Shown here in pieces: positions 1 to 64,000 of a stretch of DNA of 64,000 nucleotides. Below the pieces are notes generated by a model that ran no database searches, was not told where the DNA came from, and saw only the letters and a program-made list of their open reading frames with translations. The stretch's first letter is position 1; each line of letters starts with the position of its first letter. Origin of the DNA: Pedosphaera sp. (GTDB lineage: Bacteria; Verrucomicrobiota; Verrucomicrobiia; Limisphaerales; Pedosphaeraceae); assembly GCA_028293325.1 (NCBI GenBank), contig JAQGPA010000054.1:1-64000 (forward strand), given 5' to 3'. Both the position numbers and the translations under genes were made by a program.

Positions 1-432
1 ATCCCGAGTCCGGTGCCGGATGCTCCATCGCTTGCCGCATAATTGCCAGATTGGTCGCTCCCTCCGCATTGCTGCGTTCCAGCTCCGCCCAACCCACGGT
101 TGCCGGCGCATTGCTCCCAACCGAGTCCCAATGCACCCCGCTCACCCACGCCACCCGCGCCACACCCGGCCCGACAAATTCCATCAGCTTCGGTATCAGC
201 CCCCATACGAAAAATTATTCGTCTCAAAAATCTGCCGCGACGCCACCTCCTCCGCGTTCGTCGAAAGCGGACCGGTAAACTCCGCGAATGTCAACTTTTC
301 CCCCTTCGCCCGCAACTCCGCCTTGAACCGCCGCAACGCCTCCCGGTTGCTCTTGCCGTGCATAAGCACCCCCACGCAAAGTACCACCAAGACAACCACA
401 CCCAGAATTACGACTTGCAGCTTTCTACTCAT
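1..432 (-). pseudogene. Frameshifted membrane-anchored hypothetical protein, runs off left edge
   Basis: The reading frame opens with an ATG at 432, codes a basic start and one hydrophobic segment (about residues 6-24, an uncleaved anchor or signal peptide), and ends after 78 residues at a TGA at 196-198. Immediately beyond a run of five G (minus strand, about 200-204) a second frame stays open to the window edge and reads as ordinary protein (LIPKLMEFVGPGVARVAWV and onward). One extra G in that run would join the two frames without a stop. Seen: the two frames and the homopolymer. Inferred: one gene broken by a one-base indel, or an assembly error. I do not recognise the family; no function is offered. 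Confidence 0.6.
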
Positions 433-492
433 GTTCGGAGATTCTCCGTTTCATCCTCCCCAACCAGCAACAAACATACCAGCAAATCCCGC

Positions 493-592
493 TTTCCAAA
501 CGCCGAATCATCACCCGTACCGCCGTGGAATGCCCGATGAACCGCGCCATGGAACCACACAGCCCAACGGAGCGCGGAATTCATTCCGCTTC
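493..592 (+). repeat. Dispersed intergenic repeat, copy 1
   Basis: Begins TTTCCAAACGC, passes through GCCCGATGAAC and GGAACCACACAGCCCAACGG, and ends GCGGAATTCATTCCGCT. The order of blocks matches copy 2 (792-875). The second half also matches copy 3 in inverted orientation (57033-57100). The terminal GCGGAATTCATTCCGC is itself a near-perfect palindrome. Confidence 0.7.
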
Positions 593-655
593 AACATTAA
601 AATGACTATGCCTCAATAGCGCCCGCAAACAGAAACCAACCCGCAACCTCCTTCA

Positions 656-680
656 CCTTCTCCCGTCGGACGGGAGAAGG
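656..680. repeat. Hairpin repeat CCTTCTCCCG-TCGGA-CGGGAGAAGG
   Basis: Perfect 10-bp inverted repeat with a 5-base loop, followed by CCGGGATGAGGG. The same design (a CTCCC arm, CGGA in the middle, a GGGAG arm, then a GAGGG tail) occurs inside hsdR at 47526-47550. No U-tract follows, so it reads as a mobile-type intergenic palindrome, not a classical terminator. Confidence 0.6.
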
Positions 681-791
681 CCGGGATGAGGGCTTCCGGG
701 TTTGGAGTTCAAGCTTTAGCTTGTCCGTCCCGCGCTCGCTTGTCCGCCGAAGCCTTGGCGAAGGTGGATCGTCGATTCCACCCCCCTCCAA

Positions 792-875
792 TTTCCAAAC
801 GCTAAATCCTCCTCCACACCGCAGGGAAAGCCCGATGAACTACGGGATGGAACCACCCAGTCCAACGGATCGCGG
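792..875 (+). repeat. Dispersed intergenic repeat, copy 2
   Basis: Shares TTTCCAAACGC, AGCCCGATGAAC, ATGGAACCAC and TCCAACGGATCGCGG with copies 1 and 3, in the same order and with similar spacing. It runs directly into the palindrome at 872-893. Confidence 0.7.
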
Positions 876-893
876 TCCCGCATGCGGGACCGC
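872..893. repeat. Perfect 22-bp palindrome centred on GCATGC
   Basis: The left arm GCGGTCCCGCA is followed exactly by its reverse complement. A 20-bp sister with the same CCCGCATGCGGG core lies at 967-986. Both are followed by GCTCCC, so each belongs to a longer repeat unit. Confidence 0.75.
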
Positions 894-966
894 TCCCCTC
901 CCGTTTCCCCATTTTCATCGATTCCCCTCTCCCATTGGCCGTGCGCAAGCACCCGGGTTCGGAGTC

Positions 967-986
967 CAATCCCGCATGCGGGATTG
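967..986. repeat. Perfect 20-bp palindrome CAATCCCGCATGCGGGATTG
   Basis: Sister of the palindrome at 872-893, with the arm ends changed in a compensating way (GCGGT/ACCGC to CAAT/ATTG). Compensating changes suggest the pairing itself is, or recently was, maintained. Confidence 0.75.
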
Positions 987-1092
987 CTCCCGTTCCCAAT
1001 CCCCGTCATCGCCGGTTCATGTCTGAGATTGATTCACACGGACTCCTCGTGTTAGATGTGCGCCAAGATATTGATTTTCGATTTGGAGATTT

Positions 1093-1557
1093 ATGCTGCC
1101 ACCATACGCACAAGACGCAAAACGATTAAGCCTGCTCTTCGATTTTGGCGTAATTGCCGAGCGCGAAGTCATCGAATGGGCCGACTCCCAGATCGTGGCC
1201 TTGGCTTCACCACCGGATGCACTCATGCAACTTGCTGTCACTCCACCGAACAAGACCGAGGACATCATCACTCACCTGCACACCCTCGGCGTGGAAGCCG
1301 AATTCTGTTCGGCATTTACAGCCGCACTTGCTCAACTTCACGATCATTTGGTGTCTCACCCTGCCGATGCAGAGCGCATCGCCCCTGACCTTTTCAACAC
1401 CATCTACGCACTCCAAACTGATATTCCAGACGAGTTTCGGTTTGTGAATCGCTATGATGACGCATTCGACCTGGCAAAGAGCGGCGTTTGCGGCGATACC
1501 GAGACACTCCGCAAAGAGTTTATCGATGAACTGCAAAAATTTAAACCGGTCGTCTGA
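1093..1557 (+). CDS. Hypothetical protein in a SUKH-type immunity-like cluster
   Basis: A 154-residue, mostly acidic and helical-looking soluble protein without signal peptide or membrane segment. The ATG at 1093 has a GGAG five bases upstream. I do not recognise a named domain; the leucine- and alanine-rich blocks and absence of Cys/His clusters give no catalytic clue. It lies 105 bp before a SMI1/KNR4 protein, which in turn overlaps a third small gene. Genes of polymorphic-toxin immunity clusters are often small, acidic and stacked like this, so an immunity or stress role is possible, but that is an inference from neighbours only. Confidence 0.7.
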   Translation: MLPPYAQDAKRLSLLFDFGVIAEREVIEWADSQIVALASPPDALMQLAVTPPNKTEDIITHLHTLGVEAEFCSAFTAALAQLHDHLVSHPADAERIAPDLFNTIYALQTDIPDEFRFVNRYDDAFDLAKSGVCGDTETLRKEFIDELQKFKPVV

Positions 1558-1662
1558 CCAATTGCCACAACCCAAAAAAGCTGCCGCCGCGGGTCCTAAC
1601 CCCTTTGGAAATCAGTTGCAGAGGGATATTGGCCCGTACGCAATTCCACCAAAACAATAATT

Positions 1663-2082
1663 ATGAGCATCCCCTTGGAAACTCTCTTAACAGATTTTTC
1701 CCGAATGCCAGGAACGACCGAGCAGAGTCTTGAAACTGTGGAAAAGACTCTTAATATCAAGCTGCCGAACGATTACCGAAGGTTTGTCATGCAATCTAAT
1801 GGAGGGGAAGGCTTCATCGGGAAGCACTATCTGATTCTATGGAAAGTTGAGGAGCTGGCTCAGTTTAACTGCGATTACCAAGTTGAAGATTACGCTCCAG
1901 GCCTCCTGATTTTTGGTTCTACAGGTGGCGGCGACGGATTTGCCTTTGATACAAAGGCCAATCCCTATCGCGTGACGCAGGTCCCATTTATTGGAATGAG
2001 CCGAGAGGACGCACTCTTGGTTGCGAATAGTTTCACCAGGCTCTTAGAAAGGATGGTTGAAACCGATGGCTCTCTCTTTTAA
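1663..2082 (+). CDS. SMI1/KNR4 (SUKH superfamily) protein
   Basis: A 139-residue protein with the SUKH pattern: an early LETVEKTLNIKLPNDYRRF helix-turn typical of SMI1/KNR4 (about residues 22-40), SNGGEGFI, a central LILWKVEEL, and a C-terminal GSTGGGDGFAFDT block (about 84-96) where this family has its conserved glycines and GDxxAFD-like motif. Bacterial SUKH proteins are best known as immunity proteins against nuclease and other polymorphic toxins. No toxin gene is seen next to it, so it may be an orphan immunity gene. The downstream small gene starts inside its 3' end (2066), indicating co-transcription. Confidence 0.85.
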   Translation: MSIPLETLLTDFSRMPGTTEQSLETVEKTLNIKLPNDYRRFVMQSNGGEGFIGKHYLILWKVEELAQFNCDYQVEDYAPGLLIFGSTGGGDGFAFDTKANPYRVTQVPFIGMSREDALLVANSFTRLLERMVETDGSLF

Positions 2083-2260
2083 CAGAAGGTTGGAAAGGAA
2101 TCTTGCGGGCAAAGAGATTTACGAAATCAAGCCTGTGATTTTAGGGGGAAGTCCGACTGACCCGGCGAACAAGACGTTGCTGACCCGCCAGCAGCATATT
2201 GAAGCGGTGCGTTACTGGAATAAGGTAATTCGAGACTTTCGCAAGAACACGCAGAAATAA
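2066..2260 (+). CDS. Small conserved-looking protein overlapping the SUKH gene
   Basis: A 64-residue protein from the ATG at 2066 (an in-frame TTG at 2057 is an alternative), overlapping the SUKH gene by 17 bases in another frame. The core is PVILGGSPTDPANKTLLTRQ followed by a helix HIEAVRYWNKVIRDFRK. From memory, a segment of this kind (a G-G-[DS]-P-x-[DN]-x-x-N-K turn, then a W-N helix) accompanies or is fused to SMI1-type immunity proteins, but I cannot name a Pfam family for it. Translational coupling to the SUKH gene is likely given the overlap. Confidence 0.7.
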   Translation: MALSFNRRLERNLAGKEIYEIKPVILGGSPTDPANKTLLTRQQHIEAVRYWNKVIRDFRKNTQK

Positions 2261-2364
2261 AACCCGGAATGAGTCAGTTCAAACCTTCTCCCCCCTTCGT
2301 GCTCTTCGTGACCTTCGTGGTGAAAATTCTTTCCCGCTCCCACCCACCGCTCTAAATTAAACCC

Positions 2365-2556
2365 GTGAGCAGCACCTAGAACACCCCCGGGCACTCCACA
2401 CCGCCCGCCGCACCACGCCGTCAGGTGTTCGTCACCACCCACTGGTCCGTCGTCCTCGCCGCCAGTCACAGCGATACCACCCGCGCCCGCGACGCCCTCG
2501 ATATCAAAGCTGCTGCGGAGAATGCTCCCGCAGCGGCGCAAAACGCGCGGAACTAA
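2365..2556 (+). pseudogene. Remnant of an ECF-type sigma factor N-terminus
   Basis: Read from the GTG at 2365, the frame gives VSST, a TAG stop, then an uninterrupted run containing QVFVTTHWSVVLAASHSD and TTRARDAL to a TAA at 2554-2556. The TTHWSVVLAA...RARDAL block is, to my knowledge, the start of a sigma-70-like family common in Verrucomicrobia and Planctomycetes, where it continues into a cysteine/tryptophan-rich YWYPLYA segment. That continuation is missing; the frame ends in an alanine-rich tail. Nonsense codon plus lost body indicate a decayed gene. It converges on murJ and its stop overlaps the murJ stop. Confidence 0.5.
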
Positions 2557-4502
2557 ACTTGGATCTTCAACTTGCGCCCCAGCCCCGCCTTTTGCAGCAC
2601 CAACGCGCCAATCTCCAGCGCTGGCGGCACCTTGAACCACAGCGTCATCCCCCAATAGATGATACTCGCCACCGTCATCGGCACAAACACCGCACCCAGC
2701 CGACGCCACAAGCCCGCGCCGCCAATCGCCTGCTCCCACCAATGACTTAATCCCCACGCCACCAACCCCGCCACCGCCACCGCCCCCAACATCTGAAAAA
2801 TAATCCGTTCCAGCGTCTCCAATTCCAGGCTCCCCAGTTTGCGACGCAACGCGTAAAACAAAAGAAACACGTTGAACGCCGCGCTGATCGTGTTCGCCAT
2901 TCCCAAACCGCCCTGCCGCAATTTCCAAACCAGCATCAGTGCAAAGGTCAGGTTTAATCCCAAACAAAAGATGCTGATTTTCATCGGCGTCTTCGTATCA
3001 CCCAAGGCATAAAACGCGCGCGCCAGGATGTTCACCATCGAAAACGCCAGCAGTCCCGGTGCCAGCCAGACCAACGCGGCCACCACTTTTGGCGTATCCT
3101 CCGCCGTAAATGCCCCATGCTCGAACAGCAGCCGGATGATCGGCCCCGCCAGCACAAACAATAGCATCGAAGCCAGCAGGTTGATGAATACGAGATGATC
3201 CAATCCCTGGTTCAACGTGCTGCGAAACTCCCCATACTTTTTCTCCGCCGCCAGGCCGGACAATGTCGGCAGCAAAAACGTCGCCAGCGAAACGCCAAAC
3301 ACTCCCTGCGGCAATTCCATCAACCGCACGGCCACATTGAACTGCGCCACGATGGAGGGATCCACCCAAAACGCCACTCCCTGCGTCATCAGCACATTGA
3401 TCTGAAATGCCGCCACGCCGATCGTGCCGGGAATCATCTGCCGAACCACCCGCCGCACCGTTTCGTCGCGCCACGGCGACACCCAATAATATCGAAATCC
3501 TTCCCTCCGCAATGTGGGCAATTGAAACGCCGCCTGTGCCACCCCCGCCACCAGCACGCCGATGGCCAGCGCAAAAATCTGCTCCTGCTTGGTCACTCCC
3601 ATGTGTGGCGCCAGCAGAAAGACCGACGCAATCATCACCACGTTCATGATCAACGCGCCGCTGGCCGGAATGAAAAAATGTCCCCGCGCATTGAGCATCC
3701 CCATGAAAACCGCCGTCACGCAGATGAGCAGCATGTAAGGAAACATCACGCGCAACAACCGGAGCATCAGTTCGGTTTCTTTTTGATGGTCGGAAATTTC
3801 GCGCGGGAAGGCGTCCTCCAACAGCAGGCGATTGAGCGCGGCCGTCTGCCCGCCGTCCAGGGTCTGGCCCGCCAGTTTGCGCGTGTCGGGCGACAATTTT
3901 ACCCCCGCAAACCGCGTCTGTTCGTACATCGCGCCACCTTGAATCATCCGGTTCAATTCTTCCACCAGGGTCGCTTTAAGCGTCGTGCTCTCCGCACTCG
4001 TCCCCGCATAAGTCACTATCTCCTGCCGCGTGGCATCGGAAAATCCCTCCCACAAAAATTTGGACACCGGCCCCGTGTGTTCCTTGAGCTTCACCGAAAA
4101 CGAGCGCAGGTTCCGCAGATCATCCCCCGAAAGTGTCGCGGCACGCGGCTTGCCATACGGTCCCACCGCCAGAACAATTGAAATCGCCGCCACCGCCAAA
4201 ACAATGATGAGCGTCGCCGATACCAGCAGGCCGGAAATCACCGCGTTGGCCGCGCGCCACATCTCCTGCGGTGAGGTGGTCCGTTCCTTTTCCTTGAAGA
4301 TCGGGATGAATGACGCCGTCAGCGCCCCTTCACCGAGCAGTCGCCGAAACAAATTCGGAATCTGGAACGCCAGTTGAAACGCCCCCGCCACCATGCCCAC
4401 CCCCATAAACCAGGAATAGACAATCTCCCGCACCATGCCGAGCACCCGGCTCATCATGGTTGCGGCGGCCATCGCGCCGGAGGATTTCAACATCTTCGAC
4501 AT
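2553..4502 (-). CDS. murJ: Lipid II flippase MurJ (MviN family)
   Basis: A 649-residue polytopic inner-membrane protein that moves lipid II, the peptidoglycan precursor, to the periplasmic face. The N-terminus shows the family signature (SRVLGMVREIVYSWFMG, then QLAFQIPNLFRRLLGEGALT, about residues 19-65), and a later PKVVAALVWLAPGLLAFSMV and ARAFYALGDTKTP match MurJ helices around the C-terminal third. It is longer than the usual 500-550 residues because of a hydrophilic insertion at about 120-235 between early helices, which is unusual. The ATG at 4502 gives the standard family start. No cell-wall genes lie next to it. Confidence 0.95.
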   Translation of the reverse strand: MSKMLKSSGAMAAATMMSRVLGMVREIVYSWFMGVGMVAGAFQLAFQIPNLFRRLLGEGALTASFIPIFKEKERTTSPQEMWRAANAVISGLLVSATLIIVLAVAAISIVLAVGPYGKPRAATLSGDDLRNLRSFSVKLKEHTGPVSKFLWEGFSDATRQEIVTYAGTSAESTTLKATLVEELNRMIQGGAMYEQTRFAGVKLSPDTRKLAGQTLDGGQTAALNRLLLEDAFPREISDHQKETELMLRLLRVMFPYMLLICVTAVFMGMLNARGHFFIPASGALIMNVVMIASVFLLAPHMGVTKQEQIFALAIGVLVAGVAQAAFQLPTLRREGFRYYWVSPWRDETVRRVVRQMIPGTIGVAAFQINVLMTQGVAFWVDPSIVAQFNVAVRLMELPQGVFGVSLATFLLPTLSGLAAEKKYGEFRSTLNQGLDHLVFINLLASMLLFVLAGPIIRLLFEHGAFTAEDTPKVVAALVWLAPGLLAFSMVNILARAFYALGDTKTPMKISIFCLGLNLTFALMLVWKLRQGGLGMANTISAAFNVFLLFYALRRKLGSLELETLERIIFQMLGAVAVAGLVAWGLSHWWEQAIGGAGLWRRLGAVFVPMTVASIIYWGMTLWFKVPPALEIGALVLQKAGLGRKLKIQV

Positions 4503-4582
4503 CGCTCGCGCAGTTTAAGGCGGGAAAGCCAGTGTTCAAGGTTGAAACCGAAATTTTGGCTTCGGCAAAAGGCGGGCACCCA

Positions 4583-5365
4583 TCACAGGGTGATTTCTTC
4601 ACCGTCGCGCGCAAAGGAGTACGGAATGCCGCCCAGCATGCGCGTGGCGAGTTGGCGCATTTTCCCCAGTTTCTCCCAATACGGACGCGCCACATGAATA
4701 AATACAATGCGCTTGATGGCCTGCCCGTTCAAATAACGAAACAAATCCTCCGGCTGAAAATGCGCCAGTTCGCACACCAGTAAATCGAGCGGCTTCTGCA
4801 ACAGCGGCGCCAAATCCTCCGGCGCTCCAATGTCCGCGCTGTGCCCCACGCGCAACCGCCCGGCTTCCATTAAAAAACAAAACGCTTCGAATTTTTGCGG
4901 ATGCCGCTTCTGGAATGCCGCCCGCAATTGATCCAGGTGCGAGGAACGAAACGGCGTCACGCGCACTCCGTTCGTCGTCACCGGCCGGCGCACCCGCAAC
5001 GCCTCGAATCGCATTTTGAACTGCAACAGTTCCGGAAAAATTAATCCGGCCTCCAGCATCTGCCGGAATGGCTTGATCCCCTCCGCTGGCATATGCACCG
5101 GCAACGCCTTCGTCCGCCGCTCCAGCCACAGCCCTTGTATGAACATGAAAAATCCCGCCGTGTGGTCCGAATGCAGGTGGGAAATAAAGATGCGATCAAA
5201 CGCGTCGTAGCTCAACCCGCTCGCCTTGTAACTGGAACTCAGTGCCTCGCCGCAATCCACCAGGAATGATGCCTTGTCGAAGCGATAGAGGAAGGCCGCG
5301 TGATTCCGGTCAGCGCAAGGCCAGCCATCCCCAACGCCGAAACATTTTAAAGAAAATTTGCCCAT
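4583..5365 (-). CDS. Metallo-beta-lactamase-fold hydrolase (RNase Z-like)
   Basis: A 260-residue MBL-fold protein. The ATG at 5365 starts directly before FSLKCFGVGDG; 19 extra codons to 5422 are possible but add an unlikely cysteine-rich head. The metal motif SHLHSDHTAG has H63, H65, D67, H68; a later RSSH and a GHSADIG segment supply further ligands, and a C-terminal HVARPYW fits the last histidine. The layout resembles RNase Z and phosphodiesterase-type MBL enzymes, but substrate cannot be read from sequence. It follows murJ on the same strand with an 80-bp gap. Confidence 0.85.
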   Translation of the reverse strand: MGKFSLKCFGVGDGWPCADRNHAAFLYRFDKASFLVDCGEALSSSYKASGLSYDAFDRIFISHLHSDHTAGFFMFIQGLWLERRTKALPVHMPAEGIKPFRQMLEAGLIFPELLQFKMRFEALRVRRPVTTNGVRVTPFRSSHLDQLRAAFQKRHPQKFEAFCFLMEAGRLRVGHSADIGAPEDLAPLLQKPLDLLVCELAHFQPEDLFRYLNGQAIKRIVFIHVARPYWEKLGKMRQLATRMLGGIPYSFARDGEEITL

Positions 5366-5652
5366 TCGATTCCGTAATTGGCCGTGCTTCAGGCAGAGAC
5401 ATACCGAAAAACCGTCGCCCATGGCAAGCCAAGACCCCGGAAAGCAGCAACAAATAGGCCAATGTCACTCTGGCTAAGGGGTTTTTGAATTAATTGAACA
5501 ATCGCTTGTAGGACGTGACGCAATTCCACCTCGCCGCCTGCAAAAAAGTTTCCCGGTAACGACAAAAATTCGTCTCACTGCCTGAAAAATTGACACTCAT
5601 CACGACAGCCTCCGCCCGCCGCGAAGTTGGCGCTCCTGCCGTTGCCATTTTG
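5366..5652. other. Intergenic stretch with inverted-repeat motifs
   Basis: No open frame of note. It contains GACAAAAATTCGTC (about 5561-5574; GAC and GTC arms), TTGACACTCA, and TGCCATTTTGTCA (about 5643-5655; TGnCA arms). These may be operator-like sites for the hydrolase gene downstream on the minus strand, or leftover regulatory sequence from a gene lost when the adjacent AT-rich island formed. Confidence 0.3.
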
Positions 5653-6297
5653 TCACTCTGAATCAGGCGGGTTGTCCCCAGACAGCAATTCTTGACCTAC
5701 AGTCATGTTCCTACTCTGTGTGGCAGGGAATAAACTCCGATTTCGAAAGTGGATAATTTTGAATTCAGCACAATCACGCATTTCCTCAACTGCTTGAAAT
5801 CGATCCTCAAAAGCTGGGAAAAAGGCGTCCCCTCCCACAATGCGCTTTACTATAGTTAGATAAAGATCAGAACAACGAAAGAGAGCCTGCTCATAAATTT
5901 GTGCGCCTCCACAGATTATAACTTTGCTAGGAAAGTCCATAGGATCTAGTTTTGCCAAGGATGTAGCCACCAAAATCTCCGTTTTCTCGTTTTCATTAAA
6001 TTTGCTGAAGTTAAATTGGTAAGGAGGCATTTGGCCGCTCTCACCTCGCCACTCTCTGAAACAAAACTTTGGATGATTTTTGTTTAGCTGTTCTAGATGT
6101 CGCGTTAGAACTAAGTTTTTACGATTTGGAAGTGGCTTGCCTAAACTTTCGAATGTTTTTCTTCCCATGACTATTACATGTCCCATTGTCATTTCCTTGA
6201 ACCATCTAAAATCTTCTGGCAAATACCAAGGAATCTTATTCCCCTGCCCTATCACTCGATTCTCCGACATTGCCGCAATGGCTGTAAAATATTTCAT
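5653..6297 (-). CDS. Dihydrofolate reductase, intact copy
   Basis: A 214-residue DHFR that reduces dihydrofolate with NADPH for thymidylate synthesis. Motifs in order: [21 protein letters not shown] (cofactor and substrate loop), YLPEDFRWFKEMT with the acidic active-site residue, [19 protein letters not shown] (NADPH site), and VIICGGAQIYEQAL near residue 130. It is longer than the usual 160-180 residues, with an insertion around 78-100 and an extra tail. Its DNA is visibly more AT-rich than neighbouring genes, and a truncated high-GC DHFR copy sits 0.8 kb upstream, so it looks acquired. thyA, encoding the partner enzyme, is at 18 kb. Confidence 0.9.
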   Translation of the reverse strand: MKYFTAIAAMSENRVIGQGNKIPWYLPEDFRWFKEMTMGHVIVMGRKTFESLGKPLPNRKNLVLTRHLEQLNKNHPKFCFREWRGESGQMPPYQFNFSKFNENEKTEILVATSLAKLDPMDFPSKVIICGGAQIYEQALFRCSDLYLTIVKRIVGGDAFFPAFEDRFQAVEEMRDCAEFKIIHFRNRSLFPATQSRNMTVGQELLSGDNPPDSE

Positions 6298-6446
6298 TCG
6301 AATTTTATAAATTAATAAGCAAGGTGCAAAAAATGAATGTGCTTATCTTCATCTCTGCACTCGCATGGCCATAGCAAACCTTTACACAGCACAATCTACA
6401 GTTCTTCTCATATCGCCTTTGTAGTATTTTAACAACAGGTGGTTGA

Positions 6447-7109
6447 TTAAGCATCTTCTTCATCATTTTCTAACAATTTCTTTATTTCCTCTGAATAGTT
6501 TGTCCGGCAAGTGGCTGCATCATATCCGGTTGTTTCGCGATTGTATTTGTTATGAATAAGCGAGAAGACAATGAGCGTTTCATGTATGAATGAACGAATT
6601 TCTCTGGGAGAGATTGATGATTCTGGCTTCACCGTTGTATGCGCAAATTGATTTCTCTGATTGCTAATTTTCTGCCATAAGGCTCCGTAATTTGGCAAAC
6701 CCGCGTCAATGCAATCTTTATCAAAACTCGCATAGCCTAAATGTCGGTAGAGCTGTAATTGGCGAGCACGACCGCGGTATGCTTCAAGAAGCGGTGACAT
6801 AACAAACTCAATGCACTCCCAGATATTACCATGCAATGCCATAACAATAAGCTGCGCCTTCATTAAATCCTCCAAACATGATGATACTAGTAAACACGCT
6901 AACCGTTCATAATGAGGCTCTTGAGATGAGTAGCTCAGAACTATCTGAAAAATCTGTCGAATAGAGGGATCTGGCCATTCCGTGTTCCATCCAATTTTTC
7001 CGCATTCAGGGCATTTAAGGTTCCCCAAATCATCATGATGCCAGCCTTCAGTCAGGTGAACCTGCTGACAGCTTTCACACTTCCGGTAAGATAAAAGGTC
7101 GCTAGTCAC
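6447..7109 (-). CDS. Zinc-ribbon plus HEPN-like protein, possible RNase toxin
   Basis: A 220-residue protein of unknown family. N-terminal cysteine pairs (C11/C14 and C33/C36) form a zinc-ribbon pattern. The rest is helical and contains R152-N-Q-F-A-H157, which fits the Rx4-6H motif of HEPN ribonucleases, where a polar residue follows the arginine. HEPN proteins act in toxin-antitoxin and antiphage systems. The likely start is GTG at 7109, directly after the stop of the truncated DHFR frame (TAA then GTG). Low GC like the downstream DHFR suggests one acquired segment. No antitoxin-like partner (for example an MNT nucleotidyltransferase) is visible beside it. Confidence 0.7.
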   Translation of the reverse strand: MTSDLLSYRKCESCQQVHLTEGWHHDDLGNLKCPECGKIGWNTEWPDPSIRQIFQIVLSYSSQEPHYERLACLLVSSCLEDLMKAQLIVMALHGNIWECIEFVMSPLLEAYRGRARQLQLYRHLGYASFDKDCIDAGLPNYGALWQKISNQRNQFAHTTVKPESSISPREIRSFIHETLIVFSLIHNKYNRETTGYDAATCRTNYSEEIKKLLENDEEDA

Positions 7110-7478
7110 TTAATTATATAAATAAGCCCTTGGATCAACATTGGTGAATACAAAAGAGAGCGCAAAACGTTGCCCACCAAACTGAGCCTTGCCGAAAATA
7201 AATACTTGGCGCGCCGTATGTATCAAATCGACCTCCGCCAAGTCCGACACGGTCCTCACGCCCGCGTGCTGGAAATGGGATCGGCTCGGCACAATCGTCT
7301 CCCGGTTCGGCAATGGTTTTCCGATGGATTCAAATGTTTTGCGCCCCATCACCACCACCTGCCCCGTCGTCATCTTCTTGAACCACTTGAAATCCTCCGG
7401 CAGGTGCCAGGGAATTTTATTCCCCTGTCCAATCACCCGGTTCTCCGACATCGCCGCAATGGCCTTGAAATGTTTCAT
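7110..7478 (-). pseudogene. Truncated dihydrofolate reductase, 3' part lost
   Basis: The first 65 or so residues ([53 protein letters not shown]) are a textbook DHFR start and close to the intact copy. Afterwards only [18 protein letters not shown] and [13 protein letters not shown] remain recognisable: the GGAQIY motif is altered, about 20 residues before it are missing, and the protein ends at 123 residues without the C-terminal sheet. An enzyme of this length would not fold as DHFR. Its GC content matches the host genes, so it is probably the original chromosomal copy, cut when the HEPN/DHFR segment arrived. Confidence 0.8.
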
Positions 7479-7550
7479 CCGTCCCCTATTTATTCACCCC
7501 CAAGCCAAAGATGTCATCTCATAAATGCGCGCAATCCGTAAATCTTTAAC

Positions 7551-9020
7551 TCACTTCCTGGGCTCCATAAACTGCTTCCCTTTTTTCTGTAGCGTAACGG
7601 TCGTGCTGTTGCTGCCGCCAGCCTTCGCCTCCATGCTGGCGTAACGGTCACCCAGGTTTGGGTCGATGGCCAGTTCGTAATCGGTATGCATCACGGCGAA
7701 ATTTTGCGGCCCGTTTAACGTCGGCAAATTGCTGATCACCGCAATCCCCCGGTCATCCGTCTCGGCTGCAAACAGCCGGTTGGTGGAGTTCATAATTTTG
7801 TTCCAATCGGGGCGCAGGCCGGTGGGCAAAACATCTTCCCAATTCACGGAATCGTGGGCGAAAATCGTCGAGGAATATCCGCCCCAGGTTACATTCGGCC
7901 AGAAACCAACCTCCGCCCCCTCCAGTGGTTGACCCTGATCATCCAGCACCTTTACTTCACAAGTGGCCGTCGGCTCCATCGCGAGCTCGATTTCCCTGGC
8001 TTGCGTGTCGAGGATAAACAACTGTGGAACGTGTATCCCTTTACTGGTTGATGCCGGATCGTTGACCGAAACGAACCCATCGCAAATCGCAATCACCTCC
8101 ACCTTTCCCGGGGGCAGGGATTCAAAAACAAAAGTCCCGTCCGCATTGATCGCCCGCGTGCTCTCCCAATGCAACGGATCGTTTTGGCCCGACGCCGCGT
8201 TCGTTGGAAAGACATGCAATTGTGCCCGCCCATGAACAACCGGGCGCGGTACCGTCGCCGCCAGCTTCCCGGCCAGGCGCAACCCCGGCTGTAGTTGCAA
8301 TTTAAATTCATTCGTCTGCCCCGTCACGGCTTGAAAGGTGACCGTGTCGCTGAAATAGGATTGCCCCTGCTCCGAAAACCAGGCAATCCGCACTGCAACA
8401 GTTCCTTGTTCGATGCGCCGGGTCATCAGCCAGCCTTCTCCCGCCGCCTGCCAAAAATCTTTTTCCGGTAATCCAATGCCCGTGACTTGGGGATGAATAT
8501 TCGTCAGTAAATTCCCCGGCGCCTCCAAATAAGCGGCAACTCGCAAAATCGCTCCTCGTTCAAGAATAATCGGTTTGGGCCGCGCGGGCACCCGCTGGGC
8601 CAGCACCAGCAGCGGATAAGCCATCCGCTCCCAAAACGCCGCGTTGGCCGGCGGCGCGAAAGCCACATCCCGGGGGAAACGGCCTTCGCAATAATCCGGA
8701 TGATTCACCGTGACGCTGATCTCGCCGGTCTCCAGCCGTTCGTAGATATAATATGGATAAACCACCCGGGCAATACCCGCGGCATCCGTGGTGACAGCCA
8801 CCGGCTTCACGCTAATCAGTTCCTCCCAGAAATAATCTCCACCGCCTTTTTTTGGCCGGAGCGCATACGGCTTTACCACCGCGCCCGCCACCGGCTTGCC
8901 CGCCGCATCCGTGACCCTGATCAACGCCACCGGATTGGGCGGCGTTGTGAGCACGACATAAATCACCAATCCGGCAATCGCTGCCAGGACCACAAAGACT
9001 ACGCTGAATATTCGTCTCAT
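7551..9020 (-). CDS. Anchored surface protein with carboxypeptidase-regulatory-like domains
   Basis: A 489-residue protein from the ATG at 9020: RRIFSVVFVVLAAIAGLVIYVVL forms an N-terminal membrane anchor or signal. The next segment, VALIRVTDAAGKPVAGAVVKPYA, is a typical start of a carboxypeptidase-regulatory-like beta-sandwich, and a second such unit begins at CEVKVLDDQGQPLEGAEVGF in the C-terminal third. Between them lie further beta-rich stretches. Such proteins usually sit on the periplasmic or outer side and serve as structural modules. No catalytic motif is seen. The next gene, at 9166, is divergent. Confidence 0.7.
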   Translation of the reverse strand: MRRIFSVVFVVLAAIAGLVIYVVLTTPPNPVALIRVTDAAGKPVAGAVVKPYALRPKKGGGDYFWEELISVKPVAVTTDAAGIARVVYPYYIYERLETGEISVTVNHPDYCEGRFPRDVAFAPPANAAFWERMAYPLLVLAQRVPARPKPIILERGAILRVAAYLEAPGNLLTNIHPQVTGIGLPEKDFWQAAGEGWLMTRRIEQGTVAVRIAWFSEQGQSYFSDTVTFQAVTGQTNEFKLQLQPGLRLAGKLAATVPRPVVHGRAQLHVFPTNAASGQNDPLHWESTRAINADGTFVFESLPPGKVEVIAICDGFVSVNDPASTSKGIHVPQLFILDTQAREIELAMEPTATCEVKVLDDQGQPLEGAEVGFWPNVTWGGYSSTIFAHDSVNWEDVLPTGLRPDWNKIMNSTNRLFAAETDDRGIAVISNLPTLNGPQNFAVMHTDYELAIDPNLGDRYASMEAKAGGSNSTTVTLQKKGKQFMEPRK

Positions 9021-9165
9021 GATTAATTCTCTTGGCGTTCTTGATACGGCTTGCTCCGGTAGCTTACATCCGCAAGTCCCGCTAAACAAGGCCATCCTTC
9101 GTTGCTGCTGCCCGCGCCTTATCCTCTTTTAATTGCGCCATTATGCCGGCACACTATCCCAACAA

Positions 9166-9750
9166 ATGCTCGACCAACTAAAACACTGGCGCTGGGTTCT
9201 CATCGCCCTCCTCGCGGTGATCACCGTGGCGGGTGGCATTGAATTGTGCATGGGCCGTTCGCCGCTCGGACCGGATGGCAAATTCGGCTTCTGGGAGAGC
9301 GATATCTGGAGCAGCGAAAACTCCCAACGCCTCGCCGACCCGTATTCCTTCTCCCACATCGCGCACGGCATCTTGTTCTTCGCCTTCTTTTGGCTGGTCG
9401 CGCGCAAACTGCCGCTCCGCTATCGCTTTCTGATCGCCCTGTTGCTGGAAGCCGTCTGGGAAATGCTTGAGAATTCACCGCTCATCATCAACCGCTATCG
9501 TAACGCCACCATCGCCCTCGGCTACACCGGCGACAGTGTCCTCAATTCCATGAGCGATATCCTGATGATGTCCCTCGGGTTCCTGTTCGCGCTCCGGGTG
9601 CGACCCCGCATCAGCGTCGTCGCGTTGATCGTCATGGAAGTCGGTTGCGCCCTCTGGGTCCGCGACAATCTTACTCTCAACGTCATCATGCTGATTCATC
9701 CCCTCGACGCCATCAAACACTGGCAAATGGCCGGCCACCCAATGCCGTAA
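9166..9750 (+). CDS. UPF0314/DUF2585 family membrane protein
   Basis: A 194-residue protein with about four or five hydrophobic helices. The conserved block of the family is present: a first helix, then MGR, GFWESDIWSSENSQRLADPY, SFSHIAHGILFF, and later EAVWEMLENSPLIINRYR and GYTGDSVLNSMSDI. The many buried charged residues (histidine, glutamate, asparagine) in these blocks hint at a membrane enzyme or metal site, but the family has no known function. I chose the ATG at 9166; a TTG at 9133 would add 11 residues. Confidence 0.85.
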   Translation: MLDQLKHWRWVLIALLAVITVAGGIELCMGRSPLGPDGKFGFWESDIWSSENSQRLADPYSFSHIAHGILFFAFFWLVARKLPLRYRFLIALLLEAVWEMLENSPLIINRYRNATIALGYTGDSVLNSMSDILMMSLGFLFALRVRPRISVVALIVMEVGCALWVRDNLTLNVIMLIHPLDAIKHWQMAGHPMP

Positions 9751-9869
9751 TCGGCGCCTTGCCTTCGTGACGAAAGTTGCGCCGCCTGACATTGCATTGA
9801 CTCAATGCACTCGTTTTGGGTAAAAGTTTCCGCATTGCACTGAGCGTCATTGCTTAACTTCAGGGAAAT

Positions 9870-12449
9870 ATGCCTAGTACCGTCAACGGAATCGGAACCC
9901 ACTATTACGGCAAACGCAACCTGCATACCCGTCCCGGCGTCTGTTCGAGTTGCCGCCGCGCGGTCAATCTCAGTTCCTATGACACCCGGCTCTGGTTCGT
10001 CATCGTTTTCATTCCCATCATTCCGCTGGGGCGGAAACGGATCACCGATGATTGTCCCGCCTGCCGCCGTCACTATGTGGCGAACTGGCAGAAATGGGAA
10101 ACCGCCAAGCAACTGGAAATTTCCGGCGCGCTGGAGAAATACCGCTCTGATCCCTCCCCCGAGAATGCCCTCGAAGCCCATCGCATCCTGATGGTTTATC
10201 GGCAGACGGCGGCGATGGCGGATTTCCAGAAGCTCATCACCGAGAAATTTGCCGACAATGCCCGTGTGCAGGCTCAACTCGGAGTGGCGCTGACGGCCTT
10301 CGGCCAACCCGCCGAGTCCGAGCCGTTCTTTGCCCGCGCTTACGCGTTGCGTCCGGACATGCCGGAGGCCCGCATCGGCGTGGCGGAAGGCCATATCCGT
10401 GCCGGTCGCCTGGTGGAAGCCCGGCAACTGCTCGACTTTTTGGAAAAGCCCGGTGCGGGACAGCTTTATTCGCTGGGTTCATTGGAGCGTCTCGCCTTCG
10501 CCTATCAAGCCAACCATCAGCACACCGAAGCGCTCGCCCTGTTTGGCCGATTGGTCGAGGAAATACCCGCCGTCGCCCAGCACAGCGGTTTTCGCAAGGC
10601 CGTACAAAAATCGGAGAAGGCCTTGGGCGCAAAACAATCGGTCCTGCCCAAGACAAAATTCAGCCTGCGTCGCCTCTTTCAACGGCCGGCGGCGGGCCAA
10701 CCCGCCTCGTTTTCGTTCTTCACGCTCCTGATTATCCTGGGCGTAATTGGCGTCCTGGTGGCCGCGGGCCTGGCAATCGGCAACGAATATATCCGGCGGC
10801 ATCGAACCCTTTTTGTCGTCAACGCGCTCAGCGGCAAATTACAACTCAACCTCCCCGGCCGCGACCCGTACAATCTCACGCCCGGGGTCAATGAAATCAA
10901 ACTACCGGAAGGCCATTATCATGCCACCTTCCAGGGCGCGACCCAGGAATCGGTCGATTTCGATATTCGCGCCACATACTTTAACCGTTGGTTTGATCAC
11001 CCGGCCTGGGCGCTGAATCCCGGCGGCGCGGCCATTTTGGTCCGGGTACGGGCCGTTTACAGCGAGAATCCGCAGCCGCCCGGATACGATTATTTTTTCG
11101 GGCAATCTTTCCAGGCCTTCCCCGCCATCACTCATCCCTTCACTGATTTACCGGAAACGGTCAGTCTCGAATCCAGCGGTGAGACACGGACTTTGACGGG
11201 TCTCGCCTTGTTTCAAGGCGAGCCGCTGGAGCTCTTTTACGAGCTCGAAAGCAAGCGCCAGCACGCTGAAGCCCTCCGCTTGGCTGAATGGCGCCTGGCT
11301 CGCCACCCGGATGACACCAAAATTCTAATAGCTTACCAAAGGCAGGCCCTGACTTTCGTCGACGAGCCCCGCCTCGAGGCGTTTCTGCGCTCCGGGCTTA
11401 CCAACCGTCCCATTAATATTGAATGGCATCGTGCGTACCAGGACCAAATGCGCAGCCACACCAATCACCAGCAATTGGCCGACGATTACAACCAACTGCT
11501 CCAAAATGACCCGGAGAATTCCACCTTGCTTTACCTCAAAGGCCGGATTTGCGATGATCCCGTTCGCAGCGCTGAATTCTTTGAGCGGGCGCGGCGCGCG
11601 GACACCAACAACCCCTATCCGCTTTACGCCATTGCCGCGAACTTTTCCAACCATGGCGACTGGCAGTCCGCCAAGCCGCTGCTGGATCGCGCGGTTGAGT
11701 TGCTCCCCACCAACCAGGATTTCTGCGAGCAATGGAAACTCGTCTGCTTCGCGCTCGGCGAGTTTCAAGCGCCGGAAACGGTTTTCCGCAAGCGTTTGGG
11801 CCAGGATCCCTTCGATTTATCGTCGGTGAACAGCCTGTGCGAAATTCTGTCCGCGCAAGGCAAACGCAGCGAAGCTGATCAATTCATGACCAACCTAGGC
11901 CAGTCGCTACGGGCTCGCTATCCCAATTCCAAGGGCGTGGCGCCCGCCGCCATTCAGGAACATTATCTCTATGCGCTGGGTGATTTCACCGCGCTGGAAA
12001 AAACCGCGCGCCTCGACAAATCTGCCAGCGGCAAGATCGCTCTTTTCTACGCACTGCTGGAGCAAAATCACCTCGATGAAGCCGCTCGAATTTTTTCGAC
12101 CACCAACATCAGCGACCCGGCAACCTTGCTAGGCGTCAGCCTCGCCTTCCGTCTGGCCGGTCGCAATAGCGAGGCGGCACAATGGCAGGCGCCGGTGATT
12201 GAGGATTTCCGCGTGAGCGGCGCTGATTGTGTTCGCGCCGCCGACTTGCTGAATGGAACCACCCCGCCCGCCGTTGCGGCGCTGAACAATTTGGACTTGT
12301 CGCCGTCGCTCAAAGCAGTCCTGCTCGCCAATCTGGCGGTCCTGCATCCGGACGTACGCGACCAGATCAACGCCGCCGCCCGCCGGCTCAATGCCGGGCG
12401 CGTCTTTCCCTATCACCTGATTCAACGCGCGACCGCCCCTGCTCCTTAG
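9870..12449 (+). CDS. Zinc-ribbon, membrane-anchored TPR protein
   Basis: An 859-residue protein. The N-terminal C25-x2-C28 and C62-x2-C65 flank a hydrophobic hairpin (LWFVIVFIPIIPLGRKR), as in zinc_ribbon_15-type domains. TPR-like helical repeats follow (residues about 90-260), then a single transmembrane helix at about 272-302 (FTLLIILGVIGVLVAAGLAI), a beta-rich segment, and a long second set of TPR-like repeats to the end. The role is probably scaffolding across the inner membrane. AGGGA lies just before the ATG. The M48 peptidase gene starts 12 bases after the stop, so the two are surely co-transcribed. Confidence 0.8.
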   Translation: MPSTVNGIGTHYYGKRNLHTRPGVCSSCRRAVNLSSYDTRLWFVIVFIPIIPLGRKRITDDCPACRRHYVANWQKWETAKQLEISGALEKYRSDPSPENALEAHRILMVYRQTAAMADFQKLITEKFADNARVQAQLGVALTAFGQPAESEPFFARAYALRPDMPEARIGVAEGHIRAGRLVEARQLLDFLEKPGAGQLYSLGSLERLAFAYQANHQHTEALALFGRLVEEIPAVAQHSGFRKAVQKSEKALGAKQSVLPKTKFSLRRLFQRPAAGQPASFSFFTLLIILGVIGVLVAAGLAIGNEYIRRHRTLFVVNALSGKLQLNLPGRDPYNLTPGVNEIKLPEGHYHATFQGATQESVDFDIRATYFNRWFDHPAWALNPGGAAILVRVRAVYSENPQPPGYDYFFGQSFQAFPAITHPFTDLPETVSLESSGETRTLTGLALFQGEPLELFYELESKRQHAEALRLAEWRLARHPDDTKILIAYQRQALTFVDEPRLEAFLRSGLTNRPINIEWHRAYQDQMRSHTNHQQLADDYNQLLQNDPENSTLLYLKGRICDDPVRSAEFFERARRADTNNPYPLYAIAANFSNHGDWQSAKPLLDRAVELLPTNQDFCEQWKLVCFALGEFQAPETVFRKRLGQDPFDLSSVNSLCEILSAQGKRSEADQFMTNLGQSLRARYPNSKGVAPAAIQEHYLYALGDFTALEKTARLDKSASGKIALFYALLEQNHLDEAARIFSTTNISDPATLLGVSLAFRLAGRNSEAAQWQAPVIEDFRVSGADCVRAADLLNGTTPPAVAALNNLDLSPSLKAVLLANLAVLHPDVRDQINAAARRLNAGRVFPYHLIQRATAPAP

Positions 12450-12461
12450 CGTTCCGCCGCC

Positions 12462-14372
12462 ATGAATCACGAGGAGTTTGATCAATTCGTTCAACAGATC
12501 GAAGCGGGCGTTGGGCGAAATCACGAAGCGCTCCGCCGGCGTGTGCTCCAGTGGGCGCTCCTCGGTTACGCCGGTTTGCTGATGCCACTTGCCCTGGTCG
12601 TTACCGTCAGCCTCGCTTTTATCATTCCCGGTATCATTTGGATATCGGAGGCTTTTCCCTTTTTGCTCATTGGCGTCTGCTTCCTCGTCGTCGGCTGCTG
12701 GGCAGTGGCAAACCTGCTTTGGATTCGGCTGGCCGCTCCCGAAGGCCGGACGGTGACCCGCGCGGAAGCGCCCGCGCTCTTCGCATTGATTGATGAAACC
12801 CGGCAGCGCCTGCGCGCGGCAAAGTTTTATCGCGTGCTCATCGTTCCGGACTGCAACGCCGCCGTCTCCTACTCGCCCCGGCTCGGTGTGTTCGGCTGGA
12901 ACCGGAATTATCTTATGCTCGGCCTCCCGCTGATGGAGGGACTTTCCCGGGATGAATTCGCGTTTGTCCTTGCCCATGAATGTGCCCATCTCTCCCGCCA
13001 GCATCACCGCTCCGGCCAGTGGGTTTACCGGCTGCGTCGCTCGTGGGAGCAGGTCTTTGCCCACCTCTCGCAACTCCACCACAGCGGCGTCATCTCCTTG
13101 CGGCCGTTCGTCCAAAAATTTATCAACTGGTTCTGGCCCCGCTTCAACGCTCATGCCTTCGTCCTCTCCCGCGCCCATGAATATCAGGCGGACGCCACGG
13201 CCGCGCAGCTCGTCGGTGTGCCAACGGCCGCCACCGCTCTCATCCGCAACGACTGGCATGGCCGCGTGCTGGACGAAAAATTCTGGCCGGACCTCTGGCA
13301 ACAGGTCGCCGATCATCCCGCCGCGCCGGAAGGGGTTTTCCTGCGCCTCACCCAGTTGCTGAACTCGCTGGGCGTCGGCGAAATTCAACGGCTGGAGCAG
13401 GGTTTCCGCTTTAGCACCACCAACTCCAATACCCATCCCTGCCTCTCGGAACGACTGCGCGGCATTGGTCGCAATCTGGATGCCCAGAGCGCCGACCGCG
13501 AGACCGTGTTGCTCCCACCACAGCCCAACTCGGCCGAAGTGCTGTTGGGCCCGGCTTTGCCGGCCATTCGCGCCGACATCGAAAAACTTTGGCGTAAAAA
13601 AACCGAAACCAACTGGAGCCAGCAGCATCGCAAAGCCAGCGTCCTACAGGAACGGCTCGGCCGGCTTGATCAGTCCCCGGTCGTGCGGCAGGAGGATGTG
13701 GATGCCATGTGGGACAAGGCGCAGGCGTTGTTGCAATTGCGGACTCCGGAAGCCGCCACCCCGCTGCTGCGCCAGATTCTCGCCCTGGCACCGAAAAACG
13801 TGAACGCCAATTTCCACCTCGGCAGCTTCCTCCTCCAGTCCGGCGACGGTGAAGGCGAGCAATACCTCGAGCAGGCGATTGCCGGAAATGAAGAGCTGTT
13901 TCCCCGGACGGTCGATTGTTTCCAGGCCTATTACCAGCGCACCGGCCAGTCCGGGCGCATCCGGGAATTATATGCCCGGCTGGACAAATATGAAAAAACC
14001 ATCGCCGCCTCGCGACTCGAACGCAGCGATGTGACCGCCGCTGACAAATTGCTGCCGCACGAACTTTCTGACGCTGAACTCGCCACCCTTTGCGCCGTGT
14101 TGGCGGCGGACCCGGACGTGATGACCGCTGATCTGGGACGCAAGGAACTGCGTTATTTCGTCGAGCAGAAACTCTATCTCCTCTGCATCCGCATCCGTCC
14201 CGAGTGGTATCTGCTCACCAACACCGACCGCCAGCAAGCCGCCATCAACCGCCTCATCCAGGCTGTGCGCCTGCCTGGCCGCGTCTTCATCTTCGCCCCT
14301 TCCGGCGCTTTCCGCCCCATCGCCCGCAAACTCACCCGTATCCCCAACGCCCGCATCTTCTCCAAACGCTGA
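12462..14372 (+). CDS. M48-family membrane metallopeptidase
   Basis: A 636-residue protein with two N-terminal membrane helices (about 29-54 and 62-84), then an M48 (HtpX/Ste24-like) catalytic domain. The zinc motif is H172-E-C-A-H176 in FVLAHECAHLSRQHH and the third ligand is E240 in AHEYQADATAAQLVG. The C-terminal third has TPR-like helices (ATPLLRQILALAPKNVNANF, about 430-450), so the peptidase carries its own scaffold. It is coupled to the zinc-ribbon/TPR gene upstream. M48 enzymes cut membrane or misfolded proteins; the substrate here is unknown. Confidence 0.88.
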   Translation: MNHEEFDQFVQQIEAGVGRNHEALRRRVLQWALLGYAGLLMPLALVVTVSLAFIIPGIIWISEAFPFLLIGVCFLVVGCWAVANLLWIRLAAPEGRTVTRAEAPALFALIDETRQRLRAAKFYRVLIVPDCNAAVSYSPRLGVFGWNRNYLMLGLPLMEGLSRDEFAFVLAHECAHLSRQHHRSGQWVYRLRRSWEQVFAHLSQLHHSGVISLRPFVQKFINWFWPRFNAHAFVLSRAHEYQADATAAQLVGVPTAATALIRNDWHGRVLDEKFWPDLWQQVADHPAAPEGVFLRLTQLLNSLGVGEIQRLEQGFRFSTTNSNTHPCLSERLRGIGRNLDAQSADRETVLLPPQPNSAEVLLGPALPAIRADIEKLWRKKTETNWSQQHRKASVLQERLGRLDQSPVVRQEDVDAMWDKAQALLQLRTPEAATPLLRQILALAPKNVNANFHLGSFLLQSGDGEGEQYLEQAIAGNEELFPRTVDCFQAYYQRTGQSGRIRELYARLDKYEKTIAASRLERSDVTAADKLLPHELSDAELATLCAVLAADPDVMTADLGRKELRYFVEQKLYLLCIRIRPEWYLLTNTDRQQAAINRLIQAVRLPGRVFIFAPSGAFRPIARKLTRIPNARIFSKR

Positions 14373-14423
14373 TGTTGTTTCGCCTGACATTTCCGACCAA
14401 ATGATTTAGGATGGGTCAGCCGC

Positions 14424-16265
14424 ATGATTTTCAAACCGAGTTTTGACAAGGCAGGCCAAAGAACGAGCTATCGGGTTTTTCTGTTCGTGTTGATGATCCA
14501 GGCGCTCTCTTTGGCCACCGCCTGTGCGCTGCCCCGCCGGCTGGTGATCGCACTGGATGGAATTGCCTACCGGGATATGCAGGCACTGCAGTCCGGCGTC
14601 ACCTACACCAACTTGAATCATCACCAGTTCCATCGACAGGCATTCAACGACGGCTACTTTCCGGTCAGCCGGAACATCTCCACGTTTCCCTCCACCAGCG
14701 ATGTGGCCTGGACCGATATTTTTGGGGATCGCCCGCTGCCGGGCTATCAACGCAGTTATTTCAGCGAGGCGGAAAACCGGGAAATCATCGGAAACAGCGT
14801 CAGTTCCTCCATGGAACACGAGCGGCAAATGCATTGGCAGGCGGAGGGCGGTTTCCATCGGTCGATGGGTTATATGATGCCGCTCCACGCCTTTAAATAC
14901 GAGCTGGGCCAGGTGACCGAACAGTTCCTCAATTCCAAATCCACAGAAGGCACTTTCTACGCCTACATGCGCTCGACGGATGATGCGCAGCATATGGCGG
15001 GTGACATCTTTGCCATGCTGTGTCTGCTCGATGATCAACTCAAGGAATTGCGCGCCCGTTACCGGGCGCGGGAAGTCCGGGAACTGGAAATCCTGATTCT
15101 CTCGGATCACGGACACAATCGCGCGGGCGCCGGCCAGCGCGTCGAAGTTCGCTCTTTTTTAAAAAAAGCCGGCTACCGGGTCGCCCATTCCATTGTGAAT
15201 CCCAAGGACGTGGTCCTGCCCACCTGCGGGATTGAATCCTGGGTGGAGATCCACAATGCACCCGCGGAAACCGAAAGACTCGCGCAACTGCTCCTAGGCC
15301 TCGAAGGCGTGGACCTGTTGACAGCTCGACTTCCAAATCAGACCAATCGCTTCCTGGTCCTGAATGCAAGAGGCGAACGGGCCGGCATCGAGTGGCGCGC
15401 CGCAGACAACTCATATCGCTACTCCGCCGAGAACGGCGACCCGCTTGACTACCGCCCGGTGGTCGAAGCCCTCGCGCAAAAGCATCAGCTCGACGCGGAT
15501 GGTTTTGCCACAGCCGATCACTGGATGGCCGAGACCATGACCCATCGTTATCCCCTCGCGTTGGAACGCATCGTCCAGGCGCATACCCGCATCACGCTCA
15601 ATCCCGCGAACATTCTCATCAGCCTGCGCAACGGTTACGTCCACTCCGGCTGGCTGGTCAAAAAACTCAGCCAGTTGAAGACGCTCGGCGGCACCCACGG
15701 AAATTTGGACGCCCTCAACTCGGCCGGGATTTTGTTGTCCAGTTTCGCCCCCACCCAAGACACTTCCACGAGCCGGGTGGCCGCGCAGTATGATGGCTTT
15801 CCGGGCATGCGGAATTATCGCACGGAAGAAAACGGCGCCGAGTGGGTCGCCGGAAAAGAACAGGCACTGACCAGAATCGCGCGCACGCCGTTTGATTCAA
15901 CTTGCCGGTCGCTTCCGGGCGACGCGCTTTTCCTGCGAACCTGGACACCGGCATTCGCGCACTTAAACCTCGATGTCCCGGTCGAGGTCACCATTGAAAA
16001 AGTCCTGCCCTTCCCCAACGCACGAATGCATCGCGATGCGCCCAAGCCCATCGACACCTCAGAACGACATTTAACCCTGAACCCTCCCATTACCTTTTCA
16101 GACCCATGCGCCTACGAAAGAGTATATGCGCTGCCTCCTGAGCTGACTTTGGAGCCAGGAACAGCGTATCGCATTTCGGGCTGGATAACCGACCGGAACA
16201 AACACACCCGAATTTTCAATTTCGTCTTCAGCACCGACCACCGCAGCCTGCCCGTGGCCTATTGA
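14424..16265 (+). CDS. Secreted alkaline-phosphatase-superfamily hydrolase
   Basis: A 613-residue protein with a signal peptide (about 1-36, ending ATACA-LPRR). The mature part starts RRLVIALDGIAYRD, the metal-binding strand of type I phosphodiesterases and sulfatase-like enzymes. PSTSDVAW carries the candidate Thr/Ser nucleophile, MRSTDDAQHM and ILSDHGHN the remaining metal ligands. After about residue 400 a beta-rich tail of unclear role follows. It probably hydrolyses a phosphate diester or similar bond in the periplasm. The macro-domain gene converges on it with a 6-bp gap between stops. Confidence 0.8.
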   Translation: MIFKPSFDKAGQRTSYRVFLFVLMIQALSLATACALPRRLVIALDGIAYRDMQALQSGVTYTNLNHHQFHRQAFNDGYFPVSRNISTFPSTSDVAWTDIFGDRPLPGYQRSYFSEAENREIIGNSVSSSMEHERQMHWQAEGGFHRSMGYMMPLHAFKYELGQVTEQFLNSKSTEGTFYAYMRSTDDAQHMAGDIFAMLCLLDDQLKELRARYRAREVRELEILILSDHGHNRAGAGQRVEVRSFLKKAGYRVAHSIVNPKDVVLPTCGIESWVEIHNAPAETERLAQLLLGLEGVDLLTARLPNQTNRFLVLNARGERAGIEWRAADNSYRYSAENGDPLDYRPVVEALAQKHQLDADGFATADHWMAETMTHRYPLALERIVQAHTRITLNPANILISLRNGYVHSGWLVKKLSQLKTLGGTHGNLDALNSAGILLSSFAPTQDTSTSRVAAQYDGFPGMRNYRTEENGAEWVAGKEQALTRIARTPFDSTCRSLPGDALFLRTWTPAFAHLNLDVPVEVTIEKVLPFPNARMHRDAPKPIDTSERHLTLNPPITFSDPCAYERVYALPPELTLEPGTAYRISGWITDRNKHTRIFNFVFSTDHRSLPVAY

Positions 16266-16271
16266 AGCGCC

Positions 16272-16814
16272 TCAAACCTCAATCGGTGTTGAGTCAGATT
16301 CTAAACTCCCCTTCCAATCACCATATGCCAGCGCCATCTCAACTGCTGCATGCTCGGGTGGCACCATCCCAACGCCCGTAGCGAGTCCAGGGCAATAAAC
16401 ATTGCTCCCGACCTCAGCATCCGCGCCTGCAATGCGAAGTATCGCTCTCATGGCCCTGTAACAATTCCTGCTTTCAACCTGCTCCGGCATCGTCATCGTC
16501 GGCGCAACGATCATATACGGCACGATCTGATGCCCAGTGCGGACCACCAGACTCGCGCCTACTGGCAAGTGACCCTCTGGCCGCCGGTTGACGGCATCCT
16601 GGACTGTACGCTCAATCTGCGCACCAAAGAAAGTTCGGTACCAGGCATCGATCCCTCCATCCATAAAGCCATGACTGTTGGCAGGTGAGACCACGCAATG
16701 CCGTGCCACAAGCAGCAAATCGCCCTGCTGAATCGTCACCTCTGGGAATCTATCGAACGCTTCAATCCAAGCTTTGACCAGGTGGCCATTAAAATCGACG
16801 AGATGTAAATTCAT
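16272..16814 (-). CDS. Macro-domain protein
   Basis: A 180-residue protein with the macro fold signature: VTIQQGDLLLVARHCVVSPA, then NSHGFMDGGIDAWY, the ADP-ribose-binding loop with the conserved Asn and glycines, and a second loop at YCPGLATGVGMVPPE (about 143-157). Macro domains bind or remove ADP-ribose. The start ATG overlaps the stop of the preceding gene (ATGA), making it the last gene of a three-gene operon. A role in reversing ADP-ribosylation or sensing NAD derivatives is a family-based inference. Confidence 0.9.
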   Translation of the reverse strand: MNLHLVDFNGHLVKAWIEAFDRFPEVTIQQGDLLLVARHCVVSPANSHGFMDGGIDAWYRTFFGAQIERTVQDAVNRRPEGHLPVGASLVVRTGHQIVPYMIVAPTMTMPEQVESRNCYRAMRAILRIAGADAEVGSNVYCPGLATGVGMVPPEHAAVEMALAYGDWKGSLESDSTPIEV

Positions 16815-17434
16815 GCGTGTCCGCGCCTCCGCCTCTCGATCGCACTCCCTAATGATGGACTGTGAGCAGTCTCGGTGTTGCCATCCGGCGCACTGCTGGC
16901 TTCGGCGGATTGCAAGAGAGCACGGACTTCTTCTGTTGAAATATTTTTGGTTTTATTGATTTTCCACTGGTCAGGTCGATCAAATGATGCGTACCAGGAT
17001 GTGGCATCAGTTCCATTCTGGATGTAGGCCATCAAACTGCCTTTCGCATTGGCAGCCGTATTGCCGCTCCACCAGACAAAAATTCCTGAATCGGTAATTT
17101 TTCCCAGCTTTCGTTTGAGATTTTGAGAGCTCGCTTGCGGGATGTGAAGTGGAGGAGCCTCCATCTGCTCATATTCTTTCTGCTGTGCCAAACGGTACAC
17201 CGTCTGAGCGATGATCCTGTCGGGATGGAAGGGTGGAATCGTGAGGGGGTCTTTCCAGACGCCGAGCGCGCCCAGAACCTTGCCGGAAAAGTTAAGCCAC
17301 TTATGATCAAACCAGTTGTCGACTGCGACAATGGCAACGATTTCGGGGGCACGTTGCAACACCAGGGCATCGATCATCGAGGATACGAGCCGCACGAAGC
17401 CGGGATCATCATTCGCAGTGGCGTGAATTTTCAT
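16811..17434 (-). CDS. Unknown protein between DUF5063 and macro-domain genes
   Basis: A 207-residue protein, start ATG 17434 chosen because it overlaps the upstream stop; an in-frame start at 17524 would lie deep in the DUF5063 gene. It is soluble, with no signal or membrane helices. Recognisable blocks are LQRAPEIVAIVAVDNWFDHK and later GIFVWWSGNTAANAKGS with ATSWYASFDRPDQWKINK. I do not recognise the family. Genes overlap on both sides (four bases each), so it is expressed with the macro-domain protein, and one idea is that it supplies or recognises the modification the macro domain reads. Confidence 0.7.
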   Translation of the reverse strand: MKIHATANDDPGFVRLVSSMIDALVLQRAPEIVAIVAVDNWFDHKWLNFSGKVLGALGVWKDPLTIPPFHPDRIIAQTVYRLAQQKEYEQMEAPPLHIPQASSQNLKRKLGKITDSGIFVWWSGNTAANAKGSLMAYIQNGTDATSWYASFDRPDQWKINKTKNISTEEVRALLQSAEASSAPDGNTETAHSPSLGSAIERRRRGHA

Positions 17435-17904
17435 TTCTCTTCGGCTTTCCGGTAATACTCGTCGATCGCGTAAACCGCTGATGAAGCATGGTGGCCCCAA
17501 TGGTGGAAATAAAACTCTCGCCAATACCGCACAGCATAAACACCATCATCGCGATTCAAAGCCTGCGATCCGTGCCACAAGTCGCCGTAAATATCGGCTA
17601 AATCGTCATGAACATCACCCATGACCGGTTCTTCCTCACCAAGGTCACAAGGCGAGAACATCCCTTGATAATACTGAAAAGGAAAGTCGGCGAATCGCTT
17701 GTGATCCGACATCCACTCCTCATGGCTGCGCCGTGGATAAGACACATCGTTCTCATGCCCTGCGTCAGGAATGATCAGATATGGAATCCCCTGCATGAGC
17801 GCAAGAAGAAGCTGCCGCGCGGTCAGGACGTCGTGCCTGTCCGACTCCGCCCATTCGCAAAACTGTCGTACGTTTTCTGTAAACGCTTCTATAGCCAATG
17901 ACAT
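17431..17904 (-). CDS. DUF5063-family protein
   Basis: A 157-residue acidic protein with the pattern of DUF5063: an N-terminal helix FTENVRQFCEWAESD, LLLALMQGIPYLIIP, and the conserved C-terminal block HDDLADIYGDLWHGSQAL followed by VRYWREFYFHHWGHHASSAV. The family has no known function. It is the first gene of an overlapping trio with an unknown protein and a macro-domain protein. The ATG at 17904 is clear. Confidence 0.75.
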   Translation of the reverse strand: MSLAIEAFTENVRQFCEWAESDRHDVLTARQLLLALMQGIPYLIIPDAGHENDVSYPRRSHEEWMSDHKRFADFPFQYYQGMFSPCDLGEEEPVMGDVHDDLADIYGDLWHGSQALNRDDGVYAVRYWREFYFHHWGHHASSAVYAIDEYYRKAEEK

Positions 17905-17987
17905 GCTTTTTGTTATCTGCTTTTGCTAAAGGCGATCACAAATCTAACGCGAACCATTTCAAATCGACCGCGAAGTGGGACCCTCTT

Positions 17988-18782
17988 TTACACCGCAATC
18001 GGCGCCTTGATGCCTGGATGCGGGTCGTAGCCCACCAATTCAAAATCCTCGAACTTGAAATCGTGGATGTTCTTTACCGCTGGATTCATTTTCAACTGCG
18101 GCAATGCCCGCGGTTCGCGGGAGAGTTGCAGCTTGGCCTGCTCCAGGTGGTTGCTGTAGAGATGCAGATCGCCAAACGTGATGACAAATGTCCCCGGCTT
18201 CAATCCGCACACCTGCGCCACCATTACGGTCAGCAGCGCATACGACGCAATGTTGAACGGCACGCCCAAAAATAAATCCGCGCTCCGTTGATAAAGCTGG
18301 CAACTTAGTTCGCCATCCTGCACAAAAAACTGAAACAGCGCATGGCACGGCGGCAGCGCCATCTGCTCGATTTCCCCCACGTTCCACGCGCTGACAATAT
18401 GCCGCCGGCTGTCGGGATTCGTTTTGATCTGTTCGATGACCTGGTCGATTTGATTGATCGAGCGTCCATCTGCCGTGCGCCAATCACACCATTGCGCCCC
18501 ATAAACGCGGCCCAGGTTGCCCTCGGCATCCGCCCATTCATCCCAAATCGTCACGCCGTGCTCGTTCAAATATTTGACGTTGGTGTCGCCGCGCAGAAAC
18601 CAGAGCAATTCGTAAATGATCGACTTGAGATGCAGCTTCTTCGTGGTCACCACCGGGAAACCGTCGGTCAGCGGGAACCGCGCCTGCGCGCCAAACACCG
18701 CGTAGGTGCCCGTCCCGGTGCGGTCGGCCTTGAATTTGCCCTGCTCCAAAACGAGCCGTAGGAGTTGCTGATACTGAATCAT
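17988..18782 (-). CDS. thyA: Thymidylate synthase ThyA
   Basis: A 264-residue enzyme, the standard bacterial length, making dTMP from dUMP with methylene-tetrahydrofolate. Motifs: [15 protein letters not shown] (dUMP loop), [39 protein letters not shown], the catalytic cysteine in [33 protein letters not shown], and the tail [10 protein letters not shown]. It produces dihydrofolate that the DHFR at 5.7 kb recycles. It stands alone, with an 83-bp gap to the DUF5063 gene. Confidence 0.97.
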
Positions 18783-18802
18783 AAAATTAAATTGTATGGC
18801 GG

Positions 18803-21352
18803 TTATTTCGTGGTGGCCGGCTTCGCCTTTTCCGCCTCATTCACCAGTGGCATGCGGATCATGCCCCAACGTTTAGCCACCTGGTCCAGAAAAATCACCA
18901 TCAAACTTTGCAGGTCGCGCTTTTGCTGCGCCAGAAACCACGCGAACACCGGCATCGTGAGCAGCACCAGCCAAAACCAGGGTATCCACCTACCGACAAA
19001 GCTGCTGAGGAGCAACTCAAAACCGAGCACCGCCCAGAACACCGCCCGCGCTTGCAGCGACCATTTCGCGCGCAACCGGCAGCGAATTATCCGGCCTTTG
19101 GGATTATCCTCCGCCACCGTGGTCAATTGCAGCCGCGTCCAGCGCCGCCCAAACACCTCCACGTCATGCTCGCTCCAGCCAATGTCCGATTTGTTGGGCC
19201 AGCCTTGTTTGTCCAACGCTTCCAAAACCGTGCTGACAAATGATATTCGGTCCACAGGATGCCCGGACCAATAACGCACCTCGCCCAGCGGCTCGCCATT
19301 GTTCCGCAACGCCATCGAATCCAGGTTGTGCCGCATCGCCGTGTCCGTCGATTGCGAGATCAATTGTCCCTGGTACCGCGCCCAGCCGCGCACGATCGGT
19401 TGCAGGAAAAACAGCAACGCCACCATCGGCCGCGACCACCAACGCCGCCGGTTCCGCGGCAATTCCGCCTCCGCCGCCGCCGCCGCGCACACGCCCAACG
19501 ACAGCATCCCGCACGCAACCATCACCGGCAGCAGCCAATGAAACGCCGAGGACAACACCACCAGCGGCAGCATCACCAACACATGATATTCCAGGCTGCT
19601 GAAAAACGAGAGAATGCCCACCGGATCCGAGGTGTACAGCGTCTGAAACAGGCTGCTGCCAAAAATACCGTGATAAATGATCGGCGCGCGCATCACGATC
19701 CCGTACTTCGATGGTGTATAAATGCGCCCGCGCCAAATACTGCCCCCCAACGCGCTGAAATTCTCCGGGTGCTTCCGCACCAGCAACGCCTCGGCCGCGC
19801 CGTAACCGCCCTGTTGCTTGAGATACGCCCGCAAGGTCGAGCGCCGGTAGTGCCACACAAATCCCGCCGAGCTGAATCCAATTTTGCCCCCGCGCTGCTG
19901 CAGTCGCCAGCAGAGGTCCACGTCGTCGCCCGCTTTCTCAAAAATCGGATCGAACCCGTGCAGATCCTCCAATGCCCAGCGATAAAACGCCATGTTGCAA
20001 CCGGGCACATGCTCGGCCCGCCGGTCGGTCAGCATCACATGCGCCGGCCCGCCCGGCGACACCAACACCGCCGCCGCCACGCTCGAATCCTCCGGCGGCA
20101 GCAGATTATGTCCGCCGATGCCCGCAAAATCACTGTCCAACAAATCGCCCACCAAATAATAGAGCCAATCCTCATCCGCCCGGCAGTCCGAATCCGTGAA
20201 CGCCACAATCTCGCCCGTCGCCGCCGCAATCCCCGTGTTCCGCGCCACGGACAATCCCAAGTTCACTCCATGCCGAAAGTGCCGCACCTTGGGATGCGAC
20301 AGCGCAATTTGCGGCGTGTCATCGGTGGAACCGTCATCGACCAGAATCACCTCGTAATCCGGATAGTTCAGTTGCTCCAGTGAATCCAGGCAGGCCCGCA
20401 ATGTGCGGCCCCCATTATAACTCGCCACCACCACCGAGACTTTTGGGTATCGTTTCAGCGGAAAATAGGGCGCCTGCCGGAACATCTTTTGCACCGCCCG
20501 AAAGGAATCCTTTGGTCCCCGTGCGCGCGTCGTCAGCCCCATTGTCCAGTCTTCAATCTGCTGCCCGCCCCGCCACCAATCATCCGTGTAGCTGAATACC
20601 ACCGTCCCCGCCAGCCCGCCGCGAAACGCCGTCTCGATCTGCCACGAAAGCATCTCGCACTTTTGCGCCTCACCTTCCCGACCGGAATCGATGCCAAATT
20701 CCCCAAGCACCAGTGGTTTGACATCCGCAATCATTTGCAACCGCGCCAAATAATTCTTCAGCGGCTGGCGCTGGTGCAGATAAACATTGAAACAGATAAA
20801 GTCCAGGCTTTGCGGACGCAGGAATTCCGTCGGCGGGAAATTCGTGAATGTGCAGAGGCAGTCCGGATCGATTGCCTTCGCCTCCAACACCAGTTCATCG
20901 ATGAAGTTCGCCACCGCCTTGGCCCCGCTCCAGCGCACCACCTCCGGCGGAATCTCATTGACCACGCTATAGGCAAACACCGCCGGATGCCGGGCGCACG
21001 CCTGCACCGCCTGCCGCACCGCCGCCCGCGCGTCGGCCTTTTGCGCGTGCGAGTCGAGAAAACAAACATCCTTGTTCCACGGAATATCGACGAATACCTT
21101 CAATCCGTGCTCCGTCGCCAAATCCAGAAACCAGCGCGGCGGGACGTGGTAAACCCGCACCAGGTTCGCCCCCAACTCGCGGATTTGGGCAAAGTCCCGC
21201 GCCGTCTGTTCGCGGGAGGCAAAGGTGCCCTCCTTGCCGATGGGCGCAAAAGGGCCGTAGGAAACCCCCTTGAGATGGAATTTCTCCCGCCCGAGGCGGA
21301 AAAACTTGCCATCCACGGTCACGCGAACCTGGGAGGATACCGTAGCTACCAT
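18803..21352 (-). CDS. Glycoside-hydrolase-like and GT2 glycosyltransferase fusion
   Basis: An 849-residue protein in two halves. Residues about 10-290 form a TIM-barrel glycosidase-like domain ([39 protein letters not shown] with a candidate acid/base glutamate, [10 protein letters not shown] with a candidate nucleophile). From about 304 comes a family 2 transferase ([39 protein letters not shown] with the metal-binding DxD-like motif, [14 protein letters not shown]), then C-terminal membrane helices. It may build, and remodel or sense, an exported polysaccharide. Other sugar genes are not adjacent. Confidence 0.85.
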
Positions 21353-21595
21353 TAGATTTGGACGAACGCGTGAGTGGCTTTAATCATTCCATTATTGGGA
21401 TAACAGAACCGACGGGGTGAAGCAAGCTGCCAGCGGACGCCGGGCACCGCTACAGCATTTATGGAACTGCTCTAAAAGCGGGATTTCGCTTGCCGACAAG
21501 CGCTTGCCACTCCTCAATAGTCCTGTGCGCAGGCGGCCCGATCATTACGATCGCCCCGCTTTCGCATCAATTCGGTATCTGTGTTATAAAATAGC

Positions 21596-22042
21596 ATGAA
21601 CGAGAACACCCGACTCTTAAACCTCCGCCGCATCGTTATTTGGACCAGTTCCTTTAGCGGCGGCGCGTTGGCGGCGACGCTGCAATCGTTCCGGCTGCCG
21701 GTCGCCCTGGAGTTTTCCGGCTATACGGTGCTCGCCTTCGTTCTCGGTTGGGGGATCTTTTGGGCCTATTGGAAAATCTTCTTCATGGAACGCGAAATTC
21801 GCGGCATGAAGCTATGGCGCATTGCCACCACCGCACTTTTGATTATGGCCGGGTTGGCCGGCGTCCTCTCGCCTTTAAGATTCGTCAACCATGATCAACT
21901 GCCCGAACTTTTCACCGGCCTGATTACCGCGGCGATTGCCTTGTCGGGCGTCGTGCTGCTGTTGCTGGGCAGCAAATGGCTGTTTGATCAGGACGAAAAA
22001 GAAAACACCGCGGCTCCCAACCAGCCCGCTCCGGATCGTTGA
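21596..22042 (+). CDS. Small membrane protein of unknown function
   Basis: A 148-residue protein with roughly four hydrophobic helices (about 14-30, 42-62, 74-92 and 105-130), a WAYWKIFFMEREIRGMKLWR loop, and a charged C-terminal tail (FDQDEKENTAAPN). No domain recognised. It is followed 48 bases later by a thioesterase-fold gene on the same strand. A TATAAAAT stretch lies only four bases before the ATG and is too close to be its promoter. Confidence 0.65.
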   Translation: MNENTRLLNLRRIVIWTSSFSGGALAATLQSFRLPVALEFSGYTVLAFVLGWGIFWAYWKIFFMEREIRGMKLWRIATTALLIMAGLAGVLSPLRFVNHDQLPELFTGLITAAIALSGVVLLLLGSKWLFDQDEKENTAAPNQPAPDR

Positions 22043-22090
22043 CCGGATTTTTCCCTTGCCTCACAACATCGACCAGCCGCCAATAACCCC

Positions 22091-22555
22091 ATGCGCGAAC
22101 TGCCTCATACCCACTCCTGTTTTGTTTGCGGTGAATCCAATCCCTTGGGCCTGAAACTCCGGTTCGAGACCGATGGCTGCATCGTCCGCGCGCGCTTTGT
22201 GCCCCGCCCGGAACACATCGGCTTCCAGCAAACCGTTCACGGCGGCATCAGTTCAACGCTCCTCGATGAAATCATGGTCTGGGCCTGTGCCGTGCAGACG
22301 CGGCGCTTCGCCTATTGCGCGGAACTGAATGTCCGTTTCCTGAGTCCCGCCCGGCCGGGCGAGGAAGTGATCGCCACCGCCGAACTGGTGACCAACCGCC
22401 GCAATAAACTTTTCGAAGCCAAAGGGGAACTGCGCAATGCGGCCAATGTGATTCTCGCCACGGCCACCGGGAAGTATCTGCCGCTCAAGGAAACCGAGGT
22501 TCCGGAAATGTTGCGCGATTTTGTCGGCGATACCCGCGGCCTTTTCGGCCCCTAG
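22091..22555 (+). CDS. Hotdog-fold thioesterase (PaaI/4HBT type)
   Basis: A 154-residue protein. SCFVCGESNPLGLKLRFETD opens it, typical of a PaaI-like subgroup with a CxxC start, and FQQTVHGGISSTLLDEIMVW (about residues 45-64) carries the hotdog HGG loop and the catalytic aspartate of the 4-hydroxybenzoyl-CoA thioesterase superfamily. RPGEEVIATAELV and GKYLPL fit the last strands. Likely cleaves an acyl-CoA; the substrate is unknown. Confidence 0.88.
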   Translation: MRELPHTHSCFVCGESNPLGLKLRFETDGCIVRARFVPRPEHIGFQQTVHGGISSTLLDEIMVWACAVQTRRFAYCAELNVRFLSPARPGEEVIATAELVTNRRNKLFEAKGELRNAANVILATATGKYLPLKETEVPEMLRDFVGDTRGLFGP

Positions 22556-22579
22556 CGCCGGCCTGTTCCTGCGTGATGA

Positions 22580-24169
22580 CTACTTCACCTTGAAGTCAAT
22601 GTGGTTCTTGTCCAGCGTCGAGCCTTCATCCAGCGCGAGTTGGGCCAGGTGTTCGTTGTAATCCGCCAGCGCGCGGATTTCCGTCGAACGCGCCGTGGTC
22701 AGGTTGATTTGCAACTGGAGCACGATGAAACTGGTGCTCTTGCCGTTCGCGAGTTTCTTCTGCTCGGCTTCGAGCGCCGACTCGGCATAAATCCGGGCTT
22801 CCCGCCGCGCGGTAATGGTCTGCAGATCCGTCCGCACCTGCGCCACGTCGTTTTCCACGGTGACAATCGCCGCCTGCTCCAGCAATTTGAGTTGCAGCAA
22901 AAACTGGCGGGCGCTCGCCTTGGCGGCTTTGTAAGCGTTGCGCGCGGCCCCGTTCCCCAGCGGAATGCTCACCACCACGCCGTACGAGTAGAACGGATTG
23001 TTCCCGGTGCGAATATCATCCAGGTTTCCGCCAAAGGTGGCATTCAACGCATTGCGCCCATAGCTCCCCGTCACATCCACCGTTGGAAACAACTGGTTGA
23101 AATTGTATTTTACCGTGATGTTTTGCCGTTCCAGGGTCAGCTTTTGCTCAAGAATATCAGGCCGCTTCGCCAGGGCCAGGCGCCAGCTCTCCTGCAAATT
23201 CAATTCCTGCGGAATCGCCAACAAACCCTCGGACGGCACCGGCGAAATATTCACCCATTCATTGTAATTATCCGTCAGCAAACTTTTCAGCGTGTTTTCC
23301 TGCGCCAGTTCCTGTCGCTGCGTCAGCAATAAAGTTGCCCGGTTGGCGGCCGCCTGGGATTCCGCCTGCTTCTCATCCAGCGGCGCCAGTGCGCCGACTT
23401 CCACCCGCTTCCGGTTCTCGGCCAGCAATTGCTCCGCCAGTTCCAGCGCCGCCGCCTGCACCTTGACGTTTTCCCGCGCGAAAACCAATTCGTAATAGGC
23501 CTGCTGCACGCTGGTCACCGTGGTCATGACCTGCCCCAGCAACACAACCTCCGAACCTTTGATCGCATTCTTGCCCAGTTGAATTTGCAGGCGCGGCGTG
23601 TCAATCCACAGATTCTTCAACAGCGGCTGCCGCAACGTGATTCCCGGATCGCTTGAATATTTCGTCGACAGCGGAACGCTGGTGCCGGTCTGCTTTGATA
23701 ACGGTCCTGTGATATCAAAACTTAAACCGGTGGGCAGGAAACCGCTCAGTTCCGGCACATAAGTATCGGTGCTCCGCTCATTGGGTGGAAACGGCTGACC
23801 GGTGGCCGGGTTGATGCCGCCGGGAGAGGAATTAAAGTTGTGGCTGGCCCGGAACCCGAGCGCCGGTTCGTAATAGGCGTAATTGATGCCCAGCGCAAAT
23901 TCGTTGATCAACGGATTATACTGCTGGACCTGGATTTCCAAATTATGCGCCAGCGCCAGTTGAATGCATTCCTGCAAAGTGAGAATGCGGGGCTCACGCG
24001 CGCCTTCCACCAGCGGCGTATTCATCGGCTGCTGCTGCTGCGCGCCCGCCGTCACGGCGGCGCACAACACGAGGCTCAGGCAAAACATTTTTTTCGGGTG
24101 CATGGAGCGGGAAGCTTGCTTGATTCCGCCCAACTCGTCAAACAATCGCGTCACTTTTGCTTTCAACAT
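22580..24169 (-). CDS. TolC-family outer-membrane efflux protein
   Basis: About 529 residues from the ATG at 24169, which has AAGG upstream; the ATG at 24103, directly before the signal peptide (MFCLSLVLCAAVTAGA), is a good alternative. The mature protein has the OEP organisation: ILTLQECIQLALAHNLEIQV near the start, long coiled-coil helices (ELAEQLLAENRKRVEVGALA, about residues 245-270), and a second half repeating the pattern (NTTARSTEIRALADYNEHL-like end). It forms the outer-membrane channel of tripartite exporters. The MacAB-like set at 26.7-30 kb lacks its own TolC, making this a plausible partner. Confidence 0.9.
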   Translation of the reverse strand: MLKAKVTRLFDELGGIKQASRSMHPKKMFCLSLVLCAAVTAGAQQQQPMNTPLVEGAREPRILTLQECIQLALAHNLEIQVQQYNPLINEFALGINYAYYEPALGFRASHNFNSSPGGINPATGQPFPPNERSTDTYVPELSGFLPTGLSFDITGPLSKQTGTSVPLSTKYSSDPGITLRQPLLKNLWIDTPRLQIQLGKNAIKGSEVVLLGQVMTTVTSVQQAYYELVFARENVKVQAAALELAEQLLAENRKRVEVGALAPLDEKQAESQAAANRATLLLTQRQELAQENTLKSLLTDNYNEWVNISPVPSEGLLAIPQELNLQESWRLALAKRPDILEQKLTLERQNITVKYNFNQLFPTVDVTGSYGRNALNATFGGNLDDIRTGNNPFYSYGVVVSIPLGNGAARNAYKAAKASARQFLLQLKLLEQAAIVTVENDVAQVRTDLQTITARREARIYAESALEAEQKKLANGKSTSFIVLQLQINLTTARSTEIRALADYNEHLAQLALDEGSTLDKNHIDFKVK

Positions 24170-24201
24170 ATACACAACACCTTCTGACTTCCGCCGACGG
24201 C

Positions 24202-25377
24202 TCAAGCCGCGGCTCTTTTAAGACGGTCCGCTATGGCCTGCCATTCACTTGTGTCCGGCAATGCCTCCACCAAAATCAATTCCGCGCCCACTTCATCGCC
24301 CTGATGCAACTCCGCGTATATCGCCCGCGCGAACGCCTCCGCATCATGGGGAATCACGCTCACCCGCTTCCAATCCAGCCCCGCCGGAATGACCGTATGC
24401 GCAATGATGTGCGCCTGCCCCGTTTGGAACTTGAAGCTGGAAACTTGCGCCCGCAGCTCCGCCTCATCCCGCCACGACAAAACCTTCAGTTTCCCCTTCG
24501 GCGAATAATGCCGCGGCAATCTTCCCGGACTACGCAAAACTCCTTCTTCTTTTTCCTTCACTCCGCACTCCCCCGGTGACCCGTCCGGAAGGACCCGCAC
24601 TCCGAATTCCGGAATTGCCGCCGCCAGTGATTCCGCATGGATCATCCCCGGTCGCAACACACGTGGTGGCGTCACCGTCAAATCCAGCACCGTCGATTCA
24701 ATCCCCACCTGCGACTGCCCGCCATCGATGATAAGCCGCACCTTGTCACCCAATCCCTGGCGGACATGCCCGGCATTGGTTGGCGACACACGATTGGCCG
24801 GGTTCGCGCTTGGCGCCGCCAGCGGAAAGCCGCATTCGCGAATCACCGCTTGAATAAAAGGATGGCTTGGCCAGCGCACGCCCACCGTCGGGCCGCCCGC
24901 CGTCACGATGTCCGGCACTTCCGGCGAACGCGGCAACACCATGGTCAGCGGTCCCGGCCAGAACGCCTGCGCCAGTTGTTCCGCCGTTGCCGGCCAATCC
25001 GCCACGCACCGCCGCGCCATGTCCAGTCCGGCCACATGCACGATGATGGGATTATGCGCCGGCCGGCCTTTTGCCGAAAAAATCTTTGCCACCGCCCGCG
25101 CATCCAGCGCATTGGCCGCCAACCCGTAAACCGTTTCCGTGGGCAAGGCCACCAGCTCCCCGGCGCGCAATAATTCCGCCGCGCGCTGCACCGCCGCCTT
25201 GAACAAGGCCGCCGTGTGCGTGGACAAAATCTCCGCCGTCGCTTTGGAATTATTCCGGTTCAAATAGGCATCCAGCCTGCTCGATTTTTTTCGTCGCGGC
25301 AATCCTTTGCTGTCGCCGCCTCGCGCCTTGGGCAGCGTTGTCCTGGCGACTCGTTCTGGAAACATCGCGGACTTCAC
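24202..25377 (-). CDS. L-threonylcarbamoyladenylate synthase (Sua5/YrdC)
   Basis: A 391-residue protein that makes threonylcarbamoyl-AMP for the t6A37 modification of tRNA. The YrdC domain (about 60-240) has ELVALPTETVYGLAANALD, IFSAKGRPAHNPIIVHVAG, FWPGPLTMVLPRS, VGVRWPSHPF and LAAPSANPANRVSPT. After it comes a linker, then the Sua5 C-terminal domain (RLPRHYSPKGKLKVLSW onward). The linker (about 259-280) has odd composition and its DNA matches intergenic repeats. A basic N-terminal head of about 50 residues is also extra. GTG at 25377 overlaps the preceding stop; the ATG at 25365 is an alternative. Confidence 0.9.
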   Translation of the reverse strand: MKSAMFPERVARTTLPKARGGDSKGLPRRKKSSRLDAYLNRNNSKATAEILSTHTAALFKAAVQRAAELLRAGELVALPTETVYGLAANALDARAVAKIFSAKGRPAHNPIIVHVAGLDMARRCVADWPATAEQLAQAFWPGPLTMVLPRSPEVPDIVTAGGPTVGVRWPSHPFIQAVIRECGFPLAAPSANPANRVSPTNAGHVRQGLGDKVRLIIDGGQSQVGIESTVLDLTVTPPRVLRPGMIHAESLAAAIPEFGVRVLPDGSPGECGVKEKEEGVLRSPGRLPRHYSPKGKLKVLSWRDEAELRAQVSSFKFQTGQAHIIAHTVIPAGLDWKRVSVIPHDAEAFARAIYAELHQGDEVGAELILVEALPDTSEWQAIADRLKRAAA

Positions 25378-25781
25378 GGCGTCTTTGGCTTGGCGGATTC
25401 CGGCGTGTAATTGAAGCGCCTTTTCAGTGATTCCTGCCGTTCCTTGTCCATGCCCGCCAGTTTCTCCTTCTGTTCGGGCGTCAATTCCGGCGCGATCTGC
25501 GCATTCAACTCGGCCAGGGCCGCGGAAAATGACTCAATGGAATTCACCCGGATGCCGGTCATCTTCGCCCCAGTTTTTTGCACGAGGGGCTCGATCTTTG
25601 CCTGCTGGGCGGGCGTCAAATCCAATTTGGTTTTCAACCGCTCCCGGAGATCCGCCGTGATGTCGGGCTTCGAATCCGACTGCCGCGGCAGGTGATACGT
25701 GATGAGCGACCCGGTCGCCGCTCCAGCCAGAAAGAGCGCCGCCATGTAGGCAATTACTTTTCCGCGCGTGGTCTTATTCAT
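25374..25781 (-). CDS. Spy/CpxP-like periplasmic protein
   Basis: A 135-residue protein with an N-terminal membrane or signal segment (VIAYMAALFLAGAATGSLI) and a helical body holding two LTPxQ-type motifs: LDLTPAQQAKIEPLV and PELTPEQKEKLAGMD. This is the pattern of Spy/CpxP and heavy-metal-sensor relatives, which chaperone proteins or sense stress in the envelope. It overlaps the upstream small membrane-protein gene by eight bases and the Sua5 gene by four, in an operon led by an ECF sigma factor, so an envelope-stress circuit is likely. Confidence 0.75.
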   Translation of the reverse strand: MNKTTRGKVIAYMAALFLAGAATGSLITYHLPRQSDSKPDITADLRERLKTKLDLTPAQQAKIEPLVQKTGAKMTGIRVNSIESFSAALAELNAQIAPELTPEQKEKLAGMDKERQESLKRRFNYTPESAKPKTP

Positions 25782-26070
25782 TATTCAAGGCAATCCGGAT
25801 GGTGGAATCCGCGAAGCTAAATTCATCACCCTCACGACGGGTCGCCTGCTGATAATTCCAAATTCCGCTCAATAATACCAGCACACAGGCGAACATCATG
25901 GCCCGCCGCAACCAGAAAACCAACAGCGCCCCGTCATCGCCGCCCGGCGTCGCGCGCCAACCCGCCAGCACCCGCGTTTCCATGCCAAACGGAGCCACTT
26001 CCGGGGTGGTTCGCGGAGCTTTCGCCGCGGCATCGAACAACCGATCCAATGGGTCACCGCTCTTTTTCAT
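25774..26070 (-). CDS. Small single-pass membrane protein, candidate anti-sigma factor
   Basis: A 98-residue protein from the ATG at 26070, which overlaps the sigma factor stop (ATGA). It has a cytoplasmic N-terminal part (KKSGDPLDRLFDAAAKAPR), one membrane helix around residues 50-70 (LRRAMMFACVLVLLSGIW), and a short periplasmic tail. Position directly after an ECF sigma gene and this topology suit an anti-sigma factor, though no known anti-sigma domain or zinc motif is seen. Confidence 0.65.
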   Translation of the reverse strand: MKKSGDPLDRLFDAAAKAPRTTPEVAPFGMETRVLAGWRATPGGDDGALLVFWLRRAMMFACVLVLLSGIWNYQQATRREGDEFSFADSTIRIALNNE

Positions 26071-26654
26071 GGTTTTTCCTCCTTCATCAACTTCTCCAGA
26101 TGGCTCCGCAGCCTGTTCCGGGCGCGAAACGCGCGCACCTTGATGGCCGATTCGTTCCAACCGGTGATTTGACGCACCTCTTCAATCGACCGCCCTTCCA
26201 GGTTCATCAGGTTAATGACCAACCGGTCTTCCGGGTTGAGTAGCGCCAGCAGCTTTTCCACCAGGTCACGCGACGCCACATTGCGGTCCGGCCGCAATTC
26301 CTCGTTGGTGGTCGCCAGCAGATCCAGCACCTGGCTTTCCTCCTCGCTCAAATCCGCGCAACGAATTTCGGGCCGCACCTTCTCCGACCGCAACGCCTTG
26401 ATGCAGGTGTTGATCGCAATGCGGGAGACCCAATGCTCCAACGGCACCTTACCGGAGTATTGTTCAAGATTGGCGAACACTTTCATAAAAATCGTCTGTG
26501 TCAGGTCGTCTTCGCTCGTGCGCCGTGGCAGATGCGAACGCACCAGTTTGATGACCAGCGGATAAAGCTGCTGAAAGAGCTCGCGCGCGGCCGCTTCATC
26601 ACGCTGTCGCACCCTTTCCACACAGGCCGGCATGTCGAAACCGGGCTCAGCCAT
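26067..26654 (-). CDS. ECF-type RNA polymerase sigma factor
   Basis: A 195-residue sigma-70-family protein. Region 2 runs about 20-85 (LVIKLVRSHLPRRTSEDDLT, QTIFMKVFANLEQYSG, LEHWVSRIAINTCIKALR) and region 4 about 130-190 (LNPEDRLVINLMNLEGRSIE, EVRQITGWNESAIKVRAFRA, RNRLRSHLEKL). No extra domain. It heads an overlapping operon with a membrane protein and a Spy-like protein, which suggests the regulon concerns the envelope. Confidence 0.93.
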   Translation of the reverse strand: MAEPGFDMPACVERVRQRDEAAARELFQQLYPLVIKLVRSHLPRRTSEDDLTQTIFMKVFANLEQYSGKVPLEHWVSRIAINTCIKALRSEKVRPEIRCADLSEEESQVLDLLATTNEELRPDRNVASRDLVEKLLALLNPEDRLVINLMNLEGRSIEEVRQITGWNESAIKVRAFRARNRLRSHLEKLMKEEKP

Positions 26655-26759
26655 GCCGGGTTCTTTTCCATTCGCGCGGCCAGTTCATCTTTATCTTTAT
26701 ATTAATGACCGTTTAACCGCAATGAGGTTACACATGATTTACCGGGTGTTCCGCCGCGC

Positions 26760-27977
26760 TTATTCATAGCGCAAAGCGTCAATCGGATCGAGTTGCGAGG
26801 CCTTGAAAGCGGGATAGAACCCAAACGCTATCCCCACCAAGGCGCTGAACACGAAGGCCACGAAGATCCACGGAACCGAGGTCAGTGACGGCCAATGCTG
26901 AAAGAAAGACAGTAGTTTTGAGGCCAACACCCCCAGCCCAATGCCAATGCCGCCACCCAGCGCGCTCAACGTCACGGCCTCAATCAAAAATTGCATCAGG
27001 ATGTCCCGTCCGTGCGCCCCCACCGCCATGCGGATGCCAATCTCGCGCGTCCGCTCCGTGACACTCACCAACATGATGTTCATGATGCCGATGCCGCCCA
27101 CCATGAGCGAAACCAGCGCAATGGCGAGCAGCAGCCAGCGCATGGTTTGGGAGGCGGCGTTGGCGGCTTCGGCAATCTCCTGCTGCGTTCTCACCGTAAA
27201 ATCGTCATCCCGGCCCGGCAGGATGCGATGACGCTGGCGGAGGATGTTCGTAATTTCCTGTTGCATCTCCTCCATGATGCCCGCACTGGCGGCTTGCACC
27301 GTGATGCCGCGCAACGTCGTTGCACCCATCAATCGTTTCATCGAACTCGTGTACGGCACAATGGCCACATCATCCTGGTCCTGTCCCTGCAGTGAAAGTC
27401 CTTTGGGCGCCAACTCACCGACCACAATAAAGGGCACGTTCTTGATGCGCATGATTTGGCCGATGACATTGCCATCTGCATAAAGCTGGTTGGCGATGGT
27501 TTTCCCGATTACCGCCACCTTGTTGGCGCTGCGGATATCCTGCTCTGTAAACATCGCTCCCTGAGCCAGGGGCCACTGCCGGATGTCGAGGTAATCCTGT
27601 CCCTCGCCCAAAATGGACGTTGACCAGTTCTGGTTTCCCGACTGCACCTGGCTGTTGGAACGCATTTCAGGACTGATAAGCGTAACACCCGGCACCTCGC
27701 GCTCAATCGCCTGCGCGTCCTCGATCGTCAATGTCCCGGCGCCGCCCCAACCGGAATGCACCCCGCCGCGCGTGAAACTACCCGAGAAAATCAAAATCAC
27801 ATTCTGGCCCAGGCTGGCAATCTGCGATTCCACCTGGGACTTGGCTCCGTTGCCGATGCTGACCATCGCAATCACCGCGCCCACGCCGATGATCATGCCC
27901 AGCATGGTCAGCACGGTGCGCATTTTGTTTCGGCGTAAGGCGCGCAATGCAATCCTGAGTGTGGCAAGTATTTTCAT
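26760..27977 (-). CDS. MacB-like ABC transporter permease
   Basis: A 405-residue FtsX/MacB permease: an N-terminal helix (LRRNKMRTVLTMLGMIIGVG), a large periplasmic MacB_PCD domain (about 45-270), then three helices at the end with the family block MNIMLVSVTERTREIGIRMA (about 299-318) and FYPAFKASQLDPIDALRYE. The ATPase is a separate gene, unlike fused MacB. The start overlaps the ATPase stop by four bases. With the adaptor upstream it forms an export or membrane-stress machine. Confidence 0.92.
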   Translation of the reverse strand: MKILATLRIALRALRRNKMRTVLTMLGMIIGVGAVIAMVSIGNGAKSQVESQIASLGQNVILIFSGSFTRGGVHSGWGGAGTLTIEDAQAIEREVPGVTLISPEMRSNSQVQSGNQNWSTSILGEGQDYLDIRQWPLAQGAMFTEQDIRSANKVAVIGKTIANQLYADGNVIGQIMRIKNVPFIVVGELAPKGLSLQGQDQDDVAIVPYTSSMKRLMGATTLRGITVQAASAGIMEEMQQEITNILRQRHRILPGRDDDFTVRTQQEIAEAANAASQTMRWLLLAIALVSLMVGGIGIMNIMLVSVTERTREIGIRMAVGAHGRDILMQFLIEAVTLSALGGGIGIGLGVLASKLLSFFQHWPSLTSVPWIFVAFVFSALVGIAFGFYPAFKASQLDPIDALRYE

Positions 27978-28735
27978 GGCGCTAATTGTACGGCCTGTTG
28001 GGCCTCTTTTAACTTACGCAATTCCTCGGTGGCGGACAACCGGCTGGCCACCGCCACATCGCTCACAATCCGCCCATCCCGCATGATGACGTTTCGCTTG
28101 GTATAACTGGCAATGTCCAGTTCATGCGTCACCATCACCACGGTAATCCCCTCATCATTCAATTTTTGGAATACTCCCATGATTTCGATGCTGGTCTGCG
28201 TGTCCAGATTGCCGGTCGGCTCGTCCGCCAGCAGCATCGCCGGCTGATTGACCAGCGCGCGCGCAATCGCCACCCGCTGTTGTTGTCCACCGGAAAGCTG
28301 GTTCGGATGATGATCCGCCCGGCTGCCCAACCCGACGACCCCCAAGGCCTGCACCGCCCGCTTCCGTTGCTCGTGGGCGGTCAGGTGTTTATGGGTGTAC
28401 ATCAATGGCAACTCCACATTTTCCAGGGCCGTCGTCCGTGACAACAAATTGAAGCCCTGGAACACAAACCCGATCTTCTGGTTCCGAATGCTCGCCAGTT
28501 CATCCCGGTCCAGCCGCGAAACATCCACTTCATCGAGCAAATAGCGTCCCTGCGTGGGACGATCCAGACAGCCCAGGATGTTCATCATGGTCGATTTCCC
28601 CGAACCGCTCGCCCCCATGATGGCCATGAACTCGCCCTTCGCCACCTGCAATGACACATCCCGCACCGCATGCACATCCACTTCGCCGGTGTGATAAACC
28701 TTGTGAATGTTTTCCAATTGGATGATCGGGCTCAT
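27974..28735 (-). CDS. MacB/LolD-like ABC transporter ATPase
   Basis: A 253-residue ATPase. Walker A is MGASGSGKSTMMN (about 40-52), Q-loop in FVFQGFNLLSRTTALEN, signature LSGGQQQR (about 147-154), Walker B AMLLADEPTGNLD (about 163-175), and the His switch in VVMVTHE. It drives the MacB-like permease encoded next. The gene lies between the adaptor and the permease in one operon. Confidence 0.95.
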   Translation of the reverse strand: MSPIIQLENIHKVYHTGEVDVHAVRDVSLQVAKGEFMAIMGASGSGKSTMMNILGCLDRPTQGRYLLDEVDVSRLDRDELASIRNQKIGFVFQGFNLLSRTTALENVELPLMYTHKHLTAHEQRKRAVQALGVVGLGSRADHHPNQLSGGQQQRVAIARALVNQPAMLLADEPTGNLDTQTSIEIMGVFQKLNDEGITVVMVTHELDIASYTKRNVIMRDGRIVSDVAVASRLSATEELRKLKEAQQAVQLAP

Positions 28736-28755
28736 TATTTTGTCGCAAATCTAAC

Positions 28756-30081
28756 CTAACCTCCGAACCGCCGCTGGCCACCAAACGGATTTGTTTGCGC
28801 CGGCTGCGCTGATGTGCTCCCCGCACTCTGGCCGGTGATAACCGTGTCTCCCTCTTGCAATCCCTCCGTGACTTCTGTGGAAATACCGTCATTAATCCCG
28901 GTCTTGATCTGCACCGGTTGCGCGGTTGGTTTTTTTCCAGTGGCAGCATCGCCATCCGCCAGAATATACACCGTCCGGTTTGAATTGGGCCGCTCCCCTC
29001 GCGGTTTGCCACCGCCAGGGCCACCGCCGCCCCGTCGGCCGCCGCCGTTGCCGCCGCCGCCCGCTGCCGGCGGATTGTCCACCGACGCGACGGCCGCATT
29101 GGTCCCAACCACCCCGGCATTGGTATCCTTGGGCGTCACGGCCGCAACTTCTGGCGGACGAAACCGCAGGGCGCTGTTGGGAATCTTCACCACATTCGTC
29201 CGTTGGGCAGTGACGATTGAAACGTTCGCAGTCATGCCTGGCTTAAGCTTCAGGTCCCGGTTATTCACGCTGATGACCGTGTCATAGGTGACGACATTCT
29301 GATTCGTCGCCGCCGCGTTCCGGACCTGCAGCACCGAACCCCGGAAGGTGCGATAGGGAAACGCATCCACGGTGAAATTCACATTCTGCCCCAGTTCAAT
29401 GCCGCCCACGTCGGCCTCCGACACGGACGCATCGATCTGCATCTTGGCCAGATCGTTCGCGATCACAAACAACGTCGGTGCGCTTAAGCTCGCCGCCACG
29501 GTCTGGCCCACATCCACATTGCGCGAAATTACCACGCCATCGATCGGAGCATAAATCGTGGCCCGGTTCAGGTTCACCTGCGCTTGCTCCAGCGAGGCAT
29601 TTTTAATCATCACGTTGGCCTGGGCCTGATGCAAATCCGCCACGGCTTTGTCATAATCTGATTGCGAAATGAGCTTGGCATTATAAAGCTCATCCGCCCG
29701 TTTCTTCTCGACTTGCGACAACTCCAACGCAGCCTTGGAATTTTCAAGTTCCCCTTCCGCCTGGTCTCGGACAGCCTTGAACGTCGCCGGATCCAATTGG
29801 GCAATAATCTGGCCATTGGTCACCGGCGAATTGAAATCCGCATACAATTTGCTGATGATTCCCGAAATCTGGCTGCCGATTTCCACGTTGACTACCGGGT
29901 TCAACGAACCGCTGGCCGTGACTGCCTGGGTCAAATCCCCGCGCGCCACCACCACCGTTCGGTATTCAGGGTCTTTATTATGCGGAAACCCCCAATACCA
30001 GACCCCCCAGCCCGCCGGGGCGCCCACCACCACGATAACCATCAACCACTTGAAACTGATAAAGCCTACTGATTTTGCCAT
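28756..30081 (-). CDS. MacA-like periplasmic adaptor with glycine-rich segment
   Basis: A 441-residue membrane-fusion protein: N-terminal membrane anchor (FKWLMVIVVVGAPAGWGVWY), a lipoyl-like half (VNVEIGSQISGIISKLYADF), a coiled-coil hairpin (about 85-165), the second lipoyl half (RATIYAPIDGVVISRNVDVG), and a beta-barrel. Between the barrel and the last domain is an inserted glycine/arginine-rich stretch (about 345-365). It links the inner-membrane ABC unit to a TolC-type channel, possibly the one at 22.6 kb. Confidence 0.92.
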   Translation of the reverse strand: MAKSVGFISFKWLMVIVVVGAPAGWGVWYWGFPHNKDPEYRTVVVARGDLTQAVTASGSLNPVVNVEIGSQISGIISKLYADFNSPVTNGQIIAQLDPATFKAVRDQAEGELENSKAALELSQVEKKRADELYNAKLISQSDYDKAVADLHQAQANVMIKNASLEQAQVNLNRATIYAPIDGVVISRNVDVGQTVAASLSAPTLFVIANDLAKMQIDASVSEADVGGIELGQNVNFTVDAFPYRTFRGSVLQVRNAAATNQNVVTYDTVISVNNRDLKLKPGMTANVSIVTAQRTNVVKIPNSALRFRPPEVAAVTPKDTNAGVVGTNAAVASVDNPPAAGGGGNGGGRRGGGGPGGGKPRGERPNSNRTVYILADGDAATGKKPTAQPVQIKTGINDGISTEVTEGLQEGDTVITGQSAGSTSAQPAQTNPFGGQRRFGG

Positions 30082-30266
30082 ATATTACACGTTCGATTAT
30101 CACTGTAAGACTCCGCAGACCAACTAAAAGTTACCGTTAATCACTGTCACTGCCTCACTTTCGTCTGGCCGACCATGGTTCCAACACTGCCGCTCTCGAT
30201 GGAATTTTAAATAATAGCTCATATTTTGAACTTTGGCAGGTTGCCATTGCCGATTAGACTCCCTCC

Positions 30267-31304
30267 GTGTTGAAGTTATTTAACCAACAACTCGCCGGCT
30301 CCGTTCATCTGACGGATGACCAGGTCGCCGCTGCGGTGGCGCAACTGGTCGATGAAGCCGTCCCGGCGGAGTTGAAGGCGGATTTTCTTTGCGAACTGGC
30401 GCGCAAAATCGAGACACCGCAGGAAATCGCCGCCTTCGCCCGCGAACTCCGCGCCAAATCCATCCAGCCGCCGCTCGACCCTGAAACCCGCGCGCGGGAA
30501 ATCCTCGATGTCTGCGGCACCGGCGGCGACCGCCTCAACACCTTCAACATCTCCACCACTGTTGCCATCGTCTGCGCCGCCGCCGGCGTGACGGTCGCCA
30601 AACATGGTAACCGCGCCATCACCTCGCAAGCCGGCAGCGCCGATGTCCTCGAAGCCCTCGGCATCCGCATCGAGCTCACACCCGAGGAAGCGGCTCAATC
30701 GTTGCGCGACCATCATTTCGCCTTCTTCTTCGCGCCAAATTATCATCCGACCTTCAAGCACATCAGCGCGGCACGAAAGCTCTGCGCCCAACGTGGCCAG
30801 CGCACCATTTTCAATTTTCTCGGTCCGCTCCTCAACCCCGCCCGGCCCACCGCGCAACTCGTCGGCGTGCCGCGCCCGGAACTTTGTGAAACGCTGGCTC
30901 AGGTCATCCAATCTCTTGGCGTGCGTCGCGGCATGGTGGTCTGCGGTCGCGTCGGCGACGCCTGGCTCGATGAACTCTCCACGCTGGGCGATACCACCCT
31001 GGCCGAGTTTTACCATGATCGCGGCTTCTCCGCCTCGACCATTTCGCCAACTCATTTTCCGCTGCAACCCGCCACACTGGCCGACCTCACCGGCAGTGAC
31101 CGCAAGGCAAACGCTGCTATCGTCCGCCGCTTGTTGCAGCACGAAGACCGCGGACCGAAACTCGACGCCGTGTTGCTCAACGCGGGCGCGGCACTATTCG
31201 TCGCCGGCAAGGTGCGCTCGGTGAACGAAGGCTGGGATCACGCCCTGGACCTGATCGCCACCGGCAAAGCCCGCGCCAAACTCAACGAGTTGATCGCGGG
31301 TTGA
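30267..31304 (+). CDS. trpD: Anthranilate phosphoribosyltransferase TrpD
   Basis: A 345-residue enzyme, normal length, joining anthranilate to PRPP in tryptophan synthesis. Motifs: DVCGTGGDRLNTFNISTT (PRPP site, about 88-105), AKHGNRAITSQAGSADVLEALG, FAPNYHPTFKHISAARKLC, and FNFLGPLLNPARPTAQLVGV. The start is GTG at 30267. No other trp gene is beside it. The 185 bp upstream separate it from the divergent MacA gene and must hold both promoters, though I could not pick convincing boxes. Confidence 0.97.
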   Translation: MLKLFNQQLAGSVHLTDDQVAAAVAQLVDEAVPAELKADFLCELARKIETPQEIAAFARELRAKSIQPPLDPETRAREILDVCGTGGDRLNTFNISTTVAIVCAAAGVTVAKHGNRAITSQAGSADVLEALGIRIELTPEEAAQSLRDHHFAFFFAPNYHPTFKHISAARKLCAQRGQRTIFNFLGPLLNPARPTAQLVGVPRPELCETLAQVIQSLGVRRGMVVCGRVGDAWLDELSTLGDTTLAEFYHDRGFSASTISPTHFPLQPATLADLTGSDRKANAAIVRRLLQHEDRGPKLDAVLLNAGAALFVAGKVRSVNEGWDHALDLIATGKARAKLNELIAG

Positions 31305-31497
31305 TATCCATAGATTTGGCCGGGGGTGGGTTATTACTACTACGGCTTAACTTGGCCGCGCCTGTATAAAATCACTGAGGCAAATCAGAACAATCACGCT
31401 CAGGCGGGGTTAGGATGGATTGTAGTCGAAAGCAATCTTGCCTCAGGGATGGTCTTCCACTACAACCATTCGGGACCGCCAAGCACCTAATCAACTT

Positions 31498-31974
31498 ATG
31501 TATAAGATAATTGGAGCCAACCAGGTCGAATACGGACCGATTTCAGCCGACCAATTGCGCCAGTGGATTGCCGAAGGCCGTGCCGACGCCAACACGCAGG
31601 CCCGCCTCGAAGGCACCTCGGATTGGAAACCACTCCGCAACTTCCCGGAATTTGCCGGCAGCTTCCCCGCCCAATCCTCGTCGGTTCCGCCTCCGTTTAG
31701 CACCACCGGTGGCACCATGCCGTCGGTGCCCAACTATTTGGTCCAGGCAATTCTTTGCACTCTGTGTTGCTGTCTTCCGCTGGGCATCGTGGCCATTGTC
31801 TATGCCGCGCAAGTGAATGGCAAACTACAGGCTGGTGATTATCAGGGCGCGCTGGCCGCGTCCAAAAACGCCAAGCTTTGGTGCTGGATTGCCTTTGGCC
31901 TTGGGATAGTGACAAACGCCATTATTATCATAATCCAATTTGCGGCTGCCGGCCTGTCCGGTTTTCATCAATGA
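31498..31974 (+). CDS. GYF_2 plus CD225/dispanin-type membrane protein
   Basis: A 158-residue protein. Residues 1-50 are a GYF_2 (DUF4339) domain (YKIIGANQVEYGPISADQLR, ASTSDWKPL-like end at TSDWKPLRNFPEFA). A proline-rich linker follows, then a two-helix CD225/dispanin segment (LVQAILCTLCCCLPLGIVAI, AKLWCWIAFGLGIVTNAIII) with the typical cysteine cluster. CD225 proteins are small membrane proteins related to interferon-induced IFITMs; bacterial function is unknown. The stop overlaps the DUF2752 start (ATGATG). An N-terminal paralogue is at 32464. Confidence 0.85.
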   Translation: MYKIIGANQVEYGPISADQLRQWIAEGRADANTQARLEGTSDWKPLRNFPEFAGSFPAQSSSVPPPFSTTGGTMPSVPNYLVQAILCTLCCCLPLGIVAIVYAAQVNGKLQAGDYQGALAASKNAKLWCWIAFGLGIVTNAIIIIIQFAAAGLSGFHQ

Positions 31975-32399
31975 TGCTCCCGAACCAGCCATATCCGGCC
32001 TCACGCCACTGGATCGCGGCGCTCACCTTGCTGGCCGTGGCTGGCGGCGTGGTGGTTTTGTTTCTGTTCAACCCCGCGCAACACTCGTTTTATCCGGTCT
32101 GCATCTTCCACCGGCTTACCGGATTGGAATGTCCCGGCTGTGGCGCGTCGCGTGCCTTGCACAGTCTGTTCCATGGCCGCCTGCTGGCCGCACTGCATTT
32201 CAATCCACTGTTCGTGCTGGCCTTGCCCTTCCTGCTCTTTGTCGGCGTCCGCATGCTCTGGTGCGAAATTACCGGCCAGCCCCAACCGGCGATTAAAATG
32301 CGGGCGTTCTGGATAAAACTGATCGCCGCCACCATCATTATCTTCACCATTGCCCGAAATATTCCGTTCGCTCCGTTTACTTATTTGTCGCCGCCATGA
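31971..32399 (+). CDS. DUF2752 membrane protein
   Basis: A 142-residue protein with three hydrophobic helices and the DUF2752 hallmark CIFHRLTGLECPGCGASRAL, followed by HSLFHGRLLAALHFNPLFVL. The cysteine cluster may bind metal or be a redox site. DUF2752 genes often sit next to CD225-type genes, as here. Function unknown. Confidence 0.88.
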   Translation: MMLPNQPYPASRHWIAALTLLAVAGGVVVLFLFNPAQHSFYPVCIFHRLTGLECPGCGASRALHSLFHGRLLAALHFNPLFVLALPFLLFVGVRMLWCEITGQPQPAIKMRAFWIKLIAATIIIFTIARNIPFAPFTYLSPP

Positions 32400-32463
32400 A
32401 CCTGGGCGCATTCATCGCTGAATTTGGCTCGTATGATTGGTCCTGAACTCCTTTCCAAAGTCT

Positions 32464-33426
32464 ATGTATAAAATCATCGGAGCAGACCAGCAGGAATACG
32501 GACCGGTCAGCGCCGCGCAATTGCGCCAATGGGTCGCCGAAGGCCGCGTCAACGGCCAAACCAGCGTTCAGGCGGACGGCACCACCGAATGGAAACCGCT
32601 CGCCGCCTTTCCGGAATTTGCCGCTTTGCTCACTCTCCAGGCTGTGCCGCCGCCCTACACATCCTCCGCCAATCTGCCGTCCGGCTCGAATGCGGTCGCT
32701 CAACAACTCCTTGCCGGCGATTCGGATTTTGATATTGGCGATTGTCTGAGCCGGGCCTGGAAATTGTTGATGAGCAATTTCGGCCTGCTCGCGGGTGCAA
32801 CCACTCTCATCTGGTTGATCGATTCTGTGGTAATGTTCATTCCACTCATCGGTGGTATTGCAACCATGTTGCTTAGCGGCGTGCTTTATGGCGGTTTGTT
32901 TCTGGTTTACTTAAAACGCATTCGCGGCCAACCCGCGAGCGTGGGGGACGCTTTCTCGGGATTTAAGACTTCATTTGTGCAATTGATGCTCACCAGCCTC
33001 GTTACCAAACTGCTCAGCGCCATCGGCTTTATATTCTGCGTTCTTCCTGGGATTTACCTGAAGGTTGCATGGTTTTTCAGTATCCCTTTGGTGGCCGATA
33101 AGCGTCTTGAATTCTGGTCGGCCATGGAATTAAGCCGGAAGATAACCACCCGTGTTTGGTTCAAGGTTTTCCTGCTTTTGCTCATCGCCTTCGCTCCGTT
33201 CATGATATTTAATTTTTACGCGCTCATGAAGGCGTTTAACCTGGCCTTTGAATTGTTCCAGTCCGGTTCGCCAGATTTCCAAAAAATGATGGATTTTGCC
33301 GGGGCCAGCGTCCGGCTCAATCTCTTGGGCAGGCTTGTCCTCTTGGTTAACCTCCCCTTTGCCTTGGGTGCCATTTTGTATGCGTACGAAGATCTCTTTA
33401 ACCCTCGGACGGCGCGAACCGGTTAG
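32464..33426 (+). CDS. GYF_2-domain multi-pass membrane protein
   Basis: A 320-residue protein whose first 50 residues (YKIIGADQQEYGPVSAAQLR, TTEWKPLAAFPEFA) are a clear paralogue of those at 31498. After a linker come about five to six membrane helices (from about residue 110: LLAGATTLIWLIDSVVMFIP, TMLLSGVLYGGLFLVYLKRI, and so on) resembling DUF975-like integral membrane proteins. The two GYF heads look like an ancient domain duplication attached to different membrane parts. Confidence 0.8.
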   Translation: MYKIIGADQQEYGPVSAAQLRQWVAEGRVNGQTSVQADGTTEWKPLAAFPEFAALLTLQAVPPPYTSSANLPSGSNAVAQQLLAGDSDFDIGDCLSRAWKLLMSNFGLLAGATTLIWLIDSVVMFIPLIGGIATMLLSGVLYGGLFLVYLKRIRGQPASVGDAFSGFKTSFVQLMLTSLVTKLLSAIGFIFCVLPGIYLKVAWFFSIPLVADKRLEFWSAMELSRKITTRVWFKVFLLLLIAFAPFMIFNFYALMKAFNLAFELFQSGSPDFQKMMDFAGASVRLNLLGRLVLLVNLPFALGAILYAYEDLFNPRTARTG

Positions 33427-33781
33427 TCGCCAAACTGCCTGGGGCTGTTTCACCACCAATGTGGCATTACCGGGCTTTGGCTCCTTGGTCGCGGGTTACA
33501 AGGTCGGCTATCTCCAAGTCGTGTTAGGCCTGGCGGGTTTGGCGCTCACCACGGTTTTCGGGATTCGATTCATCATCTGGTACTTCAATCACCGGCCCCA
33601 ATTGCAGGAGGTTGAGCTTGAGCCCGACAGATACTTTCTCATGGTTTGGTTGCCTGTCCGCTGGGCTTTGTTGGGCATCGGTATCTTTGCCATCGGCTGG
33701 TTATGGGCCATGGCCAGCAGCCTAGCAATTCTTGCCCAAGCGCGGAAAGTTAAGAGCGCCGTCCCGCCCCGCATCCAATAG
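33380..33781 (+). CDS. Small membrane protein overlapping the GYF_2 gene
   Basis: A 133-residue protein. The ATG at 33380 is chosen because the protein then begins RTKISLTLGRREPVSRQTAW, a head that leads into GCFTTNVALPGFGSLVAGYK and two or three membrane helices (GYLQVVLGLAGLALTTVFGI and WLPVRWALLGIGIFAIGWLW). It overlaps the previous gene by 47 bases in another frame. Family not named; it probably belongs with the membrane cluster upstream. Confidence 0.7.
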   Translation: MRTKISLTLGRREPVSRQTAWGCFTTNVALPGFGSLVAGYKVGYLQVVLGLAGLALTTVFGIRFIIWYFNHRPQLQEVELEPDRYFLMVWLPVRWALLGIGIFAIGWLWAMASSLAILAQARKVKSAVPPRIQ

Positions 33782-33826
33782 TCTTTTGCGCGTGACCGCT
33801 GCGTCATCCTGTGGCATTTATCAAGC

Positions 33827-34102
33827 ATGGCAAAGTTTACCGCGGCCCAAATCAAGTCTGCCCTCGCCGGCGTCCCGGAATGGACGAAGCGAGGTGGCGC
33901 CATCACCCGCACCTTTCAATTCAAGGATTTCCCCGCCGCCATCAAGTTCGTCAATGCCTTGGCCAAAATCGCCGAGCGGGCTTATCACCATCCGGATATT
34001 GATATCCGCTGGAACAAAGTCACACTCACCCTGACCACCCACGACCAGGGCGGTTTGACGGAAAAAGACTTCGCCCTCGCTAAAAAGCTCGACCGCCTCT
34101 GA
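33827..34102 (+). CDS. Pterin-4a-carbinolamine dehydratase
   Basis: A 91-residue protein of normal family length. It has VPEWTKRGGAITRTFQFKDF, then the active-site run AERAYHHPDIDIRWNKVTLT with the paired histidines, and LTTHDQGGLTEKDFALAKKL. The enzyme recycles tetrahydrobiopterin after aromatic hydroxylases, or serves other pterin roles when, as here, no phenylalanine hydroxylase is nearby. Confidence 0.95.
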   Translation: MAKFTAAQIKSALAGVPEWTKRGGAITRTFQFKDFPAAIKFVNALAKIAERAYHHPDIDIRWNKVTLTLTTHDQGGLTEKDFALAKKLDRL

Positions 34103-34172
34103 CCGGATGGGGACAATCACGGGAACACGTTAGTTATTCATCAGGTATCACGAACGACGCATTATTATTTGT

Positions 34173-35363
34173 ATGTTGGAAGTTCAAACGCTGTTTAAAC
34201 GTCACTTTAATTTTTCCGCCACGCATATCGTCCGCGCCCCGGGCCGGCTCGAACTGCTCGGCAATCACGTGGATTACAATGACGGCCTGGTGCTCTCCCT
34301 CGCGGTGGACCGTTACATCGAGATTGCCTCCTCGCCCCGCACGGATGGCAAAATCGAGCTGATCTCCTCCTCTTTTCCTGAGCCTGAAGTTTTTTGGTCG
34401 AACGAATTCAAGAAAAACCCCGCCGCTCCCTGGGCGGATTACGTCAAGGGCGTGCTCGACCAGTTGCACAAGCGCGGCGTCAATTTCAACGGCTTCAACG
34501 CCGCCATCCACGGCACCATCCCCATGGGCGCGGGCATGAGCAGTTCCGCCGCGCTGGAAGTCGCCACCGCCCTGACCGTCCGGCAGCTTTATCCGTTCAG
34601 CCTCAACGAAACCGGCGCCGCACTGCCGCCCACACGCGACTCGCAGGGCAAATTGCCCCCGCTCTCCAATACGGAAAAATTGCACTTCGCCAAGGTTTGC
34701 CGCGCGGCGGAAAACCAGTTCGTCGGCGTTCAATCGGGCCTGCTTGACCAGATTTCCTCCCTGTTCGGCAAAGCCTGGCACGTCATGGAAATTGATTTTC
34801 AATCCCTATCCGTGCAACTCACGCCCATGGCCGGCGAAGCCATCATCGTCTGCAATTCCGGCGTCAAGCATTCGCTGGTGGCGGGCGATTACAACGAACT
34901 GCGCGTGCAGTGCGAAAACGCCGCCAAGGCGCTCGGCGTGAAATTTCTCCGCGCGGTGGATCCCCAGTTTCTCGCGGCCAACAAAGCCAAACTTACCCCG
35001 CGCGAATACGAATGCGCCTTCCATGTGGTCAGCGAAATCCAGCGGGTCATTTTTGCGGTAAAGGCGTTGCGTGAGGATGATCACCAACAGTTCGGCCAAT
35101 ACATGTTCCAGAGCCACGAGAGCTCGCGCCACTTTCTCAAAAACAGCGTGCCCGAACTGGATCTGCTCGTCGATTTGGCCCGCACGCAACCCGGTTGTCT
35201 CGGCGCGCGCCTGACCGGCGGCGGCTTCGGCGGCGCCACCATCAATCTTGTCGCCCATCATCAAGCCGAAGCGTTCATGGCCAACATGGCCCGCCTCTAT
35301 CAGGAACGCACCGGCCACAAGATGCAACCCATCCTCTGCCAAATCGTGGACGGCGCGGGCTAG
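34173..35363 (+). CDS. galK: Galactokinase GalK
   Basis: A 396-residue GHMP-family kinase phosphorylating galactose at C1. Motifs: RAPGRLELLGNHVDYNDG (sugar site), IPMGAGMSSSAALEVATALT (ATP loop, about residues 110-130), QSGLLDQISSLFGKAWHVME, and the last GHMP motif GCLGARLTGGGFGGATINLV. About 20 residues are inserted around 146-166. It is not flanked by galT or galE. Confidence 0.95.
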   Translation: MLEVQTLFKRHFNFSATHIVRAPGRLELLGNHVDYNDGLVLSLAVDRYIEIASSPRTDGKIELISSSFPEPEVFWSNEFKKNPAAPWADYVKGVLDQLHKRGVNFNGFNAAIHGTIPMGAGMSSSAALEVATALTVRQLYPFSLNETGAALPPTRDSQGKLPPLSNTEKLHFAKVCRAAENQFVGVQSGLLDQISSLFGKAWHVMEIDFQSLSVQLTPMAGEAIIVCNSGVKHSLVAGDYNELRVQCENAAKALGVKFLRAVDPQFLAANKAKLTPREYECAFHVVSEIQRVIFAVKALREDDHQQFGQYMFQSHESSRHFLKNSVPELDLLVDLARTQPGCLGARLTGGGFGGATINLVAHHQAEAFMANMARLYQERTGHKMQPILCQIVDGAG

Positions 35364-35390
35364 GCATCGGCGTGGGCACTTGCACCCACC

Positions 35391-36188
35391 TCACCCCAGC
35401 CGCCGCAACAAATAGGCGTCCTGGTTCTGGTAGCCGCAGTCTTTGAAATCTTCCACTTCAAAGAGCCCCGCCAGACATTGTTGCGTGAAGCTCTCGCTCA
35501 CCATGCTGGCATTTTTGTAATGGCCCGCATGCTCCAGCCACGCCCAGCCTTGGCGGTCGAATTGTTGCGTCACGATCGCGGGCCGATCCGCGTGCTGCGC
35601 AATGCTCGCGCCGTGCTGCGTGACATAGGCCCGGCCGCCCGGCATCAGCACGCGATGCAGTTCGGCGTACCATTGCCGGTGCCGCTGCGGATGAATATGC
35701 GTCAACACGCTGAACGCAAACAACCCGCCGAAACTTTCCGCCGCGTAAGGCAGCGGCGGCAAGTCTCCACATAAGGTCACATTGGCGCGCATGCTCGTCT
35801 GCAACCATTGAATCGCCTCCGCATCCACATCGCAGCCATGATAAGTCTTCTTCCAGCCCGGATAACCCTGCAACCAGGTTAACGTGCGCCCGCTGCCGCA
35901 ACCCCAATCGAGCATCGGCGCGGTTGGCTGTTCGCCAAATATTTCCATGACGCGCGTCGAGGAATTCATCCCCTGCAACCAGAAATTCGCCATCGAGTCG
36001 CGCGCCCCCACATGCAGGCGCAGTTCCAAGGGCGGCACCGGCCAATTGTTGTAGTGCCGCTTGATGAGTTTGCCGATGACGTTTTCGGCTGCTTCGACGG
36101 CGCCCTCCAGTTCCCTGGATTTTTTGCGGCACTGCTCAAGCTCCTGAGGTGATTGTGCGTTCGGTCTGAAAAACGACTTTAGTTTCAT
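35391..36188 (-). CDS. Class I SAM-dependent methyltransferase
   Basis: A 265-residue protein from the ATG at 36188. A helical head (QELEQCRKKSRELEGAVEAA) precedes the Rossmann domain: motif I APMLDWGCGSGRTLTWLQGY, motif II YHGCDVDAEAIQWLQ, and FGGLFAFSVLTHIHPQRHRQ, then the post-methyl block ELHRVLMPGGRAYVTQHG. The acceptor is not evident; such enzymes near sugar genes often act on lipids or glycans. An in-frame extension to 36440 exists but carries no family features. Confidence 0.85.
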   Translation of the reverse strand: MKLKSFFRPNAQSPQELEQCRKKSRELEGAVEAAENVIGKLIKRHYNNWPVPPLELRLHVGARDSMANFWLQGMNSSTRVMEIFGEQPTAPMLDWGCGSGRTLTWLQGYPGWKKTYHGCDVDAEAIQWLQTSMRANVTLCGDLPPLPYAAESFGGLFAFSVLTHIHPQRHRQWYAELHRVLMPGGRAYVTQHGASIAQHADRPAIVTQQFDRQGWAWLEHAGHYKNASMVSESFTQQCLAGLFEVEDFKDCGYQNQDAYLLRRLG

Positions 36189-36402
36189 GTTAAGATCCCT
36201 GCGATGCCCGACCGGTTGGCAATGATGGTTCCTGTTTGTATCCGATTCCGAAATGAATTTCAATGAACATCTGCCCGGGCTGGCGCGCCATACGCGCTGC
36301 ACCGGCCAAAAACTAAATTCTTGCGCCCCATCCGGGGCTCCCAACAATGCCTCAACGATTTCGCCGCGTTTAGACAAATTCCAAACGCGCTGAAGTCGAT
36401 TC

Positions 36403-38991
36403 CTATCCCCCAAACAAATCCATCTGCGGCGGTGGCGCAAGATTCTTGAGTTTGTCCCGCTCGGCGCGTTGGCGGGCGGTTTGGCGGACGTTCCCTTCGG
36501 GTGTGAGTTCGGATTCCTCCAGATTATGCAAAATTTCCTTGGCGCGTTCCAGCACCGCCTTGGGCACGCCAGCCAGCCGCGCCACCTGAATGCCGTAACT
36601 CTTGTCCGTCCCGCCCGCCACGATCTTGCGCAAAAACACTATCTGATCGTTCCACTCCCGCACGGCGACGTTGAAGTTCTTCAAGCGTGGCAACCGTCCC
36701 GCCAGTTCCGTCAGCTCATGATAATGCGTGGCGAACAATGTTTTCGCCCCCACCTGGTTGTGCAAATACTCCACGATCGACCACGCCAAACTCAACCCGT
36801 CGAACGTGCTGGTCCCGCGCCCAATCTCATCCAAAATAATCAGGCTGCGCTGCGTCGCGTTATTCAAAATGTTCGCCGTCTCGCTCATCTCCACCATGAA
36901 GGTCGATTGCCCGCGCGCCAGATCGTCGCTCGCCCCGATGCGCGTGAAGATGCGGTCAATCAAATCAATCCGCGCCTCGGCTGCTGGAATAAACGAACCC
37001 GTATGCGCCAACAACGCCAACAACGCCACCTGCCGTATATACGTGCTCTTGCCGGCCATGTTCGGGCCGGTGATCAGCGCGATTTGCAAACCGCCATCCA
37101 ACTGCGCGTCGTTCGGCACGAACCGCTCGTCGCTCAATTTCTGCTCCAGCACCGGATGCCGTCCATCGCGGATGGTCAACACTCCCTCCGCACCCACATG
37201 CGGCCGGCAATAACCATACAGCCGCGCCGTTTCCGCGAACGCGGACAGCACGTCCAATTGCGCCAGTGCGCCCGCCGTTTCCAGGATTTCCGGCAACCGC
37301 GCCAGCACCCCTTCGCGCACCCGCAGGAACAATTCATATTCCAGCTTGATGCTCCGTTCCTGCGCGCCGAGGATTTTCCCCTCCATCTCCTTCAACTCCG
37401 GCGTGATGAACCGTTCCCCGTTCGCGATGGTCTGCTTGCGAATATATTGCGCCGGCACCTTGTCCAGATTGCTCCGCGTCACCTCGATGTAATAGCCGAA
37501 CACCGAATTGAACCGCACTTTCAACGACGCAATGCCCGTCCGCTCGATCTCGTCCTGCTGCAATTTCGCAATCCAATCCTTCCCGCTCCGCGAGGCCGCG
37601 TGCAATTCATCCAACGCGGCATCGAACCCGTCGCGAATCAACCCGCCTTCCTTCAATGCCAGCGGCGGCTCGTCCAAAATCGCGCGCGCAATCAACTCCA
37701 CCAAATCCGGCATCTCGACCAATTGCCCCGCCAACTCCTCCATCAAACCGGCCGCGTGATTCTCCTCGGCCGCTTCATCCCCACCCAGCGCGGGCAACTC
37801 TTCATTCAAAGTTTCACCGCGCGCCGACGCTCCGCTTACCACGCCACTTAAAATCTCCTTCACCGCCGGCACCTGTTCCAACGCCATGCGCAACGCAATC
37901 AAATCCCGCGCGTTCCCGCTCCCCGCGCTCAAGCGCCCAATCGTCCGCTCCAAATCCCGCACCTGCGTTAATTGCACGCGGAATTTCTCCAGCGGTTCTG
38001 AATTCTCAATCCACGCCTGCACCGCCGCCTGCCGCCGGCCAATCGACGACGCATCCGCCAGCGGTTGCGAAAGCCAATCCCGCAAGCGTCGCGCCCCCAT
38101 CGGCGTCACGGTGCGATTCAGCGCGCCATACAACGTGGCGTTGCGCGGCGCATCCCGATGCAACGGCTCCAGAATTTCCAGATGCCGCAGCGTAGTCAGA
38201 TCAAGATTCAGGAAGTCGGACGTCTGATAACACGAAAGCGAAGTAAGATGCGCCAGGTCGCGCCGCAAATGTTGCGTCAGGTAATGCAATATCGCCCCCG
38301 CCGCGCCGATGGCCGCCAATTTGTTCTTCAGCCCAAAGCCATCGAGCGACGCCACCTTAAAATGGTCGCGCACGGCGAACTGCGCGGTTTCCGGCGCAAA
38401 AACCCAGTCGTCATAGGCGTTGAGAATCGGAAAGCTGCTCCGGAGCAATTCATGCAGCCGGGCGGCTTCCGTGGGCAAAATGATTTCCGCCGGACGCAGC
38501 CGCTCCAATTCCGCCAGCAGCGCGGCCTCTCCCTCCACCTCGGTGCATTTAAAACTGCCGGTCGTCACATCCACCAGCGCGAGACCGAACTCCTTGCCCA
38601 GCCCATAAACCGCCGCGATAAAATTATTCCGCTCCGCCTGGAGCATCCGCTCGTCGAAATGCGTGCCGGGACTCAGGATTTGCGTCACCTCCCGTTTCAC
38701 CAACTGCCCGGGCCGCGCCTCCTCCAGTTGCTCACAGATCGCCACCTTGCGACCCGCCTTGAGGATTCGGGAAATATAATTGTTCGCGGCATGGAACGGG
38801 ATGCCGCACATGGGAATCAGTCCGCGTTTGGTCAGCGCCACGTTGAGCAACTGCGCCCCCTGCTGCGCGTCCTCGAAGAACATTTCATAGAAATCCCCCA
38901 GGCGAAACAGCAGGATCGCATCCTTGGGCAATTCGCCCTTGATCCGGCGATACTGCGCCATCATCGGGGTAAGTTCTTTATCCGCAGACAT
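36403..38991 (-). CDS. mutS: DNA mismatch repair protein MutS
   Basis: An 862-residue MutS. The start is ATG 38991, giving SADKELTPMMAQYRRIKGEL and the mismatch-binding motif LLFRLGDFYEMFFEDAQ (the Phe-x-Glu of MutS1, about residues 30-36). The ATPase has TGPNMAGKSTYIRQVALLAL (around 640), LARGQSTFMVEMSE, and SLIILDEIGRGTSTFDGLSL, then FATHYHELTELA. The ORF is open 113 codons further upstream, but that part is translated intergenic repeat. mutL is not in the window. Confidence 0.97.
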   Translation of the reverse strand: MSADKELTPMMAQYRRIKGELPKDAILLFRLGDFYEMFFEDAQQGAQLLNVALTKRGLIPMCGIPFHAANNYISRILKAGRKVAICEQLEEARPGQLVKREVTQILSPGTHFDERMLQAERNNFIAAVYGLGKEFGLALVDVTTGSFKCTEVEGEAALLAELERLRPAEIILPTEAARLHELLRSSFPILNAYDDWVFAPETAQFAVRDHFKVASLDGFGLKNKLAAIGAAGAILHYLTQHLRRDLAHLTSLSCYQTSDFLNLDLTTLRHLEILEPLHRDAPRNATLYGALNRTVTPMGARRLRDWLSQPLADASSIGRRQAAVQAWIENSEPLEKFRVQLTQVRDLERTIGRLSAGSGNARDLIALRMALEQVPAVKEILSGVVSGASARGETLNEELPALGGDEAAEENHAAGLMEELAGQLVEMPDLVELIARAILDEPPLALKEGGLIRDGFDAALDELHAASRSGKDWIAKLQQDEIERTGIASLKVRFNSVFGYYIEVTRSNLDKVPAQYIRKQTIANGERFITPELKEMEGKILGAQERSIKLEYELFLRVREGVLARLPEILETAGALAQLDVLSAFAETARLYGYCRPHVGAEGVLTIRDGRHPVLEQKLSDERFVPNDAQLDGGLQIALITGPNMAGKSTYIRQVALLALLAHTGSFIPAAEARIDLIDRIFTRIGASDDLARGQSTFMVEMSETANILNNATQRSLIILDEIGRGTSTFDGLSLAWSIVEYLHNQVGAKTLFATHYHELTELAGRLPRLKNFNVAVREWNDQIVFLRKIVAGGTDKSYGIQVARLAGVPKAVLERAKEILHNLEESELTPEGNVRQTARQRAERDKLKNLAPPPQMDLFGG

Positions 38992-39360
38992 TGGGAAGAA
39001 ATTTAGACGGCTTTGGCTTGCAGGTCGAAAAGAAACTTTCACCCGACTTTCCCCCCAACTCGGAACTCGGAACGCCGAACCCTGAACCTCTTTGTTTATC
39101 TTCATATTGGCCGTGCGCAAGCACCCTCCCAGTGCCGGAGGCACGAAAGAATTTAGCCCACAGCGCAAGCTGTGGGATTCCGCTCCAAAGCCCCAAGCCC
39201 CTGTCGGGGCGACACAACCATACTGGTCACCGCTCACATTTTCGCGCTTCCAGCGCGGCGAGCCCCACGAGCATCTCCCCCAACTCTGAACGCCGAACTC
39301 GAAACTCAGAACATTCAGTTTAGTTTTCATAATGGCTGTCCGCTAGGACCAGAATAAAAA

Positions 39361-39440
39361 ACTACCTTTAGTTACCTTCCGATACCTTCCGGCTACCTTG
39401 ATTTACTGTCCGACACCTTGATTGACCGTCCGGCAGGACC
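39361..39440 (-). repeat. Decayed copy of the 21-bp coding repeat
   Basis: Plus-strand text CTACCTTTAGTTACCTT, CTACCTTGATTTACTG and CACCTTGATTGACC repeats the unit of the array at 39810-39935. Read on the minus strand it gives VNQGVGQ, a stop, and later RKVTKGS, the same NQG and VTKGS words as the C-terminus of the protein at 39803-40180. It is a degraded duplicate of that gene's 3' end, or a seed of the array. Confidence 0.5.
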
Positions 39441-39473
39441 CTGCCGGTCGGCATTCCCCCAACTCCGATAATG

Positions 39474-39517
39474 CCGCACTCCGAATTTGCCTGCCCCGAA
39501 GGGCGTGGCAGCACCTT
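39474..39517 (+). repeat. 44-bp direct repeat, copy 1
   Basis: Identical in all 44 bases to 39711-39754; includes CCGCACTCCGAATTTGCCTG and GAAGGGCGTGGCAGCACCTT. Lies 193 bp before its twin. Confidence 0.85.
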
Positions 39518-39710
39518 TTGTTTTGCATTCCATCTTCATAATGACCAGTCCGGAAGGACCTTCATAATGGCAGTCCGCTAGGACCTCCGCGTTCTCCGCC
39601 TGCTCCCATTGATTGACCCCGCCTTGTGCCAGGACCCCCTTCCGCCTTCTCCGCGACTCCGCGACTCCGCGACTCCGCGGTTAATTTCCCTTTTCGGACA
39701 ATTCCGCACT

Positions 39711-39754
39711 CCGCACTCCGAATTTGCCTGCCCCGAAGGGCGTGGCAGCACCTT
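39711..39754 (+). repeat. 44-bp direct repeat, copy 2
   Basis: Identical to 39474-39517. It continues straight into GATTTACTCAGTTGC and remnants of the 21-bp unit. Confidence 0.85.
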
Positions 39755-39802
39755 GATTTACTCAGTTGCATAAAAAAACTACCTTTAGTTACCTTGATTT
39801 CC

Positions 39803-40180
39803 CTATGGACTACCTTGATTTCCTTGGTGGCTACCTTTAGCTGCCTGAGGGCTACCTTGATTTACCGGGTGGCTACCTTTAGTTACTTGGGAGCTACCTT
39901 TAGTGACTTGGTGGCTACCTTGATTTGCTGCACGGTAGGCCAGGTGCTGCGCCAGGAGCCGCGGCGCCTCCCACTCCGCATAGCCCCCATGGCACCAGGC
40001 CGACATATTCTGTTCCGAGATCGGCCGCCCGCCGAACCGCTCCGCCAGCACCGCTTGCACCGCCGGCAAGGTATTGAGCCAGGCCACCCTATCCCGGTGC
40101 GAATTCCCATCCTCCAGCCGCCGATTCAACTCCTCCCGCAACGCCGCCGGCAACCGCGCAACTTTCCCATGTCGTATCAT
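39803..40180 (-). CDS. Small Verrucomicrobia-type protein with a heptad-repeat tail
   Basis: A 125-residue protein. The ATG at 40180 is preferred because AGGAG lies ten bases upstream; an in-frame ATG at 40198 adds six residues. The body, GKVARLPAALREELNRRLED, then LNTLPAVQAVLAERFGGRPI and SEQNMSAWCHGGYAEWEA, matches a family I recall as frequent in Verrucomicrobia genomes, perhaps a HTH-type or phage-related regulator; function unknown. The last 40 residues are 7-residue units (QVTKGSS, QVTKGSH, PVNQGSP, QAAKGSH, QGNQGSP) coded by the 21-bp tandem array, and the array runs on beyond the stop. Confidence 0.7.
   Translation of the reverse strand: MIRHGKVARLPAALREELNRRLEDGNSHRDRVAWLNTLPAVQAVLAERFGGRPISEQNMSAWCHGGYAEWEAPRLLAQHLAYRAANQGSHQVTKGSSQVTKGSHPVNQGSPQAAKGSHQGNQGSP
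39810..39935 (-). repeat. 21-bp tandem repeat array, six units
   Basis: Six exact-length 21-bp units on the plus strand, each beginning CTACCTT and alternating GATTT and TAG versions (for example CTACCTTTAGTGACTTGGTGG). They code a 7-residue repeat in the gene at 39803-40180. Partial units continue to about 39780. Confidence 0.85.
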
Positions 40181-40198
40181 AACAACAGCTCTCCTCAT

Positions 40199-40754
40199 TT
40201 ATTTGGTTTGGTTTGTTCATTGACCGAAATTCTTGAACGCCCCTCCGCGACTCCGCACTCCGAATTTGGCAGCCCCCTCCGCGTTCTCCGCTTGCTCCCA
40301 TTTCTCCAGTGCCAGGTCACCCTTGTGGATTCTCCGCGCCTCCGCGACTCCGCGGTTAATTTCCCTTTTCGCATTCCGAACTTTCTTATCGTTCATCATG
40401 GCGATTCAACCACAAACCCAAACCCTTGGATGTCGCTCGTGTCGCTCCTGTCGCTCAGCTTTTTGCGACAAAAACACCCATTCGCCCCTTTGTTTGCAGG
40501 CATGTCATGAGTTCTGATGGCCCAATTTGTGAAAAACCTCGTTTTTGCAATGCCCCATTCCGAACCAATCCCAACGGGATTGAATCATCCAGCCTGGGGT
40601 TGCGAGCAACAGCGAGCTACCCCAGGAAACATCCATCAACCAACCCTTCACTTCCGCGCATCGCGCGGCGAGCCCCGCGAGCATTCTCCGCCTACGCGTT
40701 CCTTTCCAATTGCCTTCCCCTCCCCAAACGCTACGATTCCACCCACCTAACTGC
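40199..40754. other. Intergenic region upstream of the hsd operon
   Basis: No gene seen. It contains CGCGACTCCGCGGTTAATTT with its flanks (29 bases at 40343-40371, identical to 39668-39696), a TGTCGCTC triple repeat near 40430-40455, and GCGCGGCGAGCCCCGCGAGC near 40664, which resembles CAGCGCGGCGAGCCCCACGA at about 39252. The promoter of the operon should lie within the last 150 bases, but I could not pick boxes with confidence. Confidence 0.5.
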
Positions 40755-42376
<1,622 letters not shown>

Positions 42377-42389
<13 letters not shown>

Positions 42390-43282
42390 GCATATCTGAA
42401 TTTACTTTCGGTTTTGGGTTTCTGTCCGAGCAAACTCAACGCCATTGGACAAACCTGCGCGTTGCACCCGTCTTGCCGAGCCTGCAACAAGAACAGCACG
42501 AAGGATGGGATGCACACCTCCCTCTTACGGCGGCCGACTACTATTATCAATTTAAGTTGAGTGATTATCTTGAGCACGCTAATTCCAAATTTATTGCAAA
42601 AGGAATCTACCCGGGCGCCTATTACCGTATCGCGCTTCACAGACGAAATTGGAATCAACAACACCAGCGCTTAAAAATTCATTCGATTAAGAATCCCAAT
42701 ACGTACTACGTTGCCCCCGAGTTTCATAACATTGCAGCATTTAACTCTGCATTTATGAGCAAACAGTTGCTTAACAGTTCAAGACTTATCCCACTGGCAG
42801 ACTGTAAAAATATCGCGGACAACAACCAGCATTACATAACTTTTCGCTACGGAGCGCCCACCTGGAAGTTCCATTCGGATCCTGAAACTCACGAAACGTC
42901 AATTAATGGAGCAAACATTCAAGGGTTATATCGAGACGGACGGCACCAATTCCGGAAGGTCGACGATGGTTTCGCCGCAGAACTTTTCCATAAGGCTGCT
43001 GCGAGCGCTCAAACTGTCATTACGAAGGAGAGTGACAAAAAAAAGCGCACAAAAAGGCCGACAGAGGAAACAGGGGTAATGGCAGCCGCACAGGGGCTTC
43101 CCACCCCCGAAATCGAAGCACAAGCAGAGGTGAACAGGGAAGTTGAGCCCAAGGACATTGAGTTACTTGACTACAACCCGGAGAGACATCGGCGGCGTGA
43201 TGTGCTGAAGCGGACATCGCAAGTTTTGTCTGTGTTTTTTGGCCTCACCCTTGTGCTAGTCGGGGAAAGGGGAAGGAGATGA
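42377..43282 (+). CDS. Unknown accessory protein with nuclease-like GxD...QxK pattern
   Basis: A 301-residue protein lodged between hsdM and hsdS, overlapping both (13 and 4 bases). It begins [20 protein letters not shown], then [10 protein letters not shown] (G43, D45) and [13 protein letters not shown] (Q58, K60). GxD followed after about a dozen residues by hydrophobic-QxK is the active-site layout of Mrr-type PD-(D/E)xK nucleases. [20 protein letters not shown] is another conserved-looking block. The last 100 residues are charged and end in a short hydrophobic stretch. I recall related proteins in defence islands but no named family; the nuclease idea is an inference. Its DNA is more AT-rich than hsdM. 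Confidence 0.75.
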
Positions 43283-44532
43283 GCAGGTGGCCCATACGGA
43301 CGATTGACGAGTTGAAAGCGAAAACCAACGCTGCCATCGCCATTGGTCCGTTTGGTTCGCGCATGAAAAGCGACTGCTATGTTGCGGCTGGCATCCCGGT
43401 TATTCGCGGAAACAACATCTCAGATACGCGTGAGTTGGTAGGAGAAATGGTTTACATCGCGCCGGAAAAGGCGCAGGAGGTTCGTTCGTCTATCATATTT
43501 GCTGACGATCTCTTCTTTCCGCATCGTGGATCTATCGGCCTCGTTGGTATCGTGCCACGAAAGGGCGTGGAGCGTTATGTTCAATCCAGCAGCCTGATGA
43601 AGCTCACGTGCGACCGCGCACAGGTAGAGCCGCTTTTTCTTTTCTATTTCTTCAGATCAGAACAAGGTCGCCACGAACTACTCAAAAATGCTTCCACAGT
43701 TGGCACGCCCGGAATCGGTCAGCCGCTTTCTTCTTTGAAGTCAATTCGTGTTGCGCTTCCACCTCTCTCCGAACAACGCGCCATTGCCTCGGTGTTGGGG
43801 GCGCTGGACGACAAGATTGAGTTGAACCGGCGGATGAACGAGACGCTGGAGGCGCTGACCCAGAGCCTGTTCAAATCCTGGTTCGTGGACCCCACCCAAT
43901 CCGCCCTCCCCAAAGGCTGGACGACTCGCGCGTTGTATGACTGCGCGGGCTACATCAACGGAGCAGCGTTCCGGAACGAACACTTTTCCGCTGACCGTCT
44001 AGGATTGCCGGTCATTAAGATTGGCGAGCTAAAAGATGGAATTACCGCGCAAACAAAATTCTGCGAAATTGAGCGCGAGCCAAAATACCGAATCAATTCC
44101 GGCGACATTTTGTTCTCATGGTCCGGTAGTCCCGACACTTCAATTGATATTTTCATTTGGACAGAAGGCGAAGGTTGGCTGAACCAGCACATCTTTAAGA
44201 TTCAATTTAAACGGCCAGTAGAAAAGTTCTTTGTCTATTATCTACTCCGACATCTCAAACCAGTGTTCGTCGAGATCGCTCGGGACAAGCAGACAACCGG
44301 CCTTGGTCATGTCACCGGCCAAGATTTGAAGAGGTTGAAAACATTTTTCCCACCAGACGAAATTTTGCAGAAGTTTAACCACGTCGTTGAGCCGTTGTTT
44401 AAGAAAGTCTATTCCAACCTCCACGAATCCCGCACCCTCGCCGCGCTGCGAGACGCGCTGCTGCCGAAGCTGCTGTCGGGCGAGTTGCGCGTTGTCCCCA
44501 GTTGCTACCAGAATCAACAGTCCTTGGTTTAA
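43279..44532 (+). CDS. hsdS: Type I restriction-modification specificity subunit HsdS
   Basis: A 417-residue specificity subunit with two target-recognition domains. The first (about 1-150) begins WPIRTIDELKAKTNAAIAIG; the central conserved helix region is LPPLSEQRAIASVLGALDDK followed by IELNRRMNETLEALTQSLFK; the second domain runs about 215-370, and the second helix region ends TLAALRDALLPKLLSGEL. This duplicated layout sets a bipartite recognition site. The ATG overlaps the previous stop (ATGA) and GGAAGGAG lies directly before it. Confidence 0.95.
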   Translation: MSRWPIRTIDELKAKTNAAIAIGPFGSRMKSDCYVAAGIPVIRGNNISDTRELVGEMVYIAPEKAQEVRSSIIFADDLFFPHRGSIGLVGIVPRKGVERYVQSSSLMKLTCDRAQVEPLFLFYFFRSEQGRHELLKNASTVGTPGIGQPLSSLKSIRVALPPLSEQRAIASVLGALDDKIELNRRMNETLEALTQSLFKSWFVDPTQSALPKGWTTRALYDCAGYINGAAFRNEHFSADRLGLPVIKIGELKDGITAQTKFCEIEREPKYRINSGDILFSWSGSPDTSIDIFIWTEGEGWLNQHIFKIQFKRPVEKFFVYYLLRHLKPVFVEIARDKQTTGLGHVTGQDLKRLKTFFPPDEILQKFNHVVEPLFKKVYSNLHESRTLAALRDALLPKLLSGELRVVPSCYQNQQSLV

Positions 44533-44536
44533 CACT

Positions 44537-46618
44537 ATGAAAATAATCAAATTCCGTGTTTATGGTTTCCGCTCAGTGGAAGATAGTGGTTGGATCGACA
44601 TAGGCAACGTTTCAGCTCTGATCGGCACTAATGAATCAGGCAAAACAAATCTGCTGATTCCCTTGTGGAAATTAAATCCTGCCAAAAACGGAGAGATTAA
44701 ACCAACTACTGACTATCCACGCAAGCGCTACAACGAAATACGAGTGATGGACAAAAAGCCGACATTTGTCACGGCTCAGTTTGAGCTAGCTCCAAATGAA
44801 ATTCAGAAGGTGGTTGAATTAACGGGCGCGGTCGCTGATGACGCAAAATTTGTTGAAATCTCGCGAGACTTTGATGGGAAATATTCTGCGATCTTTATTC
44901 CAGCAGGACAAAACGCGGGAGTTACTGTGGCAAGTGTTAAAGAACTTTTGGAACAAACCGCATCGGATTTGAAGAAATTTTCAGTTGACTCGGCTGAAGC
45001 AGAAACTCGTGACATGGCAATCCGAGTTATCGCCACGACACAAACAAACATTTCCGGCAATGAATTGGACGTTAACGCCTTGGTGGAAGTCGTATGCAGC
45101 TTGGATGCAATCAAACCAAAAAGGAGAGCGCAAGGGCTGGTCGCCGCGCGACTCAAACAACTATTTAGTAAGTTGGATTTGTTAGACCATTCATTGCAGC
45201 GGCCTAATCCGACACAAAACGCAGAGGCTCGAAGCTATGTCCTCAAGGCAATGCCATCATTCGTTTATTATTCAAACTACGGCAATTTAGATTCGGAAAT
45301 TTATCTTCCACACGTTATTGAAAATTTAGAGCGCGCTGGTCTCGGTGCGAAAGAAGAAGCCAAAACTCGCACACTCAAGGTTTTGTTTGAGTTCGTTAAA
45401 CTTGAACCTCAAGAAATTCTTGAACTGGGCCGTGACCTTCAAAGAAATCAAGGACGACCAAACGAGGAGCAAGTTGCAGCCGTAGCCGAGAAAAAAAAGG
45501 AACGCGATATTTTGCTTCAGTCGGCCTCCACGGAACTTACAAGCAAATTTAGGAATTGGTGGAGACAGGGAGAATATAGGTTCCGTTTTCAAGCGGATGG
45601 TGACCACTTCCGCATTTGGGTATCGGATGACAAAAGACCGGAGGACATCGAATTGGAAGGACGAAGCACCGGCCTTCAGTGGTTTTTTAGTTTTTATTTA
45701 ATTTTTTTGGTGGAAAGTCAGGACTCTCATCAAGGTTCGGTTCTGTTGCTTGACGAACCCGGTTTGTCGTTACATCCGCTCGCGCAACGCGATCTCTCAC
45801 AGTTCTTTGAAAATCTCTCCAGAACTAATCAAATTCTTTACACAACGCATTCACCGTTCATGGTTGATCCAGATCATTTGGATAGGGTTAAGGCTGTTTA
45901 TGTTTCCCCGGAGGGTGCAACTACCGTCTCCAGTGATTTACGTGCCAACGAGAAAATGACGGCACAATCGCGTTCTATTTATCCGGTTTATGCGGCGCTC
46001 GGTTTGAGCGTCTCAGACACACTTCTTCAAGGTTGCCAAATCATTATTGTCGAAGGTGCAAGCGATCAACTCGCTTTGAGCGCCATCAAAACCTATTTGA
46101 TCGGGCATGGCTTGCTGTCTCCTCGTCGCGACTTGGTTTTCATTCCAGCCGGAGGTGTTCGAGGTATCACTACAGTGGTAGGTATCGTTTCAGGCCCAAC
46201 TGATTCACCTCCCTTTGTGCTTTTAGATGATGATGCTGCGGGTAGGGATCTTGCGAAAAAACTTTGTTCGGGTCTGTATGCTGCCGAAAAAGAGAAGGTT
46301 ATTAAATTTTCGAGGGAAACTACCGGCAGTGATACGGAACTCGAAGATTTGTGGCCACCAAATTTCTTGGCTGAAGTCGCGAATAAGTTACTTCGCGGTC
46401 CGGATGAAGATTTTTCTGATTTTATCCAGCCTAGTTTGCCATTTTGCGAACAAGTTGAAGCGTTCGCAAAAAAACATGCTATCACGCTTCAAGAAGGCTG
46501 GAAAGTTGAGCTTGCGAAGAACGCCAAAACCAAACTCCTTCGCGATCTTTCTGCGATTCCAACTGACGGGGCCCAGGCGATACGCTGGCTAGAGTTGTTC
46601 AGGACTTTCACGAAGTGA
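44537..46618 (+). CDS. OLD-family ATPase with TOPRIM nuclease domain
   Basis: A 693-residue protein, start ATG 44537 four bases after hsdS. The N-terminal ABC-type ATPase has Walker A G30-T-N-E-S-G-K-T37 and Walker B VLLLD406-E407 with a following [12 protein letters not shown], and an HSPFMVD switch. The C-terminal TOPRIM domain has IIIVE506GASDQ and the acidic cluster LLD564-D-D566AAG. This is the arrangement of OLD (overcoming lysogenization defect) nucleases, which include the GajA protein of Gabija. Its stop overlaps the GTG start of hsdR. AT-rich compared with hsdM and hsdR, so perhaps inserted later. Confidence 0.9.
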
Positions 46619-49600
46619 CTTATTCCGAACGAAACATGAGTCGAAGCATCACGGAATCAGTCGTTGAAGAATGCTCGCTTGAGTTTCTTCAAAAGCTTGG
46701 CTACGAGATTTTATCCGGGATGGCGATTGCACCCGGCGAAACAACGGCGGAACGTTCGGATTACAAGCAGGTTTTTCTTTTCGACCGGCTACAAACCAAG
46801 CTGGAAGATTTGAATCCCCAGATTCCGGAGGAGGGATTAGGGGAGGCCTTGCGCAAACTCCGGCTCATCAGCCATCCCACGCTCATTGAAAACAATCGCG
46901 CTTTCCATCGGTTGCTCGTGGAAGGCGTGGATGTGGAGTTTCGCAACAAGGCAGGCCAAATCGTTCACGACAAAGTCTGGCTGATTGATTTTGCGAATCC
47001 CGAAGCCAACGAATTTCTCGCCGTCAACCAGTTCACGGTGGAGGAAGGCCATTTCAACCGCCGCGCGGATGTGGTGGTGTTCATCAACGGCATCCCGCTC
47101 GCAGTGCTGGAACTCAAAAACATTGCGGATGAACAAGCCACCGTCCGCAAAGCGTTTGACCAGCTCCAAACTTACAAGGAGCAAATCCCGTCGCTGTTCC
47201 ACTCCAACGCGCTGCTGGTGATTTCTGATGGCCACCAGGCAAAGCTTGGCACCATTGGGTCGGATTGGGAGCGGTTCATGACCTGGCGCACCATCACCGG
47301 CAAGGAGCTTGTTCCCCCCGGTTCGTTGCAATTGGAAACGCTGCTCAAAGGGGTGTTCGATAAATCGCGCCTGCTCGATCTGGTTCGCAATTTTATTGTG
47401 TTCGAAGACGACGGCGAAAAGGTCATCAAGAAAATCGCCGGCTACCATCAGTTCCACGCCGTCAACAAAGCAGTGCAAGAGACGTTGCGTGCCTCCCATG
47501 GTCCAACGGCCGTGGGGCCAGGCCACCCTCGCCCATCGGATGGGAGAGGGGCTGGGGGTGAGGGTAACGGTGAGGGCGACCGTCGCGCTGGCGTCATCTG
47601 GCACACCCAAGGCAGCGGCAAAAGTCTCTCCATGGTTTTCTACGCCGGAAAGATCGTGCAGCACCCGGCCATGGAAAATCCCACCATCGTCGTGCTCACC
47701 GACCGCAACGACTTGGATGACCAGCTTTTCGATACGTTCTCCGGCTGCGCCGCACTCCTGCGGCAGAAGCCGGTCCAGGCCGCCAACCGGGAAGAGTTGC
47801 GCGAGTTGCTCAATGTTGCCAGCGGGGGCGTCGTGTTCACCACCATTCAGAAATTCTTTCCCGATGAAAAAGGCGGCAAGTATCCACTGCTTTCCGACCG
47901 GCGCAATATTGTCGTCATTGCCGACGAAGCCCACCGCAGCCAATATGATTTCATTGACGGTTTCGCCCGGCACATGCGCGATGCGCTGCCCAAGGCGTCA
48001 TTCATCGGCTTCACCGGCACGCCGATTGAGCGCGGCGACAAGAACACGCAAGCCGTGTTCGGCGATTACATCGACGTTTACGACATCCTGCAATCCAAGG
48101 AAGACAAGGCCACCGTACCGATTTATTACGAGGCGCGGCTGGCAAAAATTGATTTGAAGCCGGAGGAACGCCCCAAGATTGATCCTGACTTCGCCGAAGT
48201 CACCGAAGATGCCGAGGAATCAATCCGGGAAAATTTGCGCCGGAAATGGGCGCAAATCGAAGCCATGGTCGGGACAGAGAAGCGAATCGCGCTCGTCGCT
48301 GAGGATTTGGTGAAGCATTGGGAAGCGCGTTACGCCGCCATGGAAGGCAAAGCGATGATCGTCTGCATGAGCCGCCGCATTTGCGTGGACCTTTACCAGG
48401 CCATCCGGAAACTGCGTCCCGACTGGCATCATGACGACGATGACAAAGGCACGATGAAGATCGTCATGTCCGGCTCGGCTTCCGACAAACTGGATTGGCA
48501 AAAGCACATTCGCAGCAAGAAGCGTCGGGAGGAACTGGCGAAAGCATTCAAAAATCCCAAGAAGCCGTTCCGGATTGTCATTGTGCGCGATATGTGGCTG
48601 ACCGGCTTTGACGCGCCCAGCCTGCATACAATGTATGTGGACAAGCCGATGCGCAGCCACGGCCTCATGCAGGCCATCGCGCGTGTGAACCGTGTTTTCA
48701 AGGACAAGCCGGGCGGTTTGGTCGTGGATTATCTCGGACTGGCGGAGGAATTAAAACTGGCGCTGGCCGATTACACCAACAGCAAAGGCAAAGGTGACAT
48801 CAAGCTGGATCAGGAGTTGGCTGTCGTGGAGATGCTCAAGCGCTTTGAGCAAGTCTGTGCCATCATGCACGGCTTTGATTATAAATCCGCCGCCGAAGCC
48901 ACTGCCACACAACGATTTCTGGTAATGGCCCCTGCCGCTGAGCATGTGCTGGCACAAGCGGATGGCAAACAGCGCTATTTGCAGGCCGTCTCGGAACTTT
49001 CAAAAGCCTTCGCCTTGTCTGTCCCGCATGACTCCGCTTTGGAGATCCGTGATGAAGTCCATTTCTTCCAGGAACTCCGGTCGGTGTTGGCAAAGAGCAT
49101 CGGCGGTGAAGGCGCACAATCACCGGAGGAATTGGAGGCGGCCGTCCGGCAAATTGTTTCCCGCGCCATTTCTTCGGATAAGGTCATAGACATCTTCGAC
49201 GCCGCCGGATTGAAGAAGCCGGACATTTCCATATTGTCCGACGAGTTTCTGGCGGAAGTTCAGCATTTGCCCCAGCGCAATCTCGCCGTGGAATTGCTGC
49301 AAAAGCTGATCAACAACGAACTGAAAATCCGTTCCAAAAAATATCTCGTCCAGTCCCGCTCCTTCTCCGAGATGCTGGAAGCCACGATTCGCAGATACCA
49401 AAACCGCACCATTGAAGCCGCGCAAGTCATTGCCGAATTGATCGAACTGGCCAAAAAAATGCGCGAAGGCCAGAAGCGCGGTCAAGATCTCGGCCTCACC
49501 GATGATGAAGTTGCGTTTTATGACGCCCTGGAAACGAACGACAGCGCCGTGAACATTCTGGGCGAGCCCACCTTAAAGAACATCGCCCGGGAACTTGTCT

Positions 49601-49779
49601 CCCACGTTCGCAAAAGCGTGACCATTGATTGGACCCTGCGCGAAGCCGCCCAAGCCCAAATCCGCGTCCTCGTCCGCCGCATCCTCCGCAAATACGGCTA
49701 TCCCCCCGACAAACAGGAAAAAACCACCCAAACCGTGCTCGAACAAGCCAAACTCCTGTGCGCCGATTGGGCAGAGTAG
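46615..49779 (+). CDS. hsdR: Type I restriction endonuclease subunit HsdR
   Basis: A 1054-residue motor and nuclease subunit. The N-terminal PD-(D/E)xK site is D152 with E166-L-K168 (RADVVVF...AVLELKN). The translocase has Walker A G333-S-G-K-S337, DEAH at 437-440 and [13 protein letters not shown], then the second RecA domain ([29 protein letters not shown]). The C-terminal helical domain binds HsdM. Residues about 296-321, just before the motor, are a foreign glycine/proline-rich segment coded by a palindromic repeat. The start is GTG 46615 overlapping the OLD stop, or ATG 46636. Confidence 0.96.
47494..47577 (+). repeat. Palindromic repeat inserted in frame in hsdR
   Basis: Stems CCCTCGCCCATC (47526-47537) and GATGGGAGAGGG (47539-47550) pair with one mismatch, followed by GCTGGGGGTGAGGGT. 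It resembles the intergenic hairpin at 656-680 and belongs to a type usually seen between genes. It codes [20 protein letters not shown] and a short tail without breaking the frame. Confidence 0.75.
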
Positions 49780-49830
49780 GTCACCCCTCTTCTCTGGTAA
49801 TAAAATTCCGCACTCCGCATTTGGGCCCCA

Positions 49831-49869
49831 TCCGTGTTAATCCGTGTGCATCCGTGGTTGAAAAACTCC
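49831..49869 (+). repeat. 39-bp direct repeat, copy 1
   Basis: Starts TCCGTGTTAATCCGTGTGCA and continues TCCGTGGTTGAAAAACTCC. Identical to 49968-50006. Internally it is built of three TCCGTG words. Phrases of this kind are, to my knowledge, very common between genes in Verrucomicrobia and Planctomycetes. Confidence 0.85.
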
Positions 49870-49967
49870 ACCTCCACCTCTGCGTCTCAATTCAGCTTGC
49901 CCTTAAGAGAAAAAGGCCCAACTCCTCTCCGCGCCTCTGCGCCTCTGCGTGAGAACTCCCCTCCGAA

Positions 49968-50006
49968 TCCGTGTTAATCCGTGTGCATCCGTGGTTGAAA
50001 AACTCC
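49968..50006 (+). repeat. 39-bp direct repeat, copy 2
   Basis: Identical to 49831-49869, 98 bp further on. The intervening part contains GCCTCTGCGCCTCTGCGTGAG. Confidence 0.85.
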
Positions 50007-50155
50007 CTTCCAATCCACTCCCAATCCTGTCAAAAAATCAGAGCAATTTGTGTTTGTCCCCATCATGGCCGTGCGCACCCGTCCGCCATAGCCTTGGCGA
50101 AGGTGGAAGCACCCGCGGGAGCATTTAATCATTAGTTCCGTCCAATGGAGTGAGT

Positions 50156-50776
50156 ATGAACACGAAAACTGACGCCCTGCCGTTCAAAATCCGCATTGCC
50201 TCGCCCTGTTCCGCCCGCTGGGAGGACATGGGCGGCGATGACCGTATCCGGTTCTGCGACCATTGCCGGAAAAACGTTTATAACTTTACCAGCCTGACCG
50301 CCCCGGAAGTGGCGGCGCTGGTTGAAGCCAAGGGGGGCAACTTGTGCGCCCGAATGCACCAGCGCGCCGACGGCACCATGCTCACGGAGGATTGTCCCGT
50401 CGGCGTCGCGCGGCAGTGGCGACGCGTGAAAATCCTCGTGGGCGGCGGTGCTGCTCTCATCCTCCTGACGCTGGGCAACCTCGCTGCTTTCGGACGGGAT
50501 CGCGGCGACGCCTCGGCCGGCACCCGCCCGGGGAATCGGCTCATGGCCCGGATTGAAGATGCCACCTACACGGTCAAAGGCTGGCTTGGCCTCAATCCAC
50601 CTCCCATAATGCTGGGACAGACGCTACAGCTGCCACCCACCATGGGAATAATTGCCGCGCCCACGCCCGTCACTCCTGTTACGCCGCCACCTGCGCCTGC
50701 AATCAAAATGGGTGAAGTTTCCATGGCTCCATCCTCCAACTCAATCCCGTCCGCGACGGCACCCGCCAAAAATTAG
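50156..50776 (+). CDS. Zinc-finger-like single-pass membrane protein
   Basis: A 206-residue protein from ATG 50156 with GGAG five bases upstream (GTG 50150 also possible). It starts FKIRIASPCSARWEDMGGDD, RIRFCDHCRKNVYNFT: one cysteine, then a CxxC, the pattern of a widespread cysteine-containing domain of unknown role seen in Bacteroidetes, Acidobacteria and Verrucomicrobia. GGNLCARMHQRADGTMLTED and CPVGVARQW close it. A membrane helix at about 98-115 and a proline-rich tail outside follow. It lies 30 bp before the macroglobulin gene and is probably in its operon. Confidence 0.75.
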   Translation: MNTKTDALPFKIRIASPCSARWEDMGGDDRIRFCDHCRKNVYNFTSLTAPEVAALVEAKGGNLCARMHQRADGTMLTEDCPVGVARQWRRVKILVGGGAALILLTLGNLAAFGRDRGDASAGTRPGNRLMARIEDATYTVKGWLGLNPPPIMLGQTLQLPPTMGIIAAPTPVTPVTPPPAPAIKMGEVSMAPSSNSIPSATAPAKN

Positions 50777-50806
50777 TCCCATTTTTGCCCTTCAACCCTA
50801 TATAGT

Positions 50807-53800
50807 ATGCACATGAAGACTCCCGCGCTGCTCACCCTGATTTCGTTTCTGGGTATCTCCGCCTTACTCGGCCAATCTGCCGCCAACTCTTATCCCGATC
50901 TCAAGGCCAAAGCGGAGACGTTCTACACCCAGGGCTCCTATGCCAAGGCCCACGAACTCTATCAACAAGCCAAGGCGTTGGAGCTTTCCCCCGCCGACGC
51001 GCGCTGGGTTGATTTCCGGCTCGCGGATACCCAATGGCGTTCCGAGGCCGCCACGCAAAATTCCGACACCACCAAGCTCGATGCGGCGCATCACGATTTG
51101 GAAATCCTCGTGCGCGATATCCAAAAAACGGAGGATCACGACCGGGTCTGGGCCGAGGTGGAGGAGTCGTTGGGCGATTATGCCTGGACGCGTCGCAATT
51201 CCCAGAACTGGGGCGAAGCCTGGCCGCATTATCAAAGCGCCATGGATTGGTGGTCGGGCATCGCCGACATCGAGCTCGCGCGCCAGCGTTATTTGAATAT
51301 GGTTTGGCATGCCTCGCGTCCAGAGGGCTGGATTCGCAATACAGGTTACTCTTACGCCTTGCAATATGGTTATTACGGTTACGCAATGCCATTGGAGGTC
51401 CTCGAGAACGCGGTCAAAATTGCCCAGACCGATAATGATCAATCCCACGCTCATTACCTCCTCGCCATGGCGCTACGCACGCAAAATGGCGTGGACGAGG
51501 ATCAGCGTTCCCGCGTCCCGGAGGAGTTTGCAGCCGCCATCAAGCCCGGCAAAGGCACGGAATGGTTTGATGACGCGCTCTTTAATTATGCCGAATGGAT
51601 GGAAAACCAAGGCCACATCATCCCGCTCAAGGACGGCGGCTGGAACCAGGAACCGGATTATCCCAAGGCGCTGGTCTTGTTCCGCCGGCTCGTGGCGGAA
51701 TTCAAGAAGGGCGAAAGTCCTTACTACGATCAGGCAGAGCAGCGCATCAAAAACCTGACCGATCCCCAAGTGTCGGTGAGCGTGGGCAACATCTTCCTGC
51801 CCGATTCTGAAATCCAATACCAGTTGGGCTGGCGCAACGTGAAGCGCATCGAACTGGCGCTGTATCCGGTCGATTTGACGCGCGACGTCAAGTTCCCCGA
51901 GGTGGAGGCTGGCCGCAGTCAATGGTTGCAGAGCATCGACCTTTCCCGGAGAGAAAAAATCAAGTCCTGGTCGCGCGAGACTCGTGATACCGGCGAGCAC
52001 AAGCCCGGCAGTGAGAATGTTCATCTCGACGGTAAATTACCGCCCGGCGCGTACGTGCTGGAATCCAAGACGGACGGCGCAAGCGCGCGCGACCTGGTGC
52101 TCGTGTCCGATGCCTCGCTCGTCCTGAAAACCTCCGGCAAACAGGCCCTGACTTATATGTGCGATGCGCTGGCCGGCTCGCCGCTGGCCGATGCCGGGGT
52201 GAAGTTGTGGGAAGGTTATTATCGCGACAACCAGTGGCATTGGCGCGAAGCCTCCAAAAAAACCAATCCCGACGGCATCGCCGTTTTCGACCTCCTGAAC
52301 GACTCCAATAACGAATGGCTTTTCGTCAGCGCGATTCGCAAGGACCGCCAGACTTTTGCCGTGACCGATGCCTATCACTATAACAACAACGGCCAGGATC
52401 AGCCCTGGAAGATTTACGCCTTCACCGACCGGCCCGCCTACCGGCCCAAGGAAACCGTCCAGTGGAAATTCATTGCGCGCCGGCATGATGGCTCAGTCTA
52501 TTCCACACCCGCCAACCAGGTGATCCAATTTCAAATCGATGATCCGCGCGGCACCAAGGTGAAAGACGATAAGGTGACGTTGAACACCTTCGGCAGCGCC
52601 TGGGGTTCGCTCGAACTCACGGAACAAATGCCGCTCGGCGAATATCGCGTGACCTTCTGGGACCAGGACCGGACCCACGAAATCGGCAACGCCACCTTGT
52701 TCCGAATGGAGGAATACAAATTGCCGGAATTCAAGGTCAGTGTCGAAACTCCCGAGGAAGACGGCCGCAAGAAAGCCTTTCGCCTCGGCGACAAAGTGGA
52801 GGTGAATATCCAGTCAGATTATTATTTCGGCGGCGCGGTGGCCAATGCCAGCGTGGAGGTCATCGTTTATCAGAATCCATTTTATCACTTTTGGCACCGG
52901 CCCCACGCTTATCCATGGTTCTATGAAGACATGACACCCGAATATCAAATGGGACGCTACTGGGGCGGCGGGCAGGGCCAGATCATCAAGCGCGAAACGC
53001 TCAAGACCGACGCCAAAGGTAAAGCCTCGCTGACCTTCGAAACACCGCGCAATCCCGGGCAGGAGTTTGAATATCGCATCGAGGCGCGGGTCACCGACTC
53101 CAGCCGCCGCGAAATCATCGGCAACGGCACCGTGCGCGTCACGCGCCAGCGTTACTATGTTTATCCCGAACCCGCGCACAATCTCTACCGTCCGCAGGAC
53201 AAGGTGACGGTGGATTTCAAGGCCTTGGATGCCAATGACCAGCCGGTGCAAACCGAGGGTACGATCAAAATCACCCGCGACTATTGGTATGAAATCTGGC
53301 TCGACCCGAATGATCACGAGGTCAAGGGCGATGAACTCAAGCGCCTCCGCGCGAAGCACGCCATTTTCCCGCCGCCGCCGCCCAAACTGACCGACCGCTC
53401 CTGGCAACTTAAGTTTAGCGGTTACGAACACGACGATATTCTGACACGCACCTTGAAGACCGACACCAACGGCATGGCGCAACTCAACTTTACCCCGGAG
53501 CGCGAAGGTTATTATCGCGTCGCCTGGACCAGCCAAGACAACGCCAAGACCAACAAACGTCCCGTGCCGGCCATCACGGCGGAAACCACGGTATGGGTCG
53601 CTACCGGAGCCACCACGGAACTTGGCTATCGCCACGGCGGCGTGGAAATCATCGCGGACAAGGACACGTTCCGCGTCGGACAAAAAGCACCCATCATGCT
53701 GAGCGTGCCGACAGAGGATCGCTACGTCCTGTTCAGCGTGGAAGGAACCGATCTTTACAGTTACCAACTCGTGCATGTCACCGGCACGGTGAAACTGGTG

Positions 53801-56800
53801 GAGTTGCCGATTGAAGAGAAGCATGTGCCGAATATTTTCCTCAACGCCCTGCTCGTCAGCGACCGGCAAATGTATTCGGATGCCAAGCAGGTCATCGTGC
53901 CGCCGACGAAAAATTTCCTGACCGTCGATGTGAAGCCCGACCGCGAGCAATACCAACCGCGCGACGAAGGAACCTTCACCATCACCACCCGCGATGACCA
54001 GAACCGGCCCATCTCCGCCGAGGTGGCGTTCGGGTTGGTGGATGAATCGGTCTATTACATTCAATCCGATTATGCCGGCGACCCGCGCCAATTTTATTAC
54101 GGGCAGAAGCGGCAGCACCAAATCCAGATGCAAAGCACATTCAACCAGAAGAGCTACGCCAAACTGGTGGTGGGGGAAAAGGATGAACTAATCGACGAGC
54201 GTGACCGCGAACAAATCGAAAAGCAGAAAGATAAGGCAGAGTTTAGTCGACGCTTCTATCGGACCCGGGGTGGATACGGCGGCGGTGGCGGTGGCCGCGA
54301 TGCTTTCAACGAGGGCCGTCTAAATGCTGCCTCCGGTGATATGTCTGGCATGGGACGCAATCTCAGGTTCAACGGGATCGTTGAGAAGGCTGGGGCAGTC
54401 TTTGATGCTCCCATGGCCGTATCCGGAGCTTACGCCGCACCTGCCATGGCCTTGGGGCTGAATAAAGAGATTGCTGCGCTCTCCGATTCAGAGTTGCCTG
54501 AACACGGTAAATCAGAACCCGCCGTGCAAGTCCGCACCGATTTCCGCTCCACCATTCTTTGGCAACCGGATGTCACCACTGGCAAGGATGGCCAGGCCAT
54601 CATCAAGGTAAAGTATCCCGATTCGCTCACCAGTTGGAAAGCCACCGCGCGCGCGATTACCGATGTCAACCAGTTCGGCATTGCCAGCACAAACACGCAT
54701 ACCAAGCAACCACTCATCGTCCGCCTGCAAGCGCCGCGCTTTTTTGTGGTGGGCGATACCGTCACCATCTCGGCGGTGGTGAACAACAACACGACCGAAA
54801 CGCTCAATGTCCGCCCGAATCTCGAAATCAGTGGCGCTTTGGCCGGAATGCGGCTTGAACCCGCCACATCGCTGAGCGTGCCGCCCAACGGCGAGGCGCG
54901 CGCCGACTGGGTGTTGATCGTTTCCAAACCGGGCGAAACAAAATTAAAAGTCACCGGTCGCGGCGGCAAATACGCCGACGCCATGGAGAAGGATTATCTG
55001 GTTTATGAGCACGGCATTGAGAAATTTATTTCCAAGTCCGGCAAGGTGCGCGGCGACGACATCACGGTGAAGCTGGAGATTCCGAAGGAGCGCAAACCGG
55101 AATCGACCGCGCTGACCGTGCAAGTCACCCCCAGCATGGCGGTGACGATGCTCGATGCGCTGCCCTATCTGCTGCATTATCCGTATGGCTGCACGGAGCA
55201 AACCATGAGCAGGTTTCTGCCCGCCGTTATCACGGCCAAGACCTTGCGCGACCTGGGCCTGCAACCGGAGGATGTCATGGGCCGGCTCTTTGGCGGCATC
55301 GAACCCGCCAGCGCGGCGGCGACGCATCCCAAGGGCACAAATAATTTGCATGAGCTCGATGCCATCACGTCGCAATGTTTGGATCGGCTTTATGATTTTC
55401 AACATGCCGATGGCGGCTGGGGTTGGTGGAAGGAAGGCGACAGTGATTCCTGGATGACGGCGTACGTGGTCTGGGGCCTCACCCTGGCGCGTGATGCCGG
55501 TGTGAGCCTCAAGTCAAAAGTACTCGACCGCGGCGCGGACTATCTTGATAAACGGCTCGTCGATGAAAAGGACAACCCGGACATGCAGGCGTGGATGCTG
55601 CACGCGTTGGCGACTTATCATGCGTCGCGCAAGCAAGACCAGGTCGGCGAGTTCCAAGCCAACGCGTTTAACAATCTTTGGACGAATCGTGACAAGCTGA
55701 ACGCCTACACGCGCGCATTGCTGGCTTTAAGCGCGCATAACTACGGCTATGCGGACAAGGCGAAGATCCTGATCGAAAACCTGGAGAACGGCGTGAAGCA
55801 GGATGACAAGCCGGACACGTCGGTGGTGATGCAGGCCGCGCAACAGTCCAGCCCGGCAGTCATCAGCACCGCGCACTGGGGCGAGGATGGAATTTATTGG
55901 CACTGGTCGGAAGGCGGCGTGGAAGCCACCGCGTTTGCGTTGCGGGCCATGCTGGCGATTGATCCCACGAACAAGCTGGTGGAACCGGTGAGCAACTGGC
56001 TCATCAAAAACCGTCGCGGCGCGCAATGGAGCAACACACGCGACACCGCCATCACCGTGCTGGTCATGAATGATTATCTGCGCGCGAGCGGCGAGTTGTC
56101 GCCTGAGCTCGAATATGAACTGTTCGTGAACGGACAATCCATCGCCACCAAAAAAGTTTCCGGCGCGGATGTGTTCAGCGCCCCGAGCCAGTTCGCGATT
56201 GATCAGAAACTTATCCGGGACGGAGAAAACGATGTGCGTATTGTTCGCAAGAGCGGCAAGGGGCCGATTTATTTCGCGGCGAACGCGACCTATTTCAGCC
56301 TGGAAGAACCGATCACCCCCGCCGGCAATGAAATTTTTGTCCGCCGCCAATATTACAAGCTGGTGGGTCGCCCAACGCTGCTCAAAGGCTATGTCTATGA
56401 CCGGGAACCGTTGAATGACGGCGAATCGGTCAAGAGCGGCGAACGGGTGGAAACCGTGCTGACCATCGAAGCGAAGAACAACTACGAATATTTGCTTTTC
56501 GAGGACCTCAAGCCCGCCGGTTTGGAAGCGGTGGCCGTCCGCAGCGGTGAATCGCTCTACGCATACGAACTGAAGTCCGGCGCCGTGGCGCAAAAATTCG
56601 GCACGAACACCACCAACGCCACTCCGCCCGCGCCCGCGCCGGCGAAACCGGATGGCAAAGTCCGCACCCGCTTGCACCGCGAACTCAGCAGCACCGGCAG
56701 CACCGGATTGGCTCCGTCGCCCACACCAACACCCGCCGCGGGCGAAGACCAAACCGGGCAGACGCGCTGGGTTTACCAGGAATTGCGCGACCGCAAAGTG

Positions 56801-56971
56801 GCGCTGTTCATCGACAAACTGCCCCAAGGCGTCTGGGAAATTAAATACGAACTGCGCGCGGAGGTGCCGGGCCAGTTCCACGCCCTGCCCGTGATGGGCC
56901 ACGCCATGTATGTGCCGGAGATCCGCTGCAACGGCGCAGAGATTCACATCAATGTTGAAGATGCGAAATAG
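50807..56971 (+). CDS. Alpha-2-macroglobulin-like protein, 2054 residues
   Basis: Start ATG 50807, or the ATG two codons later. A signal peptide (about 1-22, LISFLGISALLGQSAA) leads into TPR-like helices (about 30-250), then a chain of MG-type beta domains. The A2M domain is recognised by TDFRSTILWQPDVTTGKDGQ, and the thioester loop is G1461-C-T-E-Q1465 (YPYGCTEQTMSRFLP), with Cys1462 and Gln1465 forming the bond. A helical toroid (GGWGWWKEGDSDSWMTAYVV) and a receptor-like domain end it. A glycine-rich stretch near 1156 could be a bait region. It likely traps proteases in the periplasm or at the surface. Confidence 0.92.
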   Translation: MHMKTPALLTLISFLGISALLGQSAANSYPDLKAKAETFYTQGSYAKAHELYQQAKALELSPADARWVDFRLADTQWRSEAATQNSDTTKLDAAHHDLEILVRDIQKTEDHDRVWAEVEESLGDYAWTRRNSQNWGEAWPHYQSAMDWWSGIADIELARQRYLNMVWHASRPEGWIRNTGYSYALQYGYYGYAMPLEVLENAVKIAQTDNDQSHAHYLLAMALRTQNGVDEDQRSRVPEEFAAAIKPGKGTEWFDDALFNYAEWMENQGHIIPLKDGGWNQEPDYPKALVLFRRLVAEFKKGESPYYDQAEQRIKNLTDPQVSVSVGNIFLPDSEIQYQLGWRNVKRIELALYPVDLTRDVKFPEVEAGRSQWLQSIDLSRREKIKSWSRETRDTGEHKPGSENVHLDGKLPPGAYVLESKTDGASARDLVLVSDASLVLKTSGKQALTYMCDALAGSPLADAGVKLWEGYYRDNQWHWREASKKTNPDGIAVFDLLNDSNNEWLFVSAIRKDRQTFAVTDAYHYNNNGQDQPWKIYAFTDRPAYRPKETVQWKFIARRHDGSVYSTPANQVIQFQIDDPRGTKVKDDKVTLNTFGSAWGSLELTEQMPLGEYRVTFWDQDRTHEIGNATLFRMEEYKLPEFKVSVETPEEDGRKKAFRLGDKVEVNIQSDYYFGGAVANASVEVIVYQNPFYHFWHRPHAYPWFYEDMTPEYQMGRYWGGGQGQIIKRETLKTDAKGKASLTFETPRNPGQEFEYRIEARVTDSSRREIIGNGTVRVTRQRYYVYPEPAHNLYRPQDKVTVDFKALDANDQPVQTEGTIKITRDYWYEIWLDPNDHEVKGDELKRLRAKHAIFPPPPPKLTDRSWQLKFSGYEHDDILTRTLKTDTNGMAQLNFTPEREGYYRVAWTSQDNAKTNKRPVPAITAETTVWVATGATTELGYRHGGVEIIADKDTFRVGQKAPIMLSVPTEDRYVLFSVEGTDLYSYQLVHVTGTVKLVELPIEEKHVPNIFLNALLVSDRQMYSDAKQVIVPPTKNFLTVDVKPDREQYQPRDEGTFTITTRDDQNRPISAEVAFGLVDESVYYIQSDYAGDPRQFYYGQKRQHQIQMQSTFNQKSYAKLVVGEKDELIDERDREQIEKQKDKAEFSRRFYRTRGGYGGGGGGRDAFNEGRLNAASGDMSGMGRNLRFNGIVEKAGAVFDAPMAVSGAYAAPAMALGLNKEIAALSDSELPEHGKSEPAVQVRTDFRSTILWQPDVTTGKDGQAIIKVKYPDSLTSWKATARAITDVNQFGIASTNTHTKQPLIVRLQAPRFFVVGDTVTISAVVNNNTTETLNVRPNLEISGALAGMRLEPATSLSVPPNGEARADWVLIVSKPGETKLKVTGRGGKYADAMEKDYLVYEHGIEKFISKSGKVRGDDITVKLEIPKERKPESTALTVQVTPSMAVTMLDALPYLLHYPYGCTEQTMSRFLPAVITAKTLRDLGLQPEDVMGRLFGGIEPASAAATHPKGTNNLHELDAITSQCLDRLYDFQHADGGWGWWKEGDSDSWMTAYVVWGLTLARDAGVSLKSKVLDRGADYLDKRLVDEKDNPDMQAWMLHALATYHASRKQDQVGEFQANAFNNLWTNRDKLNAYTRALLALSAHNYGYADKAKILIENLENGVKQDDKPDTSVVMQAAQQSSPAVISTAHWGEDGIYWHWSEGGVEATAFALRAMLAIDPTNKLVEPVSNWLIKNRRGAQWSNTRDTAITVLVMNDYLRASGELSPELEYELFVNGQSIATKKVSGADVFSAPSQFAIDQKLIRDGENDVRIVRKSGKGPIYFAANATYFSLEEPITPAGNEIFVRRQYYKLVGRPTLLKGYVYDREPLNDGESVKSGERVETVLTIEAKNNYEYLLFEDLKPAGLEAVAVRSGESLYAYELKSGAVAQKFGTNTTNATPPAPAPAKPDGKVRTRLHRELSSTGSTGLAPSPTPTPAAGEDQTGQTRWVYQELRDRKVALFIDKLPQGVWEIKYELRAEVPGQFHALPVMGHAMYVPEIRCNGAEIHINVEDAK

Positions 56972-57329
56972 TTTTGTGCTCGGAACCATCGTTTATGGTT
57001 TTAAATGGGTAAACGGCTGACGGCAGGAAGGGAGCGGAATGAATTCCGCGATCCGTTAGGCGTGTGGTTCCAGGGCTTTGCGCGATGGGGCTTTTCCCGA
57101 GCCAAGGCACCGGCCGAAGTCGTTTTAAACAACCAGCAACCCGTGATTTGGGATAAACGCTCCGGCCCAGGGAGGGTCGCAATCGGAGTGATGCCAGGAC
57201 ATGGTATACATTTTGCGATTGCGCAGAAATTTCTCAAAGCGTCGCAACGTCATTTTTCTTCTAATAAACCTCCGGCCCGCACGTTACTACTATGGAAGCA
57301 CATGTTGGAACGACGCTGGTAATCTGATT
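56972..57329. other. Intergenic gap with an inverted dispersed repeat
   Basis: Holds copy 3 of the dispersed repeat (57033-57100, listed separately). The rest shows no convincing gene. The sigma-factor promoter must lie in the 57110-57320 part, where I found no clear boxes. Confidence 0.55.
57033..57100 (-). repeat. Dispersed intergenic repeat, copy 3 (inverted)
   Basis: The reverse complement contains GGAACCACACGCCTAACGG and ATCGCGGAATTCATTCCGCT, matching copies 1 and 2 at 493-592 and 792-875. Being 56 kb away, it shows that the repeat is genome-dispersed, not only local. Confidence 0.7.
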
Positions 57330-57863
57330 GTGGACGCTAACAACTTAACCAAAGCCGATTGGGTGCACGCCGCACTCCGGCAATACGAGGGACCGCTGAC
57401 CCGTTACGCCGCGCAGATCACCGGCGATATCGACCGGGCGCGCGACGTGGTGCAGGACACTTTTGTGCGACTCTGCGCGAAGGAGCCAGAGCACCTGGAA
57501 GGCCACCTTGCCGAGTGGTTGTTCACCGTCTGCCGGAATCGCGCACTGGATGTGCAGAGAAAGGAAAGTCGCATGACCCCGCTCAACGAAATCGAACTGG
57601 AAGCCCATGAAAGCCGCGAGCCGTCACCGTCGGTCGCCGCGGAACGAAGCGAGAGCGCCAGCCAGGTGTTGCGGATGGTCGCCACGCTGCCAGCCAACCA
57701 GCAGGAGGTCATCCGGCTCAAATTCCAGAACGGCCTCAGTTATCTCGAAATCAGCCGCATCACCAATCTCACCGTCACCAACGTCGGTTTCCTGATCCAT
57801 ACCGGCATCAAGGCTCTCCGCCAGCAACTCAGGGTTGAAACAAAATCCAACCCGACGATTTAA
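57330..57863 (+). CDS. ECF-type RNA polymerase sigma factor
   Basis: A 177-residue protein, start GTG 57330 chosen so the protein begins at DANNLTKADWVHAALRQYEG; upstream codons look non-coding. Region 2: LTRYAAQITGDIDRARDVVQ, DTFVRLCAKEPEHLEGHLAE, WLFTVCRNRALDVQRKESRM. Region 4: LRMVATLPANQQEVIRLKFQ, NGLSYLEISRITNLTVTNVG, FLIHTGIKALRQQL. Eight bases separate it from the VWA gene, so that product is a likely regulator or client of this sigma factor. Confidence 0.92.
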   Translation: MDANNLTKADWVHAALRQYEGPLTRYAAQITGDIDRARDVVQDTFVRLCAKEPEHLEGHLAEWLFTVCRNRALDVQRKESRMTPLNEIELEAHESREPSPSVAAERSESASQVLRMVATLPANQQEVIRLKFQNGLSYLEISRITNLTVTNVGFLIHTGIKALRQQLRVETKSNPTI

Positions 57864-57871
57864 AGCGTGTT

Positions 57872-59854
57872 ATGAAACCAAATTCTGATGATCCCCGGCT
57901 CACGGCCTATGCCTTGGGCGAATTGGATGAAGCCACCCGCAAAGAGATCGAGTCACAACTCGCGGCTTCCGAAGCCGACCGGCTTGAGGTCGAAGAAACC
58001 ACCAAGTTGGCAGAAATGCTCACCAGGGAATTACGGACCGAGCCCATGCCCGCCCTCAATTCAAATCAGGTTGCAGCCATTGAAGCCAAAATTGAAGAGA
58101 AACCAGAGGGACCGCGGGCATCCTTTTCTGAGTGGCTGGCCTTGCAGTTCAACCTCCTCAATCCGAAACTATCGATTTTTGCAACGCTCCTTGTCGTTAT
58201 CGGCATTATTATCGTATTCGCAGGATTGCTTTTACCAAGTCTTTCCAAGGCAAAATTAACGGCGAAGAAACGGTCATTTAGATACGCTGAATTGGAAACA
58301 CTTGCTCTGGGCAAAAATTCCGCATCGAGGAGTAGCGAGGGGGACTTTTCAGCCCCCAAAGAGCCTGGGTTTATCACTCCCACAATCTCTGTCACCATTA
58401 CAAATGGTTATCAGTTTGAGACGGCTCAACAAAACACCGCCACTTATCCGCAATTGCGCGAGAATTCCTTTGCGGGGGTGCTGCAACATCCCCTCTCCAC
58501 TTTCTCCATCGATGTGGACACGGCGTCGTATGCGAATGTGCGCCGGTTCCTGACGGCGGGACAATTGCCGCCGCATGAGGCGGTGCGGCTTGAAGAGATG
58601 ATTAATTATTTCTCCTATCAATACCCGCAACCGCGCGGCGAGGATCCTTTCTCGGCCAACATCGAAGTGGCGGGCTGTCCCTGGAACGGGGAGCATCGGC
58701 TGGTGCGCATCGGGCTCAAGGGCCGCGAGATCGTGCAGGACAAACGGCCACCCAGCAATTTCGTCTTCCTGATCGATGTCTCGGGCTCGATGGAACCGGC
58801 CGAGCGGCTGCCGCTCATCAAGCAGGCGTTGCGGCAAATGGTGAAGAAAATGACCGCGAGCGACCGCGTGGCCATCGTCGTGTATGCCAGTGAAGCCGGC
58901 ATCAAGCTTGCGTCCACCTCCTGCGCGCAGAAGGAAAAAATCTTGCAGGCCATTGACGAATTGGGCGCGGGTGGTTCGACCAACGGCGGCGAAGGCATCC
59001 AAGGGGCTTACCGCGTCGCGCAGGAGAATTACATCAAGGGCGGTGTCAATCGCGTCATCCTTTGCACGGACGGGGATTTCAATGTCGGCATGACCGACCA
59101 GAGTCAATTGGTGCAGACGATCCAGGAAAAGGCCAAGAGCGGGGTGTTCCTGACCACGCTCGGCGTCGGCACGGACAATTACAAGGATGCCCTGATGCAG
59201 ATGCTCGCGGACAAGGGGAACGGAAATTATTACTACCTGGACACGATTGAAGAGGCGCAAAAAGTGCTGATTGATCAAATGAACGGCACGCTGGTCACGA
59301 TTGCCAAGGATGTGAAAATCCAGGTCGAATTCAATCCTAAGCAGGTCAGCGCGTATCGGCTGATCGGCTACGAGAAGCGGATGCTGCGCAAGGAGGACTT
59401 TAACAACGACGCCAAGGATGCAGGGGAAATCGGTGCCGGTCACACCGTCACCGCGCTCTATGAAATCGTGCCGGCTGGCACCGAGTTTCATGGCGCGGTG
59501 GACGATTTGAAGTATCAGTCACCCACCACAAAACCGGAGCGCTACGTCAGCACCGGCAGCAAGGAATTGCTGACGCTCAAGCTCCGTTACAAGCAACCCG
59601 ACGGCGATAAAAGCAAGCTGCTGGAGTTCCCCTGCACGGATGGCGGCGCGAGTTTCGGCAAGGCCTCAACCGATTTCAAATTCGCCGCCGCCGTTGCCTC
59701 GTTCGGGATGATTTTGCGGGACTCCGAATTCAAAGGCAGTTCCTCCTACGGTGCGGTGTTGGAATTAGCTGAAGAGGCGAAAGGCACGGACGAAGCGGGC
59801 TATCGCTCGGAGTTTCTCAACCTGGTGCGCAAAGCGCAGGCGTTGCAGAGATAA
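57872..59854 (+). CDS. Membrane-bound VWA/DUF3520 (YfbK-like) protein
   Basis: A 660-residue protein. The first 60 residues (DPRLTAYALGELDEATRKEI) resemble the cytoplasmic heads of anti-sigma proteins. A membrane helix follows (about 100-122, LLVVIGIIIVFAGLLLPSLS), ending in KAKLTAKKRS. After a linker comes STFSIDVDTASYANVRRFLT, then the VWA domain with MIDAS D302-V-S-G-S306 and GGSTNGGEGIQGAY, ILCTDGDFNVGMTDQ. The C-terminal DUF3520 part ends the protein. Coupled to the ECF sigma factor upstream; it may hold that sigma at the membrane. Confidence 0.9.
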   Translation: MKPNSDDPRLTAYALGELDEATRKEIESQLAASEADRLEVEETTKLAEMLTRELRTEPMPALNSNQVAAIEAKIEEKPEGPRASFSEWLALQFNLLNPKLSIFATLLVVIGIIIVFAGLLLPSLSKAKLTAKKRSFRYAELETLALGKNSASRSSEGDFSAPKEPGFITPTISVTITNGYQFETAQQNTATYPQLRENSFAGVLQHPLSTFSIDVDTASYANVRRFLTAGQLPPHEAVRLEEMINYFSYQYPQPRGEDPFSANIEVAGCPWNGEHRLVRIGLKGREIVQDKRPPSNFVFLIDVSGSMEPAERLPLIKQALRQMVKKMTASDRVAIVVYASEAGIKLASTSCAQKEKILQAIDELGAGGSTNGGEGIQGAYRVAQENYIKGGVNRVILCTDGDFNVGMTDQSQLVQTIQEKAKSGVFLTTLGVGTDNYKDALMQMLADKGNGNYYYLDTIEEAQKVLIDQMNGTLVTIAKDVKIQVEFNPKQVSAYRLIGYEKRMLRKEDFNNDAKDAGEIGAGHTVTALYEIVPAGTEFHGAVDDLKYQSPTTKPERYVSTGSKELLTLKLRYKQPDGDKSKLLEFPCTDGGASFGKASTDFKFAAAVASFGMILRDSEFKGSSSYGAVLELAEEAKGTDEAGYRSEFLNLVRKAQALQR

Positions 59855-59886
59855 AAAGCGGACAGTGTAAACGCTGCTGGACAAGC

Positions 59887-60345
59887 GTGAACGCCTGCAA
59901 TAGGGTCGAATTGCAATTTGTATTCGGCTGGTTGGTTGGCGGCGTGAGTCACCTTCTTAAATACTGGAGAGTGTGGACGGAGATTTTCATCGCCGCAGTC
60001 GCAAGCTTTGTTTTTATCCGCGTGTCAGCGTGGTGGGACCCCGACGTTGTGATTGCTTATTATTGTTGGGTGATTTTGATATCCAGCGGTCTCGTATTTG
60101 GTTTATGTGGAACGTGTCCGATTTTACTCATGGGCCTGATCCTATTCGCGCTGACGTTCACATTTACGTCCATACTTCTCGCTGATGGCTCCTTTCCAAT
60201 CTTCCTTTGGGACATTCCATTTGTTGGTTGGCAATTTATGGTGGAAATGTCTGTCGCGTTATCCTTGGCCGTTCTCATTGGTGCGGCACTCGGACGCGGG
60301 ACACGGCGATACTGGATGAGGCGGAAGGCAAGATATGCCGGCTAA
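59887..60345 (+). CDS. Hypothetical membrane protein
   Basis: A 152-residue protein with about four membrane helices (about 27-45, 55-73, 75-100, 115-138), then a basic tail RGTRRYWMRRKARYAG. The start is uncertain: GTG 59887 gives the longest frame. No family recognised. It is followed 10 bases later by a zinc-ribbon membrane protein. Confidence 0.55.
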   Translation: MNACNRVELQFVFGWLVGGVSHLLKYWRVWTEIFIAAVASFVFIRVSAWWDPDVVIAYYCWVILISSGLVFGLCGTCPILLMGLILFALTFTFTSILLADGSFPIFLWDIPFVGWQFMVEMSVALSLAVLIGAALGRGTRRYWMRRKARYAG

Positions 60346-60355
60346 CAACACGCTT

Positions 60356-60823
60356 ATGCGAACTTGCAGCTACTGCGGTCGGGAAAATCCGGATGGCGCG
60401 GCTGACTGCCAGGAGTGCGGCACCGATCTTGCCATCACCCCTGCGCCAAAGCTTTCTGCGGAGCAGTGGGGTTGCTTGTCAAAATGGGCGCGGGTAGCCA
60501 GCATCCCTTTTGCCTGCCTCGCTTGCCTTTGGTTGGTGTTTATTGCGGGCGGACGCACCGATTCACCTGAGGAATTTGACATGGCACTCCGGTTGTCTTT
60601 CTTCCACGCGGCGCCGGTGGCATTTGCTTCCGCTCTGTTGAGTTTTCGCGTTACCCAGCGTTGGCATCTTCCACTTCGATATGTGTCCATAGGGGTCGTC
60701 GCGATACTGGTCTGGATTTTATGTGCACGCTTCCTTGAAAATGCCCATTATTCTCATCTTCGGGCCCGCGGAATTGATCCGGAGCAGGTGCTGAGTTCCC
60801 TTAAGCCCGAGTCACAGCGATGA
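60356..60823 (+). CDS. Zinc-ribbon membrane protein
   Basis: A 155-residue protein from the ATG at 60356. It starts RTCSYCGRENPDGAADCQEC, a zinc-ribbon with C4/C7 and C18/C21, then has about three membrane helices (VASIPFACLACLWLVFIAGG, FFHAAPVAFASALLSF, YVSIGVVAILVWILC). Function unknown. The stop overlaps the next start by four bases (ATGA). Confidence 0.7.
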   Translation: MRTCSYCGRENPDGAADCQECGTDLAITPAPKLSAEQWGCLSKWARVASIPFACLACLWLVFIAGGRTDSPEEFDMALRLSFFHAAPVAFASALLSFRVTQRWHLPLRYVSIGVVAILVWILCARFLENAHYSHLRARGIDPEQVLSSLKPESQR

Positions 60824-61551
60824 TGATAGCAATCGCTCGAATGACCCCCGGGTGGTTGAATGATTTTCAGCGGGACGGCTTTGTTTGTCTGCCCGATCTG
60901 GTTTCGTCGGCGATGGTTTTGGAGTTAATCAGCGCGCTGGAGGAGGCAAACGGCGGAAATTCCGGTTTGCGCCATCGCGGACGGGAGACGTATGCCATTC
61001 GCAATTTGTTGGAAAGCGTTGCGGCGGTGCGCAGTCTGGCCGAATCGGCCGCGTTAAAGCCAGTGGTGAAGGAAGTGCTCGGTGCGGAGGCGTTCGCGGT
61101 GCGCGGGTTGTTGTTTGATAAAACGCCGGAAGCGAATTGGAAAGTGGCCTGGCATCAGGATCTGACCATCGCGGTGAAGCGGAAATTGGAAGTCACGGGT
61201 TTTGGCCCGTGGTCCATCAAGGCGGGCATCCAGCATGTCCAACCGCCGGTAGCGGTGCTGGAGAAAATGGTGACGGTGCGTTTGCACCTGGACGATTGCA
61301 CGGAGAAGAACGGGCCGTTGCAGGTTTTGCCGGGTTCACACACGCAAGGCCGGCTCAACGCGGAGAACATCCAGGCCTGGCGCGCGCGTGCTTCGGCGAT
61401 TTCCTGCGTGGCCGGCCGCGGCGGGGCGCTCTTGATGCGTCCCCTGCTCCTGCACGCCTCCTCGGCGGCCGTGCGCCCCGGCCATCGGCGCGTGATTCAC
61501 CTGGAATTTGCCGCCGACACCTTGCCGGGCGGGTTGGAATGGCTGGGTTAA
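60820..61551 (+). CDS. Phytanoyl-CoA-dioxygenase-family protein
   Basis: A 243-residue Fe(II)/2-oxoglutarate-type oxygenase. The family pattern is VAWHQDLTIAV with the His-x-Asp metal pair, HLDDCTEKNGPLQVLPGSHT, and the distal His in RPLLLHASSAAVRPGHRRVI, where the arginines bind oxoglutarate. N-terminal FQRDGFVCLPDLVSSAMV is typical too. The substrate is unknown. The start overlaps the zinc-ribbon gene. Confidence 0.9.
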   Translation: MMIAIARMTPGWLNDFQRDGFVCLPDLVSSAMVLELISALEEANGGNSGLRHRGRETYAIRNLLESVAAVRSLAESAALKPVVKEVLGAEAFAVRGLLFDKTPEANWKVAWHQDLTIAVKRKLEVTGFGPWSIKAGIQHVQPPVAVLEKMVTVRLHLDDCTEKNGPLQVLPGSHTQGRLNAENIQAWRARASAISCVAGRGGALLMRPLLLHASSAAVRPGHRRVIHLEFAADTLPGGLEWLG

Positions 61552-61653
61552 GACCGCGATTTATCGCAAACCAGTTGCTCCGTGGGGCTTCGTGCGGCAT
61601 GATTGGCGCGTATGTCCGCCGCCGGATCGCCACAAATTTCGTTGCGCCCGACC

Positions 61654-62592
61654 ATGAAACCATTGGTCGTGGCGTTGCTGATTTCAGTTGCGTTCCACGC
61701 GATCGTGGCGCTCACGGTGCTGGTGTTCGGGGTGACAAGGATTTTCGATTTCATGAACCAAAAGGCGGTGGCAGAACTGGCCCGCGCGCAAAGCAAAACC
61801 AACATGCAGGCCTTTGAGCGCGAAGCCCCGCTGCTGTTCGTGGAAGTGGATCCCACCACGGCCACGCCGGACGCGCCCAAGAACGCCAAGTATTATGCCT
61901 CCAAAAACACCAAGGCGGCAAACCCCGATGCGCAGCGCGACACCGACGCGCCCAAAATAGACGGCACCCAGATGCACGTGCCCAAGGTGGAAACCACCCC
62001 GCAGTTGCGGCCGTTTCCGCTGCAACCGTCACCCCCCAAGGAACCAAATCCGCAGGAGGAAACCACCGAGCCGAAGCCCAAGGGCGGGCAGCCGGTGGGC
62101 GACCTGGCCATGTCCAAGCCCAACACCAAGCCGGATCCGCAAGTGGGCGAAGCCCCCGCGGAAACCCACCCGCGTCCACGCACACTGGCGGAGGCACACC
62201 AGCAGCAACCGAGCCTGGCGGGTGAAAAAATGCGGCAGGATGGCGGGGTCAAGCGGCGGGCGGTGGTCACCTCGCTCGGCGCCAAAGAGTCGCCGTTCGG
62301 TGATTATGATGGCGTCCTCATCCGGGCCATCCAGGCGCACTGGTATGATTTGCTGAACGAGCAAGCCTTTGCCCGGGACCGGACCGGCCGGGTGACGCTG
62401 GAATTTCGCTTGAATTATGACGGGCGCATCACTGATATGAGGGTGATTGAGAACGGCGTGGACGAAGTGCTTTCCGTCCTGTGCCAGCGGGCGATCACCG
62501 ACCCCTCGCCCTATGCCCCTTGGCCGAGCGATATGCGGCGGTTAATTGGCGCGGATTATCGGGAAGTGCGGTTCACTTTCTTTTATGAATAG
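61654..62592 (+). CDS. TonB-like energy-transducing protein
   Basis: A 312-residue protein from the ATG at 61654: an N-terminal membrane anchor (KPLVVALLISVAFHAIVALT), a long proline/lysine-rich periplasmic stretch (about 75-210), and a C-terminal domain resembling TonB/TolA ends (GRVTLEFRLNYDGRITDMRV). With ExbB- and ExbD-like genes next on the same strand, it is the likely force-transmitting arm of a proton-driven complex. Confidence 0.8.
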   Translation: MKPLVVALLISVAFHAIVALTVLVFGVTRIFDFMNQKAVAELARAQSKTNMQAFEREAPLLFVEVDPTTATPDAPKNAKYYASKNTKAANPDAQRDTDAPKIDGTQMHVPKVETTPQLRPFPLQPSPPKEPNPQEETTEPKPKGGQPVGDLAMSKPNTKPDPQVGEAPAETHPRPRTLAEAHQQQPSLAGEKMRQDGGVKRRAVVTSLGAKESPFGDYDGVLIRAIQAHWYDLLNEQAFARDRTGRVTLEFRLNYDGRITDMRVIENGVDEVLSVLCQRAITDPSPYAPWPSDMRRLIGADYREVRFTFFYE

Positions 62593-62650
62593 GCAAAAAT
62601 TGCGGGCTGGTGAATAACCGGCGGCGGAATCAGTCGAGAATATAGAACAA

Positions 62651-63247
62651 ATGAATATCTTTTTTATCATCGTTATGGTGCTGACGTCCATTGTCGGCCT
62701 GACCTTCATCGTGGAACGCGGGCTGGCGTTGCGCTGGGGCCGCATCCTGCCGCCGAGTGTGGAGGATGCCGCCAATGCCTGCCGGATCACCACTGACCGG
62801 CCGGTTTTGCGCCGGGTCTGCGAGGAGAATCCCTCGCCGTTGGCGCGGCTGCTGTTGACCGCCGAGCAACACCTGGACACACCGCGGGAGGAAAATGAAA
62901 ACGCCCTGCAAACCCGCGCCCGGCATGAGGTCGTGCAACTCGAACGCGGCCTGGTGGTGTTGGAAATCGTGATCGGCATCGCGCCGTTGATGGGGTTGGT
63001 GGGGACGATTCACGGCATGATGGTGCTCTTCGGGGGAATGGGCAAATCGGGTTTGAATGACAACACCGTGCTGGCGCAGGGCATTTCGCTCATTCTGGGC
63101 TTCACGATGATGGGCTTGCTGATCGCCATCCCGTCGCTCATCGCCTGGAGTTATTACAGCAAAAAGGTGGAGATGCTCGCCGTGGAAATGGAAACCGTGT
63201 GCGAGGAACTATTGCAGCGGCAGTATCGCGAACAGACAAAGAAATAA
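62651..63247 (+). CDS. MotA/TolQ/ExbB proton-channel protein
   Basis: A 198-residue inner-membrane protein with three helices (about 2-20, 100-125 and 140-165) and the family block LEIVIGIAPLMGLVGTIHGM plus LAQGISLILGFTMMGLLIAI. It forms the channel with the ExbD-like partner encoded three bases downstream. Confidence 0.9.
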   Translation: MNIFFIIVMVLTSIVGLTFIVERGLALRWGRILPPSVEDAANACRITTDRPVLRRVCEENPSPLARLLLTAEQHLDTPREENENALQTRARHEVVQLERGLVVLEIVIGIAPLMGLVGTIHGMMVLFGGMGKSGLNDNTVLAQGISLILGFTMMGLLIAIPSLIAWSYYSKKVEMLAVEMETVCEELLQRQYREQTKK

Positions 63248-63250
63248 CCC

Positions 63251-63679
63251 ATGCGATTTTTCCTCCGCAAAAAAAGGCAGCCGCCCGCGATCATCATCGT
63301 GGCCCTGATCGATGTATTGATCGTGGTGCTGATCTTTCTGCTGGTGACGACCACCTTCAAGAAACCGCAGCCGGCCTTGAAGCTGGCGCTGCCGGAATCG
63401 AGCCAGGCGACAAAAACGGGAGCGAGCGAAGCCCCGCCGCTTGTGGTGATCATCGAAGAAGATGGCGCTCTGCACCTGGGACCGGACGCCAAGCTGGTGA
63501 CGGCGGACCGTTTGAAAACCGAATTAATCGCCGAGGCCGAAAAAAATCCGCAACTCAAACTAACCCTCAGCGCGGATAAGAAGGCGCCCTTCGGCCAGAT
63601 CGTAAAAGTGATGGACGCCGCCAAGGAAGCAAAGGTCAAAACCATCAGCGCATTCACCAAACAGGCCGGGTCGCCTTAG
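63251..63679 (+). CDS. ExbD/TolR-family protein
   Basis: A 142-residue protein: a short cytoplasmic head, one membrane helix (about 16-35, IIIVALIDVLIVVLIFLLV) with the conserved proton-carrying aspartate in the helix start, and a periplasmic ExbD domain (VVIIEEDGALHLGPDAKLVT, FGQIVKVMDAAKEAKVKTI). Pairs with the ExbB-like protein and probably energises the TonB-like one. Confidence 0.9.
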   Translation: MRFFLRKKRQPPAIIIVALIDVLIVVLIFLLVTTTFKKPQPALKLALPESSQATKTGASEAPPLVVIIEEDGALHLGPDAKLVTADRLKTELIAEAEKNPQLKLTLSADKKAPFGQIVKVMDAAKEAKVKTISAFTKQAGSP

Positions 63680-64000
63680 GCCGGGTTCGGCAATGTCTTT
63701 TTCCCGCGCGCATAGCCCAGCGCGCAACCCAGCAGACAGAGGATGGAAATGGCCGCCCCGCACCAAAAAGCGCGGTCCTCATAAACCAGCTTCACTTGAT
63801 GCCGTCCGGCCGGAACTTCCAGGGCTTGGAACGCATGGTTGGCCCGCCAAAGCCGGACCGGCTTGCCATCCACATACGCGCGCCAGGGATGATAGAAAGC
63901 TTGCGCGATGGATACCAGCGCCGGAGCCGCGGCTTCCACTTCAAATTCGAGATGCTGCGCGGCGGCCGGACCGGGAAAAACTTTTGCGCGCACCTGATTG
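63676..64000 (-). CDS. C-terminal end of a membrane protein (YfhO-like), partial
   Basis: About 107 residues; the frame stays open to the right edge. The visible part has a beta domain (AQAFYHPWRAYVDGKPVRLW, RANHAFQALEVPAGRHQVKL) and a last membrane helix (FWCGAAISILCLLGCALGYA) with a basic tail. The YxPxWxAYVDG followed by FQALxVPAG pattern is that of the C-terminal domain of YfhO-type and related large membrane proteins. The 3' end overlaps the ExbD gene stop by four bases in opposite orientation. Confidence 0.7.
   Translation of the reverse strand, partial: NQVRAKVFPGPAAAQHLEFEVEAAAPALVSIAQAFYHPWRAYVDGKPVRLWRANHAFQALEVPAGRHQVKLVYEDRAFWCGAAISILCLLGCALGYARGKKTLPNPA

Follow-up and report, generated by a model that had tools for sequence, protein, structure and literature searches.

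Orphan relatives of phage small terminases and the direct-repeat arrays at the ends of their genes

A small gene with a repeat-coded tail

The window, by which we mean the whole 64,000-nucleotide stretch of DNA analysed here, carries a small reverse-strand gene that has mutS and hsdM as neighbours and whose 3' end is coded by tandem 21-bp units (Table 1). By inspection, the likely start of this gene is the ATG at 40180, behind GAGGAGAG. An AlphaFold model of the protein has helices at residues 12-24, 28-37, 39-48 and 56-86 (block-mean pLDDT of 87-94 for residues 11-80) and a low-confidence tail, in which NQG and TKG words recur at seven-residue intervals. The neighbouring mutS ORF (36403-39330) runs far upstream into repeat DNA, and its conserved protein begins near 38991.

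Table 1. Positions of the features around the small gene in the window.
Feature	Positions	Strand	Basis or remark
Acido-Lenti-1 RNA motif (RF01687)	39131..39176	(-)	51.5 bits
Second, separate AAGGT array with T-run	39356..39434	(-)	39356-39406 matches sister 3' ends
End motif AAGGTAGTTTTTTTATG	39769..39785	(-)	30 genome places, 25 exact and 5 with one mismatch; reversed control 0
21-bp array	39785..39926	(-)	TRF span 39790-39926, 6.6 copies
Orphan Mu-Gp27/small-terminase-like gene with helical N-terminal domain and repeat-coded tail	39803..40180	(-)	ORF 39803-40198
Low-confidence tail, probably disordered, coded by the 21-bp array and replacing the family's C-terminal region	39806..39922	(-)	
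Folded N-terminal domain, residues 1-86	39923..40180	(-)	AlphaFold model

A sequence-only reading of this DNA had noted the tandem units, and both TRF and a repeat finder recovered them. TRF also scores the array at periods of 42 and 63, and the repeat finder gave a constant 21-bp spacing across 39790-39926. Across the 5.5-Mb genome, 9 places carry the 21-bp-spaced core, each within a tail of this gene family, and the reversed control has 0, so the array is not a product of chance. This pattern replaced an earlier array search pattern that was dropped because it gave 2 matches against 18 in its control. A unit of 21 bp corresponds to about two helical turns and is also a multiple of three. The same reading had held that such a unit keeps all frames open; read from the sequence, one of the three frames meets TAG in nearly every unit. 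The NCBIfam model for an xxxLxxG heptad repeat was rejected for the protein (E 0.62).

The array continues one unit beyond the stop at 39803 in the same frame, reading GNQGN-stop (39785-39802) up to a second stop at 39785-39787. This end is still used by two sister copies, L009 and L025 (on C23 and C186), so the unit past the stop marks the ancestral end of the gene, as had been suggested. The end motif, searched as AAGGTWGTTTTTTWATG, was found in 19 other genomes at only 2 places, each with one mismatch and both in G007.

To place the protein in a family we relied on a bridging relative. The window protein itself had no hit against Pfam, hence falls below the curated cut-off of PF11985 (28 bits), and reached E 0.039 against phrog_426. 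Fold searches with its model returned no confident match, a DUF3486 protein ranking second among viral models (E 1.5, probability 0.63). It aligns to the relative L034 with 40% identity over 68 columns (E 3e-14). Two relatives, L034 at 44.7 bits and L135 at 28.3 bits, score above the PF11985 cut-off and match that profile over nearly its whole length, whereas L028 (22 bits) and L026 (20 bits) fall below it. The 'terminase small subunit' profile phrog_426 was matched by L028 (5.1e-6), L026 (3e-7) and L034 (1.3e-11), and by all nine further members (1.7e-9 to 0.0076; 0.00099 or worse in six); at E 0.01, seven of these nine gave no match to PF11985. One long copy from the window's own genome, L024, matched neither profile. 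An alignment of 21 members has 8 invariant columns. By sequence comparison through L034, then, the N-terminal domain of the window protein is homologous to accepted members of PF11985 (Phage_Mu_Gp27), and the protein is, on these alignments, a shortened, orphan relative of phage Mu Gp27/small terminase. Unlike L034 and L135, it retains the N-terminal domain only. The PF11985 C-terminal region is absent from the short copies in this genome (G000), which have repeat-coded tails in its place, whereas relatives in other genomes possess it.

No terminase large subunit lies beside the window gene, and its genome has one distant match, on C122, at 30% identity. A phage-type large terminase adjoins at least four other members, namely L135, where the neighbour passes PF03237, L032 and L150, and also L138, the last of these judged by eye. 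Further small/large terminase pairs are present in G015, in G007 (C6 and C51) and in G026. Other family genes adjoin ordinary genes, encoding a topoisomerase (L026), a homocysteine methyltransferase (L100), a glycosyltransferase (L028) and an AAA ATPase (L137). A search of viral contigs gave no confirmed relative, and tblastn of the N-terminal 84 residues against annotated phages gave none.

Sister copies and dispersed repeats in the same genome

A protein search of the genome returned 18 family matches. Group A comprises the window copy and those on C23, C22, C133 and C186 (the last with an internal deletion), all with NQG/TKG tails; group B consists of six copies, the complete ones ending in a GQGGEFKDSQGSLKDGQGG tail; C167 carries a single short copy; and group C contains six longer proteins. 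Within group A the number of units is about 7 in the window (counting the unit past the stop), 5 on C23, 5 on C186, 3 on C133 and 2 on C22, and the C133 tail is interrupted by a hairpin-type insert. The length variation proposed by the earlier reading therefore stands as variation between copies.

One further case of unit-number difference comes from another assembly. The C186 copy and L074, from a MAG labelled Candidatus Angelobacter, have in common a block of about 470 bp at about 80% identity with the same internal deletion, and their arrays are one 21-bp gap apart. Because the block contains further indels and its outer flanks differ, it is a shared module rather than a proven orthologous locus. 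A search of genome contigs for close relatives found L074 as its one locus, and the presence of an L025-type copy in this MAG would reflect either horizontal transfer or misbinning. The internal deletion in L025 and L074 apparently lies between two CGCGGTTGC direct repeats.

Group B offers a view of how copies arise. L013 and L015 share a 492-bp unit, made up of a group B gene and its array, at 98% identity and with different flanks, which indicates that such cassettes duplicate or move. The gene and array could accordingly be a mobile cassette with a layout like that of REP/RAYT, in which the arrays mark element ends, those standing alone are non-autonomous or leftover copies, and the protein is a helper or a passenger. 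The many copies and their patchy distribution among genomes agree with this, as do the dispersed solitary arrays and the arrays at both ends of two genes (L127 and L030, the only such cases among 46 loci). Yet no target-site duplication was seen in L013/L015, the one pair read closely; the protein is terminase-like and not transposase-like; and the repeats are direct, a repeat finder giving 0 inverted pairs of at least 12 bp in 38800-40600. As in REP/RAYT systems, a gene is flanked by repeats and many solitary repeats lie between genes, but those systems (PMC3733652) have GTAG/CGTC-tagged palindromes and a tyrosine transposase, in place of the direct 10-bp arrays and terminase profile matches found here. 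We consider a mobile cassette rather unlikely as the main explanation.

The spacer beyond the gene holds a second block, about 350 bp away, which the sequence-only reading had described along with the unit past the stop. Both are present, and NQG and VTKGS words can indeed be read in one frame of the far block, separated by a stop. Its interpretation as the gene's own decayed tail failed, however: 39356-39406 is identical at 51 of 51 positions to the 3' end of the C22 sister gene (with one mismatch to the C133 sister), and the frame of the C22 gene over this match reads VNQGSRKVSEGN-stop. The far block is thus a member of a dispersed array family and not, like the unit directly past the stop, an ancestral end.

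Several repeats together form a mosaic over the rest of the spacer. A short dispersed hairpin occurs at 39101-39125, 39326-39350 and 39534-39586, with TCATTATGAAG-like sequence after its paired GTCC/GGAC or GTGC/GCAC arms; one copy lies within the coding tail of L011, and another in L074 that is absent from the matching point of L025. A perfect 44-bp direct duplication (39474-39517 and 39711-39754) and an 8-bp CTCCGCGA array (39649-39679) share the spacer. The Acido-Lenti-1 motif was found closely upstream of a solitary array in 9 of 12 scanned loci; copies are noted for the window and for L054, L059, L060, L066, L067, L068, L071, L072 and L073. It is present in 18 of 20 genomes searched, with 118 copies in G004, which suggests a hairpin scattered between genes and not one individual sRNA gene. 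Rfam gave no match over the 21-bp array itself, with Acido-Lenti-1 and a chance-level RsmY match nearby; at curated thresholds, the 12 loci yielded only Acido-Lenti-1 and one SRP RNA.

Such a mosaic also suits the view that the arrays have no function, repeat-rich intergenic DNA building up beside recently duplicated or decaying orphan genes while drift of the stop lets frames run on into it. When the window copy is compared with three of its group A sisters, the dN/dS values of 0.28-0.94 suggest relaxed constraint and favour this view, whereas the 0.13-0.66 obtained for pairs of group B copies speaks against it. We return to this view below with the arrays of related genera.

Solitary arrays with no family gene nearby are common in this genome and present in G112, G002 and G007; those in G112 and G002 share units with gene-linked arrays. 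A domain-profile scan of stretches in G112 (L155), G002 and G007 found no hidden family remnants near solitary arrays, and re-found the known fragment beside L159. The T-run that accompanies these elements was considered as a terminator, but this was not kept as the main reading because most elements face the gene that follows, 22 of 27 distinct downstream genes being co-oriented with the own-genome elements (two-sided binomial about 0.0015, computed by hand). This hand count is based on crude gene calls and leaves out five elements with no called downstream gene and the L074 element; the co-orientation is more easily reconciled with a leader-side role than with a terminator.

Coding and non-coding arrays differ in their spacing. 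Autocorrelation of three coding tails peaks at a lag of 21 (0.67), lags 10 and 11 giving 0.35 and 0.30, and that of 11 solitary elements peaks at lags 10, 20 and 30 (0.55, 0.54 and 0.49). In 38 T-run elements drawn from the loci examined, one of them from L074, AAGG words are spaced 10 bp apart in 101 cases, 11 bp in 11, 20 bp in 61 and 21 bp in 38. We infer that the coding array is this same one-turn array in a form fixed at two turns, 21 being divisible by three. AAGG phased pairs occur at the 3' ends of 10 of 17 family copies in this genome, all on the gene strand, and of 0 of 33 ORFs in the window; nine of the ten have at least 5 pairs and one has a single pair, and contig ends cut the 3' window of four of the 17 copies. 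On the 5' side the difference is weak (5 of 17 copies against 3 of 33 control ORFs).

Ten-base-pair arrays around related genes

In related genomes, 10-bp arrays of other sequences were found at the 3' ends of family genes and then tested. We defined a period-10 array by a TRF score of at least 40, and took control ORFs of at least 200 amino acids, with wider windows, from six of the same genomes. A first count placed such an array in the flank windows of 21 of 51 loci and of 2 of 175 control ORFs (p 1e-13). Removing two own-genome loci and three second fragments left 46 loci from 21 genomes, which are the best-scoring ones fetched and include some close paralogs, so that they are not independent. 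An array lay within 125 bp of the start or stop at 18 of these 46 loci, in 14 of the 21 genomes. The segments within this distance make up 14.2% of the 143,655 bp covered and hold 23 of the 29 period-10 arrays (binomial p 7e-15). Restricted to the six control genomes, the comparison was 8 of 26 loci against 2 of 175 ORFs, the control windows being wider (p 1e-6). The other 28 of the 46 loci had no array near their ends at this threshold, among them 11 of the 13 from G003, and no array was found near the ends of the four genes with large-terminase neighbours (L032, L135, L138 and L150). Among 34 array rows, a list that also counts own-genome loci, second fragments and two rows that overlap, 18 lie within 100 bp of the stop and seven about 20-125 bp before the start.

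In G003 we saw, by eye, a TTCCTAC(C/G)(G/A)TAGGAA palindrome before the start in 9 of 11 distinct family loci viewed (L083, L084, L085, L087, L088, L089, L091, L092 and L094), once with a mismatch; it is possibly an operator.

The repeat unit changes from genus to genus and the period stays at 10. Many units from different genera nevertheless share a core near AATCAAACC or AATCCGACC, and those of G086 and G132 are AGTCAAGG and AAGGTA, as in the window's own genome; the units TTCGCATATG and TAATCGTGCT do not fit the common core. These observations bear on the absence of function considered above. Other periods are enriched too, as repeat accumulation would predict, period 7 occurring 4 times in 28.8 kb around family genes and 3 times in 369 kb of comparison sequence. 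Period 10 nevertheless exceeds the others, at 24 in the 28.8 kb and 9 in the 369 kb, and its arrays cluster at starts and stops with a period that is kept while the unit varies. We therefore regard an origin in functionless repeat accumulation as unlikely.

Some arrays reach into the last codons, at L149, L126, L028, L136, L127 and L132, where most yield KPNQ- or SNP-type words. Array-coded tails are thus not unique to the window. The earlier reading had proposed a length-variable (contingency) tail, which would be selected for its peptide. The 21-bp unit does preserve the frame and its number varies among copies; the array sequence is also dispersed outside genes at a 10-bp period, however, the tail is predicted to be disordered, and the translated arrays of other genera keep period 10 and hence form no heptad. 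Selection for the peptide seems to us very improbable. Since the same AAGGT repeats are also found with a 10-bp period outside genes, and relatives carry 10-bp arrays of other sequences at their gene ends, the 21-bp array is not mainly a protein feature, and conservation appears to act on DNA spacing. Taken as a whole, the earlier interpretation is partly supported.

We also compared genomes with and without the family. In 146 genomes, 21 of them carriers by profile search, we counted occurrences of three AARSY words spaced 10 bp apart. Carriers had a median of 2.9 such arrays per Mb and the other genomes 1.0 (p 2e-5; Mann-Whitney p 6e-5 when the window's own genome is left out), and 10 of the 11 genomes with at least 4 per Mb were carriers (Fisher p 4e-9, with a threshold chosen after seeing the data). 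At 9-bp spacing the same words gave 2.9 in carriers and 2.8 in the others (p 0.14), with 2 carriers in the top 11. The reversed control pattern was somewhat raised in carriers (2.7 against 2.0, p 0.02); it is as frequent as the pattern itself in G007 and G112, so that the counts of these two genomes show periodicity and not the motif. The sole non-carrier among the top 11, G019, is rich in arrays (with units such as AAAGTGCCAG at 10 bp) and has no family match; it may use another protein for its arrays.

Candidate recognition of the arrays

The reading we favour, at a probability of about 0.5, is that the arrays are the DNA site of the protein itself, a pac- or operator-like module, and that the heptad tail is the translated part of such an array. 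The window gene would then be one of about 17 orphan copies in its genome of a Mu Gp27/TerS-like DNA-binding protein. In many family members, the gene-end arrays of direct repeats one helical turn (10 bp) apart would form the protein's own binding site; a TerS-type oligomer would present its HTH-type domains at one-turn intervals and so touch repeat after repeat along a single face of the double helix. Where an array overlaps the last codons, as it often does, it is translated. In the window's subgroup it seems to have settled into a 21-bp unit, whose translation is the heptad tail that these proteins have instead of the family's C-terminal region, and the length of this tail would drift through gain or loss of whole units. 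Solitary arrays would be further sites, belonging to a regulon, serving as nucleoid marks or left behind by cassettes that moved. The sequences show the family relation via bridging members, the concentration of 10-bp arrays at gene ends, their co-occurrence with the family among genomes and the differences in unit number. We infer that the domain is an HTH, and likewise repeat binding, oligomerization and any regulatory or packaging role. Oligomerization is doubtful for the short form, because it lacks the C-terminal region.

Known terminase systems provide precedents. In the SPP1 pac region, direct repeats span promoters and the start of the TerS gene, and adjacent HTHs of TerS oligomers lie about one B-DNA turn apart (PMC4737164). 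In P22, the pac site is inside the TerS gene (PMC9611059). The arrays studied here likewise consist of direct repeats in or beside the gene of a related protein, and their period equals the one-turn HTH spacing reported for TerS oligomers (PMC4737164). Together with these precedents, the one-turn repeats that border TerS-like genes are in keeping with each gene's product recognizing them. The DNA-binding domain of SF6 TerS binds weakly and with little specificity on its own (PMC4737164), and the mode of DNA binding by TerS is still unclear and controversial, according to a 2022 review (PMC9611059). In contrast to the SPP1/SF6 and P22 systems, the genes here, at the loci whose neighbours were identified as ordinary genes, are orphans; there are many paralogs per genome, and arrays are dispersed at other loci.

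A bolder version, which we think improbable, is that these bacteria have taken over TerS-like orphans together with pac-like sites, each lineage retaining genes that bear one-turn-spaced recognition repeats at their own ends. The same repeats, where dispersed upstream of ordinary genes, would then mark host loci for the protein as a regulator or nucleoid organizer that wraps DNA, or would act as starts from which a resident phage packages host DNA.

If the arrays are the protein's own site, the heptad tail turns from an apparent protein curiosity into a signal of a DNA site, and the arrays scattered between genes gain a candidate binding protein in the TerS-like family. With many copies, and with lineage-specific arrays at gene ends in 14 of 21 genomes, this cellular family would amount to an experiment by nature on how TerS-type proteins recognize DNA, each gene coming with its candidate site. 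Among the open-access matches listed, judged by title and the start of the abstract, no paper describes a link between such arrays and a TerS-like family. The TAACTGA repeats of Beggiatoaceae are similar in being dispersed, short intergenic direct-repeat arrays that have been proposed as regulator binding sites (PMC4679880). They differ in that their period is 7 bp and the abstract names no gene family, whereas the arrays described here have a 10-bp period and go with one family.
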